From contig JAQMWT010000366.1 of NCBI GenBank assembly GCA_029834535.1, positions 271,501 through 335,500 on the forward strand: a stretch of 64,000 nt of DNA. The letters are read 5' to 3'. A program made the position numbers and the translations under genes. The notes under the pieces were generated by a model. The model ran no database searches. It saw only the letters and a program-made list of their open reading frames with translations, and was not told the origin of the DNA. Of the stretch, positions 1 to 64,000 are shown in pieces; within the stretch, counting starts at the first letter, position 1; every line of letters starts with the position of its first letter. This DNA comes from Chrysophaeum taylorii (lineage: Eukaryota; Sar; Pelagophyceae; Pelagomonadales; Pelagomonadaceae).

Positions 1-185
1 TGACGCGACGTGTGATTTGAAGCGAAACGAAACATCAGGCCCCGTGACATCATCTATCTGCAGGAATATAATTTTCCATTGCCGTTCAGCCTCCACAAGC
101 AAGAAAAGAAGAATGTAATGAGGAGAGCCCAAATTCCAAGGAAAAACACGCATGAAGACCTCGCCACAAAAAAAAACACCCAGAG

Positions 186-535
186 TAGTAAGTACAAGTG
201 CAGGCCAGTAAGTTCACCTAGTCCCAATCTCTAACCCCAGTAAGTTCACCTGGTCCCAGTAAGTTCACCTGGTCAGTAAATTCACCTAGTCCAAATCTCT
301 AACCCCAGTAAGTAAAACCCACTCGTGCTCACACCACTCCTTCGAGCTCGTCGCTGTCGCCTCCGCCAATCTAAGCTGCTTCGATCCGCACACGCCGCTA
401 ACCTTTGAGTTTACTCTAAAACCCCCAGTAAGCTCTCCTGGTCCCAGTAAGTTCACCTGGTCACTATATTCACCTAGTCCCAATCTCAAACCCCAGTAAG
501 TCCACCTGGTCCCAGTAAGTTCACCTACAGTGCGC
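186..535. repeat. Short tandem/dispersed repeat cluster, unit about 18-20 bp
   Basis: The words AGTAAGTTCACCTGGTCCC and AGTAAGTTCACCTAGTCCC recur about eight times in two sub-clusters (about 206-312 and 424-531). Each sub-cluster also carries the linker AATCTCTAACCCC or a close variant. Spacing is irregular, so this is a degenerate minisatellite rather than a clean array. Bases 1-185 show nothing recognisable. No coding potential was accepted here. Confidence 0.7.
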
Positions 536-595
536 GTGTAGACGCCGGGAGGGGGCTTATCGGTATTGCGCAGCACGTGTGGGGTAGGGTGGAGT

Positions 596-1118
596 CGTCG
601 ACTCAGAAGAGCATATCCTCGGGGTTGCCGATCGACAGAGAGCCACGTAGAGCTGGACGTGACAGAAGACGGGCTTGTGGGCAAGAGGACGCCGACCGCG
701 CGGGGCGTCTGGCCCTGGCTCTTGTTGATCGTTTGGCGTAGGCGGGCCTTAAGGGATACAGGTTGGAGGAGCCTCGGTGACAACGACACGATCGATCATG
801 TATCTGGTACCGTTGCAGTGGCCGTGCGACGGGTCGAGGTTGCGAAGACATTAAGCTCGCGATCAATGTCAGCATGCCGTTGGTTGTCAGGGAGTTCAAA
901 ACTTGACTCTTGAGAGCGAGGCGTCGTCTTCCGACCCAACCTAGTCGGCCGAAAAGAACTCCGACGCCTCGTCTCCGGTAAAAAAAGGCCGCGGTCATGC
1001 GCGCGTTGTCAGCATCGACAACATCGTTTCGACGGGGCGTGAGAATGGCGCGCCGAAAGAGCCGCCGCGGGTCGTGGAAATAGTCTGCGAGGTCGCCGTA
1101 GACGGCTTGGAGGATCAC
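596..1118 (-). pseudogene. Helitron Pif1-type helicase relic (C-terminal part)
   Basis: Reading the minus strand, several hallmarks of the Pif1-like helicase of Helitron transposons occur in the correct order but in different reading frames. They are RAILTPRRNDVVDADNARM (the RAILxPxNxxVDxxN block), VLNSLTTNGM (the EFLNSLTxxGxP block), LRNLDPSHGHCNGTRYMI, TINKSQGQTPRAVGVLLP, and finally VFCHVQLYVALCR. This order matches the helicase C-terminus. At least three frame changes separate the blocks, so it is a dead fragment of a DNA rolling-circle transposon. The Rep part of the Helitron is not seen. The 1.4-2.4 kb repeats next to it may belong to the same element (inference). Confidence 0.75.
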
Positions 1119-1398
1119 TGTCTGTCTTTAAATGTCGGCTACTAAGAGGCCCTAGGGTCGGATAAGAAAGTTCGTACGAGCCGTTAACTATGTTTCAGTT
1201 TGTACTAAGACATACTCAACGGATCGCTGAGCTATGTTCATTTGTACTCAAGCAGTATGTGCCGCCACGCCGCGAGATCGTCGCGATGGAACTAGTCCCC
1301 ATAGTGAAGTCGGCATCCTTTCGTCCCCTCACGCAAAAAAAGGGAAAAGCCCACGCGTTGTAGGACCCGTCGTTGCGGCGCGGGCTAGTCTCGTTTTC

Positions 1399-2395
1399 TT
1401 ATCCGGCCCTGAAGAGGGGGGTGTGTGTGGGAAGCATGAAAGATGTGGGTGGGGTTGTGGGGTATGATGGATGTGCCTGACGGGCAGAGATAAGTACGCG
1501 GGACCTAGTCGGGGTCATCGCCGAGGCGTGGGGCAGGCGAAGAGAGGACGGGCCCCACCCGTAGGTCGTACGCATGCTGCCGCCGGACGTCTGTGCGACG
1601 AAGGGCGACGTCCTGCTGGGATCGGGCGGCCTGGGTGGGGTTCCCCGTGTCTGGCTCGCGGGCCAACCTGATCCTTACCCTAAATCGAGGGACAAACAGA
1701 CAAACGATGACCCCGACTAGGTCCCGCGTACTTATCTCCGCCCGTCAGGCACATCCCTCATACCCCACAAACCCACCCACATCCTTCATGCTCCCCACAC
1801 ACACCCCTCTTAGCAGTCGACATTTAAAGACAAACAGACAAACAGACAAACATCTGTCGATTAGTAGTTAGGATGACGAAAAAGGTAAAAAAGGGCTCTT
1901 CGCAGAAACACACAATGAAAATGACCCCGACTAGGTCACGCGTACTTATCTCCGCCCGTCAGGCACTTCCCTCCTACCCCACAAACCCACCCACATCCTT
2001 CATGCCCCCCACACACACCCCCTCTTAGGAGTCGACATTTAAAGACAAACAGACAGGCCGGGCAAAACAAACAGACAGGCCGGGCTCGCTGTGCCCTCAC
2101 CGCCCTCACCCATGTGGCCGCCTCGGGGAACCCCACCCATGCCGCCCGATCCCATCAGGACGTCACCCTTCGTCGCACATACGTCCGGCGGCAGCATGCG
2201 TACGACCTACGGGCGGGGCCCGTCCTCTCTTCGCCTGCCCCACGACTCGGCGATGACCCCGACTAGGTCCCGCGTACTTATCTCCGCCCGTCAGGCACAT
2301 CCCTCCTACCCCACAAACCCACCCACATCCTTCATGCTCCCCGCACACACCCCCCTCTTAGCAGTCGACATTTAAAGACAAACAAACAAACATCT
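1399..2395. repeat. Dispersed repeat family with inverted arms
   Basis: A unit of about 190-260 bp appears several times. It contains CTTTAAATGTCGACTGCTAA, a GT-rich stretch, ATAAGTACGCGGGACCTAG and a GGACGGGCCC block. One copy lies forward at about 1399-1655, and partial or full reverse-strand copies lie at about 1700-1850, 1917-2060 and 2100-2395. The first and last form an inverted pair that includes the same unique stretch around GCATGCTGCCGCCGGACGTC. The family recurs in forward orientation at 43640-44260. A short related word, CTTTAAATGTCGGCTACTAA, sits at about 1126, just outside the Helitron helicase relic. Its nature as a MITE, Helitron end or satellite is not decided by the sequence. 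Confidence 0.75.
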
Positions 2396-2434
2396 GTCGA
2401 TTGACAGACTCACATCTCCCAATTAATTATTGTG

Positions 2435-2614
2435 GAAAATTTGATTTAGGGTTAGTACCCCCCCCCCCTCCTATCACTCACACACCCAAACACCAATAAA
2501 ATCGCTGTGTCGAACACCGTCCCGCTCTTTGTGTCGTTAGAGACAGGGCGTTAGAGTGGCACTATCACTGCCATCATTCTCTACCAGGGGCACAGTGATT
2601 TTTACGTGTCTCTA
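2435..2614 (+). repeat. 5' long terminal repeat of the LARD-like element
   Basis: The repeat runs from GAAAATTTGATTTAGGGTTA to CAGTGATTTTTACGTGTCTC (ending TA). It matches 10810-10991 over its full length with only a handful of differences. It contains an AATAAA-like word (CCAATAAAATCGC), a possible polyadenylation signal. Confidence 0.8.
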
Positions 2615-5600
2615 GGTTTGGACCCAGTCCGGAACTGGTAGAGAAACGTCCCTCCGAAAGACATCGATCTCGATCGACGTCTCGGACAAAGACCCAGGAT
2701 TTCCAGGCAAGAGCAATCTCCTGAAGTTCCTGAAGTTTCTAAGACCGTAGTCAAGTCTAATCGCTTGCTACTGGTGAAAAAGTGAGAAAGCAAAGCAACC
2801 AACAAATCGCAAAGCGCAACCCCAACAACATGGCGACTCAAGACCCCCAAATCAAGAGTCTGGAATCAGCGACACAATTCGTTACACCACAAGAACACGC
2901 TCTCTGGTACTGGCGACACATCCACGATCTCAAAGATTGTCTTGCTCGCATAGACAAGCTTGCCGCAAAAAGCGCTGCCTACAATGATAAGCCCGCCGCA
3001 AGAATCGAAGCTCTAAACGAGCAACTCGATCAAGACAAGCAACACGACCAGGACGAGCAACTTGAGCAGGCTTCCCCACCAGCTGTTCATACGGCAACCC
3101 CCCTTGAGCAAACTTCTCTCGAAGTCGCGACCCAAGACCCGATTGTCTCGATGATCACCCCCCCCCTCCTGCTCTCCAACACGTTCTCGAACATGGACAA
3201 CACCCACTTTCTGCCGTTCACCCCACCAGATGTCAAACACCCCACGTCAAAGTCTCGGCCCCCACTGCCTTCCCTCCGGACCCTGGCATAGCCAAGGTTA
3301 CTCCACGACCTGGCATTCGCGAGGACACTCCATCTTGTTCGAATATCGCACCAGCGATGTTGAAGACTCCAACACCACCACCACTCTCCATTACTCCCTT
3401 CACTCCCCCAACTCCACCGGAGCCTCCACCTCCTTCACTGGAGCCTAACTCCCACTTTCGGCAACTCCCCCTTCTCCATTTCCTCAAACTCCTCAAGCTC
3501 CCCAGCATCCTCATTCACCCACTCGCCGCAACACTCACTCCCTTCCCGACGATCATGCCACCTACGGCCATGACGGCCCCGGCACCGCCATTCATGACCA
3601 AGCCCCCACCGCGGCCATCGGACCCTCCTGTCCGATATCCATCATCTTCCGCAAGTCACTCTCCTCACGACTTTTGTCTCTATCCACAAGACCATGCCAC
3701 CTACGGCCACGACGGCCCCGGTAATTCCATTCCTACCCCAGCTCCTTCCGCGGCTCTTAGCTCCCGCCGCCACAACATCGGACCTTCCTGCAAGATCTTC
3801 ATCACCTTTCGAAAGTCGCTCTCCCCCCGATTTCCACCTCCACCCGCGTGATTGATTACGCACTCCAATGCTACGACCATTCCCCCGTCACCACCCAAGC
3901 ATCACTCCACCTTCTTTCTCCAAGTTCCAATGCACCTCCGTCTGCGCTCCAACGCGAGTTAGCCACCACCCAGGCTGCACTCGACTCCCAAACCGCCGAC
4001 TTGGCCGCAACCAAGGCCACGCTCACTCTCAGGGACGACGCTTTGTCCTCCACAGCCGCCAAACTCAGCATAACCGACGCTGCCTTAGCCTTCGCCACCG
4101 CCAAGATCGCCACCCAAGCCGACGAACTGGTCTCCACCCACGCTGAACTCCATCTCAAGGACGCCCAGCTCAAAGCAGCACTCGAAACTGCCCACGCTGA
4201 CATCCCCAACTCCCACTCCGAAACCAACGCCTTCCTCCACACCATTCTTGTCTCCATGGATGCCACCAACCCCACCCAAGATGCTGCATTGCATCTTTCA
4301 CCTCCTTTCCCCATTCATCACCTACCTTCGTCCCCTTCCGAACAACCTCCGATGCCTCTCTCCCGATTCTACCCGAGTACCCTCACCACCTCAACGGATG
4401 CCCCGGACCCGGTTCTCCTGGTTCACCGCCCGCTCCGCCTTCCTGTCCTCAACCCCCCGCCATCTCTGTCTCCTCCTCCTATGACATGCCACCCTTCGCC
4501 CCTCTGGCACCCCCTGAACCCCTTTGCACCCGCTCGCCTCCTTGGCCACCTGGTTCATACCAACTCGACCACATCCCCGCGTTCGAGTTGCGAGGGCGTA
4601 CATCCAACACCGGCGACCGTACCCCTACCACCGGCGACGTTCTCCACGTGCAAAGTCACACCAAGAAACAAGACCACCAAGATAAAGATTCGACAACTTC
4701 GGAATCAGCAACAGACAGCTCTATCTACGATGGTAACGAACACCATCACGCTGCCACGGCATGCATAAAGGCTTCCTCTCTCTTTGGGCGCAACGGCCCA
4801 GACAGCAGCCCTGATGACGTGCAAAGCGAAACCAAGAAGCAAAACAATGTAGATCAAAAGTCGAGTCACACCAAGAAACAAGACCCCCAAGATAAAGATT
4901 CGACAACTTCGGAATCATCAACAGACAGCTCTCTCCCTGATGGTCATGATCACACCATCATGATGCCATGAGGTGCACACTGGCTTCTTCTCTCTTCGGG
5001 CACAACGGCCAAGAAAGCAGCCTTGCCCACGGAACACCAAGCCACCTTGTTCCCACGACCGACAAGTCACCGCATAAGACATCTCGAGACGCTCCCGAGT
5101 ATTTCGACAATGGCAACCCCATTCATGGACCACCAGCCACAACACCTCCGATCCCCCGAGCACCAGCGCTGCGGACTACCGAAGACACCCTCTCGGATAC
5201 CGCCCCCTGGTCTGATGCGTACTGCGAAGAAGCAAGTCAAACTTCACTAGCCTCGAAGATGGTCTCCCCGACCATTCCCGAACAGCCGCCTGATCCAAGG
5301 CGCCATCACCAATGCCCCAGCAATGCCGCATCCACAAGGACTAGACACGCTGTCAACGGTCCCACGGTCACCATACTCGCAGGAACTCACCGCACCTGCA
5401 GGTATCAGCTCAGATTCGCCAGGCACTCCCGCCTTGTTCGATATCTCTCGATCAGCCGCTCCCGATCACTTCAAAGCTGGTTCCACCTCGCTGTCTTCTC
5501 TCTCCGCAGACAGACACGCACTGCCACTCACCGGCATTCACTGCTGCACCCATCATCCACCTTCCCGGCCGGATACACTGGACGACACTGCTCAGCAGGT

Positions 5601-8600
5601 TGCATGGTCCCATCTGCGATCACCACTTTACGATTCGATGGATGTCATCGCACGAGCATCAGTCGCAGCACATGATCACCCGCTCTCGAACTCTCAATCA
5701 GAGGACGCACTCCTTTCGGATGCCGACCCTTATGTCTCACCGCGACCAAGCTTCTGGCAAGCCTCCCCCATGGCCGCAGTAACAGACACAGATTTCGAGA
5801 GTTACAAACGCTCCGAACATCCGCAAACTGTGCACGCTTCTATTGCGGCCACTTCCGTCCTTTATGTCCGCTTCTGGACGCCACACGCCTACGCTGCCCC
5901 CAGAAAATCGATGCTGCGCTCTCAGGCGACATTCTCCATGCGGACGGCATCGACTCGCTACATATAAACCCCTTCTGTCGGCACCTTCGCATCACCGAGA
6001 TTTGCGAAGACCGTCCACAGCCAACTGCCGGCTCCACCGCAAACATGCACCCTAGTCACGCTCGATGCCTCCCTCAACAGCGTCTTATCGCTCGGCACGT
6101 CACTCCTCATTCGAGGACGCATGTCACACGCCCGCACCTTCGTATGCTCTACACGCCTATGGGCAACCCTGGTCACTACGGCACTCGCTGCTCTGGTCCC
6201 CGTATCTCCGTCATTGAGGATGCACCCAGCATGACTGACCCTTCCATCGCCCTTGGCTCTACTGCACTCACGCACTATGACCCCAGCGAACTCGCACTCT
6301 CCTTCGGCGATCCCCCTTTTCGATTTCCCGCACTGGACCCCACGCATTCCAGGCCGGATATTCTCCCCCACGGGATCTCAGCTCACGCACCCATCTGCAC
6401 TACCTCGCAGACAGGTCAGCCGCGCGCCACACCCATTTTGGCACTGATTTCGGAACACTCGCATTACGCGATTTTGCTCTTGGAGCACGACCCGCTTCTC
6501 GATGCTCTCCACGTCACCGCCTTTTACACCAAGACACTCGTCATTTCCACCGACGCTCCGCGCCGCCACGTGTCTCACGACCTTCCGATCACCAACATAA
6601 GCCGCTCGCGCCTATACCTAGTCGCGCACGCCTTACGAGGGCGTATTTCAATTGGTGACCTCACAGGTCTTTCGACGCATTCTCCGACGTCCGACGTTGA
6701 ACTTACGAGCCACTTTACGGCAATCCCTAATGCCAAGACGTCTGACGCTGCACAATGTCTCTGGAACTCCCCAGCCACAGAAACTGCCAGACAAGAAAGC
6801 ACTCAGCTCCCCACAACTGCTCAACAGCTACTTCTAGTCTCGCACATAGCAACAACTACTATCTCGCAGTCTCTCTTGGACGACAAGACGAAAGATAAGA
6901 CCACAACGGCTAGCTACACCAGTCAGCCCATTGATGTAGCAGACGAGACAATGCAAACCAGCTGCACAGCACGGTTCCAGACTAAGCAGACAATGCCCAG
7001 GTCCAACGTTCAATCGCTCGACCACGCACACGTTCTGTCACCCGACCTTGCATTGCTACTGGCTCCTATCTCATTCGTAGCTGATGCACCCCACCCGATT
7101 GATCAGTCCTTCAGACATGTCCCGCTCGCAGAAGCACCACCGCAGGACGCACAGGTACATCATGAAGATACAGGTAAGCGCACCACGATTACGCGCACTA
7201 GCTCATTGCGCTTATCTGATGACGACGAGATGAAGCTACAGCTTTGCTTGCTTCCTTCGCCTCTGGAAGACAAAGGCCGCCTTCCAGCCTCCCAGGCACC
7301 TTACCCGCCCTGCCGATGCAATCCGCGCCAGCACAGACGATCTCGCCTCCCTGGATGACTGCAGATCAGGCACTAGCCAATGTCAGCACTCGCCAGAGTT
7401 ATGCGCACCCGCTGGAATCTTACCAGCACGGCTACCTCAGCCAGGCAGGTCACTGCACCACCTCGGTCTTCCCTGACACCAAGTCAATGCATCGCCCCTT
7501 CCCGACCACTTCGCGTCATCTATTGGACGACTATGATCTCAAGCACGAACTCATCGCACCGATTGAGTCATCTCCGAGCAGGAACCCTATCTTGGATCCA
7601 ACTCAGTATATTCCACAGAAACCTTGGCCACCAGACGCCACCCATGTGCTCATGGTTTCTTCATTGGTTTCCTCCATAGCTATTGACTGCTGCAGAGACA
7701 AGATGCAACCATCCCATGCGACTATACCCGCATTCTCGTTTGGGACACAAGCAGTTCCTTCATGTCAGATGTTTACGCTCGTGGTACCGCCATATACGGC
7801 AACCAAAATCGACGTGGACTGCGTTCCACCATCCTATGTGAGCGTTACCCCCGACATGCTGCTCCCCGCACTGTTAGACAGCCCTACGAGGTCTGATTCA
7901 AATTCCATCGCCTCGTACGACGTCACACGTCATATTCCGATTACAGCCCAGACACCGCACAGGCTCCTGCGCACTCGCGACGGCACGCTCACCGCCCCTC
8001 TCGGATTAGACTACCCATATATAGCACCATCTTCATGATACACTCACAGTCGACTGAGATGCACGCTCGCTTGTTGCACAGAACGATGCCCGAACATCTA
8101 TTGTTTTAGGTTCAACAAAACACTGCTTTCCCAGTCACCGCTTACGCGCCCCCTCCGACCGCCGCCCGGCTCTGCGCTCGTTCCGCAACCAGGTCTCTCA
8201 GCCTCACCGGCAATTCGAAGATTTCAACAAAAGTTCAAATTACGAGGGCGCATTCGTTTTCCACCGCCGACAAGATCTGTTTCGACTCATGTCAGCGACG
8301 CTATCTATGGGTACTCTGGCTACATCGGAACTCACTTCAATGCACGTACTGAAGTCCCTCTTCCTAACGACCTCTGTCACACGACAAGACCTGATGAGCA
8401 ATCTTCGTTCCTCCCCGCTTCGACGCGACGTTCCCGACGATTCAAATCTCGACGATTTGTGATGACACTAAGCTCCGTCATCAAAGCAATTCCGAGCCTC
8501 CCGCGCTCTTCCGTCAGTCTCTTGCAGGTCACACCTCTCAAGTTTCAGCTCACTCGATTTCACCCTGTGTGCTGCCATATGCAAATGAAGTTCTGTCATG

Positions 8601-10809
8601 CCAACGCCACATGTCGCAGTTATCGCCTAAATCGCGCAACAATGCCCGCCACTAAACGATAGCCGCACGCAGAGTCCTTTGCTCGCCTATTTTAACGTCC
8701 CTCCCAGCACTATGCTTGACGTTGAAGCTCTGCACCTCTATGGTTCGGTTACAGCACGACTTCACGCAACATCCTCGCCCAGTTCTGTCCACCATTCGCA
8801 TCTATCGACATTACTGCTAGAATTCTGCTTCGGACACAGCTCAGACTGCACTCGCATATTATGCTCTTATGACGCACCCGGCTCGCTCCTCTTCGTTCAC
8901 ACCGCAGGGTCCATCTTGCAGAACTCTGAGCCCAACAGCTGCCATTCCGATTCGCACCCAGTCGACATTTTCCTTAGCACCCGCGAGGATAACCCCCAAT
9001 CTCCACAGGCTGGACACGCGCTCAGCTCTCAGCATTCAACCGACTGTCGCTGCCGCACACCGCATGCCCCACCCAGTTGTGTTGCGAATCAAGGAAAGTC
9101 AATTGCCTTGCCTATCTCTTCCTTTATTCCCGCACACTCGCCGCCAGCCACAGTCTCGCATGACTCATTCATATCGGACAGTCCTCGCACTATGCCAATT
9201 GTCTCATATCAGATTCACTCTGCGGACATCTCCCGTCCACAGATTAATCCTCTCTTGAAACGTACGCTCCCTCCACGTTGTATACCGCAAAGCTCTCGCA
9301 TATCGACAATAACCTTCTGTCGAATGTCTCAACTTTCAGTCACTGCACAATTCGCCAGGGATGAACCACGCTCACTCTCGCTTGTACATCAAGGGAAGTT
9401 TGATTCTGGTGAAAACGACTCCGGATATGAAATGAATTCTGGATCAGTCGATTGTCACGACTCAGGATTACTTTGCCGAATAGAACACGACCCTCTAGTC
9501 GAACACAAAAGATGCGACTCTTTCGAGACCATACCTTCGAAGTCAGCTCTCCCCCAGGCAAGGACAATGTCTTCGCACAGTCCATCGCCTTCAGGAATTT
9601 ACTCCTGTTGCCCGACTCTTTAGCACAGGGCACCGACTCTTCTGCACAGGACACACGCCTGCATCCACCATCATACGCGACACACCCGCAAACCTCAGTC
9701 TCAGTTCAATCATCTTTTGATGATAGCAAATGGCAACCTCCACCAGACCACAATTCCACGTCAACAGCCAAAACTCAGGACTACCGACACAAAATCTAGC
9801 ATCGCAAAACTATCTTTAGAATTGTTTCATCTTTATTGGCCACCCCAAGACGACTTTATCCCGATATTCACTTCACACGATGATTATTCATCTGTTATTT
9901 TAGACACTCATAGTTTAGCTTCAGCTGTCCCACGCTACACTCAGGACGACAGCTTCGACACGTATGTGACAGACAATCCTGGTTTTTACATCCCAGGAAC
10001 AGCTCCGCGCTACTCGCCTTCGCAACGACGATTACCTTACCATGTCGATACCGACTCGGTTAAGTGGACATATCTCTTCATGGGATAACGCTGCCGCTCA
10101 GTCACAACGTCGCACCCTTGCTAGCCTACCTTCAGTCATAATAGAATCTCATTCCTATGGCCACTCTCACTATTCGCCTTTCGATCAATCATCAGTCTGC
10201 TGTACACTTCACGACTGCCTGACCCATGATCCCTTTCGTTGCTATCAGTTAGACCACCTGTTCTATTACGAGGATCCCCCCGCCACTTAGGATTTAACCA
10301 ACCGCACGCACCGTCGTCCTATATCATGGAACACCCACGACTTAATGCATGCGACTCTCGTATTCGACGATGACACTAGTACACTCGCTTATTCCTCACG
10401 ATGTTGTCATTACATCCTTCTTTCATCAGTCACTGAACAAGATGATGATCTGATCTCTAGTACTGTATTCGCCATATATCACGATTAGCCCATTTAGCAT
10501 CCTCTTTCACGTCCCCTCTTCTTTACGATCGATGCTTTCCCCTTTTCGATTATTCGCCTCCTCCTCTTGCATGCTCCTTTTCACTTTGTTTCCCCTTTCA
10601 ACCTATTCCGCGTTCTGCTTTGCGCTCTTTTTCCTTTCTCACTTACACTCCCCTGCTACTCCGCTCTACTCTATCTCTCTCTTGCATTTCGCATACTTCT
10701 CATCTCACGCCTCCCACAACTCAGCGTCTATTTGGCTTGGTTAGGCCTTTGTTTTGTTTGTCCCAGATTTCGCTCATCACCGAGTTCAATCTGCGAGGAC
10801 GTAGAGATA

Positions 10810-10991
10810 GAAAATTTGATTTAGGGTTAGTACCCCGCCCCCCCCTCCTATCACTCACACACCCAATCACCAATAAAATCGCTGTGTCGAACACCGTGCC
10901 GCTCTTTGTGTCGCTAGAGACAGGGCGTTAGAGTGGCACTACCACTGCCATCATTCTCTACCAGGGGCACAGTGATTTTTACGTGTCTCTA
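10810..10991 (+). repeat. 3' long terminal repeat of the LARD-like element
   Basis: This is the second copy of the terminal repeat at 2435-2614, in the same orientation and with the same first and last bases. The next LTR element begins within about 10-15 bases of its end, so the two elements are placed almost head-to-tail. Confidence 0.8.
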
Positions 10992-10999
10992 CACACATC

Positions 11000-11332
11000 A
11001 TGTGGCGAAAACTCCTTCCTCCTAAGGCTCACCCCTCCTTTGGGCCCGCCTTATCAGGGGTACCCTTCTCCGATCTGATGATGTCAGTTTTCTCTATGAC
11101 ATCATCTCCCTTTTCTGTGACATACGTCACCCTGATTTCTGTGATTCAAGAGTATCTTAATCATAAAGCAACAGCCGATCCTCAAGTTGTGAGGATTAGG
11201 CGAAGAAGTTGTTTGTGGTTTTGTGGCGGGAGAACGGCTGCTTTCCACACCCGGCGACTCGATCAAGAGCACGGGCGTGAGCGGCGACTAGACTCGAAGG
11301 TGAGCCTAGGTAAAATTTCCCTGTCCGCCACA
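11000..11332 (+). repeat. 5' LTR of the Ty3/gypsy element
   Basis: The repeat includes AACTCCTTCCTCCTAAGGC, TTATCAGGGGTACCC, GATGATGTCAGTTTTCTCTA and GTTTGTGGTTTTGTGGCGGG, all shared with 20499-21196. It ends in CCACA, consistent with the usual terminal CA. The left boundary is uncertain by a few bases. Confidence 0.75.
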
Positions 11333-14300
11333 GGTGGTGGAGGAATACGAGATTCGAGCGGCCATGTCGGTCGCAGCGGACGAGTGCATCTTGCATTCTC
11401 TACACGGTCCGGACAAGCCGTGCGCGCCCCGATCAAGCGCGCCGACGAGGAGTTCGAGAGGGACCATCGCCGTGGGAGAGTTCCACGGTCGGATACGGAG
11501 TCGTCGGAGGTGACGACGCGCGAATCGGTTCGAGCCGACGCGCAACCCGGGTACCGCTGCCGCAGGCGAGCGGAGTGAGCTTGCAGCTTACTTGGGCATT
11601 GATTGCCGAGCAGAGACGAACTCTGCTACCCGCCGGAACCGATAGATCGGTCGGTGGAAGACGCACGCGGCGACGATATTACGCGTAGCGTGGACAAGCC
11701 AACGTCCAGGAGCCGTCGGAGCAGAAGGACGACGACGACCCAGCCTTTGTGGACCCGCTCTGATTTTGGCCGATTAGAGCGAGCAGACGCCGATATGGAG
11801 GAAGACAAAGCTGAAACTGCTGACGAGCAGATACGAGAACCCGAACCTTCAACTCGTCCTGAGGGGACGAACGAACGGCATGATGATGATGATGATGATG
11901 AGGAAGAGGAGCTGAACTACAACGGCGGCGAACCGCCGAGAGCACCGCCGGCGAGGCAACCGGCAGCCCATCCATAACGTGCGCGAGACGACGAACCACC
12001 GAACATTACCGAAATATACGAAGCACATTTGCGCGATATACGTCGAGAAAATGAGCGAGCACAAGAGATCCTCATCCAGCAGATAGAAGAAGAGAATATA
12101 CGTCGCGAACGGCTACGCCAGAGGGAGATAGAAGAAATGCAAAAGCAACTGCGGCACGCACACGCTCGATCAGATGAACTATACGAGCAAGTACGATTGC
12201 TGACCCGCGAGAGGGATGAGTTGCGTACGCCGAGTCGCTCGAGGCGAGCGAGCACTCCGGAGGGAGGATCCCGACCCTCGGAAGAACCGCCGCCTACGCG
12301 AGCGCGCGCGAAAGTTAGGAAGCCGCGCGACGACGACGACGAGACTAAGGAGGAGACGCGCGACGATGGGAAGGACAACAACCAGAAGTTCCTCATGGAC
12401 TTCACCGATCGATTCGCCAGCGCGTTGGCCAAGCACGATCGCAACAAGGATCGGCGGTCAACCTCCGGATTGAAGACCGAGACGTTCAAATTGGTTCTTG
12501 ACGGTCGTGACCAGGACCAGTTCGATTTAGATGCGGATGCCGTGATGAGCACGCTATCCGAAAGGTCGCATGGAGAAGCTACGATATTTACTACCGGTCA
12601 GTTTACGCGACACGGTAGCACCGATCTTCCGCGAACATCCTACGAAGTACAAGGAAGAGTGCAAGGACCTCGATCGCCCAGCGTCTTTTTATCGACGTCG
12701 GGACGTTGACGACGAGGAAAACGGGACAGTGGTACGACGGCTACGGCGGCTGAACAAGGAGTACTGTCTCCGAATCTTAAAGTATTTTCGGTCGACTTGC
12801 CCTCTGCCTATGACGACAGAGGAGTCACTATGGAAACTTCAGAGCACGACCCAGGCGACCGTTCCGAAAAGGTCTGGGGAACGACACGTGCACGCGCACT
12901 GTGCCAAGTTTCAGAGCGAGTCGATGGCCTTCTGCTCTTCAGCAAATCGAGACACCAATGATGTTGAGATCACTTCTTATTTGATACGGGGACTGGAGTC
13001 CAGCGATCTACGATCCCGCGTGCGGACCATGCGCAGTGGGCACCCGACGACGTGTAAGACTTTTACGTCGACGTTGTCCTTGATTACGCGGCTCGAAAAC
13101 GACCACGCGACCGCGTTGGAAGAGCGAAATGACCGCAACGCAAAGAACCCGTCGAACTCGAAAAAAAAAACGCAACGACCGCCGCAGGGACGCGGAGGCC
13201 GAGCGTTGGCCTCGGGCCAAAAAGAAAAGAAACCGAAATACGAACCGCTACGAGTGGAAGACAACCCGAGCAAGTGGTACGAGCTAACTTGCAAGAGTCG
13301 TGGGTTTTCCCTCTCGACCCACGACAAGGACGAGCACGGAAACCGAGTTATTTGCAACCGCGAACCCGATGATTATTATGTCGCGATGTGCAAGCTCATC
13401 GAAAAGGATAAGAAACCTCCATCTCGAGGCAGATGGGAGAGTCGTCAGAAGAAGGACACCCAGTCGCGCGATGATGGCAGTTCGAATGCCACTCTCGGTT
13501 CGAGCGCTGCTCAAGACATTCAGAGCAGGCTCAACGACATGGGAACACAACTGACCACAGTGATGGATACAGTGAAGCACTTGAAAGATGGACAAGGCCG
13601 ATCGCCCTCTACTCGATCGAGCCGGCGAGGCTGCCTCAGTCCCCGACGCCGCGACAGGAGTCACAGCTCACGTTCGCGCCGACGGAAAGACAGCCGGAGC
13701 CCTAGTAGACATTCGCGCCGACGCCGGCGACGCAGATCACGCGACCGCGATTCTGATGGTGGGCGTTACCGAGAAGATTCGAGACATTCATCAGCTACGT
13801 TCGCGTTTACGACCCCTTGCGGTCAACAGTTACCATTAGGAGTGATGATGTACCCGAACACGGACACCCGCTCCGACAACGCAGCCGACGCTTTTGCCGC
13901 GGCCACACTCAAAGATCTCGCTCGTCCGCAGCCGGACGAGCCATCCAACGTTGTGCTGACCGATCGTCGGTCTTTGGCACCGATTTACGAGGAGATGTCG
14001 AGCGATGAACTCGAAGAGTCGAACGATGAACTCGAAGCTCCACGATACTGGGAAAGAGATTCGGACTCTGAAGACGAAGAGGCCGTACCTTGTGAAGCAG
14101 TGTCCTCGATTACGTTACTTGACGAGTCGTCCAAGGACGACCCACAGTTTGTTTTTGACGAGGAGGCCCTCGACGGCTTATCTTTGGATCCCCCCGAGAT
14201 GACCTTTGGCGACCGGACTGGCAGTGAGCCGGACATGGATTTCTGCAGCGATAGCACGGATGATCATTCGACAGTTGAGACGATGACCATTGCGAGCGAT

Positions 14301-17022
14301 GCAGACGACGATCTTACGATAGAGCTGACGTCGGGAACGACGCCATCTTTTCCTGCGGACCCCCCCGAAACGGTTTCGGTCACGACGGATCGAGCCACGG
14401 ACACGCCGCCGGAAGAAAAGGACACGAAAACGCAGAATGCATCGGACGAGAGGCTACGTGCACGGCCCGAAGACGAAAGGGGCGCTTCTCCAATTGAGCA
14501 ATGCCCGGACTTGTTACCGCCAAGAGAGGAGAGCCGTGACGGCGTCGCCGGAGTTGAGCCGAACCCAACCGAAAAAGATGGATTAAGAATAAGATTGGCA
14601 GCGTTCTCGATTTGGACGAAGCAGAGCCGACGTGGAACCTGCAGTGTTGGTGGACGAGAACGCGGAGCTTCTTGCTAAAGAAGCCACCAGAACTAAATAA
14701 TAATCGATCGATCAGCTACGGTATTGAAGCCGCAGCCGACGCGGAACCGATCGGCACCGGATGCGACGATCAACAGATGACGAATGAATCTACGGATGCA
14801 TTCTGGAAAGACGAAATGAACGATCAATGGGAAGAGGTCTTTCGCTTCAGAGAACGCCGAAGATCGGGATCCCCTACCAGCATTGATTTCCTCCGAGATT
14901 ACCATGGAGGAAGAGCGGAAGCCACCAGATTAAGAGGCTGCCGCGAGCCCCGCGTCGATGACGACGACGACAAATGATACGAGAGCTCAAGCCGCGGTGT
15001 CGATGCCCAACCCCGGCGACGAGCGACTCAGAGCCCAATGTTCTCACACCACGTTAACGCCGCGGGATGGCAAGACTATCGAAGAAGATTTGGTTACCCT
15101 CAGTTGCCTGGATACGGTCTTCGTCGCTACGTTTGCTGAATACGAGCAGTTAGGAAATGTCGAAGGAATGTGTTCTTGTCGCGAAGAGCACGACAAGTCA
15201 TCTGCTCGTGTGGCTGTTACTTCCAAGCAAGAAGTGCCGACGGTCGTCACTCAAGGCGAGGTTCTCGCAATCGGTGATATCGTTTGGTACGAAGATGAGT
15301 TGAGCGTTTCTACGATCACGAGCTTACGAAAGAATGTGAAGAACGGTACGACAAGGGGAGCCTTTCCTTCACCGTTTCCGTCGCTAGTCACTTGACGAAC
15401 TGCGACGAATCTCCCCCGCCGATGTTGCTGAGCACGGCGCAGTAGGATGCTCCAGCTACTGCTTTGAACGCGTCCTCCCGCAAACGACCCAAGCGAGACG
15501 ACGATTTCGCTCGACGGTCGGAAGAAGATGAGAAAAAGTGCCGCGAGATCACCGAAGCGGAGACCCGCCGCCGATACGAAAAGGCTCATTGGCTTCCGAC
15601 CACTTATCGCAAGGTGGTGATGCTGTTCATTGGAGCCGGAGGCAGCACTTTAGGTCTCCAACGAGCCAAATAAATATATGGGACGTCGTTTCGAGTCGTG
15701 TTAGCACTCGACTCGTCGGACACCGCCAACAAGATCCATCGTAAGAATATTCCGAATACTCCTGTGGTGCAGCACACGCTTTGTGGTCGCTATGTTACAA
15801 CCTTACGGTTGACCGAAACTTATGTACCTTACTCGGAATGGTCGTCGTCGATGTGCATCGCGTCGCCACCCTGCGTGCACTCCGCTCTGTGCAATCTGAC
15901 TTCCAGAGATGTCGGCAAGGGAGTCACCACCACCCACGGATCGATAAAATTATGCAAGATGGCTGGTTTCTTCATGTAGTTGATAGAGCAGGATGCCTCG
16001 ATTATTTCCTATGTTGCGCGTTTATACCCTTACGTGTACGTCGTCAATTTTGACGACACAACGCCCAACTTGATGAGCTGTCGCGTGCGGTTGTTGGTCT
16101 CCAGCCACCCGCTCCACTTGCGCGCAGTTCTCAATACTTGCAAGAATATGCAACAAGAATTCGCAGCCGCGCTTGGCTACGGAGACGAACGGCATTTACT
16201 TCAGATGAACAATTTAGGATCATCACGAGCCGCGACGGACGCAGCTCATACCGTTACGCGTGTCCCGCTTCGCGTAGGACCGCACCGTTCCGATTGCCGA
16301 TCTCTGAATTTGAAAATGACTGCGGAGTTGCTGACGATGCCCCTTGATTTTGATTGGGCCGGTTTCTCCAGGACGACGTCGTTGAAACACTTGGCGTCTG
16401 TCGTGCCACCAGACACGGTGGCTTTATTAGTACTCGATCTGCACAACTATGTGACCAAGGACTTTCACTCGAGCCGCGAGGCTTTGCCGTCCGCGTTGAG
16501 CTCTGCAGACCGACCGTTCGACCATTATTTGCAAATCGATGAAACCGCCCTTCGTCAAGTACAAGTTCCGCTGTTAAACACGTGCAAACGTGTCGTAAGA
16601 TGGGTGTCGACTGATGATCTCCAGGATCGCACCAAATGGAAACCCCTCGAAGTGCCTTTGCCTGACAGATGAGCCGGGGACGTCTCACGCTTCTTCTGCT
16701 GCCCCCGACGACCAAATTTGGACGTTCCGCCAGATCCTGAGCAAGATCGGGAACCGAAGATCAAGAGCGAGCCGAGCGTTCGTGTCAAAGGCGAGAAGAT
16801 CAACAAAAGCCACCCGGAAGTGAGATTCAAATACGAGAAAAAGTTCGATGTGCCGTGGAAAGATGCGCCGCGCGATGCTGATGGTGCATCGCTACCGCAA
16901 ACTCCCGAGCACGTCAAGGATAACGAAGCGATGAAAGTGAAAATTCCTACGAAGGAAGAGTTGACAAGGTTGTTCAGGAGCTTGGAATTCCTGACAATCC
17001 GCACTTAGACAATGATGCGAAA

Positions 17023-19682
17023 TTGATGCTCCGTCATTGTGTGCAATACTCGTGGGCCTTTTTCGACCCGATTATGAGACCTGTGGACTCGCCACCTGTG
17101 TCTCTACGATTCAAAGACGCGAATCCGCGACCGATTAAGATGACGCCCTACCGATTGACGCCCGAGAAGCTCGATTGTCTCCGCAAGCAGATCACTGAGT
17201 GGTGTCGCGATGGAGTCATTCGCCCGGCTAATTCACCTTGGGGCTTTCCTGTGCTGATGCTTCCCAAGAAAGGAGCCGAGATTGGAACGTCAGACGCGTT
17301 TCGCGCTGCAGTTGACTTACGTCAGATCAACGATCAATTGGTCAATGACAGTTGGCCGAACATTCGACAAGATGATGCCTTAGCTTTCCTCGCCATGCGA
17401 CGCTGGCGGACGTGCATGATATTAGATGGGGATATCACAACCTTCGTCTGGATCCGGCAGCGCAAGACGCTGTCACGATGGTTAGCCCACTTGGAGCTCA
17501 TAGTTTCTTGCGATTACCTCTGGGCGTGAAGACGGCCGGAGCTCTTTTCTGCAGGCAAGTGGCGAGCGACCTTTCGAAATGGATGTATCGTGACTTGGTT
17601 GTGTTTGTTGACGATATTATGATGGGATCCGACGATCTTCATCGACATTTACAAGTTTTGATCGAAGTTATGTGTCATTTGGCACAGAGAGGGTACAGCG
17701 GTCGAACCGCAAAATTCCACCTTCTCAAAGATGAGATAGAATATCTGGGACACATTTCGACCCCAGAAGACTTGAAGCCGAATCCGAAGACTCTGGTGGA
17801 AGCGCTGCAGAAGATGCCGATTCCAGGAGCTTTACCGAATACTTCTCCGAAGACCCAGATACGATCTTTCATCGGCATGAGCAATTACTGCCGCCGATAT
17901 GTGAAAGGCTACTCGAAGATTGTGGAGCCGCTGAGACGATTATGTCTCGAAGGCGTAACGTTCGAGTGGACGCCCGAGTGTCAAAAGGCTTGGGATACGA
18001 TTATTGAAGCTTTGGTTGATTCCCGAGGAGTCTACCACTCCGATTATGATCTGCCTTTTCAGATCCGATCCGACGCTTCCAAGGATGGACTTGGAGCATA
18101 TATCTTCCAGATTGTTGAAGTCAAGGACAAGGCAGGAAGAGTGACTCGAGAAGAACGAGTGATTGAGTACTGGAGCCGAGCAGTGCCGAAGGAGATGCGC
18201 AATTACGAGCCCCGTCGGCTGGAGCTGCTGGCTGTTATCCTTTCTCTGGAGCACTTTCGAGCCTATATTGAAGGGCACCGGACTGTTTTGGAGACCGATC
18301 ACCGAAATATTTGACGTTTTTACGTAAGGCGACGCACTCGTCTGCACAGCTTGCTCGTTGGCCGATGCGCCTCGCCAACTTTGATCCTGAACTTGGTTAC
18401 AAGCCGGGAAAGTCACCGGGAATGAGTATCCCTGACTGTCTCTCCCGCAATCCGATAGATCATGTCATCGAGACTGACGAGTTTGGAGAACATTTGAACC
18501 ACGCATATTTGGTTTTCCAAGAGCTTCCCCGACCTATCGATGACCAAGGAATTCCTGCCTCCGGCCGTCACTTTATACCGTCGTTTGTCACGACCGAACT
18601 GCCGGAAGACGAGGCAGAATATTCCGAAAAAGATCCGATGAAATAGGCAACGTCTCACGCTACTACGAGACAACGTCGGAAGCGCCGCGTGCGCGATGAG
18701 CCACAGGTCTTCAAAGACGCAGCCGCGTATAAGGATTACATTGCTAAAATTCCCGATAATATGACGCTCGATGAGATCGCGCGTGAGCAGGAAGCCGATG
18801 CTACTTGCGAGGATATTCGCTATCGAATGGCCCAAGGTCATACGCTGCGACGTTACGGAGCTAACGACCGATGTGAAGTTGCGAAGGAAATCCTTTGCCG
18901 CATTTCTGTTGATTTGCACCCGATGATTGTGGCCCCTACCACGTTGCGCAAGCGCATCATTCGACTCTACCATGACACTCCCGTTAACGTGGTCATATGG
19001 GACTTCACAGTACGATCCAGGCGATCCGGGAACGATTTTGGTGGCCCCACATGTCGAACGAAGTTGGAATCTTCATTGCCAAATGTTTAGTCTGTCAGAA
19101 AGCCCGTACGCCTGAGCCGAAACGAGCTGGACTCTTGCAGCAGCCTGTTTACGATGGTGACGGTGCTGTTCTATGCATGGATTTAATCGGGCCTTTGCCC
19201 AGCGCTGGTCCCGAGACGTATCTTCTAGTGTTTTTCGATCCGCACTCGCACTTCTTGATTTTGGATGTTTTGAAACGACAAGACTGCTGAATCCGTTCTC
19301 GAGTCTGTTGTCGTTAACATCCTCCTCACGGGCTACTTGCCCCAGATGATTCGTACCGACAACGGCAAGGAGTTTTTTTGAACAAGTTGATGCGCGAGTT
19401 TTGGAATCGTATCATGCCCAGTCGAACCCTGCTGAGCGTGTGAACCGATTTATATCAAGGCCTTCCTCCGTGCCTGCCTCCAGGACCGGAACATCACGGA
19501 TTGGCCCGACTTTTGCCCAATATATTGCGTTTTGCTACAACCGCAAATTCATTCATTCCTGGCACGCAGATTTCTCCCTTCAAGCTACGCCTGAACCGCC
19601 AGCCCATGTTGCCGACCGATCACACACTTATGGATTTCGATACCCGACTGCCGCCGAAGACTCGGTCCGATGCAGCCACTGA
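17023..19682 (+). mobile_element. pol region of the Ty3/gypsy element (RT, RNase H, integrase)
   Basis: Recognisable family hallmarks include a PANSPWGFPVLMLPKK-type RT segment and a VFVDDIMM form of the YxDD box. They are followed by an RNase H segment with RSDASKDGLGAYIFQ and the integrase zinc-finger and core blocks. The parts are in the order expected of Ty3/gypsy, and the region is broken in several places. Confidence 0.85.
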
Positions 19683-20498
19683 GACTCGCGTGAACGATTG
19701 AAGTATTATACGAAGATCGTCAACGACGCTCGTGATAAAGCTCTGAAGAAACAACGATTGGCTTACAACGCCGATCATGTCGATGTGGAATACAAGGAGG
19801 GATCGCATGTTCTGCTCTACGTTCCTTTCCTTCAGAACAAGCTTCGACCGGAGTGGCGAGGGCCGTTTGGTATCAAAGGAACGCCTTTCTCCGGTCACCT
19901 ATAGGATTGTCTCTCTCGACTCTCCGCCCGAAGAGCGTCGCGTTCATGTTAATCAGATCACGCCTGTGATGGTTCCTCCGATCGTTGATCAAGCCATCCG
20001 CAAACCCGAAGAAACTTTCCGCGACGATTATCATCAGCACGGGGAGTTTGTTGTCTTCCGGATTCCTGACCGGAAGCGCTCTGATTGGCGCAAGAAGGTC
20101 GATGTTGCCGAAGTTTACGAGCCTTACGATTACCAGAATGATCGTGGTGCTCTGCACTTCCACTCCGATTTTGTTACGAATGATGATATCTCGCTTACTT
20201 TAGACCGACCTCTCACCTTTCGAACCGCAAGCTTAAGCTTGAGTACAAGGACGTTGACGGTCGCAGTTTCACCGACACGTCCAAGATCTCTTCCAGTACA
20301 ACTCCTTGTGTCACGGATTTCGCTCCGCACGAGATTGATATGTTGGTCCCCAAGTTCACTTTATGCAGTGGTCGAGTTCCCGAACCGATCATCACCCGCG
20401 TTTACAAGAAGGTTCGTGCACGAGATGCTCGCAAGGCGAAGTCGCGCTCCTGGCGCTAGCCGCTCGCTGGGGCAGCTCGTATTCTCACCAGGGTAGTC

Positions 20499-21196
20499 CT
20501 GAAACTCCTTCCTCCTAAGGCGTATGTGGCAGTAACGCCCATCACCGCCGCTTGCCTGCCTGCCTGCCTGCCACCTGACTTACCCTGATTGTTGCCCTGG
20601 CACTGACCTTGCAATTATGGGGGGGCGTCACCTCGACACCCTCACCTGCGCTTCCACTGGAGCCAATGTACCAGGAATTTATTTGTACCCCCCTTTTAGG
20701 TTTTTTTGCTATCACCCTCATTTGATTGTCCGATTTCGAGATGGCGTGAGTGTTTACGCTGAGATCGGGCGTGTGGTGGTTTCATCCGCGGTTGGGATTG
20801 GGAGAAAGGGCTTGTTGAGGCCCCTGGTCCGGCCAAGAGGGGCGGGTATCTGAGAAAACCACTACACTTACCCCTCCCTTATCAGGGGTACCCTACCCTA
20901 CCCTACCCTATTCCGATCTGATGATGTCAGTTTTCTCTATGATATCATCTCCCTTTTCTGTGACACAACGTCACCCTGATTACGATTTCGGTGATTCAAG
21001 AGTGTCTTAATCATAAAGCAACAACCGATCCTCAAATTGTGGGGCAATATATATTAGGCGAAGAAGTTGTTTGTGGTTTTGTGGCGGGAGAACGGTTGCT
21101 TTCCACACCCGGCGACTCGATCAAGAGCTCGGGCGTGAGCGTTTACTTGACTCGAAGCAGCAGCAGGTGGTAAAATTTTCCCTGTCCGCCGCCACA
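20499..21196 (+). repeat. 3' LTR of the Ty3/gypsy element, longer than the 5' copy
   Basis: It matches the 5' LTR at both ends but holds an extra block of about 350 bp after its first 20 bases, including CCTGCCTGCCTGCC and a TACCC repeat. Either this copy gained sequence or the 5' copy lost it. It ends 137 bases before the ATG of the IQ/WW gene. Confidence 0.7.
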
Positions 21197-21333
21197 GCGC
21201 CACGCTCGTTGAACGAAAAAAAAAGGTGGCACTCGCACCAATTTTTGTTCCCAACGGATCGTAAACACGTGATTAGAAAGCCCTCTCTCTCGGTTGGAGG
21301 ATATACCAGCAGCAGCACACATATATCCATCCG

Positions 21334-24300
21334 ATGATGCTGCTCGCGCCGCTCGACCAGCGCCTCGACGTGGGTCCCCTGTGCCTGGACGCCCGGAGCC
21401 TGCGGCTGGCGCTGGTGGAGAAAAAGAAATTGGAGGTGGACGCGCGTCGGCTCGAGGAGCTCGAGATCCGTTCGAGATCGCTTTGCCGTCGTCGCCGCCG
21501 AAGACCTAGACCGCTCGTGAAATGGAAGAAAACGTCAAAGCCAGTCGTCGACGACGCGACGCGCGTCGCGCTCCAGGAGGCGACGCGGCGCGCCGAAGGG
21601 CTCCAGGCCGCCGCCTTGGAGCGCGAGCTCGGCGAGGCGTCGCCGGATGGCGTCGCGGAGGCGCCGCGTAGGCGTCCCGGCGCGCGGTCGGCGAGGCTGG
21701 GCGTGGGCTTGGCGTCGTCGAGGCTGCTTCACGCCGGGGAGGACGAGCGCCTCGCGAAGCGGCCGTTGCCGCCGCTCGAGACGAGGAAGCCGCAGCGCAA
21801 GAAGAAGGCGGGCTCGGCGTCCGAGAGACTTCGCAGAGAGCTCGAAGCTTCGGAATCGTCGCATCGCGCCCTCGAGGAGGCCGTCCTCGCGGACCTCAAG
21901 TGGGCCGCGGCCCACTGTCCCTTCACGGCGCGGGCCGCGACCCTCTGTCGTCGCTGGGCCGTCGAGAAGGTTCGGGGGCTCGTCGAGCGCGCGGTCCGAC
22001 GACGCGTTAGACTTAGGTTCGGATCGTGGCGGGAAATTACGCGACTCGCCGCGACCGCGGCTCGCGTCCGCCACTCGATGCGCGTGCTCTGCGCAACTCG
22101 CGCGATCGAGATCTCGCTCGGCCGCATCGCCCGCGCGCAACACGCAGCCTTTTTCGAATGGCGCGACGAGACGGATCGAAGGAGCGCCGAGGCTCGAGAG
22201 ACAGCGGCTTCGCGGCTGCGAGAGAAGCTCGCGCGGCCCGCGCTCGAGCGGAGGAGGAGAGCACAGCGCAGGACGTTGGAGAAAAGGGCCGCCGCCCGCA
22301 TCGCAAGAGCATGGCGGCGGTGCCGCGCCGACAAGGCAAGACGACAGTGGCTCTCGGTCGAGCGACGAAAGCGCTCGGCCGCGATCGACATTCAAAAGCG
22401 CGCGCGCGGCCGGCTCGCGAGCGCGCGGGTCCGCAGAGAGCGCGGAGCTATGTCGCTGCAGCGATGCGCGCGCCGAAAGCAGGCGCGCAGGACCACGGCG
22501 GCCGTGCGGGTGCAGGCGGCGCGCCGCGCGCACGTCGCGCGAATAATAAAATTAGCGCGCTTACGCCGAGCGGCGCTGCTGACTCGCGTCGCCCGCGGCT
22601 CGATCGGACGCGTCGAGGCCGGAGCGCGACGCGGGGCGGCGATGCGTATGACGCGGGGGGCGCGCAAAAGACTCGCCCGGCGCGCAGACGCGGCCCTCCG
22701 CATCCAGGCACGAGAGCGCCGTCGGAGGGCGACGCGTCTCCTTTGCGACGAACGGCGAAGGATCGCCGCAGCCGCCGCGACTACGGTACTACAGGCGCGC
22801 CAGCGCGGCCGCCAGGCGATGCGCCGATTCCAAGCTGCTGAGCGCACGCGTGTCGCAGCGACGCGAATCCAGGCGCGCCAGCGCGGCCGCCAGGCGATGC
22901 GCCGATTCCAAGCTGCTGAGCGCACGCGTGTCGCAGCGACGCGAATCCAGGCGCGCCAGCGCGGCCGCCAGGCGATGCGCCGATTCCAAGCTGCTGAGCG
23001 TACGCGTGTCGCAGCGACGCGAATCCAGGCGCGCCAGCGCCGCCGCCAGGCGATGCGCCGATTCCAAGCTGCTGAGCGCACGCGTGTCGCAGCGACGCGA
23101 ATCCAGGCGCGCCAGCGCGGCGCGCTTCGACGCCGGCAATGTGCTGCCGAAAAACGGCGCATCGAAGAAGAAGAAGAAGAAGAAGAAGGCGAACGACGAC
23201 GCGACGACGCCGCAACCCGGCTGCAAGCGCGCTCCCGCGGCGTGCGACGGCGCCAGCTTTATTATGCCGCCGCAGCCAAACGACGACGGCACCAGGCGGC
23301 ATTGTCTGCGGCGCGCCTCCTCGAGGAGGAAAAAGAACGCGACCGAGCCGCGACGCGGCTGCAAGCGAGGCAGCGAGGACGGCGGTCCCGCGATCGACGG
23401 CGAGCTGCGGCGCGTCTCCTCGAAGAAGAAAACGAACGCGACCGAGCCGCGACGCGGCTGCAAGCGCGGCAGCGCGGCGCGCGACAGCGCGGGCTATATA
23501 CCGTGGAACGCGCGAGGATCAGCGAGCTGCGAGTGGCCTCTACCATCCTCGCGACCTCTACGGCGAGCGGCGCGATCATCGCGGCACTGGCGGGTTGCCG
23601 TCGAGCCCACCTCGGCGCCGCGCGGATTCAGTCTCGCGCGAGAGGGGGACTCGAGCGCGCTAGAAGAGGACGACGACGACAGGTGGAAACACCGCCCGAC
23701 TCACGAACTGCCGCCGTGCGGATTCAGTCTCGCGCGAGAGGGGGACTCGAGCGCACTAGAAGAAGACGGAAAAATCAACAAGATTCCAAGGAAGGACGTT
23801 CCCCGGTTCGCCTGGCGGCCGCGCGCCGCATCCAGTCTTTCGTCCGGTCGCGCCTCGCGCGCCGCAAGTTCCTCGCGCGCCGCGCCGCGCAGCGAGAGGC
23901 TTTGGGCGCGCTCGCGGCCGCTTCGGCGCGAGCGACGGACGCGGCACGCAGTCACCAGCGCGTCGTCGCGGACGAGGTCGCGAGTTGGCTCGCGCGCTTT
24001 AGAGGCCCGCCGGCAGGAGCCGCCCCGCCCGTCTCGGAGCAGATCGTCGAACATTCGGGCCTAATCAGCCAAGAGGCTTGCCGTACTAGAGTCGGCAGCA
24101 CGCCGCGCGTCGTCGAGGGTGCCATCGACCAAGATATAGAAGGTTCTGTCGTCGCCTCCTCGACGAGACTCGAGCCAACTCTCGAGGCTACGCCGCGCGT
24201 CGTCGAGAAACGGGAGGAGAATAAAAGCGTGGTGGCGGCTCTTGAATCCCCGGCCGAGGCTGAGCAATGCTCGGTGTTCGAGGTGACGGCGGGCCATCCT

Positions 24301-25010
24301 GTTTCGGCACCAGCTGTTGTCGAGGGGTCAGCCCGACTCGAAACGATGGAGCGAGGACTGACCTCGACTCGGGAAGAAGAAGTTTCTGCCGTCGAGCCGC
24401 AACACGCTGCTTCATTTCACGAGGATACGCCTCTTTGCGTCGACCACAAAGAGGAGGTTGTCGTCGAGTACCCTGCCGGGGAGAAGGAGGAACTGCTGCC
24501 CCCGCGAGATGACCCTAGTAGCGTCGTCGTCGAAGAGGCCCTTGACGAGGCATCTGCGCAGTCCGCCGAGCAGAAGAATATGGTGAGCGTCGTCGAGCGG
24601 CCCGCAGAGGAAAACGTCGCTGCGCCAGCTGTCGAAGAGCCAAGTCAAGGTGCGGACGAAAGACGACCATCGTCGCAGCCAGAAGCACGCGGTCGTGATG
24701 AAGAGAGAGTTGCAGCGCCATCCACGACGGGGGCGGGTGTCGACGAACCGATTGAAGAAGAAGATGTTGAGCTGCGAACCTTTTCTGGTGAGAAAAAACC
24801 TCGAGGTGGACACTCCTCGCCACTCGAAAAAAAGATGTACGACGAGGAATCAGCGGTGGTTTTTGTTTCTCGAGAAGAGTCTCCTCCAGTCGAGATCGCG
24901 GTTGTTGAGCGGTCAGGCGAGAGTGCTGCTGGACTCTGCGCGCACGAGGAGGTGCCTGTGGTCGAAGCTCGGATCGTCGTTGAGGATATGGCGCTGGAAC
25001 AAGGCACCTC

Positions 25011-25041
<31 letters not shown>

Positions 25042-25353
25042 GAAGGGCGGCCGGCGGACGTCGCCGAGAACAAGGAGCCTGCTGCGTTGCCGGGCCCCGC
25101 CGAGGAGCCGAATCCACCTCGAGCGCGTCCTCGCGTCGAAGAGACCGGCGAGGAGCTCGAGAAGGCGCCGCCTCCGATCGTCGAAGAGGCTGGTACTCAG
25201 ACGAAGGAAGAAGAAGACTGGCCAGCCGTGGTCTCGGAGCGCGTAGTACTACGGAGGCCAGACGAAGAAGATGATGACGTCAAGATGATCGCTGCTTGTT
25301 CGCACAACCCCGCTTGCACGCGTAACACTGCCGACAACAACGTTGTTGCCATC

Positions 25354-25388
<35 letters not shown>

Positions 25389-25485
25389 GGAGGCACGAGA
25401 GCCTCGTGTAGAGAGACAGCCGCCGCGGGTCGAAGGCCAAATGGTGGTCGCCGTTGGGGGGGGGAAGGTGGTGTCTCCCGTGGTG

Positions 25486-25549
<64 letters not shown>

Positions 25550-26190
25550 AGCAGCAAGGAGATTCGGCGGCGGCGGTTTTTTTGTCGAAAGACGTCGCGA
25601 AAGAAGAAGAAGAAAATGTCTCGGCTGCGTTCGGCGCGAAGCTTGCGAAGCTCGAAGAGCGGATGCGGGAAATCGAAGAGCGCGAGGCCCGGGTGTCAGC
25701 TTTGGAACGGACGGTCGAGGCGCGGCTCGCGGTGCTGGAGAAGCAACAGAAGACCGAAGCCGACGCGATCGTCGCTCGGGTCGAAGGCGAGGTCGCGGAG
25801 CGCGTCGGCAGGCAACTGGACGAACACTCGGTCGCTATCGAGGCCAAGCTCCAGCTGGCGGTAGCAGAGGAGTGGGTCGCGGTCGAGGACGAGGCGTCGG
25901 GTTCGACGTACTACTTCAACGAGCGGACGGGCGAGAGTAGGTGGGAGGCTCCTGAAAAGTTCGCGGGGAAGAGCCTCCCGTGGCTCGAGTATTGGGACGA
26001 GGCGGTGGGAGCGAGGTACTGGTACAATACGGAGACGCACGAGGCATCGTGGACGTCGCCGTCGGACAAGACCCCGAATAAGACTGCGTCGCCCCTCGAA
26101 AACGAGTGGTCCGCCATCATCGACCCGAGGACCGGCGCGGAGACGTGGGTGCACGACCTCACGGGGGAGCGGTGGTCTTGTTCTACCTAG
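21334..26190 (+). CDS. Large IQ-motif and WW-domain protein (1618 aa)
   Basis: This is a single uninterrupted frame from ATG ATG at 21334. Residues about 300-855 are extremely Arg/Ala-rich and carry many IQ-like motifs of the form A-x-R-I-Q-x-x-x-R-G, which normally bind calmodulin or myosin-type light chains. Within this stretch four copies of a 26-residue unit (R-F-Q-A-A-E-R-T-R-V-A-A-T-R-I-Q) are almost identical. Residues about 880-1450 are acidic and disordered, with poly-Ser and poly-Gln runs. A coiled coil follows at about 1430-1505. The C-terminus has two WW domains (about 1511-1580, with YYFNERTGESRWEAP and YWYNTETHEASWTSP) and a third degenerate one. The family function suggests a cytoskeletal or ciliary scaffold, but this is inference. 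The last 8 bases overlap the end of the convergent ATAD3-like gene. Confidence 0.88.
22790..23117 (+). repeat. 78-bp tandem repeat encoding IQ units, four copies
   Basis: Four near-identical 78-bp units, each containing CGATTCCAAGCTGCTGAGCG and GTGTCGCAGCGACGCGAATC, lie in frame inside the IQ/WW gene. Each encodes one 26-residue IQ unit. Near-identity at synonymous positions points to recent unit duplication or homogenisation. Confidence 0.9.
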
Positions 26191-28051
26191 GAGCGTCTTC
26201 TAATTTCCATTTTAGAGCCTGGTGCCAGAGGTCGGCGGTGAGGCGGAGGCGGCCGTCGAGGCGGTGGTGGCTGTGGACAACCCCCTGGACCGAGAGGATG
26301 AGTTTCGAAATTTCCCGACCCGAGAAGCCGCGGGTACGCGGGACGAGCGCGTCCAGCTCCCCGTCGACGTCGATATCGGCGTGGATTTTTTGAAACGCGG
26401 CGCGGAAATTGAGGTGGAGGAGGTCGCGGCGGCCGGGGGGGTCGGGGAGGGGGAGCTCGATGACGTCGTCGAGGCGGTCGAGGACTGCCGGATCGAGGTC
26501 TGAAGGTCTGTTCGTTGCCAAGACGAGGACGAGAGAGTAGGAGGGATCAGAGGTGTGGAACAAAAAGGCGTTGAGCGCCGAGATGGCAGCCTCGGAGAGT
26601 CCCGGTCGCGAGCGGTCGGGAAGTGCAGCTTCGGCTTCGTCGACGAAGAGAAGGAGGCCTCGTCTCGACGATTTCTTGGCCCAATCAAACAGCTCGTGGA
26701 GCTTGGTCGTCGCGGCGGCGCCGAGGGGCCCGGCATCGCCGCCGCTCATCATAGCCCACGCGAGGCCAGACTCTTTTGCCAAGCGCCGCGCGACCATCGT
26801 CTTCCCGGTCCCGGGTGGACCGTAGAGCAGGACGTGTCGGAGAGGCGCCCGGAGACGGCGCGCTCCGGCGATGGCCGAAGCGACGCCCTCGAGTCTCTCG
26901 CGGACCTGCGGCCGCAGCACGACGCCAAGGAGGAGGGTGTTTCTTTTTGGTCCAAAAAAATTCAGCGACGGCCAGAAGTTGGCTTCGCGGAGCAGCGACG
27001 GCCGCGTCAGCCAGGTCGCGAGGAGAGATCGCGTCAGCCTCGCAGACTCTCGCGTCGCGAAGTAACCGGCGACTATTGCCGCGAGGCCGAGGACCAGGCG
27101 CCGGAGCCGCGCGAGATCGGCGCGTGCGGCTGCGGCGAAGACCTTTGCGACGGCGGCGATCGCGTCGTTGAGCGTGCGGCGGCGCTCGGCGCCGCGGGCT
27201 TCGATCATTCGAGTCGCGACGTCTTCGTTGCGTCGTTCGGTTTCGGCCTTTTGCCTCTCCGCCTCGCGCGCGGCCTCGACGGCCGTCCGCGTTTTGAGCT
27301 CCTCGCGCTGCGTGGCGACCCTGAGGTCGACCTCGAGCCGCGCGAGGGCCGTCTCTTGCTTCGCTTCCGAAATTCTCGCCGCCGTCCGCGCCTCGGCCGC
27401 GGTCGCGTCCGCTAGCGCCGCCTCCCTCATCACAGCCTTCACTTTTTCCCGCGCCTCCAAGAGATCGTGCGCGCGTCGGAGCGTCGCGTTCCGGGTTTCG
27501 AACTCGTGGCGATCAACGGCTTTTCTCCTCGCAGCCCGCGCCGCCTCCACCTCCGCCGTCTTCTCCATAGTTCGCGATTTCTCCTCTTCGAGACGCCTCT
27601 TCGGCGCGAGCTGGGAGGCCGTCTCCCAGTCCTCCCGGAAAATCTGTTCCTCCAGCGGCGCGAACTTTCGCTCCAAGCGATCCATCGTCCTTCGCATCGC
27701 GTCCGCGTCTGCCCTCGCCGTTCTCGAATCGCGCGAAACTCGTTTCAGGGCCGCCAGCCCGTGCGCGAACAGCACCGACTGGTCGACCACCAGACGCGTC
27801 AGCGGCGCACCGGGGACGCGTTCCTCGCGCGTCACCGACTCGCCGTACAGATCCGCGATCACCTCCTCGGCCTCGCGCGCGAGGACGCCGTGGTGAACGC
27901 GCCCGCGCACGGTGTCGTGGGTGAGCTCGAAGCTCCTGATCGGCAGCCGCCGCACGGCCTCCACCGACTTTGAAAGCTCGGGGGTCTCCACCACGACCTC
28001 GTAGGCCTGCCACCCGAGCGCGAAGGCCTGCGACACCAACAACAACAACAT
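26183..28051 (-). CDS. ATAD3-like mitochondrial AAA+ ATPase (622 aa)
   Basis: The domain order matches ATAD3. There is a long Arg/Glu/Ala-rich coiled coil (about 105-300), a membrane segment (about 318-332), and an AAA+ ATPase domain with Walker A GPPGTGKT (411-418), Walker B LLLFVDEAEA (466-475) and a sensor segment ATNRPSDLD (512-520). ATAD3 proteins sit in the inner mitochondrial membrane and support nucleoid organisation and lipid handling. The segment around Walker B (DWAKKSSRRGLLLFVDEAEA) is characteristic of this family rather than of other AAA proteins. The N-terminus is hydrophobic (MLLLLVSQAFALGW), which may be a targeting or membrane segment. The ATG at 28051 is the first in frame. 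The stop overlaps the convergent IQ/WW gene, and the F-box gene starts 125 bases away on the other strand. Confidence 0.9.
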   Translation of the reverse strand: MLLLLVSQAFALGWQAYEVVVETPELSKSVEAVRRLPIRSFELTHDTVRGRVHHGVLAREAEEVIADLYGESVTREERVPGAPLTRLVVDQSVLFAHGLAALKRVSRDSRTARADADAMRRTMDRLERKFAPLEEQIFREDWETASQLAPKRRLEEEKSRTMEKTAEVEAARAARRKAVDRHEFETRNATLRRAHDLLEAREKVKAVMREAALADATAAEARTAARISEAKQETALARLEVDLRVATQREELKTRTAVEAAREAERQKAETERRNEDVATRMIEARGAERRRTLNDAIAAVAKVFAAAARADLARLRRLVLGLAAIVAGYFATRESARLTRSLLATWLTRPSLLREANFWPSLNFFGPKRNTLLLGVVLRPQVRERLEGVASAIAGARRLRAPLRHVLLYGPPGTGKTMVARRLAKESGLAWAMMSGGDAGPLGAAATTKLHELFDWAKKSSRRGLLLFVDEAEAALPDRSRPGLSEAAISALNAFLFHTSDPSYSLVLVLATNRPSDLDPAVLDRLDDVIELPLPDPPGRRDLLHLNFRAAFQKIHADIDVDGELDALVPRTRGFSGREISKLILSVQGVVHSHHRLDGRLRLTADLWHQALKWKLEDAPR

Positions 28052-28176
28052 CTAGCGGCGGGCGGCGTTATGTCGTGTTGGATTGGATCGAGGGGGGGGG
28101 GTGTTGTGTTATATTATATTACATTATATTTTATTTTCTTTTCTTTTCCCCACCTCAATAATAAACAACACAAAAT

Positions 28177-29082
28177 ATGGCGCGGCGGCGGCGGCGGCGG
28201 GCTGTTGTTCCGTGCGAGAGTCCCGCGAGCGAGCGGGCTCGGCGCGCCCGCGCGCGGCGCGACTTGGTGTTCGTCCAGCAGTGCCAACCCCTCGAAAAAG
28301 TGCTTCCCCCCGAAGCTCGACTCCACATCGTGAACTTCCTAGACATTCGCAGTCTCGTATCGGTCGAGGGGAGTTCGCGAATGCTCCGGCGCACCGTGGG
28401 AGTGGTCGCCCACGAGATCTTCAGGTCCGCCGCCGTAGCCCGGTTCCCTGTCCTCGAGGCACAGGCGGCGTACTTGCCGACGGAGACGTGCTTCCGTCGA
28501 GCGTACCGTCGGCACCTCTCGATTCTGTCGAGGAAAGATTCTCTGCAGCACCGGCCCCCGCGCGTCGAGCCGACGAGTTCCCTCGAGGACTACGTCTTCA
28601 CGCTCCAGGTGTCGAACATCTCGAGAGAGACGGTTTTTGTTGCCTCGTTGGACGAGGACGAGTTAAAAACTCGCAGACTAGACGACGACGTCGCCGCGGA
28701 CGTGCTGCGGTCCCTCGGTCAGGAGAGGGGTCCGCGCGAAGGCCCGCGGCTCCGCGTCGACTGCCTCCACAAAGCCTCGGGCCGACACGCTCTATTGTAT
28801 ATCGATGCCGAGTGCGAGGGCGAGGACGACGGCGTCTATTACTTCGAATGGCAAGACGTCGAGATCCGCCGGCGGCCTTGCGCCCATTTTGCCGAGCACA
28901 TCGACGGCCAGAGCGACATCGACCACGACTACTGCCTCTATCCCGAACTCGCCTGCCGGTACAACTCCCACGATGCCCGCTTCTCGATTCGCTTCCTCTA
29001 CGCCTCCGACTTTTCCGTCGACGACATGCCCCCCGCGGCCACGCTCGTCCTCCTCGAGCACGACCTCGTCTTCCTCCACTGA
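28177..29082 (+). CDS. F-box-like protein (301 aa)
   Basis: An Arg-rich N-terminus is followed at about residues 41-82 by an F-box-like segment (LPPEARLHIVNFLDIRSLVS, then a Leu/Arg-rich helix). F-box proteins recruit substrates to SCF ubiquitin ligases through Skp1. The remaining 200 residues show no repeat I recognise, so the substrate is unknown. There are several Asp/His-rich stretches (about 200-275). The start is the first ATG in frame after a T/A-rich leader. It is divergent from the ATAD3-like gene (125-base gap) and convergent with the acyltransferase gene (28-base gap). The F-box call is from motif reading only. Confidence 0.75.
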   Translation: MARRRRRRAVVPCESPASERARRARARRDLVFVQQCQPLEKVLPPEARLHIVNFLDIRSLVSVEGSSRMLRRTVGVVAHEIFRSAAVARFPVLEAQAAYLPTETCFRRAYRRHLSILSRKDSLQHRPPRVEPTSSLEDYVFTLQVSNISRETVFVASLDEDELKTRRLDDDVAADVLRSLGQERGPREGPRLRVDCLHKASGRHALLYIDAECEGEDDGVYYFEWQDVEIRRRPCAHFAEHIDGQSDIDHDYCLYPELACRYNSHDARFSIRFLYASDFSVDDMPPAATLVLLEHDLVFLH

Positions 29083-29110
29083 CGACGACGAAAAGACGGA
29101 GGATTTTTTT

Positions 29111-29150
29111 TCATACGGCGGCGGCGGCGGCGGCGGCATGGGCGGCGGGC

Positions 29151-29181
<31 letters not shown>

Positions 29182-30253
29182 GGCGCGGCGTGGGGGCAAT
29201 GATGCCGAAGCACAAAGCCGCGATCTGCGGCTTGCAGCACAACTGGATCGCGTAGGCCAGGGCCAGCGCGGCACCGAAGACCATGGGAAAAAAGCTCCGG
29301 GCGTTGTTGTTGTTGAGGAAGAACCCGTGGTACAGGTAGATCGCGTAGGATAACCTCGAGAGCTCCGCGGCGATCCGAGGCGCGGGATGTTTGCGCTGAG
29401 GCCACGAAAGCACGACGGCGGGGGGCAGGGCAAGGACGTAGAGGTCCTTACAGAAGAACAACAAGGACGAGAGGTGGGGGGCGTCGGAAGAAGAAACTAG
29501 CGCGGCGGTGAAAACGAGGGCAAAAATTAGCGCCGACGCGGCGACGATTCCCGGCAGGCAGCCGCCATATCTCCGCGGCAGGCCCCTGGAGACCGCTATT
29601 CCGTTGACGTAGTGGGCCGCCCACAACACAGGAGTCCGCCACAAAAGAACATCAGGGATATTCAAGCGCACGAGAACCCTCCGGAAAAAGTGCCAGACGG
29701 AGAGCAAGACCGCGAGCTTGGAAATCGCCGCGTCGCTCGGGAATATCCGAACCAAGACGTGAAGCTCGCAGAGCGCCGGGATAAAGTAGTAGTGGCCAAA
29801 GGCCGTGCCAGTCAGAGCCTCCCACGCGAAGCGCTCGACCGACGGCAGGGCCGCGTCGTACCGAAAAAAGCTCTCCAGACCCCTGAGCTCGTCGTGGACG
29901 ACGCAGTTTTCCGGAAATTTTTTTGGTCCGAGATGCGTCATCGCCAAATCCTCGAGGAGCTCGTTCCAGAACTTTCGTCGCGCGAGGCCCACCGCAACGT
30001 CCACACCCCACTTCGCCGCCGACGCCACGACCAACGGAACAACGGCGCGTCGGAGACGCTTCCCGAGTCGTCCCGGAAGATACCCGGCGAGGAAAAAGAA
30101 CGACGGGGTCGCGGCATCGAGGACGCATCGCACCACCTCCTCGCGCAGAGTCCCCTTCGCAGCAGCAAAGTACGGCGGCAGGCAGTGGAGCTCGACGACA
30201 GCAACGGTGGCAACGGCGCGAAGCACGTCGACACCACCGTTCCGAACTACCAT
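29111..30253 (-). CDS. Acyltransferase-3 family membrane protein (380 aa)
   Basis: The N-terminus GGVDVLRAVATVAVVELH matches the opening of acyltransferase-3 proteins, with the conserved His at residue 23. About eight to ten hydrophobic segments follow, and the final YAIYLYHGFF is also typical. The family transfers acyl groups to carbohydrates or lipids on membranes; the substrate here is unknown. The C-terminus carries a poly-Gln run encoded by a GTT repeat (about 29152-29182), followed by poly-Ala. The start is well fixed because the conserved motif begins at residue 6. Only 32 bases separate it from the divergent gene at 30286. Confidence 0.85.
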
Positions 30254-30285
30254 CCGTTGAGTAGTAGTAGACCGTTGAGGAGAAG

Positions 30286-31095
30286 ATGCTGGCTGCCGGC
30301 CTGAGCGAGCGCCTCGAGAAGAAGAAGAAAGGATTCTTTTTGGACGAAGAAGAAGAAGGGTCTTCTTCCTTGCGGCGGCGGAAGTGGGGGTCTGACGGAG
30401 ACCTCGAGGTCGCAGTGGAGGTGTTCGCCGCGGCGGCGGGGACGATATCCAACTGTGCGACCAAGCTCGGGATGATCAAGACCGAGGATCCGTCTCTCAC
30501 CAAAGAAATTCTTGGTGCGTGCGACCAGCTGCTGACGGCTGGGGCTCTGATCGCCGGCGGCGGGGCGCCGCTCCGCGAGCTCGCGGGCCAAGCCGCGCGT
30601 CGAGTTCTGGGGGCGATGCGAGCGATGGCGACGGACCCGACGGCTCCGCGAGCCGGCGCCGCGTGGGAGGCGTGCGCTGAGTGCTCCAAGCTCCCCAAAT
30701 CCCCCCGCGCCGCCTACCGGCGCAAGGTCTTGTCTTTCTCCGCCGAGCTCCGAGACTCGATCGAGGAATTCCGGCGGGAAGAATACGAAGAATACGACGA
30801 CGAGGTGGTCGTCGCCAGGAATATCGTATCGTGTTTGAGCCTCGTTTGTGTCGCGTATAAAAACCTTCTCAAAGAGTTCGACGCCCACGCGGAGCGAGGC
30901 GACTTCGCGTGGATTTCCGACGCCTACGACGCCGCGAGAGGTCTCCACGACGCCGCGACGAGAGTGGCCGAGGAGCTCTACCCGCCGCTCGACGACAACA
31001 TTCCCCTCGACGCCCTCGACGCCGCCTACCGGAGACTCGGGGGGTCGGAGGAATGGGAACCGGCGATCCTGGCGGCAAGGAAAAGTAGGTGCTAG
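30286..31095 (+). CDS. Helical protein resembling cyclin-D1-binding protein 1 (269 aa)
   Basis: After a Lys/Glu-rich start, the protein is almost entirely helical. Segments such as ISNCATKLGMIKTEDPSL and EILGACDQLLTAGALIA recall the N-terminal helical bundle of CCNDBP1/GCIP, a regulator that binds cyclin D in animals. The similarity is by eye and moderate; another helical-bundle family is possible. The final codons overlap the stop of the convergent PAP2 gene within the four bases CTAG at 31092-31095. No signal peptide or membrane segment is seen. Confidence 0.7.
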   Translation: MLAAGLSERLEKKKKGFFLDEEEEGSSSLRRRKWGSDGDLEVAVEVFAAAAGTISNCATKLGMIKTEDPSLTKEILGACDQLLTAGALIAGGGAPLRELAGQAARRVLGAMRAMATDPTAPRAGAAWEACAECSKLPKSPRAAYRRKVLSFSAELRDSIEEFRREEYEEYDDEVVVARNIVSCLSLVCVAYKNLLKEFDAHAERGDFAWISDAYDAARGLHDAATRVAEELYPPLDDNIPLDALDAAYRRLGGSEEWEPAILAARKSRC

Positions 31096-31643
31096 GAAGG
31101 TTTTTTTTCCTCAAAAAAACCCACTACTAAAGCGCCCGAGACGAGCGCCGCCGCGATTCCCGCAACCCCCGTCGCGTCGCCGAGGGTGTTTTGGAGCGGC
31201 GTCATGGCGTTCCAGGCGAGGCTCGTCGAGGATCCGACGGCGGCGCCAACCAGAATCTGGGGCACCGTGTGGTATTGGGCGCGGACTCGCCACGTCAGAC
31301 AGGCCAAGACGTAGGCCGCCAGGCAGGCGACGCCCGCGGCGGGAGGCCTGTAGACAACGACGACGGCGGTGGCGAGGTTGCACATCGCGCACGCGTGGGA
31401 CGAGGGCATTCCGTCGGCGGCGGCCCCGTCGCTGCTCGAAGGTCGCGACTGCTTGATGACTTTCTTGAGTCCTTTATTGAGCGCGCTCGCGGCTATCGCG
31501 CCCACGACCCAATCCAAGGTTGCCACGTCGTGGCGCGCGACGAGATTCGCGGCGACGGCACCGGAGACCACGAACCTGGCGGACTCACCCACGACGCGAA
31601 GAGGCGCGAGTCCGTCGGCCATTGCCACCACCAACACGAACAT
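31092..31643 (-). CDS. PAP2-type lipid phosphatase, DOLPP1/LPP-epsilon-like (183 aa)
   Basis: The three PAP2 signature blocks are visible: K-x-x-x-x-x-x-R-P (about K60 to P68), PSSH (80-83) and R-x5-H (R119 to H125). Several membrane segments surround them. In the third block the usual Asp is a Gln (YHTVPQ), a variant also seen in dolichyl-diphosphatase and plant LPP-epsilon proteins, so I read it as that subgroup rather than as an inactive enzyme. The family dephosphorylates dolichyl diphosphate or phosphatidate at the ER or plastid membrane. The start is either M1 or M8 (MADGLAP). The stop overlaps the neighbouring gene. Confidence 0.85.
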   Translation of the reverse strand: MFVLVVAMADGLAPLRVVGESARFVVSGAVAANLVARHDVATLDWVVGAIAASALNKGLKKVIKQSRPSSSDGAAADGMPSSHACAMCNLATAVVVVYRPPAAGVACLAAYVLACLTWRVRAQYHTVPQILVGAAVGSSTSLAWNAMTPLQNTLGDATGVAGIAAALVSGALVVGFFEEKKPS

Positions 31644-34540
31644 AACCGCGGGCTATATTTATTAGGGAAAAGTCAAGTTTCCAACCACCATATATGTTTG
31701 GTCACCGTAAACCCTCAACAAGTTTGGTCACTTAAGTTTAGTCAATCCGTATCTTGGTTGACTAAACTTGTACTCTTAGAGAGCAAACATACTGTTCGCT
31801 GACAAAACAAGGCCCGCCGTGATTAAGCTTTCAGCGGTTCTGCGCGTCGCACTGAGACTCCGGAGCGTCCTTCGACTTCGAAACGAACACGGTATCGATG
31901 CGGGTTTCGTCGCTCAGGTCGAGCGGGAGCGTGGTGGTAACACGCCGACGTCGGTTGACCACGACGCCGAGAAAGAAAACAAGAAATCGCGTGCCCAGAC
32001 GAAGGTAAACGACTATGAGAGATCGCCGAGTACGCTGTCGCAGCTCAGAGCGCGCAAATGCGAGGCTCCACTTTACTCGATCTAACCAAGATGCCAAGTT
32101 CAGCATGTGTGTTCTCGAGGCCGACTTGCAGCAGATGATGTTCGACACGGGCGCCAAGTTGATGGCATGTACAACATGGTCTACAGCGCGACAGCGCTGT
32201 CGTTCAAGAGCTATATGCAAGATGCAGCCTTTATGTGCGTGCTGGTCGTTGTGATGTGCAAGTAGACAATACCGTCACGTGTGCTAAAAGGCACACCTGC
32301 TCCGAACCTGCTTGCCGACAAAGATCCAGCTATCGCGCGAAGCACTTCTGCGAGGCCGTGTCGGTCCTCATCAAGGGCTTTATGGAGGGCAAGTCAGGCG
32401 GCTCGGTGACCGGTTAGCACCCGGAAAGTCCGCGCTGGGATGGGGTTCGCTCGGTTGGGCAGAGCGCGACGGACAGGTCGATTGTTCGTGGACCAACACG
32501 TCCGCGGCCTGCGACGCTTTTGCACGACCTCGCACAAGACCGCGCAGTGGCGGTCCACCATCAACAAGTCCGTCCTCGTCCCTCGCCTCTGCCCCAACTG
32601 CGTGATTTTCCTCCGTGATTCCGTACCGGCTCCTGCCGCTCCGGCCTGGCTCCCATGCTCGGGAGAGGTCTGAAGTTAGTTAGTTAGTTAGTCAGTCAGG
32701 CGGCTCTTCTCGGCATATGCGTTTGATAGACATCTGCAACAATGTCATCCGCTAAAGGCACGAGATGACGAACCGGGATCGTTCGCTGTAGTCTGTCATA
32801 AACATCGAACTAATAAGGCGCATCCGAATAATCTTGGGCGACGAAACAGCGTGGTATCAGCGTTGTCTTGCGCAGGCCTTGTTTGTATATGTTGCTCTGC
32901 GAGTGTTCGGCATGTTGATGCGCGTGTATGGTCAAACTTGGAGGCATTCAATTTGGTGTGATCAAATTTCGAACAATCACATCAAACTTGTCATATTTTA
33001 GACTCGTACTGATGACTGGGTTAGAATTACAGGGGTGGTGTCGGCGATCTTCCGGAACGAGGCTGTCGACGTCTTGACATCCCTTCGCGCCGCAGCTTGT
33101 ATTTGCCGACTTTCTCGTACAGTGCTCGACGGTGCGGCAGCAGCTCCCGGGGAGATCTTGCGGCAGGGCGGGGTTGTCGAGATGCGCGAGGAGGAGGAGG
33201 ATAAGGAGGTGTTCTCTTACGGTCGTGCGAGTTGTTTATGCTGGCGTAACGGCACGTGCTCGCGTTGCCGTCCCATGATCAAGCTGGACAGCTAACTCCG
33301 GATCGGGTACGCGACGGTGAGGAACTCCTGAACGTGGTCCTGTACGGTCCCGCACAAGTGTGGGACTGCAATCTTTGGGTTCTCGAGGGGTGTTGCTCGC
33401 GCAGTTTCTCGAGGTCGTCGAGTTTCGCGTTCTCGACTCCGAGTCGATTATCAAAGACGCTCCCTCTCGGATTTTGGGATGCAGAATGCGGTGATCCGTC
33501 TCACGCAGTAAGTCTGGTGTCCGATGTCCGCTTGTTGCTGAAGAATGACGCACGACCACGGCAACACCACCATGGAGAGTCGCGGTTTGGGTGGCTTCTA
33601 CGAACGATGGAAGGTACGAGAATGGGCCCAGCTTAAATACGCCAAGCCGTGGGAATCTGCTCTCGAGGCCGCGCTTCACTACCCGCTCTCCTTGCGTATC
33701 GCCGCGCTGTCTTAGGATGGACCTCCTTCTAAGGCGGTCATGGGAGGATGCCCATGCCGCGCGTGTAACGCGACGGTAGATTCTGCGTGGCTGCAGCACC
33801 TAGCTCTCGTTTTTAAAGCATTTTCGCACCAAAAGCGCTCACGCGCCCCCTTGAAAAGCCTTCTTAAGTTTTATTTAAAAAGCCGAAGTTTGGTCAATAC
33901 TGTGGATGTTTGAGGAGTAGTGATCAAACTTGTTGACCAAACTTACAAGGAAATTAATCAAACTTGAAGAGTTGATTGATCAAACTTAATGCATCTTTGG
34001 AGTGACCAAACTTAACTGACAAAACTTCTATGGAAAGTGACCACACTTGTGAGATTTTCCTTAATCATACATCAAAATCGAGCAAACATGAAAGAAATTC
34101 ACCAAACTTTTTGACCAAACTTGACCGATCCCTATTTATTATTAGTACTTCAGCTTGCGGTTTGAGTGTTGAGGTCTCAAACCTAGGTGACAGGTTTGCC
34201 GTGGCACCACAGACGACCAACGGCATTTTTCACAACCATGGCGATTTCGCCAACGTCGGTCGGTCCGTTCTTCCCGAGGAGAAAGAACGGAAGAATGCGA
34301 GTGCATGGTTCTTCAAGGCGGAGGCGGTGCGTCGGCGAAAGGAAATGAATGAATGACAACGGAAGTCTGGCTAATTATTAAACATGCAAGACTCTTCTAT
34401 TGGATGATGACCGGCGAGTGCTGTCGGCCAGGCGATTGTCCTTGCCGAGTGCGGAGATTCGCCGCCTCACAATGCAACCCTTTGTGGTGCTCAAACCGCC
34501 GACCAGGATGAAGCGGAGAATAAATAAACGCGCTCCTTGA
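31644..34540. other. Gene-poor block flanked by inverted clusters of an AAGTTTGGTCA motif
   Basis: The motif AAGTTTGGTCA and close variants occur in forward orientation at about 31700-31740, and mostly as TGACCAAACTT or TGATCAAACTT at about 33920-34130. A few more copies lie near 32930-32990. The arrangement is inverted around an interval of about 2.1 kb. Inside are scattered coding-like pieces (see 33290-33860), but no intact gene. A TTAG/TCAG tetranucleotide run is present at about 32670-32700. Repeated short subterminal motifs in opposite orientations are typical of some cut-and-paste DNA transposons; no transposase could be named. Confidence 0.5.
33290..33860 (+). pseudogene. Decayed coding region of unknown family
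   Basis: Coding-like peptides continue across frames: an early piece with VLDSESIIKDAPSRILG, then a piece with GGFYERWKVREWAQLKYA, then, beyond a stop, GGCPCRACNATVDSAW. Composition and codon use resemble a host gene more than the surrounding A/T-rich DNA. I do not recognise the protein. It has at least one frame change and one internal stop. Confidence 0.35.
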
Positions 34541-36334
34541 GCGTCTTCGACAGGGATTGACAACGAAAGAGTGTCTTCGACAGGGATTGACAACGAAGGA
34601 GTGTCTTCGACAGGGATTGACAACGAAGGAGTGTCTTCGACAGGGATTGACAACGAAGGAGTGTCTTCGACAGGGATTGACAACGAAGGAGTGTCTTCGA
34701 CAGGGATTGACAACGAAGGAGTGTCTTCGACAGGGATTGACAACGAAGGAGTGTCTTCGACAGGGATTGACAACGAAGGAGTGTCTTCGACAGGGATTGA
34801 CAACGAAGGAGTGTCTTCGACAGGGATTGACAACGAAGGAGTGTCTTCGACAGGGATTGACAACGAAGGAGTGTCTTCGACAGGGATTGACAACGAAGGA
34901 GTGTCTTCGACAGGGATTGACAACGAAGGAGTGTCTTCGACAGGGATTGACAACGAAGGAGTGTCTTCGACAGGGATTGACAACGAAGGAGTGTCTTCGA
35001 CAGGGATTGACAACGAAGGAGTGTCTTCGACAGGGATTGACAACGAAGGAGTGTCTTCGACAGGGATTGACAACGAAGGAGTGTCTTCGACAGGGATTGA
35101 CAACGAAGGAGTGTCTTCGACAGGGATTGACAACGAAGGAGTGTCTTCGACAGGGATTGACAACGAAGGAGTGTCTTCGACAGGGATTGACAACGAAGGA
35201 GTGTCTTCGACAGGGATTGACAACGAAGGAGTGTCTTCGACAGGGATTGACAACGAAGGAGTGTCTTCGACAGGGATTGACAACGAAGGAGTGTCTTCGA
35301 CAGGGATTGACAACGAAGGAGTGTCTTCGACAGGGATTGACAACGAAGGAGTGTCTTCGACAGGGATTGACAACGAAGGAGTGTCTTCGACAGGGATTGA
35401 CAACGAAGGAGTGTCTTCGACAGGGATTGACAACGAAGGAGTGTCTTCGACAGGGATTGACAACGAAGGAGTGTCTTCGACAGGGATTGACAACGAAGGA
35501 GTGTCTTCGACAGGGATTGACAACGAAGGAGTGTCTTCGACAGGGATTGACAACGAAGGAGTGTCTTCGACAGGGATTGACAACGAAGGAGTGTCTTCGA
35601 CAGGGATTGACAACGAAGGAGTGTCTTCGACAGGGATTGACAACGAAGGAGTGTCTTCGACAGGGATTGACAACGAAGGAGTGTCTTCGACAGGGATTGA
35701 CAACGAAGGAGTGTCTTCGACAGGGATTGACAACGAAGGAGTGTCTTCGACAGGGATTGACAACGAAGGAGTGTCTTCGACAGGGATTGACAACGAAGGA
35801 GTGTCTTCGACAGGGATTGACAACGAAGGAGTGTCTTCGACAGGGATTGACAACGAAGGAGTGTCTTCGACAGGGATTGACAACGAAGGAGTGTCTTCGA
35901 CAGGGATTGACAACGAAGGAGTGTCTTCGACAGGGATTGACAACGAAGGAGTGTCTTCGACAGGGATTGACAACGAAGGAGTGTCTTCGACAGGGATTGA
36001 CAACGAAGGAGTGTCTTCGACAGGGATTGACAACGAAGGAGTGTCTTCGACAGGGATTGACAACGAAGGAGTGTCTTCGACAGGGATTGACAACGAAGGA
36101 GTGTCTTCGACAGGGATTGACAACGAAGGAGTGTCTTCGACAGGGATTGACAACGAAGGAGTGTCTTCGACAGGGATTGACAACGAAGGAGTGTCTTCGA
36201 CAGGGATTGACAACGAAGGAGTGTCTTCGACAGGGATTGACAACGAAGGAGTGTCTTCGACAGGGATTGACAACGAAGGAGTGTCTTCGACAGGGATTGA
36301 CAACGAAGGAGTGTCTTCGACAGGGATTGACAAC
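34541..36334. repeat. 30-bp minisatellite, about 60 near-identical copies
   Basis: The unit is GTGTCTTCGACAGGGATTGA followed by CAACGAAGGA, repeated head-to-tail for 1794 bp (59.8 units). The first unit has GCG for GTG, and its last ten bases read CAACGAAAGA. The other copies I compared are identical. Because 30 is divisible by three, four of the six frames stay open throughout and would encode 10-residue repeats (SIPVEDTPSL or VVNPCRRHSF on minus; TTKECLRQGL or SSTGIDNEGV on plus). The open frames are a property of the repeat and not evidence of a gene. A decayed coding region follows directly on the plus strand. Confidence 0.97.
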
Positions 36335-36337
36335 TTC

Positions 36338-37399
36338 GTCGTCGAGCAACGATTGGTCTCGAGGGAGCTTCTGCGTTTCCCTAATATCGCTGACGGACAG
36401 GAGGAGGCGTTCAAGGAGAGGATATGCTCGCCGATCTTCGCTGTCCGAAGGCAGCGACGCGCTCGAATCAAAACATGGTCAAGGCTGTTGACGCCATGCG
36501 TTCAGAAACCTTTTTTGGGCCACCGCAGCGACCGGAGTGGGCTCGTCATTTGTCCGCGTTGATCTCAAGTGCCGACTCGTTCATCTCCTGACCGACCTGC
36601 TCGGAAGCATGGGGAGCGAGGGAGGAGCTGGACGCGAACAACGACGATGCCTGGGAGGGCGAGAAAAGTTTGACGTGATACTTCAACAACCAGGACTGGA
36701 AGCCTCAGCACGTGGACGACGGGACTCTTCGGGATCTTGATCCCTCTCTCGCCCCCACTTGCGGGTGACTCTCTGAAGAAGAAGAAGAAGCTGATGTCAA
36801 AGTGACGACGGCGGAGTATTCCAAATGGCACGGGCCGAAACGTTTGAATTTTTTAGCTTTGACGAGGGCAACAACATCTCTCTCTCTCTCTCTCTCTCTC
36901 TCTCCAGTACTGGCGCTCAAGGACTCCGAACAAACAAAAACCTGGAACTAGGGACGACGCTGGTCCCCGATGCTGCTGCTGCTGCTGCCGACGTGGACGG
37001 CGGGAGGGAATCGTCAATCAGTCGTGGCAACTCTGGCGGTGGTGGTGCGTGAACGCGAGAGCAGCTGAGATAGATTCTGGCGAAGTCGAAATCAAAAGAG
37101 AACGAATCGGCGAGGAAGCAGTCTCTCTCGCCGCCGGGATTTCCGGGAAGAAAAGAAGGAAATGCACGACGTACAGAAGCAATTCTTTCAAGCTGAGTTG
37201 AAGAAGGCGGCCAAGGTCGAAGCGCGGTACCTCCAAGCCGAGACGAAGAAAGCAACAGCCAAGAAGAAACTAGGGCGCCATAAGCGCCACCGTTGCTGAA
37301 CTTAACAGGGTAGCAGAGACCCTGCGTTCTTGCCGAAAAACTCACGGTCAAGCGACGTACAAACTTGCCAAGACTCTCCTCGACGACGACGACGACGAA
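36338..37399 (+). pseudogene. Decayed coiled-coil gene downstream of the minisatellite
   Basis: Protein-like sequence runs on the plus strand across frames. A first piece includes RFPNIADGQEEAFKE. A long second piece starts near 36421 and includes MVKAVDAMRSETFFGPPQRP and EELDANNDDAWEGEK. Later pieces are coiled-coil: HDVQKQFFQAELKKAAKVEA, then ATVAELNRVAETLRSC, ending in a poly-Asp run and TAG at about 37399. The second piece is crossed by three in-frame TGA codons (36589, 36676, 36766), and there are at least two frame changes. A CT repeat interrupts it at about 36872-36903. I do not recognise the family. The frame entering from the minisatellite (SSTGIDNEGV) joins the first piece without a stop, so the repeat may once have been part of this gene. 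Confidence 0.5.
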
Positions 37400-37904
37400 T
37401 AGGGCAGTATTGTCTGGTCCCTCCTTATTACCTTATCTTCTCTCGTCTTGTTCGCCTCGCATTGGCCCTCCCTCCTCATTTTTCGTCGCTCAAGGTTTCT
37501 TCACTCGTTCATTTGATCTATTCCGCCACTCCAACGTTGCGTCCGCCTTTAATTTTATTGATAACGAGCGGCTCGCGTCGACTTCTGTGGAGGTTGTCAC
37601 TCCCGATAGGCAGGCGGCGCGCGGACGTCCACAAGTCGAGACTAGATTTCGTAGTAGCGGAATCTGGGCCGGGCAGAACGCGTCAAGGCGGCACGCTGTA
37701 GTGCGTTCGTGATGATTTTATTACGCCGAGGGCAGACATCGAGACGGACCGCCGACCTTGAGTGCCATGCAAGGTCTGGTCAGCCCATAGCCCTGTTTTT
37801 TCGAGGTATTGAGGCACACGCTCCGCGAAGAAGCTGCCGTCGTCGGTTCGCATTTTTTACTCCGCCTCTCTGCTGCTGCTGCTGCTGCTGCTGTCGAGGA
37901 GGCA

Positions 37905-38450
37905 CGCATAAAGTAATGCACAAATTGATCATGCACGCGCAGACGACGTTTGGCGTGGTCAAAGTCAACAACGAGCAGCAGTTTAGCGGCCGCCAGAGGA
38001 TCCGATCCCCAGCGTCAATTCAGAATGCCAAAGGCACGGCGGTACGGGAGTTGGAATGCCACGAAGTTGAAACTGTCTTTCCAGGCGTCTAGGTTACGCC
38101 CTGGTGGCCAGGGAACGACCACGAAGTCGCCGGCGCGGTAGGCGGCGTCCCCGGCAATCCAGTACGGCGGTTGTTGCAACGCGCGCCGCCTCCCAGCGTC
38201 GAGCTCCGTTCCCATTCCAGCTCGCGGCGAGTTGCGATTAGTCCCCGGCTAGTGCCGAGGAGAAGCTTCTCCTTCGCATCGCAGACGGCATGAAGGTTGT
38301 TGTTGTTGGCGGCGTAGAAGCCCCCTTGCGGTTGTAGTAGTAGTGCCAGGGTTTTTTTTTTTGCCGCCGCCGCGATCTCGCGAATCCGGTTTGCGGATAA
38401 CCGCCATCCCTTTGACGGCGCCTACGCAGCCACGGACGACGTTTCCGGTC
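37905..38450 (-). pseudogene. PIF/Harbinger-like (DDE_Tnp_4) transposase relic
   Basis: Reading the minus strand, in order: GCVGAVKGMAVIRKPDS, YYYNRKG, FYAANNNNLHAVCDAKEKLL, YWIAGDAAYRAGDFVVVPWP, and RRAFGILN followed by RWG. These line up with the core of Harbinger/HARBI1-type transposases (GxxDGxHI, YxNRKGxYxxNVQAVCDAxxRF, GDxAY and ERAFGxLxxRW). They lie in three frames with at least two frame changes and one stop after the FGIL block. Of the catalytic acids, the GD of GDAAY is kept, the first Asp is replaced by Lys, and the Glu before RAFG is missing. N-terminal parts are absent. No terminal inverted repeats were identified. Confidence 0.65.
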
Positions 38451-38604
38451 CGCTCCGTCTCTCGAGCTGTTCAAGGCGCTCAGAGTGAGTTAGTTAATTT
38501 TCGGCCGAGAGAGAAGAAGATCATCCAGAGGAGAGGGTTTGTGTTTGTTTGGGGGTTTTCCACAGGATCAATTAATTAATTGACCGTTTCGTGTTTCGTT
38601 AGGG

Positions 38605-38658
38605 GCTTCCTCCCTCCCTCCCTCCCTCCCTCCCTCCCTCCCTCCCTCCCTCCCTCCT
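38605..38658. repeat. (CTCC)n microsatellite
   Basis: About thirteen units of TCCC/CTCC lie directly upstream (about 25 bases) of the ATG of the gene at 38681. This pyrimidine tract falls in its probable promoter or 5' leader. Confidence 0.9.
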
Positions 38659-38680
38659 GAAAAAAGCACAAGGTCGAGAG

Positions 38681-40287
38681 ATGACGAACGATGGGAACCC
38701 GCCGCAGCCAGTGCGTCAGAAGCGGCAGTACACGAAGCGCGGGACGGGGTCGACCGCGAAGAAGAAGCGGGCCCTCGTCGCGAGCGGTGCCCCGCGGGTG
38801 TGCCGGAAGGAGGTCCCCGCGCGGGTATTTGGGGGGCGGATCAACCTGCCCGCAGACTATCCCTCGGTGTTTGCCGCCGCCAATCGGAGCGTCGCGATCC
38901 TCCGGGAGCAGCAGGACGTCGCCGCTTTGAACACGTTGCTTGTGCTGAGCGCGGAGCTCGAGCTCGACCTCGAGTCGACCTCCCTCTTGGACGGTGAGAG
39001 AGACGACCCGTTTTCGTCGCGACGTCGTAGTAGTAACCGCCGGTCGCAGGTCTGTCGAGGAGCTTGGAGTGGTGTTTGGACTGTCCGCGCATCGAGGCGA
39101 CCGAGTCGTCCAAGGTGCTCCTGAACGAGCAGCCGTGGAAAGATGATGCTACGCCGCGGTCTGCCGAGGAGTGGCGCGAGCGCGCGGCCAAAGCGTCGAC
39201 GCCGATCGCGCTCGCGGCTCTCGGGATCGCTCGGAACGTCGCGAACGTTCCGTCGAACCGTTCCGCCGTCGCCGCACATTCAGATTTTCTCGAAAAGGTC
39301 GTCGCCTTCCTGGACCCCCCCCTCTTGGGGTCCCAAGCTGCTCTTCTATGCCTCGAGATCGCGGCTTCGGCGTGCAGGTGCGTGGAAATCGGCGGAAATT
39401 ACCTCGACGATCCCGAGGAAAAGGCGGGGTTCGTTCCCGTTTCTCTCCGGCACCGACGGACCTTGGCGGGCTGGACGACCCCTAAACTCGTTCGAAAGCT
39501 CCGCGTGGCAGAAGCGTTGGTGAGAGCGCTGCGACGCTGCGTGGCGTACTCGTCGTCGCGGTCGGGTTACGCGTTTTCTTTGGACGGGAGGAGATGGCTC
39601 GTGTATTACGAGGACGACCACGCGGACCCCGAAGAGCACCGGCGCCAAGTAGGCGCGCGGGCCTTCGAGGCGCTCGCCTCTTTAAAAAACACGGAGGCCA
39701 ATTTCTACTTGCTCGCGACCGCGCCGGATGATTTGGTGCGACGAGCCGTCGACAGGCTCGCCCCCGATTCCTGCAGCAGCAAATCCGATTCGGAAATCCG
39801 GTTGTACGCCCTCGAGTTTTTGTCTCTGCTCACCGACGCGGCGGTCAAGTCCTTTTCTTCCTCCTCCTCGGACGCCCACCTTCCGCCGCTGCCGATGCCG
39901 CCGGGCGACGAGGCCGCGCTCGCGGGGGTTAGGGTTGCCCGCGACCCCCTCGTCCTCGACCTCGCCTTGGCGACCCTCGTGGCGACGCACCTCAAATTCA
40001 ACGAACACCACCACTTCGTCCCTACTACTACTGGGACTGCGGCGGCTGGCTCCTTGTGCATCGGAGCGGCGCATTCGACCTCGCAGCCGCCGCCGCCGGT
40101 GGACCTCTCCCTCGCCCCCCTCCGGTCGCACCGCGCCGACACGGTCCGTCTCCTCACAAATCTCCTCGCCAACATGGCCGCCCTCGACAGCTCCGCCAAG
40201 GCGAGACTCCACGACGCCCGAACCCTCCTCCACCCCGCGGCCGCCGCCGACGAGGCTGTCGCGGACCTCGTCTTCAACAAATTATGA
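38681..40287 (+). CDS. ARM-like helical protein, possible SWI/SNF ARID-subunit relative; one intron (516 aa)
   Basis: Exon 1 is 38681-38993 and exon 2 is 39050-40287. Joining them restores one frame across codon 105 (GGT) and yields SLLDGLSRSLEWCLDC. The N-terminus is basic with possible nuclear signals (RQKRQYTKRG, KKKR). The rest is a series of helices resembling armadillo-type repeats (for example LAALGIARNVANVPSNRSAV and RLLTNLLANMAAL). This style recalls the C-terminal domains of ARID1/BAF250 and RSC9/ARID2 chromatin-remodelling subunits, but the resemblance is weak and no ARID domain is seen. Function is therefore open. It is convergent with the IDO gene, 25 bases apart. Confidence 0.75.
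38994..39049 (+). other. Spliceosomal intron, 56 bp
   Basis: The donor is GTGAGAG, the acceptor GGTCGCAG, and a likely branch point is TAGTAAC about 14 bases before the acceptor. Removing it fuses two coding segments in frame; without splicing, the frame from 38681 ends at 39124. It is the only intron I could support in the window. Confidence 0.8.
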
Positions 40288-40312
40288 TAAAAAAATTATT
40301 ACATCATCATAA

Positions 40313-42721
40313 TTACTGTTGAAGACGACCACCAGAAGAAGAAGAACGAATCCGGCGTTGGAGGACGAGGGAGAGGCGTGCTCGTTGAATGGCCGCCTTG
40401 TCCGGGAGGAACTCGTGCGTCGAAAAGTGCGCGGCCACGCGGGGGAGGTACCGGGAGACGAGGGCGTGCTTCCTGGCGCAGAGGCGGAGGAGCTCGTCGA
40501 GGGTGGCGTTGTAGGCCGCCTCGAGGTGGGCGAGCTCGTGGACGGGGTAGGCCTCTTTTCTCGCCAAGACGAAAGCTCGGAGGTTGAGTCGGTTGTTGAC
40601 AAAGTCCCGGTGCGGTTTTGGCTCGGTGCGGAGCGTGTCTCTCGCGAGCTGGAGGTGCGAAGTCCGCGCCGCCTTGGGCACGCCGAGGAAGCGCCAGAGC
40701 GCGGCCAAAACAGCGGAACCCGAGTACAAGAAGCAGGCCAAGTCGAGGTCGTCCGACCTCAGAAATTTCTTCAACCTTCGCATCGTTGCCTTCTCGCCGC
40801 CCGTTAAGGGCGGGTCGAGGACGTCGGCGACGGCTCGAATTCCAGCGCGGAGCGCGTCGATGCACGACGGGTCCTCGTTCCTTCGCATCTCGGCTTCCGC
40901 CTTCAGGATCGCCGCGACGACTCGCGGCGTTCGACGCTCGGTCTTCAGAAACAAAGACCACAAGTTGTCTTCGTCGGGGACGGCGAGGAAATGGACGCGG
41001 CATTCCGACGCGAGGACCAGATCCGCGTAGCACAGTCTTTTCGTCCTATCGAGCTTGACAGAATCGACCAGAAAAGCCAATCCCGGCGGAAGCGCGGCGT
41101 CGCCTTTAACGATCGCGTCGTCGTCGTCGTCGTCGTCGTATCTCATGTAGGCGGCGGCGATAAATCCGACCAGCACGCGCACAGTTTCTAGCGCAGCGGC
41201 CGATCGCGGCAACTCCGTTGCCGCCAAGTCAGGGTCCACGGAATCGACGAGTTCTCTGAACGCGCCTTTAACGACGCACAGCGTCGGAATCGCGCGAACG
41301 ACTCGTGCCAGAAGTTTCAGATCAAAGCATCCAAGTTGTTGTTGTTGTTGTCTAGAAGAAGATGGCGGTCCAAACCCTTTCCGCGCGTCGACGGCCCAGA
41401 ACGCGCCTTCTTCTCCGACCACCAACGGCGGGAGAGAGTCCATTTTCTTTTTCTCGTCGTCGCTACCTACGACGACGTCGCGCGGCCGCTTAAGCTTGGC
41501 CGCTTCGGTGTCTGATATGTGTTCGTGGAGGTAGTCGAGGGCGCGGGTGCCGCCGGTCCCCACGACATCGTTGCCCCCTCCTCCTGGCTCGACGACGTAG
41601 CGCTTAACCATTTGGAGGTGTCGCCACCTGAAATCGAGGACGAGATCGACGCACCGGTCGTATCTTTCGCCGAGTTCGTCGCCGCCGCCGCCGCGCGCCA
41701 CCAGATCCCGGATGCTCCGGATTGAGTGGAGGAAATCCCGGTGTTCGCAGGGCATCGACTTTTCGAAGGTGCGGAGCAGCGACCGGAGGTCCTTGTTCGT
41801 GTTGGATATGCCCAGAAAAGCGTCGAGAACGGGAAGAAGCGTCGACATCGCGCCCGAAGGACCGGGGTAAGTTCTGGATTCGCCTTGTAGAAAAAAGGTC
41901 TTCTCGGACATAAAAGGACGGAGCCGATGGAAGAAAAAATACGCGTCGACGATGGGGCCGCCCCCGTCGTCTGCGAACATCAACGGCAAGCACTCTCGAA
42001 CCACGCGCGAAAACGAGTCTTCTATTCGTCTCAAAACTGAAACCAAATCCTCTCGACCGCAAAAATAACTGTGGATGGCGCAGACGACGGGTGCCGCCGC
42101 AGCTTCGATAACGAGGTGTGTCTTGAAAAACCACTCCTCGTCCACCAAACCCGTAAACCTCCGAAGCATCCGAACGTTCTCCATCGAAATTCCTGATGTC
42201 GGATTCCTGAGTTCCCAGTTGTACAGCACGCACCCCGCGTAGTCCAGCATGGGTTGCCGCCCCAAAACCCTTGCGCAACTCGCGAGGGCGGGACCCACAG
42301 GACCGATATCCTCGTCTCTAATAGAGCACGCGACGTAGCAAAGTAGAGAAAACGAACACTCGAGCTCCTCCTGTTCTAACGCCGAACTTTCCAAAAATAT
42401 CTTCGGGCACCGCGCGAAGTCTCCCCGATGCGCCAGAACGATATCCTTCACGCGCCCCTCGACGATCGCGCACGGCAGCTCGTCCCCGATATCGCCGAGA
42501 AACTGGAGATCCGGATGTACCGGCCGCGCGAGGGGTGGGGCGCGCGGCAAGAACCCCCGCGTCGCAACCTCCCACAGCCCGTCTTTCCTTTCGGTTCTTG
42601 GGGAAACTCCCTTCCTCCCTCCTCTTCCTCTACCTCTACCGCGGGGGATCAACAGGTACGCCAGGCACCACGCCGCGGCAACAACGACCAAGACGACGAC
42701 GCCACGCCATGCGAGAATCAT
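40313..42721 (-). CDS. Tandem indoleamine 2,3-dioxygenase-like protein (802 aa)
   Basis: Residues about 80-412 match indoleamine 2,3-dioxygenase, the heme enzyme that opens the tryptophan indole ring to form N-formylkynurenine. Visible hallmarks are LDYAGCVLYNWELRNP, a serine/glycine-rich SGAMSTLLPVLDAFLGI, the HRDFL segment (327-331), the proximal heme ligand in FRWRHLQMVKRY (H368) and the GTGGT motif (388-392). Residues about 465-795 repeat the same plan: LWRFLGV, HRDF (704-707) and AYNATLDELLRLCARKHALV. In this second half the ligand position aligns with K751 (His is at 752) and GTGGT is missing. The length is twice the usual 400. A hydrophobic segment (1-24) precedes the first domain and may be a membrane anchor or targeting signal. 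The first domain is probably active and the second probably structural or regulatory (inference). Confidence 0.88.
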   Translation of the reverse strand: MILAWRGVVVLVVVAAAWCLAYLLIPRGRGRGRGGRKGVSPRTERKDGLWEVATRGFLPRAPPLARPVHPDLQFLGDIGDELPCAIVEGRVKDIVLAHRGDFARCPKIFLESSALEQEELECSFSLLCYVACSIRDEDIGPVGPALASCARVLGRQPMLDYAGCVLYNWELRNPTSGISMENVRMLRRFTGLVDEEWFFKTHLVIEAAAAPVVCAIHSYFCGREDLVSVLRRIEDSFSRVVRECLPLMFADDGGGPIVDAYFFFHRLRPFMSEKTFFLQGESRTYPGPSGAMSTLLPVLDAFLGISNTNKDLRSLLRTFEKSMPCEHRDFLHSIRSIRDLVARGGGGDELGERYDRCVDLVLDFRWRHLQMVKRYVVEPGGGGNDVVGTGGTRALDYLHEHISDTEAAKLKRPRDVVVGSDDEKKKMDSLPPLVVGEEGAFWAVDARKGFGPPSSSRQQQQQLGCFDLKLLARVVRAIPTLCVVKGAFRELVDSVDPDLAATELPRSAAALETVRVLVGFIAAAYMRYDDDDDDDAIVKGDAALPPGLAFLVDSVKLDRTKRLCYADLVLASECRVHFLAVPDEDNLWSLFLKTERRTPRVVAAILKAEAEMRRNEDPSCIDALRAGIRAVADVLDPPLTGGEKATMRRLKKFLRSDDLDLACFLYSGSAVLAALWRFLGVPKAARTSHLQLARDTLRTEPKPHRDFVNNRLNLRAFVLARKEAYPVHELAHLEAAYNATLDELLRLCARKHALVSRYLPRVAAHFSTHEFLPDKAAIQRARLSLVLQRRIRSSSSGGRLQQ

Positions 42722-43639
42722 CCTTTCTTTTCCTTTTGATTTTGATTTTCCTTTCCGGGGGGAACAGGCGCCGAATGATGAATTATTATTGGTCTAGATA
42801 TTTTTTTTTTTTTTCTTTCTTTCTTTCTTTCTTTCTTTCTTTCAACCCCCCCACGTCATGCCACATCGCTGAATTGGTGTACTCCAGCAGTAGCACACGT
42901 CAGAAAGGAAAGTGTCCAATCAAAATCAGGCTGATGAGCCAGCCAGCCAGCAAGCAACACGAAATATTTTGGACGAATCTCTGCGTCGCAATAACAATAC
43001 AAATTTTTTTTCTAATAAAAAGAAAGAAAGAAAGAAAGCCTCCTCGTCCAAAAAGCCAAAAAGGACACCCACCTGCTCTGCTGGCACTCTAGTAGTAGTC
43101 TCGATGCGACACCTGGTTCGTTGAGGAGACACTATTGCAGCAGCAGCAGCAGCAGCAGCAGCAGAATCTACCGCCGGAGACCTGGTCGTTTAGGGTATCT
43201 AACTAACAAACAAACAAACAAACCCTATGCTCCCTTCCTTCCTTCCTTCCTCCAGGAGGAAGTGCGTCCAGCAGCTGGGGGCTGGCAGCGAGGGCACCCG
43301 TCTCTAGGGAAGTGCGGTCGGTCAATCCTTGTCGGGTGATGGATGCCGCGGATGTCCGCCTGCCGTCCCAGCGGATGCTTTTAACAACAATGGAGCCGTC
43401 GCGCTTGCTTCATCATCAAAACCCTAAAAAAGAAAGGGCGTCGAGCTGAGATCTTCGGCCCCACCCTGTCTCGTCCCATTCGCGCGACGACAGTCAGTCT
43501 GTCGCTCTTCCTGTAGACCGGGCACTAGAACTCGCGAGGCTTGACGACGACGATGGCCCCGACCTTATCCTCCTTGCGGAGAGCCTCCTTCCCTTGTGGT
43601 TGGTCTCTCCCAGTGGCAGCCTATCCCTTAATTGGCCGC
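42722..43639. other. Intergenic region with simple repeats, no gene seen
   Basis: It holds a T-run with (TTTC)n at about 42806-42844, an AAAG run at about 43019-43040, (CAG)n at about 43137-43162 and (CAAA)n at about 43201-43222. Short open frames are compositionally unlike the host genes and were not accepted. Confidence 0.6.
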
Positions 43640-44260
43640 TGCGGGGGGGTTGTTTGTTTGTCTTTAAATGTCGACTGCTAAGAGGGGTGTGTGTGTGTGG
43701 GGGGGGGGCATGAAGGATGTGGGTGGGTTTGTGGGGTATGAGGGATGTGCCTGACGGGCGGAGATAAGTACGCGGGACCTAGTCGGGGTCATCGCCGAGG
43801 CGTGGGGCAGGCGAAGAGAGGACGGGCCCCGCCCGTTGGTCGCTTGTCTGTCTGTCTTTAAATGTCGACTGCTAAGAGGGGGGTGTGTGTGGGGAGCGTG
43901 AAGGATGTGGGTGGGTTTGTGGGGTATGAGGGATGAGCCTGACGGGCGGAGATAAGTACGCGGGACCTAGTCGGGGTCATCGCCGAGGCGTGGGGCAGGC
44001 GAAGAGAGGACGGGCCCCGCCCGTAGGTCGTTTGTCTGTCTGTCTTTAAATGTCGACTGCTAAGAGGGGGGTGAGTGTGGGGAGCGTGAAGTACGTGGGT
44101 CTGTCTTTAATTGTCGACTGCTAAGAGGGGGGTGTGTGTGGGGAGCATGAAGGATGTGGGTGGGTTTGTGGGGTATGAGGGATGTGCCTGACGGGCGGAG
44201 ATAAGTACGATAAGTACGCTGTCTTTAAATGTCGACTCCTAAGAGGGGGGGGTGGGAGTA
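43640..44260 (+). repeat. Tandem array of the 190-bp dispersed repeat
   Basis: Two nearly complete units (about 43653-43842 and 43843-44034) and three shortened ones (to about 44255) contain CTTTAAATGTCGACTGCTAA, ATAAGTACGCGGGACCTAG and GAGGACGGGCCCCGCCCG, as in the 1.4-2.4 kb family. All are in the same orientation. The array ends about 170 bases before the phosphoglycerate mutase ATG, separated from it by an AAAAC repeat (about 44307-44346). Confidence 0.85.
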
Positions 44261-44427
44261 CGCTGTCTGTCAAAAGTGCCTGTGGTTGTTTTTTTTTTAT
44301 TTTTTTTTCAAAACAAAACAAAACAAAACAAAACAAAACAAAAAAAAAGGAAAATAGAATCTGGGGCAGCAGTTTTTGGGGTCAGTTTTTTGCGAGATTC
44401 GTCGTCGCAGCAGCAGCAGCAGCAAAA

Positions 44428-45799
44428 ATGGCGCCGCCGACGAGGACGCGCGTGTCGCTTCTGCTGATGCGGCACGGGCAGTCGCGATGGAACGCGCGGA
44501 ACCGGTTCACGGGGTGGACCGACGTCCGTCTGACGCCGCAGGGGGAGCGCGAGGCCTGGGCCGCCGGAAGAATTATAGGATCGCAAAAGATCGAATTGAG
44601 GCACGTCTACACGTCGGAACTGAGTCGAGCGAAGAAGACGACAGAATTGGTGTTGCAGTCGCTCGAGCAGACGCCGCCGGTCGAGACGTCGTGGCGACTG
44701 AACGAGCGACACTACGGCGCTCTGACCGGACTCCACAAGACGGAAACTATGGAGGAGATGGGGGCCGAGAGAGTCCTGGCGATGCGACGGGGTTCGTTGA
44801 GCCCGCCCCTCATGGACGAGACACACCCGATGTGGCCGCACATCGTGGGGAGGAAGGAGGCGTTTTTCGCGTCGGGCGAGCTGCCGCGGGCCGAGTCTAT
44901 TCCTCAGGCGAGGGAGAGGGTCGAGCTCTTTTGGCGCCGCGTCATTATGGAGAAATTGCGAGAGCTCGTGGAGGGGGGGCGAGGCGGCGGGTTGCTCGTG
45001 GTGAGCCACCTCCACACGATCCGGCTTTTGATTTCTGAACTCGACGGCCTCGCGCGCGAGGCCGAGTTGGCTCTCGACGTGCCTACGGCCGTGCCCCTTC
45101 TCTACGAGGTCGACAGGCTCGACTTCCACGCGCCGCCGCGAAAAAACGACGGGAGCAACGTGACGCTGGTCAAGGGTCGGTGGTTGGGGGAGACCAAGCT
45201 AACGTCGATGCGGATTTCCGCGATACGGAGCTTGCTGCTGAGACGGAGGGGTCTACTCTACGAACTCTTGCCTCACTTGCCCGATCCCGTCCAGAAGATA
45301 TTCATGCAGGGCGAGTCCTTTCGCCGCGAAGCGCGGGATCACGCCCGAAAAACTCTCCAGACCTCGGTCCAGGTAATAATGTCGCGCGACCAACAAGTCG
45401 CCGCGCTCCGATCGCTCTTCGCGGCCCGACCTTGGGTCGGCGTCGTCGACCAAACGTTTTGCGATGCCTGCGCGCGCGCGCTCCACGCGGTCTCGGACGA
45501 AGGTCCTCCGCGCCGCAAGTACGACGGCCTGCGCTCTGGGTGGCACCTCAATAATTATTTGGCAGATCCCGTAAGCGTCGAATCGTTTCCGTCGTTCGCT
45601 CGACTCGTCGCCGTCGCTGCCTACCTCGCCTGGATCCAAAACAATGGTGCCGAATTCCTCCCCCCCCTCGAGTACGAGTTCGCCAAGGACATCGCCAAAA
45701 AGGGCCTCCTCTCGGACGACGAGATCCTTTCCGACCTCGCACCCCCCGACTGCGCGGCGGAATACCCCCGCGCCGCCGCCTTCTCCGAACCCCTCCATT

Positions 45800-45836
<37 letters not shown>

Positions 45837-45888
45837 AGGAGTCGGGAATCCCTCTACGCCGGCGCTGCGCTCCCTCACCAGTGATTGA
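44428..45888 (+). CDS. Cofactor-dependent phosphoglycerate mutase with long C-terminal extension (486 aa)
   Basis: Residues 1-230 match 2,3-bisphosphoglycerate-dependent phosphoglycerate mutase, which interconverts 3- and 2-phosphoglycerate in glycolysis. Visible are the phospho-acceptor His in LLLMRHGQS (H16), the RFTGWTDVRLTPQGE segment, NERHYGALTG (E93) and the second catalytic His in VVSHLHTIR (H194), where the usual AHGNSLR has changed to SHLHTIR. The ATG at 44428 has a good context (AAAAATGGCG), and the frame upstream is repeat-derived. The extra 250 residues have no domain I recognise. They contain two Cys in FCDACARALH and end in an eleven-His run from a CAT repeat. No organellar presequence is obvious. 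Confidence 0.88.
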
Positions 45889-47269
45889 TGATCATTATTC
45901 CAAAAAGCGTGTCTCGTCTCTAAAAATAAAAATAAGAACCTCGTGAATTATCATTCATAGCCCTGGATCGGATCGGATCGGATCGTCTCTATCGGTCGAC
46001 GATCAGGGTAAGTCTTTCATATGGTGCTTGAATAGGGTTGTAGTAGTATGTCTTAGTTGAATTCTACGACGTCATCACGATGCAAGTCGTGGCCTGCGCT
46101 GGCGCGTGCGACGGCCTTCTTGTTTGTATTCCAACCGCGAGCGCGCCGCAGGGCGGAGGGCGCTTTGCTAAAATAATGAGAAACGACTGGCGGGAGAATT
46201 ATATGTAGTAGACACCGCAAAAAAAGTTCGCTTTTTAACGACGAGTAGTGGTGTCGGCTGCTCGCACGAAATCGCTTCGAGCACTTCCTTTTCCGCCGAT
46301 TTGTGGTGGTGCCGAATCCTCATCGATAATTAGCAAGCGCGCGCGTCGCGTGCTTTCCTATCCTGAGGGCATCAATTCACCCATTCGTGCGCGTTGATCA
46401 GCTTTGCGGGCCCGCGATGGTGCGTCCCATATCGCACGCTCCTCCCGCTGGGAGGAGGCAGCGCCGTGTTTTGCGTCTGCTCAAAGGTTCTCAAGCCTCT
46501 TGTTAATGCTCGCTCGTCGCGGCCTTGCTGTTCTGGCTTCATTTTTACCTCGTATTGCGGCGCTCTCTCTCTCTCCGTCAGTCAGTCAGTCAGTCAGAGA
46601 GGCTCTTTCGTTTCGCTGCATGACTTTGCGGCTTTTCCTTGACTTTGCTCGAACACGGCGCGTCCCCCTCCTCAGCACGCAGTGGCGATCCGGCTCCCTT
46701 CGGCGCTTCGCCAATCTCGTGCTCTCCCCGGGCAGGCAGGCAGGCCGGCCGTGAGATCAGCGGCCTGTCCCCTCGAGACGACCCGCAGTCTCGCACTCCG
46801 TCGTTGTGTTGTGTGTTCGCCTGCCTACCTCTCTACGCTAGCTATGAACGGTTGTTCCTACGCCTCGTTCGCCGCGGACGCGCGCCCAAAGCTCCTGTCG
46901 AGCGAGAGTGATTCAATCTTGAGGTAGGGCGCACCGGAAGGAAGGAAGGAAGAGGAAGGAAGGAAGCCGAGAGGAAAGGATCGATGTAGAGGAGAGACGA
47001 AAGAAAGGTTCAAGGTCACTTCGAGGGAAGGTAGTCGTTCTTTGAAGTACCACGTGTGAAGATGCGTCGTCGGCATTTGATGGAGGAGAGATGTTTGAGT
47101 TTAGGAAGAGGAAGTTTATATGGGCCGATAGCTAGAGGTAGAATAGTTTTTGGTGGGCGGGGGCAGCACAATTTCGCCGCATCTTTTGGAACAATTAGAG
47201 GGAATCACATCTAGAGCCTTGAATTATTAAACATTTCGAGATTTTAGTGAGAAATTGTATACAAGAAGA
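45889..47269. other. Intergenic region, no gene supported
   Basis: The region contains a GGATC repeat at about 45965-45985, a CAGT repeat at about 46577-46597, a CCTGCC-like tract at about 46735-46750 and GGAAG repeats at about 46937-46965. Open frames between 46394 and 46927 start without good context and have low-complexity products, so none was accepted. Confidence 0.55.
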
Positions 47270-48133
47270 ATGAAGCGTACGCTCGAAGGCAAGGACGCGC
47301 TGAGCGCGTTGACGCTGCTGAGCTTCGCGGCGGCCCCCGTGGAGGACAAGAAGCGACGGCAGAAGTGCCGGCTCGACGGGTGCCAGGAGCCCGCGTGCGG
47401 CAGCCGCGCGGGGTTCTGTGCTTCGCACGCCTACGGCCCGAGGCGTTGCGAATTTCCAGGGTGCACGAAATGCGCGCAGGGCGGGGCGCGAAAGTTTTGC
47501 ATCTCTCACGGTGGCGGCCGGCGGTGCCAGCACCCAGGCTGCACCAAGGGGGCTCGCGACCGTTTTTTTTGCGCGGCCCACGGCGGCGGCCGCAGGTGCC
47601 AGGAGCCCGGGTGCACGAAGGGTGCAGTCGGCGGGACCGACAAATGCACGGCGCACGGGGGTGGTCGCCGGTGCCAATCGTCGGGATGCCCGAGGTCGGC
47701 GCAGTCGGGGACCCACTTTTGCGTCTGTCACGGAGGTGGACGCACTTGTCGAGTGGACAAATGCTCGAGAGTCGCTCGAGGTAGGTCTCAATTCTGCGCG
47801 TCCCATCGCTCCGCCCAAGCCTGCCCGCATTGCGACAAGTACTCGATGAACTACAACGGACTCTGCGACGACCATCAGCCAAAACTCGAAAAAAGTCAGA
47901 GCGGCATCATCGACTTGCGTCGTTTGGCGCCCCAAGTCCCGAAATTCCTCTGGAATCCGTACCCCCTCTACCCGATGCCCGTCGTCGACCCCAACCTCCT
48001 CACCTCGGTCCCCGCGCCCGCGGCCGTGCAAATCCCGCCCCCCCAAGTAACGGGGGCATCAACGACCACCTTGTCTGGGTCGCCGCCTCCCTCGCAGCAC
48101 CCCAACAATTACCACCGCGTCTTTTCCAGATGA
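47270..48133 (+). CDS. WRKY19-like Cys/His zinc-repeat protein (287 aa)
   Basis: Residues 32-178 hold six tandem units of the form C-x4-C-x(9-11)-C-x2-H, most with the text GC-x-K-x-A and ending HGGGRRC. Such repeats are found in oomycete and other stramenopile proteins often labelled WRKY transcription factor 19-like, although no WRKY domain is present. They are presumed zinc-binding, and the biological role is not established. A Cys/His remnant (CPHCDKY) follows, then a Pro-rich tail. The first in-frame ATG is at 47270; the frame extends upstream without another ATG. The N-terminus is basic (KKRRQK). Confidence 0.85.
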   Translation: MKRTLEGKDALSALTLLSFAAAPVEDKKRRQKCRLDGCQEPACGSRAGFCASHAYGPRRCEFPGCTKCAQGGARKFCISHGGGRRCQHPGCTKGARDRFFCAAHGGGRRCQEPGCTKGAVGGTDKCTAHGGGRRCQSSGCPRSAQSGTHFCVCHGGGRTCRVDKCSRVARGRSQFCASHRSAQACPHCDKYSMNYNGLCDDHQPKLEKSQSGIIDLRRLAPQVPKFLWNPYPLYPMPVVDPNLLTSVPAPAAVQIPPPQVTGASTTTLSGSPPPSQHPNNYHRVFSR

Positions 48134-48512
48134 ATGAATCAATCAACGCCCGACGACCAAAAAAGAGCAACAACAACACCACCACCACCACCCGAAAAAA
48201 CAACAACAAGAGCAACGACGAGGACGACGAGGATTCGTCCCCATGAAGTGAAGTGAAGTGAAGTGAAGTGAAGTGAATTGAATTGTTACCCCCCCGACTC
48301 GACCGAGAGCTCGCGCCCCTGCCCGCTTACCAGCCTGCTTGCCTGCCGGAAAAAAAAAAAAAAAAGAGGAGTGCGCGCGCGGCTCCTTCCCGCTTGTGTT
48401 TGAACAGAAAGCCCCCTGCCGCGAAAATAAAACGTGTACGATGATGGATGATGATGAGCTAAAAAACGACGAGTCCCCAGCGGTGCTTCTCTTCTTCTTC
48501 TTCTTCATGATG
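48134..48512. other. Intergenic spacer with (GAAGT)n repeat
   Basis: Six to eight GAAGT units lie at about 48243-48285, and an A-run at about 48351-48365. Nothing else is recognised. The flanking genes converge on this spacer. Confidence 0.6.
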
Positions 48513-49436
48513 CTAGGCGTAGTAGGCGCGGCGGAGGCGCGTCTCGCCACTGGGCCGGCGCTGGGGCTTGTCGCGGGGCGGGGGCTTAACCTGGCCGGCG
48601 GTCGCTAGGTAAATAAGAACGTCGTCTTCGGTCCAGTAGTCAAGGTTTTCGGGAAGCGGGACCTCGGTCGCGCCGAGGTCCGTCTGGAGCGCCCTAACCT
48701 TGGCCTCGGAGAGAGGCTCGTGGAACTTGGCCGTGTGGTTGATTTTCGGCGACCTCGGCGTCGTTCGATCGACCGAGAAAGGGCGCGCGTCGGCGTCGTC
48801 TTCGACTGATTCCGGAAGCGCGTCCACGGGCAAAAAGTCGGCACGCGCGACGATCTTGGATTTGAGGAGGGTTCCCATCGCGAGCCAGGCGTTGTGGAGC
48901 CAGATCGGAGCCCCGATAATCTGAATTTTCGTCAAGCGCGCGGGCAGCTTCCCGACCAATCCGTCAACAATTTCGCGAAGCCGAATGGGTCTCAAGTGCA
49001 GCTTGGGTTGCGCGTTGCGCGCGTCCACCAGCAACGTCACCCCGTGGAACTGGGTATCTCGTGCCTCGAGGACGCGGTCGACAGCTGCCCACGCGGCCTC
49101 GATTATGCTCGCGCACCGCTCGTCGTCGTAGTCGGCCAAATCGACGAGCCCCAAGTCAAGCACCAGCCGCCCGTCGACAGCCTTGAGAAAGGCTTGCCCC
49201 TTGAGCGGGGTCCCAAGCTTGCGCCGAAAATTTAGGTACGACACGTACTGGTCCACGGCAGCCTCAACGTCGAACTTCCGGAAGCGCAGAAACCGCAGGA
49301 GACGCTCCTCGCTCATTGGCTCCAGGAGCCGCCCTCCGACCGTCGGCACGACCACATTCGCGATCGCCTCCCGGAACTTCCGCACGTAGTGCCCTTCCTC
49401 CTCGAACGGAACAATTTTGGTGTCAAAGGCAGACAT
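48513..49436 (-). CDS. CRAL-TRIO (Sec14-like) lipid-transfer protein (307 aa)
   Basis: The N-terminal helical segment with EERLLRFLRFRKFDVEAAVD is the classic CRAL-TRIO-N motif. The following domain (about 85-235) includes GVTLLVDARNAQPKLHLRPI and PARLTKIQIIGAPIWLHNAW, corresponding to the lipid-pocket strands and the PxR...IN-type helix of Sec14 proteins. These bind phosphatidylinositol or other hydrophobic ligands and transfer or present them at membranes. A C-terminal extension of about 70 residues is basic. The ATG at 49436 is the first in frame; the 18 codons upstream lack one. Confidence 0.88.
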   Translation of the reverse strand: MSAFDTKIVPFEEEGHYVRKFREAIANVVVPTVGGRLLEPMSEERLLRFLRFRKFDVEAAVDQYVSYLNFRRKLGTPLKGQAFLKAVDGRLVLDLGLVDLADYDDERCASIIEAAWAAVDRVLEARDTQFHGVTLLVDARNAQPKLHLRPIRLREIVDGLVGKLPARLTKIQIIGAPIWLHNAWLAMGTLLKSKIVARADFLPVDALPESVEDDADARPFSVDRTTPRSPKINHTAKFHEPLSEAKVRALQTDLGATEVPLPENLDYWTEDDVLIYLATAGQVKPPPRDKPQRRPSGETRLRRAYYA

Positions 49437-50049
49437 AGCCTGCCTGCCTGCCTGTCGTAATTTCAGAGGACGTTTTTTTTTCGAAAGCAATCAACGGAAC
49501 TCTAATAGCTGCAACGGACGGCAGTTTCATCGACCAAACGGCTTATCAATCATTTCAATAACTTTTAATAATAATAATAATAACTAACTCCTTGTTTCGA
49601 TGTCATCATCCTTTGGTTGAATGAAACACTAACCCTCTCGAAGTGAAGTTTGTTCCTCTTGAAAGTTTTTTCGTGCTGTGCTGACGGTCCCCCTCGCCGC
49701 AAACACTCCAAGTGCAAGGCCTGTAAGTCTACTTGGAACCGAAGCTCAAACTCCTCCTCAAAAAGTTCTGCGCTCAATTCGACCCGGTCCCTCGCAAACA
49801 CTCGTCCTTCTAAGGGTGCTCCGCTTTTGCGTTTTCTGTTCGACACGCGCATGAGTCGGTAGCTGCTCGGCTCTGGTGGCTCGAGCTCAAAGTATGGTAT
49901 GCCGTTGATTGTTAGGGAGTTGAGAAACTCGAAGATTATTGCAGCAGCAAAATGAGCGAGGCATCATCGTCTTCCGATCGATCCTCTGGTTGCTGCTTGA
50001 GGGAAAAACAGCCTAAACCCCTGGTAGTAGTAATCTTTCGGCCTGCCAG
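49437..50049. other. Intergenic region with a possible Helitron scrap
   Basis: It contains an AAT repeat at about 49566-49583 and a coding-like but unrecognised minus-strand piece (49565-49852). The only identifiable segment is the one at 49880-49985, listed separately. Confidence 0.4.
49880..49985 (-). pseudogene. Short Helitron helicase fragment
   Basis: The minus strand reads FEFLNSLTINGIPYFELE, the block that precedes the LRNLDP motif in Helitron helicases. The same stretch is alignable at DNA level with 866-933 (ATGCCGTTG-TTGT-AGGGAGTT and GAGCGAGGC-TC-TCGTCTTCCGA), where the longer helicase relic lies. The fragment is too short to say more. Confidence 0.45.
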
Positions 50050-50748
50050 ATGACACGATTCCTGATGATTCTTGGGTGCGTCGCCCTCGCGCCGCCGCCG
50101 CAGGAGTTTCACCCCCCGAGTTTTGCGTATGGGGTGGTCGCTGCGACCGCGGCGAGCGGGGTGGTGTTGTCTGTTGGTCGGAAGATTATGATCGACCGAC
50201 GCGCGCGAGAGGAGGTGGAGCTCGCGCAGGCGGCGTTGAGCGCGGCCGAGGAGGCCGAAAGGCTGTCGGAGGAGTCGAAGGAGGCGGAGGAGGCCCTCGC
50301 CGTGTCGCCGACGACGATCACGATGCCGAGTGGTTTGGTTTTTTTGAACTTGTTGCGGCAAGTCCGCGAGTGGCCTAAGCGTAAGGAAGCCGAACGATTG
50401 GCCAACGAGAAGGCAGCCGCTGCTGAGGCTGCGATCGAGGTTGCGCAGAAGACGGCGCAGCTCGCGCACACCGAGGTCGTCGCTGTCCTGGACGAGGCTG
50501 TCCAGAGGTACGAGGAGGCGAGGGTGGCGGGGGACGAGGAGGGGATCAGAGAGGCGAAGGACGATCTGGAAGTTGCCGAGTCGGAGGCCCTCGATGTCGC
50601 GCGCCAGGTCGTCGAGGACAAGCAGGATATTTTCGACCCCTTCGACGTCCTCACCCCGGTGGTCGAGGAGGAGGGGGTGCCTCCGCCAACGCCACGAACG
50701 GGGGAGGAGGACGACGAGGTGCCTCAGCAGCCGCCGGTGGTTTCCTAA
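50050..50748 (+). CDS. Hypothetical membrane-anchored coiled-coil protein (232 aa)
   Basis: I do not recognise the family. A hydrophobic start (MTRFLMILGCVALA) looks like a signal or anchor. A second hydrophobic segment (about 26-43, YGVVAATAASGVVLSVG) is followed by a long Ala/Glu-rich coiled coil (about 48-200) interrupted by a short hydrophobic patch near 92-105. The tail is acidic and Pro-rich. An organelle or ER membrane location is plausible. It ends 49 bases before the end of the convergent GT14 gene. Confidence 0.75.
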   Translation: MTRFLMILGCVALAPPPQEFHPPSFAYGVVAATAASGVVLSVGRKIMIDRRAREEVELAQAALSAAEEAERLSEESKEAEEALAVSPTTITMPSGLVFLNLLRQVREWPKRKEAERLANEKAAAAEAAIEVAQKTAQLAHTEVVAVLDEAVQRYEEARVAGDEEGIREAKDDLEVAESEALDVARQVVEDKQDIFDPFDVLTPVVEEEGVPPPTPRTGEEDDEVPQQPPVVS

Positions 50749-50797
50749 ATTACCTAATAATACGGCTGTTATAATAATAATAATAATAATAATACGA

Positions 50798-52732
50798 CTA
50801 CAAGTCCGGCGGCGGGTCTTTTTGTGTGGCGGGTCCGTTGTTGTTGTCATCGTCATCATCATCATCATCATCCCCGGCGACGACGAGCTCGAGGTGGAAA
50901 AGTTGCTCGATCTTGGTATCGTCGCACTCTTGGACTTTGATGGTGGGATAGGTCGCCTCGAGGCAGAGTTCCTTTGGTTTGTGGAAGGCGTAGGGGACCG
51001 AGATGAAGACGTGACCGGGTTTGGGTTTTCCCGGCGGGGTTTCGGGGGCGCCAAAGCCAAAGAGCTGGTTCCAGCGGCCCGAACAGGCGTAGGCGATGAT
51101 CGAAGTGCCAGGGACGATCTGCTCCCTTTCTAGATCCAAACAAGCGTCGTGGGGTTCGAATTTGGCGTTGTATATCGGGCAAAAGGGCGCGGGAGCGAAT
51201 TCACCGGTAGTCACGTTGGCCGGACCCCCCGATCCAAGCGCAATAGTACCGTCGGTCGAGCAGGGTCCCAACCCGAATCTCTGGGAGTCGCGCGTCGCAT
51301 CGCAGGGCTCGAAGAACACGTCCCTCACATACCTTTGTTGTTTGGGGGCGCCGACGGCGACGCACAGCTCGGTTCGCGGAGCGCCTCCGGGATACCGCGG
51401 TCGCCAGGCGAGGCGGACGTTGGAGAAATGCTGGGTCCGCGAGACCGGGGGGCGGCTTCTGAGCGTGTCTACGGCATCGAGGATAGCTGCGTCCTTTCGC
51501 GAGTCAAATTTTCGCGCGAAAAGCGCTCCGCCCAACTCGAGCACGGGGAGGTAATCGAGGGTCAGGGTTGTAGGGGACCTTCCGCAGTGGCGCGGATTGG
51601 GTTGGAGGCATTTTTGGCCCGCCGCCTGCGGTTTTTCGTTTTCCCAACGATCGAACTGCACGTGAAGGAAATTGTCGTTTTCGTGCTTGGCACAAAAAGG
51701 CGAATTCTTTAAAACTGTGACAAAAAAATTTTCGTCGGCGACCATCGTAAAGACGCCGTACCTCTCGTAGTCGGCAGCAAAGGACGACGCGACTACGGGG
51801 GCGTCGGACAACACGGCGGGATCGTGGCCGCCGGCTTGCTGCATCGTCTTGGCGCGTCGGTCGGCCGCGCGAAGAGAATCCCCGACGACGTACCGCGCGA
51901 ATTTTGGCGTAACGATCATCCACTGCGAGCCCATGTACATGTGGATACCGTGGGGGGGGGCAAGCCGGTAGATCCGGCGCATTTTGTTGTCGCATTCGAC
52001 GAACTGATGCCACGCGCGCGGCGACGGCTCGTTCGGCATCGGCCTAATCTCCACGAACTCGGTATCCCGCGGGTACTTGGCCAACGTAGCTCTGATCTGC
52101 GCGTTCGACACCAGAGGGTACGTGTATCCCGATACCGTCACGATCCAGTCGAACTCGAAGGCCTCCAGCGCGCTGTCCATCGCGTTGAGCGTCGCTCTCA
52201 CTACGTTGAATCCGCCCCAAGTGACGTTCGCCCGACCGCTTTCCATCACCAAGACGCGAGATCGGGACCATCTCTTCAGCTCCGCGTATGTCTCGTGGGC
52301 CTTGAGATCCACGTGTACCACGAAGCTGTGCCTCTCGTCCTCCTCCTGAAGCGTGCTGATGAGCCTTTTCGCTTGCTCGGGTTCCTCGTGCACGAGCAGA
52401 ACGTAACACAACCGAATCTCAGCCGCCGGGATCCCTTCGGATTTGGGGTTCTCGCTCCCCATTGGACACTCGCTCTTGAAGGTGTGGGATTCGAACGGAA
52501 GCCAGTCTTCCTTTAGAACTCGCGAATACACTTCGCTGTACCGCGCCTTGACGAGCTCGCGGCACTCGAAGCTCTCCGTGTCAGCGAGGAGCGACCTCAG
52601 CTTTTTGTGCGCGAGCCTCTCCAGCGGACTCACCAATATCTCCCCGAGCTTTTTATACTCATCGTCGCTGTACTCGCGCGCCCAAACGACGACGACGTCG
52701 ACGATTAACCACCACCACCACCGCCGCCACAT
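50798..52732 (-). CDS. GT14-family glycosyltransferase with ricin-type lectin tail (644 aa)
   Basis: A Trp-rich hydrophobic N-terminus (MWRRWWWWLIVDVVVVW) probably acts as a signal peptide or type II anchor. Residues about 106-400 resemble core-2/I-branching and xylosyltransferase enzymes: IRLCYVLLVHEEPEQAKRLI, FVVHVDLKAH, VTWGGFNVVRATLNAM, WIVTVSGYTYPL, and a late segment with FFVTVLKNSPFC. These act in the Golgi on glycans or proteoglycans. Residues about 455-625 show three QxF/QxW-like lectin repeats (SQRFGLG, WNQLFGF, EQLFHLE) with LC-x-x and ACLDLE elements, i.e. a ricin-B-like carbohydrate-binding module. The tail is poly-Asp/Asn. The frame extends seven codons upstream without an ATG, so the start is placed at 52732. 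Confidence 0.85.
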   Translation of the reverse strand: MWRRWWWWLIVDVVVVWAREYSDDEYKKLGEILVSPLERLAHKKLRSLLADTESFECRELVKARYSEVYSRVLKEDWLPFESHTFKSECPMGSENPKSEGIPAAEIRLCYVLLVHEEPEQAKRLISTLQEEDERHSFVVHVDLKAHETYAELKRWSRSRVLVMESGRANVTWGGFNVVRATLNAMDSALEAFEFDWIVTVSGYTYPLVSNAQIRATLAKYPRDTEFVEIRPMPNEPSPRAWHQFVECDNKMRRIYRLAPPHGIHMYMGSQWMIVTPKFARYVVGDSLRAADRRAKTMQQAGGHDPAVLSDAPVVASSFAADYERYGVFTMVADENFFVTVLKNSPFCAKHENDNFLHVQFDRWENEKPQAAGQKCLQPNPRHCGRSPTTLTLDYLPVLELGGALFARKFDSRKDAAILDAVDTLRSRPPVSRTQHFSNVRLAWRPRYPGGAPRTELCVAVGAPKQQRYVRDVFFEPCDATRDSQRFGLGPCSTDGTIALGSGGPANVTTGEFAPAPFCPIYNAKFEPHDACLDLEREQIVPGTSIIAYACSGRWNQLFGFGAPETPPGKPKPGHVFISVPYAFHKPKELCLEATYPTIKVQECDDTKIEQLFHLELVVAGDDDDDDDDDNNNGPATQKDPPPDL

Positions 52733-52810
52733 ACAGTCTCTAAAACTAAACACTTACCCTAGTTTGAAAAAAAAAAAAACCGTGCAACGCCAGCACGAAA
52801 GTTCATACTA

Positions 52811-53383
52811 ATGTCACCATCATCATCATCATCCCGTCCCGTGCGCGTCGGCCACTGGACGCGCGAGGAGGAGACCTACGCCACCAAGGTTGCCGAGTTG
52901 TTTGCCAAGGGCCGAATCCCCAATTGTCCCGAGGGACTCACGCTCCGGAGCCTCCTCGTCAATCTCCTCAACTGCAGTCCAATGCGAGTGTCTAAAAAAC
53001 TTAGTACTGGCGTGGGAAAAAGAGCCTACAGGCAGACCCACGGCAATCTCGAGCGCGAGATAAACGAGCTGCGGCCGCTCGAGGAAGCCTTCCACCGGAG
53101 TATCGGCGACGCGCAAAAACTCAAACTTAGCCTCTTGGGGACTAGCAACCTCGTTACGCCCCTCGCGGCAAAGCAGGTCTTGCTCTCCAAGAAATCCGAC
53201 GATGAAAAAGAACCAAAGTTCTACTCGGGCTACGCACCCCCCAACTACTACTACTACCCCTTCTACGACCGACCCTCCGAACCACCAACTCCGCCTGCTC
53301 CTGCGGGCGACGACGCTTCTCCCCTTCCCTTCCCTTCCCTCTCCTCTCCTCTCCTCTCCGCGAGGGGGACTACTTTTTGTTGA
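52811..53383 (+). CDS. Short Myb-like WTxEEExY protein of stramenopile type (190 aa)
   Basis: The N-terminus VGHWTREEETYATKVAELFA is followed by GLTLRSLLVNLLNCSPMRVS and KKLSTGVGKRAY. This combination, a Myb-like Trp helix followed by an LRxxLAxxLNCxPMRxSKK motif, is one I associate with an expanded family in diatoms and related algae whose function is unknown; that association is from memory. The C-terminal half is low-complexity, with a Tyr run and Pro/Ser runs. A nuclear DNA-binding role is plausible but unproven. The ATG at 52811 is 78 bases from the divergent GT14 gene. Confidence 0.82.
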   Translation: MSPSSSSSRPVRVGHWTREEETYATKVAELFAKGRIPNCPEGLTLRSLLVNLLNCSPMRVSKKLSTGVGKRAYRQTHGNLEREINELRPLEEAFHRSIGDAQKLKLSLLGTSNLVTPLAAKQVLLSKKSDDEKEPKFYSGYAPPNYYYYPFYDRPSEPPTPPAPAGDDASPLPFPSLSSPLLSARGTTFC

Positions 53384-53392
53384 ATGGTCAAT

Positions 53393-53423
<31 letters not shown>

Positions 53424-53715
53424 ACCTGTTTTATCACTTCATCCTATAGCGACCGGTGTGTCGAGCATCATCGCCGAGGTTCTCTGTCCACAACAACTCG
53501 AAGTTAAGCGCGCGTTGAGCACCTTGCAATTCAAACATGCGCGGTGTGGTGCATTGTTCGTACACGAGGGCTCCAGTTTGTCAGAAAGAAGGGAAGCTCG
53601 ATACGCTCAAGCAACGGCGCGAAATTATCCCAGATCCAAGACCAGGGGCGGGTGGTTCCTCAGAGCGATGGTTTATCGAGCACCGCGTTGCCATCACACA
53701 TTATCGGTAAAAAAT
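53384..53715. other. Spacer after the Myb-like gene
   Basis: A GGC repeat (about 53395-53423) lies just beyond the stop. The rest shows open frames without recognisable content. Confidence 0.4.
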
Positions 53716-54000
53716 ATGGCCGCGAGAGTGGCCGGCCTGGGAGAAGTGCGGGCCGTATGCACAGGATGGTGTGGCGGGCTCGCGAGGATGGACTTTGTGA
53801 TCCCGACCTATCACGCTGACCTGTTTTACCGCGTGGAGACCCAACTGGACGTCCACCGAGAGCCAGTCCCGCGAGCGCCAAACAACACCGTCGCCCACGA
53901 GATCCAACTTTCCCGCGTACGGCGGCTTTAAGGGCCAGCATATCGCAAAGCTCGACGCCTTTAGCATTGTCTTGGGACTCCACGGACGGCATTTCGATTT
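53716..54000 (+). pseudogene. Broken copy of the DUF6492-like glycosyltransferase gene at 57973
   Basis: The plus strand encodes GLARMDFVIPTYHADLFYRV, then EPVPRAPNNTVAHE, then in another frame YGGFKGQHIAKLDAF. These correspond to GLSRMDVVIPTYHVDLCRVE, QPVPKAPKNTIIHV and FGWKGQQIAKLEAY of the intact gene. About 20 codons between the first and second pieces are missing, there is one frame change before the third piece, and the similarity stops near 54000, so the catalytic centre and C-terminus are lost. It is a truncated duplicate of a host gene. Confidence 0.75.
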
Positions 54001-57000
54001 TCGGGGAGGTGAACCAAGTTCAGCGAACCTGGTGAGATGTGAGCTTCGCGAATTCCCAACGCTGGGTGTCGTACACCGCGATATCGTTGTCTCGTGGACT
54101 TTGGCGTCTTGCGGTTCGCACCGCAACGACGGGTCTGTCATTATGACGACGATGCTACAGGCCCCTCTATCATTCATGCAGCCTCCCCGCGGCGCGATCG
54201 CGAGACCCTCGGCTTTCTCGCGCGATCGCTGCCGATGCTGGTGCCAGGTCGCGGTCGCCGCAGAGGTTGGGGACGACACGCGCGCCTGTTTTCTGGTCCC
54301 GTCGCACCGCAGCGTGGTTGTTGGTCATCCTCCTCAAGCTGGTTGTCATCTACATCATTTTCGCCGGTGGTGGTGGCGAGTGCGTTGTCGTCTTTGGCTT
54401 CGATCGTGGCTGGGACTTGCCGCGTTGCATTCCTCGTCCTCGCAGCTCGTGGCGACCGCAGCCTAGTTGTCATGCTCGAGTTCATCTACGGCATCACTTT
54501 CGCTGCTGGTGCTCTTACCTCTCTCTCGAGATCGCGCCACTCTATTTGGAGGGAGGAGACGCCGTCGCTGGTCCGCGAGGTCCTGCGGCTTGGGCATCAC
54601 TCTCTTTCGAGGCTTTCCATCCTTCTTGGAACTAATTCTTGGAACCTTGAACGGCGTTGTTGGAATCTGAGGCGAGAGCATTTTTCTTGGAATCTTCAAG
54701 ACCTCGCTGCTCAAGAAAGTGTGTCAAAAAGGTCAACGGCTCGGACGTAACCACCTGCTCAAAAAAGTAACGGCGCAAATTTCGTGCAGTCATAACAACT
54801 GTCAAACGTCAACTGCAAAACGGCGTAAGTTTTTTTCGTTGCAGTCGAAGCATTCTGTAGCATAAAGTTCTTGGTAGTCGTTCAAAAATTCAAGTCGTGC
54901 ACCCTCAGCGGGCTGTTGGGGGCTACAGTGCTGCGCGACGAGGCCGCGTCGATCGAGGTACTCGGAGTTGGGGTACCCAGGGACGGCATTAGCAAGGGCA
55001 GGTGCCCTCAAAGTGCGGTCCACGCCCACGTGGTCCATCATCACTATCGTCGACCTCGAGATCTCAAATCAAAACAATACGAGCTCCTTCCTCTCCGAAT
55101 GGTGGTGTGACACCGTCCGCGACCAATTCCAAAAAATTTTTTTGCCCCCATCGCCGAGCGCCTGTGACATGCTTCCCGTCCAGTTCGCCGATGTCGACCG
55201 CGTCGTTGCAAGGAAGGTCCGCAAGATCACCCACACCAAAGCCCGCCACTGCCTCCATACGCACGCGGTCCGCGTGCTTATTTGCACCTACACGAACCTC
55301 CGTCTCATCAACAAGTGCACCGCCGAGATCGACGACTTCCTCCTGCAGTGCGTTACCAGCGAGGAGGACCATTCAGTGCGTTACCGGCGAAAATGAAGAC
55401 GACAACGACGAGATCGTCGACAACGCCGCCGTCACGACGGACGACGCCGGCTGAGGTATACAAGGAGATGCGAGTACGATCGGCAAGCCCAACACAACAC
55501 CAACTGCCCCGCTCTGTGCAAGACCCCTGCGCCCCCCTCGCTCCTCCTTAAGCGGCGAGGGTGTAGTGTCAAGTTCGTTGTTCGGTTATTATGAATGACG
55601 TTTCGATCAGCGCCCCAGCCTAAGGTGGATGCGTCGATAGCAACACACCTAGACTAGGACTAAAACCTACTTTTTTTGTCTGTAGAATCTGCTCAGCGTC
55701 GCTACTGCCGAAGGCCAAGGCGTCGATCGACGACGCGCCCTCGACCTCCCCAACATCAATTTAAACCCAAAAAAAATCCTTCCAGAAATGTGCCAAGCGT
55801 TCAGTGGTTAGGAGTAACGCCAGGCCTTCGGCCACTGTGGTGAGACCGCTTTCGCCTTTAGTGAGAGCGCCGCGGCGTGCACGTTCGTGTTGGTGCCAGG
55901 GGCGACAAGCTCGAGTGGAATGGGCGGGAGGTCCCCCGCGCGGTTCACAAGTCGCTGAATGAGCCTCTCCTACTTGGACAAGTTCCAAGTTCGTTTCCAC
56001 GAGGACGAACGGATCCCGCTCTTCTACGTCTTGCTTTGCTGCTCTGACACCTCGACGACGACCATCGAGAGCCGTATGTGGTGGTTCGGTAGGGTGGTCA
56101 ACTTCGAGCTGCGGGCTCGGGTCTACGACTACGACATTCGGTGGGACAGCAACGCGCCTCGTCAGTCAACAGGGGTGTGGTAAACTCGAAAACTTTGTGT
56201 GGACGACAGTCGAACTCCTACGACTAAGGCAGGTTGCTCGTGCTATCTGAAGAGACACTCTCCTCTACCTCTGCTGTCTCTTCGCGCGGGCCGTTTGCCC
56301 CTATGGTGCGGACGTTGACGGGACTCCTCGAGAGCGCCGCCACGTCGAAGACAGCCTTAAAGACGAATGAGGTTCGCAGCTATCAAAGCCTCAAGCGTTG
56401 CGACTGAAACGCCGCTAGCGTTGCAATCGAAGTTAAACGCAACACTCAGGGGCTGGTTTTGTACTGCGAGCTCTATGACGAGCTATATAATCTGAACGCT
56501 GATTGGTTCGTTTAGCTCTAGTCACACACACGTCAGCACCAGCCAACGAGAGGCCAGAATAGCTCGTCACACGTCAGCATTAATTTTGCGGCGTGCTGCT
56601 CAAGACCTTTTGACAACATCGACCGACCACCGACCGAACGATGTCTCGGGGGAGGGACCTTCAGCAGCGAATGCGCCGTACCAACGAAGAGATTGAACGC
56701 GACAAGCGTGCTGAGGAGCAGCAGGTAGCTGTGAAACAGAGGCGACGCTGCAGAGGCTCGAAGGGCCTTCTTCCAGCAGCAGCGACCAGCTGCGCGGAGG
56801 AAACGAGCCAAGTCCGTAGGGGACAACGGTGGAGTGCGCGACGACGTACACAAACAATGAGGTGATGTCAGAAGCAGAGCCGGCCAGGCCAATTCCTGTC
56901 AGAAGTAGTCCGAACCGATTGACATCTACGGCGACGTGACCGATATTAAAGAATCCAAGCAATTTGTGTGGACTCTCCGACCTGCTAGAGTACAGAGCTC

Positions 57001-57972
57001 TGGTGTCCGGCGGTCGCTCTTGGCGCCAAGGAACTGTCCTTCGTCCTGCGGAAGCCGACACGACGCTCTGTTCGCATGTGCGAATGGGCGACTCGGTAGT
57101 CGACCTCTTGTCGGCCCCGTCGCACTACAGGGATTGACTTGGCGTCGCGGCTTCGGAAAAAACGCCCCCTTGGTTTCGGATCGTACGCAATGCAGATTTT
57201 GCCGACGACGACGACGTGATGCGCAGTCTTATCGTCGTCGACGACGAGCGAAAAAATGACGGAATGCGCACGCCGACTTCAGAACAGAAGAGGTGGGCGA
57301 CGGGCACTGCGGCTACCGCGAGTAGCGTGCGGCAGGTTCTCCTGAAGCTCGGTGTTTCAATGCGTCGACTCAATCACTGCCGCGCAAACACGTCTCGAGA
57401 TGGCGCGCGATGTGGTTGCGAGAGGATTAGAGGACAACCCTGACGTCCCGGGTAAGCGTCGAACTTGAGCAGGCTGCCATCACAGTACATAGATGGCTGG
57501 TTCTGCGCTCGCAACGAGCGACGCTTAGTCCTAATTTTCGCGCATAGACTGGAGAGACAGATAGCAGTGCGCAAGCTAGATAGGGCGCGGGAGAGCGAGG
57601 TACGAGCTCGACCCGTCAGCGTCGAGACGAGGACGAACTCCCTACACCTTTCTCTTCCGCATACGGAAACAGCAAAATTTCTAGAGCTCGCGCTATAAAA
57701 TCAAACTCAAACAAACCACTAAGCGTCCCCTCCGCATGCTCACGGCATTCATTCTTAGCCAAGTTGGCGGTTGTTGTTGTCTCCTCTCCAGTTTGTTTCC
57801 GGAAACTTATTAATCCTCCGAAAAAATTAATGGATACGTTACTCCAGTATAACTTCTACAAGAGTCGTCGCCGTTCGGAACATTTCCGGAAATAAATTAA
57901 TTAATCCGCCGAGTACAACAATTATACGTGCCTAACAGGTGAATTTGTTTTGCCGTTACCACCAGAGCTAGA
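54001..57972. other. Decayed, gene-poor region with unrecognised coding-like scraps
   Basis: Several short coding-like pieces occur but none makes an intact gene. They are an acidic/polar piece on the minus strand at about 54174-54714 (with DDNALATTTGENDVDDNQLE), a minus-strand piece at 54802-55044 (with NAVPGYPNSEYLDRRGLVAQ), a plus-strand piece at about 55110-55396 (with RKVRKITHTKARHCL), one at 55959-56183 (with IPLFYVLLCCSDTSTTTIES), and a Lys/Glu/Arg-rich piece at 56641-56865. A long hydrophobic minus-strand piece overlaps at about 56600-57061. No family was recognised for any of them. I see no RNA gene here. Confidence 0.45.
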
Positions 57973-58965
57973 ATGCACGAGATGATGTGGGTGTATGTCG
58001 GTGTCGTCGCCACGAGCGTGGCGGCGGCTGGGAACATGTGCGGGCTGCCGCCCGTTTGCCCCGAGGGAAGATGCGATGGGCTGTCGCGGATGGACGTTGT
58101 CATCCCTACGTACCACGTTGACCTCTGCCGCGTCGAGATCCAAATCCGTTCGATCGAAATCTTCAACGTCTGCAAGGTCGTCGGCGACATTCACATCGTA
58201 TGGGCCGACTCCCAGCCGGTCCCAAAGGCGCCGAAGAACACCATAATCCACGTGCTTCCCGTATTCGGTTGGAAGGGGCAGCAAATCGCGAAGCTCGAAG
58301 CATACAGATTCGTTAAGACCGAATGGTACCTGGTGTTGGATTCAAAAAATGTGTTTGTTGCACCCATCACGCCCTCCGGCCTCTGCGCGTTTGCCAAGTC
58401 CTCGCAGAGCCTCACGGATTACCGCGGCTGGGGGCAGGCAGCCGCGGACGTTTTGGGCATCGACGGCGCTCGAGGTCGGATTCCGAGGTCGATTACCCCG
58501 CACTTGATGCACCGGAGACGAGTCGAGGTGCTGTTGCAGGTCTTAGGGAGTCGTGGCGGGATATTCCAGGCTCTCGAATACGGGGCGACGGAGTTTATGC
58601 TCTACGAAATTTATGGATTATTTGCGGAAGACGGCGCGTTCGAGCCGTGGCGAGTTGCTGGTACTATCAAAGACTTGATGCCGGTTGATGTCCCCTATTC
58701 GAGCATAACCGCGTGGGCCTCCACGGCGACCGACGCGCGCGCCGCCCTCGAATTTGAGGTTAGGATGAAGGCGATGGTCAGCGATATCGAGCGTGGCGCG
58801 AACGCGACCGCGCTCATTCTCGGCTGGCACCACTCGGCAAATCAAGGTCGATTTCGCGACCTCTTCCGGCGGGTTTACCAAAATGCGGGCCTCATCCTCG
58901 ACGACGCCCAGCTCCGACACTTCCACCGCTGCTTCAACGCGACCTGCCGCTGCCTCGCCTCGTAA
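57973..58965 (+). CDS. Secreted or Golgi glycosyltransferase-like protein, DUF6492 type (330 aa)
   Basis: A signal peptide-like start (about 1-20) is followed by MDVVIPTYHVDLCRVEIQIR, an opening typical of GT-A folds. FGWKGQQIAKLEA and EWYLVLDSKNVFVAPI follow, where the D-S-K-N segment corresponds to the region holding the metal-binding acid in this family. A helical C-terminus includes ALILGWHHSANQGRF. DUF6492-type proteins are predicted glycosyltransferases; the donor and acceptor are unknown. It is about the usual family length. The ATG at 57973 fits the signal peptide. A truncated duplicate lies 4 kb upstream at 53716-54000. Confidence 0.78.
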   Translation: MHEMMWVYVGVVATSVAAAGNMCGLPPVCPEGRCDGLSRMDVVIPTYHVDLCRVEIQIRSIEIFNVCKVVGDIHIVWADSQPVPKAPKNTIIHVLPVFGWKGQQIAKLEAYRFVKTEWYLVLDSKNVFVAPITPSGLCAFAKSSQSLTDYRGWGQAAADVLGIDGARGRIPRSITPHLMHRRRVEVLLQVLGSRGGIFQALEYGATEFMLYEIYGLFAEDGAFEPWRVAGTIKDLMPVDVPYSSITAWASTATDARAALEFEVRMKAMVSDIERGANATALILGWHHSANQGRFRDLFRRVYQNAGLILDDAQLRHFHRCFNATCRCLAS

Positions 58966-59003
58966 ATATTTTTGGATATATCACGACGAAGCGATTTTTT
59001 GGT

Positions 59004-59035
<32 letters not shown>

Positions 59036-59361
59036 GAGGGAATCAAGAAAGAAATTAGAAAGCAAGTATTGGTTCCTTCCGATTTTGGACGGCCTGCTCT
59101 CGAATATCGATCACTTTCTCGCCAGACGCGTGACGCACGTCCTGCTGGGCTTGAGACTACTTGCCTGAAAGCGGCGCCCAAGGCAGCGGAGGCCCCCTCC
59201 CTCGCTGCGATAGATGCATATAGAGGAGTAGCCTAGGCCACTTAGAACCAACGGTCAAGGCAGGGGGCGAGCAGCGTGACGGCGGCGTCGATTGTGGCGA
59301 GCGTAGTAGGAGAAGGTGTTATCATCGCGACGTGGGAATAGGAAGTTAGGGTTAGGAGAGG
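58966..59361. other. Intergenic spacer with (AAC)n repeat
   Basis: A (CAA/AAC)n run lies at about 59008-59035. There is a short GTTAGGGTTAGG word at about 59347, just before the next ATG; it is too short to be telomeric sequence. No gene is seen. Confidence 0.6.
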
Positions 59362-62300
59362 ATGCGCGCCGTAATTCTGAACGACTTCGTCGACGATGCC
59401 CCTCCCCTCGTGGAGCGCGTGCCCATTCCGAAGCCTCGGAAGGGCGAAATCCTCGTCCGCGTGCGGGCCGCCTCGGTGCACGAGGTGGATCGCCGGTTCT
59501 GCTCGGGTGACCTGCGGTTTAATATGTTTTTTCCTGTGATTCCCGGGTTCGACATTTCTGGCACCGTCGAGACCCCCGGCGAGCGGCTCAAACCGGGGGA
59601 CGAGGTCTGGTGCAATTTGATGGACTGGTCGTCCTGGGATGGCACGGTGAAGCTCGGGGGCTACGCGGAGTTCGTGTGTGTGAAGGAATCGCGCGTGGGC
59701 CTCAAGCCCAAGAACTTGAGCTTCGCCCGCGCGGTTACCCCGTGGCTCGGCTACACGGCGCTGATGGTTGGCACCGCTCGGTCGGCCCTCGTCTTGGGGG
59801 ACACTGTCCTTGCGCGCGTCGTACTCCAGTTGTTGAAGCGCGAGAACGCATACGTCTTTCCTCACGTCGAGAAGTGGTACGAAGTTTACAGAAATCAGGA
59901 CGTCGAGCTCGTATTCGACCCTATTGGCGAAGACAATCTTCACGCAAAAGCTGCCGGCGTTTTGGCCTCCGACGGAAAGCTGGCGACCACAAAAGCGAAG
60001 AACAACAAGCACGCGGAATTCATTTTCTCCTTGTGCAACGATCTCGAGACTTTGGACCGGTGGCGCGAATTGTGCGAAGCAGGAGTTGTCCAAGTTCCGG
60101 TCCGCGCCTTTTCGATCGATGAAATCGGGGAAGCCCTCAAACACCACGACGCGGTCATCGAGTTCGACGGGAACGCCGACCCCAACGCCGTGGCCCCGCC
60201 CCTCGGCCTCCCGGATAAGTTCCCCCGTTTGCCGGAGTGGGACAGGCCCCCGCGTCCCGAGCCCGCGCCCCCTCCCCGCGAGACGCGCCCCCGCCCCCGG
60301 AAACCCCCGACCAACGTGCCACGTTGCGACATCTGCAAGACGCTTGATAAACAGGACGACGACGCCGACGATCGCGATCTTCTTCTTCGACGACGAGCGA
60401 CCTCCCTGAAGAACGAGGCGAAGTCGGATCCGAAGCTCGCGAGTCTTAAGGATCGCGAGGAGGGATCTGCCGACGACCCACCGGCGCCAGCATGCACGTT
60501 CATACCTGCGGGACCCAAGCCAGAATCTTCTTTCTCGGTTTTAAAACGTCGCCTGCCGTCCGAGGCTCCTGCATCAGCCCCAGAGACGTCGCCCGTTCCG
60601 GCGGCAAACGACGACGAAGAAGAAGAAGCCGCGTTGCTAGCAGACCTGCGCGCCGACGAGACTTCAGCGCCGGCAGCATCCGCGGTGCCTGCTATGGGAG
60701 AGGTGCCTGTTGTTGAAGCACCAAAGCCAGCATCCTCTCTCCCAGACCCACCTCCTACGACCGCGAGACGCCGTCTGCGCTCCAAGGCACGGCGTGCGCC
60801 TGAGGAGTCACTGATGGCAAGCGACGACGAAGCCGCGTTATCAGGAGACCTGCGTGCGGACGAGACTTCAGCGCCGGCAGCATCCGCGGTGCCTGCTGAC
60901 GAGGCTGTGATAGAGGAGCCTGTTGTTGAAGCATCAAAGCCAGCATCCAAGGCACCCAAGCCAGCATCCTCTCTCCCAGACCCACCTCCTACGACTGCGA
61001 GACGCCGTCTGCGCTCCAAGGCACGGCGTGCGCCTGAGGAGTCACTGATGGCAAGCGACGACGAAGCCGCGTTATCAGGGGACCTGCGTGCTGACAAGAC
61101 TTCAGCGCCGGCAGCATCCGCGGTGCCTGCTGACGAGGCTGTGATAGAGGAGCCTGTTGTTGAAGCATCAAAGCCAGCACCCAAGCCAGCATCCTCTCTC
61201 CCAGACCCACCTCCTACGACTGCGAGACGCCGTCTGCGCTCCAAGGCACGGCGTGCGCCTGAGGAGTCACTGACGGCAAGCGACGAGTCAGCCGCGTTGC
61301 CAGCAGACCTGCGTGCTGACAAGACTTCAGCACCGGCAGCATCCGCGGTGCCTGCTGACGAGGCTGTGATAGAGGAGCCTGTTGTTGAAGCACCAAAGCC
61401 AGCATCCAAGGCACCCAAGCCAGCATCCTCTCTCCCAGACCCACCTCCTACGACTGCGAGACGCCGTCTCCGCAAGGCTCGTCGTGCGCCTGAGACCCCG
61501 CCGACGGCAAGCGACGAGGAAGCCGCGTTATCAGGGGACCTGCGTGCGGACGAGACTTCAGCGCCGGCAGCATCCGCGGTGCCTGCCGTCGAGATTGTGA
61601 TAGAGGAGCCTGTTGTTGAAGCACCAAAGCCAGCACCCAAGCCAGCATCCTCTCTCCCAGACCCACCTCCTACGACTACGAGACGCCGTCTCCGCAAGGC
61701 TCGTCGTGCGCCTGAGACCCCGCCGACGGCAAGCGACGAGGAAGCCGCGTTATCAGGGGACCTGCGTGCGGACGAGACTTCAGCGCCGGCAGCATCCGCG
61801 GTGCCTGCTGACGAGGCTGTGATAGAGGAGCCTGTTGTTGAAGCACCAAAGCCAGCATCCAAAGCACCCAAGCCAGCATCCTCTCTCCCAGACCCACCTC
61901 CTACGACTGCGAGACGGCGTCTCCGCTCCAAGGCCCGGCGTGCCCCCGAGACCCCGCCAACGGCAAGCGACGAGGAAGCCGCGTTACCAGCAGGCCTTCG
62001 TGCTGACGAGGTACTTGCTCCAACTCCGAGCGAACATCTTGCGTCTAATGAGGACACGTCTCATTCCGAGAGGCAGCGTAAGGCGCTTTATGCCACTGCG
62101 CCGGCACCGAACGACGAGCCAGCGTCTACCGCAGCGCCTAGCGCCAGACGACGCCTGCGTAAGCATCGCAATGCCTCTGAGGAGTCTGCACGAAGCGATG
62201 ATGAGTCTGCATCCACCGTACCACCAGATGATGCACCTCCTCGCACCGAGCAACGCCAGCGCCGAGATCGTCACGCTTCAATCCCTGCAGGAGACGCGCC

Positions 62301-62910
62301 TCCCCCTACTACTAGACGGCTTCGAAATTCGCGTCGGGGCGTCGAGGCACCCGCGCCAGAACCATACGACGAAATGGTATCTGTAGACGATGTGCCGCCG
62401 ACTACCAGTCGACGCCTGCGCAAGACTCGCCAGAATGCGCCAGAGACGCCGGCAGCGCGGCCTGCGAGCGGTATTGACGCATTACCTGCAGCGCCTAAAA
62501 CTCGCCAGCGCAAGCCTCGTCACACCTCTGAGGAACCAGTGCCGAGCGATCAACTGGCGCCTACAGACGATGCGGTTCCTCGTACCGAGAGGGACGACGT
62601 CCGTTTGGACGCACCGAGCGCTGGTGCATCTGCGGACGACGTGCCTCCTACTACGAGACGACGCCCGCGCAAGACCCACCATAACGCGCCAGAGACTGCG
62701 CCGAGCGAGGAAGAATCCACGTTGCCAGCGGAGCCCACCAAGACACGCCAGGATCGCAATGCTCCGCCCGTTCCTCCTCGTACCCGGCGCAAGGCTCGTC
62801 AGAAGGAGGAACCGAGCGAGGATGACGGTGAGGACCCCAAGACCACTACCACTGAGACGCCAGCCCGCCGCACCCTCCGACCCCGAAACCCTCGAAGTCG
62901 CCATTTTTGA
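59362..62910 (+). CDS. Eroded MDR (zinc-alcohol dehydrogenase-like) domain fused to a long repeat tail (1182 aa)
   Basis: Residues 1 to about 290 follow a medium-chain dehydrogenase/reductase of the quinone-oxidoreductase type: the start MRAVILNDFV, GEILVRVRAASVHEVDRRFC, GFDISGTVETPG and LKPGDEVW. The cofactor-binding stretch is eroded: where VLVxGAxGGVGxxAxQLAK is expected, it reads ALVLGDTVLARVVLQLLK, so NAD(P) binding and catalysis are doubtful. Residues about 430-870 hold six copies of a 74-78 residue unit with PDPPPTTARRRLRSKARRAP, an acidic stretch, and AVIEEPVVEAPKPAS. Residues 870-1182 hold looser related units (PTTSRRLRKTR). The tail alternates basic and acidic blocks and is probably disordered. 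Candidate roles are nucleic-acid, histone or membrane binding; none is shown. No stop interrupts the fusion. Confidence 0.82.
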   Translation: MRAVILNDFVDDAPPLVERVPIPKPRKGEILVRVRAASVHEVDRRFCSGDLRFNMFFPVIPGFDISGTVETPGERLKPGDEVWCNLMDWSSWDGTVKLGGYAEFVCVKESRVGLKPKNLSFARAVTPWLGYTALMVGTARSALVLGDTVLARVVLQLLKRENAYVFPHVEKWYEVYRNQDVELVFDPIGEDNLHAKAAGVLASDGKLATTKAKNNKHAEFIFSLCNDLETLDRWRELCEAGVVQVPVRAFSIDEIGEALKHHDAVIEFDGNADPNAVAPPLGLPDKFPRLPEWDRPPRPEPAPPPRETRPRPRKPPTNVPRCDICKTLDKQDDDADDRDLLLRRRATSLKNEAKSDPKLASLKDREEGSADDPPAPACTFIPAGPKPESSFSVLKRRLPSEAPASAPETSPVPAANDDEEEEAALLADLRADETSAPAASAVPAMGEVPVVEAPKPASSLPDPPPTTARRRLRSKARRAPEESLMASDDEAALSGDLRADETSAPAASAVPADEAVIEEPVVEASKPASKAPKPASSLPDPPPTTARRRLRSKARRAPEESLMASDDEAALSGDLRADKTSAPAASAVPADEAVIEEPVVEASKPAPKPASSLPDPPPTTARRRLRSKARRAPEESLTASDESAALPADLRADKTSAPAASAVPADEAVIEEPVVEAPKPASKAPKPASSLPDPPPTTARRRLRKARRAPETPPTASDEEAALSGDLRADETSAPAASAVPAVEIVIEEPVVEAPKPAPKPASSLPDPPPTTTRRRLRKARRAPETPPTASDEEAALSGDLRADETSAPAASAVPADEAVIEEPVVEAPKPASKAPKPASSLPDPPPTTARRRLRSKARRAPETPPTASDEEAALPAGLRADEVLAPTPSEHLASNEDTSHSERQRKALYATAPAPNDEPASTAAPSARRRLRKHRNASEESARSDDESASTVPPDDAPPRTEQRQRRDRHASIPAGDAPPPTTRRLRNSRRGVEAPAPEPYDEMVSVDDVPPTTSRRLRKTRQNAPETPAARPASGIDALPAAPKTRQRKPRHTSEEPVPSDQLAPTDDAVPRTERDDVRLDAPSAGASADDVPPTTRRRPRKTHHNAPETAPSEEESTLPAEPTKTRQDRNAPPVPPRTRRKARQKEEPSEDDGEDPKTTTTETPARRTLRPRNPRSRHF
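60650..62010 (+). repeat. In-frame tandem repeat of 222-234 bp, six copies
   Basis: The word AGCATCCTCTCTCCCAGACC occurs at about 60729, 60963, 61188, 61422, 61644 and 61875, giving periods of 234, 225, 234, 222 and 231 bp. The units differ mainly by small in-frame length changes in the Lys/Pro/Ala linker. All lie within the MDR-fusion gene. Confidence 0.9.
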
Positions 62911-63919
62911 TGACACCACGAGGTACAGCGAGAGACCTAAATTTAATTCCAAGTTGGCACGAACGACCCAAAAAAAAACAGACGACTCTGAATCATACGG
63001 TTCTGTTGGTGGCTCATCATTATTATGGGGCAGATGTCTCTACATCGGTGGCGGAGAGTGCCTTGGTGCCGCCGGCAGGTTGCGCCGAGCTCGTGCGCAT
63101 GCGTCGTTGGATAGGGGTACGGTGCAGGCCGCGTCCGGCGACCTCGTCTGGAGTTGTGTTGTCAAAGAAAAAGAGACTTTGAAGGTGGTGGTCCCGGAGG
63201 GCAGAGCTCCCAACTGGTGTTCATGCATCATCAGATGCAACCGCCCGCGTTGCAAGGCCGATCAATACTTCGATAGCGAAATCTGGTGGTGTTGTCGCCA
63301 AAAAGAGCGGAGCTACAGCGCCCGCACTACGTGTCCGTCTCTAGACCAGGTACGTAATAGGCGGATGATTTCTGAACAACAGCACGTCTATGTTTCCCTC
63401 CTCCTCCTCCAACCACGCTCTTGGACGTAATAACCGAACCTCGAGAGATGCTCTGCGCCGCGCTTTCATAAAATGATCTCACCTTTTGTGTTACTCTTCC
63501 TTTGTAAGCGAGCATCCATTCGGGCTGCTCTCTGAGCCTGGAAGTTGCTAACCACAATCAGAATAGTTATAATAATATCCTCAATATATAGTTCTGCCTG
63601 CGAGCCCAAAAAGGCTACATACAACCGCGCTATGTCCGAGTCGTCGTTTGCTCGCCCGCGCACGCGAGGAATCGCCCTTGCCGTGCAGTTGCCGAGGGCA
63701 TCTCGACAGAGGCATATGATGATCGTGTTCCTGTTTGGTTGGGCAAGGAGGCAAAAGTCTGTGTTGCTTTGGTTTGACTGGCTCTTTGATCGACTACTAC
63801 CCGCAACAGAACGTGGCAATCGGGCGCAAATTGTGTGTAGCGGCACTGGGGGACGATGAGGGGTCGGTTCTTCTCTTTTGCTCGCGGTACTGCACAACAG
63901 AAAAAAAAATCTCGCAGTA
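62911..63919. other. Right-edge region with coding-like scraps
   Basis: On the plus strand, pieces at about 63020-63345 (with DQYFDSEIWWCCRQKERSYS) and about 63790-63930 (with YYPQQNVAIGRKLCVAALGD) look protein-like but do not join into a gene. A GTACGTAA word follows the first piece and could be a splice donor. No family was recognised. Confidence 0.35.
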
Positions 63920-64000
63920 TCTGGTGAGCGTTTAATAACCCTATCCCCGAGGGTCATTAAAAAAAATCTGGTGAGCGTTTAATAACCCTATCCCCGAGGG
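63920..64000. repeat. 47-bp tandem repeat at the right edge, with an internal hairpin
   Basis: CTGGTGAGCGTTTAATAACC followed by CTATCCCCGAGGG occurs at 63921 and again at 63968, so the period is 47 bp. The second copy is cut by the window end. Within each unit, AATAACCCT and AGGGTCATT form an imperfect inverted repeat (8 of 9 pairs). How far the array extends is not visible. Confidence 0.75.

Follow-up and report, generated by a model that had tools for sequence, protein, structure and literature searches.

A two-domain indoleamine 2,3-dioxygenase gene of Chrysophaeum taylorii with a complete first and a degenerate second domain

The window considered here, i.e. the whole stretch of DNA that was analysed, comprises 64,000 nucleotides of the pelagophyte Chrysophaeum taylorii (assembly GCA_029834535.1, contig JAQMWT010000366.1, forward-strand positions 271,501 to 335,500). 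Its minus strand carries an open reading frame of 802 codons (42721-40316, followed by the stop codon at 40315-40313), which starts with the ATG at 42721, contains no internal stop and has an in-frame stop upstream of the ATG. With the Pfam profile of indoleamine 2,3-dioxygenases (IDOs), PF01231, the encoded protein is matched in two stretches (155 bits). The uninterrupted frame and the two matched stretches thus bear out what a first-pass annotation, made from the letters alone, had claimed for this gene, namely a chain of double length with two IDO domains in tandem. The limits of the second domain derive from a profile alignment spanning aa 444-763, the remainder having been taken from predicted helices (Table 1).

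Table 1. Features of the tandem IDO gene, in window coordinates
Feature	Position in window	Strand	Basis
Tandem IDO/pseudo-IDO ORF, 802 aa + stop	40313..42721	(-)	Pfam, upstream in-frame stop, codon-position GC
Hydrophobic N-terminal segment, aa 7-25, then basic RGRGRGRGGRK	42647..42703	(-)	Kyte-Doolittle, predicted helix
Domain 1, IDO, about aa 53-410	41492..42565	(-)	Pfam, external-IDO HMM, pocket table, full-length model
H368 codon, proximal heme ligand position (human H346)	41618..41620	(-)	MAFFT alignment
GTGGT, aa 388-392, JK-loop motif of domain 1	41546..41560	(-)	Sequence
Linker, aa 411-444	41390..41491	(-)	Full-length model, pLDDT <50 over aa 430-489
Domain 2, degenerate IDO (pseudo-domain), about aa 445-790	40352..41389	(-)	Pfam, HMM, hhalign, model, hydrophobicity
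K751 codon, at the site of the heme ligand in domain 2 and followed by the H752 codon	40469..40471	(-)	Alignment

The chain opens with a hydrophobic segment reaching a Kyte-Doolittle mean of 2.74 over 19 residues, and the full-length model predicts a helix for aa 2-24. An N-terminal hydrophobic segment of at least 1.9 is found in none of 95 external IDO ORFs. Together with the adjoining basic stretch, the segment is likely to act as a membrane anchor or targeting signal. Domain 1 is complete at the catalytic positions compared. Submitted alone, aa 1-467 score 134.3 bits against PF01231, above the curated cut-off of 26, and an HMM built from 52 IDOs, left after dereplication of 95 external ORFs between 330 and 560 aa in length, assigns 170 bits to the best-scoring domain, taken as domain 1; NCBIfam, searched with the same 467 residues, yields only a match to tryptophan dioxygenase (TDO) at E 0.14. 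The catalytic set is present with F198, H202, F263, R268, S289, F364/R365 (FxxR), H368 and GTGGT, so that the annotated retention of heme-ligand His and glycine-rich motif in the first half was correct both in sequence and in alignment. A first phmmer alignment had suggested loss of the substrate Arg, with D at the position of human R231, which was ruled out as the paralog alignment places R268 there. Of 81 columns in which 22 or more of 24 external IDOs share the same residue, 51 are kept. The full-length model matches IDO1 chains with TMt 0.71-0.81 among the 50 rows listed, a match which appears to belong to the confidently modelled domain 1. Most likely, therefore, domain 1 works as a Trp dioxygenase, probably anchored in a membrane.

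Recognition of the second half requires more sensitive comparison. Against PF01231, aa 468-802 alone score 24.7 bits (E 1.2e-5), just below the curated cut-off of 26. The HMM of external IDOs gives 13.1 bits for domain 2, with 1.4 bits for the best of 200 shuffles. Using hhalign, aa 441-802 align to 27 IDO rows over 299 columns with a probability of 96.9, an E value of 1.7e-10 and a score of 79.2, compared with 24.8 for the best of 100 shuffled sequences and 14.5 for the reversed sequence. When the reference consists of 23 external IDOs only, domain 2 scores 62.8 (best of 50 shuffles 26.0) and, hence, domain 1 is not the source of its IDO match. Additionally, the hydrophobicity of domain 2 follows that of the family in register, with r 0.478 over 328 columns and a maximum of 0.135 over 60 slid registers. 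Chance similarity is ruled out by the shuffle, reversal and slid-register controls, and the assignment of the second half to the IDO family, as originally annotated, is upheld by the profile searches: domain 2 is a true, very diverged IDO. A search of the PDB with the single sequence of aa 468-802 gave no IDO up to E 10; its three caspase matches (E 0.24-0.72) were taken as chance. The same residues obtained no match in NCBIfam and, besides the gene itself, just one 32-residue stretch at E 0.09 in the own genome. Viral contigs, scanned separately with aa 468-802 and with domain 1, yielded no relatives.

An AlphaFold2 model of domain 2, for which domain 1 and 24 external IDOs supplied the 25 further rows of the alignment, is of moderate quality (mean pLDDT 68, pTM 0.66). 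Foldseek matches this model in the PDB to IDO1 chains in all 50 rows listed, with a best E value of 2.6e-6 and TMq 0.54-0.67. These matches argue against a different fold for domain 2, which is regarded as ruled out at the level of the model; the agreement is not fully independent, however, since IDO rows went into the model. When the whole chain is modelled, confidence is high for domain 1 and poor for domain 2, hardly any external row covering the latter, and contact between the halves is therefore unpredicted.

Although its fold is recognizable, domain 2 has, by sequence, lost the active site with its heme and substrate contacts. Residue equivalences were established in human IDO1 numbering with three MAFFT modes, which agree at the positions listed except for gap placement at GTGG. 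Human F163, position 167, F226, R231, R343 (which we take to be a heme-propionate contact) and H346 correspond to F198, H202, F263, R268, R365 and H368 in domain 1, and to L587, F591, T646, K651, C748 and K751 in domain 2. Human S263 corresponds to S289 in domain 1 and to a gap in domain 2, where the S263 loop is missing. In the human enzyme, the carboxylate of Trp pairs with R231, ammonium and carboxylate groups are bound by GTGG and G262, and the pocket is lined by F163, F226, L234, V130 and Y126, roles of H346, S167 and G262/A264 being described as well (PMC5700043). Y126 and E171 are retained in domain 2 as Y565 and E595. The GTGG columns are gapped in two MAFFT modes and filled by the unrelated A777-R780 in the third, which confirms the reported absence of GTGGT from the second half. 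Likewise, the earlier ungapped placement of Lys at the ligand position with His adjoining was right, as all three modes agree on it. In total, domain 2 keeps 23 of the 81 conserved columns and is gapped in 14, and several of its loops are deleted.

From these data, we consider it fairly probable that domain 1 works as a heme dioxygenase, with domain 2 retained beside it as a partner pseudo-domain devoid of heme. In a single polypeptide, an N-terminal hydrophobic anchor would be followed by a complete IDO domain and, across a flexible linker, by a second IDO fold. Domain 1 would bind heme via H368 and, most likely, convert L-tryptophan or a related indole into N-formylkynurenine and so supply the kynurenine route to NAD. 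Domain 2 would have kept the helical core and given up the usual heme binding through loss of the heme ligand, the Arg at position 343, the carboxylate-binding Arg, distal Phe and His, the DE-loop Ser and the JK-loop motif, and presumably carries no heme. Non-catalytic in this state, it would most likely stabilise, position or regulate domain 1 and may thus be its partner in structure or regulation. A heme-free IDO fold is credible, since human IDO1 can be obtained in the apo form, to which GAPDH binds (PMC12329532), and since IDO1 and TDO2 are described as having an inactive state that lacks heme (PMC11561238). A more specific version, in which a membrane-anchored IDO has a pseudo-IDO without heme built in as an allosteric or stabilising subunit and so forms a pseudo-heterodimer within one chain, is possible and is put forward tentatively.

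Alternatively, domain 2 might be a relic, i.e. a neighbouring or duplicated IDO that was fused to domain 1 and is drifting without function. Its strong divergence, the loss of most functional residues and the several loop deletions would all fit such a course, and the activity could be covered by the two other IDO genes of the genome. The reading frame, however, points the other way. At the base composition of domain 2, about ten stops are expected per 362 codons and none is observed, whereas each of 2000 base shuffles contains at least one, a generous comparison given that the other five frames hold 8, 6, 2, 6 and 8 stops, the frame with two being antisense. Codon usage is intact as well, the own frame of domain 2 scoring 0.338, against 0.167 for the runner-up among the six frames, after training on the two single-domain IDO genes of the genome and the neighbouring phosphatase ORF, read in frame. 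At the same time, buried residues follow the family pattern in register. With no stop in 362 codons at an identity of 25% or less, the frame of domain 2 seems to have been maintained while its sequence diverged, which makes a drifting relic rather unlikely.

It is quite improbable that domain 2 resembles the IDO-derived myoglobins of abalone in still binding heme, with K751 or H752 as ligand, and in acting as a sensor or oxygen binder. Lys at the ligand position with His beside it, and the precedent of IDO-derived myoglobins devoid of Trp activity (PMC4191572), speak for it, whereas H752 lies one residue off the ligand position in a helix that is predicted to be continuous, R343 is replaced by C748, and the S263 loop and GTGG are lost or unrecognizable. 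That the halves are two separate genes or proteins, produced from a transcript ending in or near the linker or by a start of domain 2 at M427, is very improbable: this Met lies shortly before domain 2, in the context AAAATGG, but the halves are joined without intervening stop or frameshift and resemble each other in GC content by codon position.

As to the origin of the second domain, internal duplication followed by loss of activity in one half had been proposed. The loss agrees with the missing active-site residues of the second half; the duplication itself has not been borne out. Identity of domain 2 does not exceed 25%, most scores (including those from single sequences) fail to favour domain 1 over other IDOs as its relative, and a tree with long branches does not decide whether the two domains are each other's nearest relatives (p-AU 0.255). 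Gene fusion is as possible as internal duplication. The internal ATG of M427, located in the linker at window position 41443, may then be the old start of a formerly separate gene.

None of 100 IDO ORFs in the collected loci, the own single-domain gene C314 included, exceeds 470 aa; these ORFs were taken with flanks of at most 3 kb from a genome scan limited to the best 80 of 217 matches, the only eukaryotic genome being the own one, and they are not 100 independent genes as several viral contigs were counted twice. Single-domain IDOs such as IDO1 and the bacterial enzymes of PF01231 share with domain 1 the heme His, FxxR, carboxylate Arg, DE-loop Ser and GTGGT, and their fold is matched by the full-length model. 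The algal protein differs in being twice as long, in carrying a further IDO domain, which is degenerate, and in the hydrophobic segment at its N terminus. Mammalian IDO2 resembles domain 2 as an IDO paralog proposed to work without significant catalysis and suggested to be a sort of pseudoenzyme (PMC8097162), but is a separate protein, whereas domain 2 shares one chain with an intact IDO and no longer keeps the heme ligand at its position. Similarly, the IDO-like myoglobins of vetigastropods are derived from IDO and have lost Trp activity, yet they bind oxygen reversibly via heme (PMC4191572), and domain 2 is without ligand and pocket. None of these systems is a fused pair of active and inactive domains. 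A double, tandem or pseudo IDO was not reported in the literature searched, whose scope left out most subscription journals and all protein-architecture databases.

IDO1 is described as monomeric (PMC4191572), and its heme-free form has drawn interest. A natural chain of an intact IDO and a heme-less copy would offer a test of whether a heme-free IDO fold regulates or stabilises an active one; if the proposed partnership is true, the IDO fold can be retained for a non-heme role. Such a chain would also bear on the first step of NAD synthesis in an alga where TDO and NadA were not found. The own genome (70.8 Mb, 697 contigs) contains three IDO loci, namely C314 (213 bits), the gene described here (132 bits) and C24 (127 bits). 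As C314 and C24 each encode a single-domain IDO in which His and GTGG are retained, the enzyme of the pathway may be another than domain 1. The C24 protein is divergent, with His, Arg and GTGG kept, Ala in place of Y126 and Pro at position 167, and hydrophobic stretches occur close to its N terminus. Kynureninase (367 bits, the matched stretch containing one stop, perhaps an intron) and 3-HAO (136 bits) are present; the absence of TDO and NadA refers to a six-frame search, which may miss split genes. With 84 matches to chlorophyll-binding antenna proteins, the organism is most likely a photosynthetic alga. This inventory fits that of the pelagophyte Aureococcus anophagefferens, likewise a photosynthetic alga, for which kynurenine-route genes but no aspartate-route genes are described (PMC4217691). 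According to the same source, IDOs of two of three branches, into which the Aureococcus IDO falls, have shown very low Trp activity where tested, which weighs against the favoured reading. The comparison with Aureococcus is by description, not by sequence, and the parts of PMC4217691 available do not mention a double-domain form.

Several observations on other IDO loci and on the surroundings of the gene were made in passing. IDO genes occur on 11 distinct IMG/VR contigs filed as viral, of up to 511 kb (L006-L012 and L093-L103, seven contigs being represented twice), and all seven IDO proteins examined from such contigs carry the heme His and GTGGT. Ten flanking ORFs scanned on these contigs comprise a thiamine-pyrophosphate enzyme (L099), a weak PspA match below the cut-off (L102) and eight without Pfam family. 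In a record of Gammaproteobacteria bacterium TMED104 (L056), the IDO match falls into two stretches of the same frame (1456-1845 and 1849-2643) with one stop codon between them. Within the window, an ORF for an ATAD3-like AAA ATPase is found at 26183-28051 on the minus strand (PF00004 85 bits, PF12037 26.6 bits), and a unit of 188 bp is repeated 2.4 times with 93% matches at 43650-44100, just before the histidine phosphatase ORF at 44182-45888 on the plus strand.
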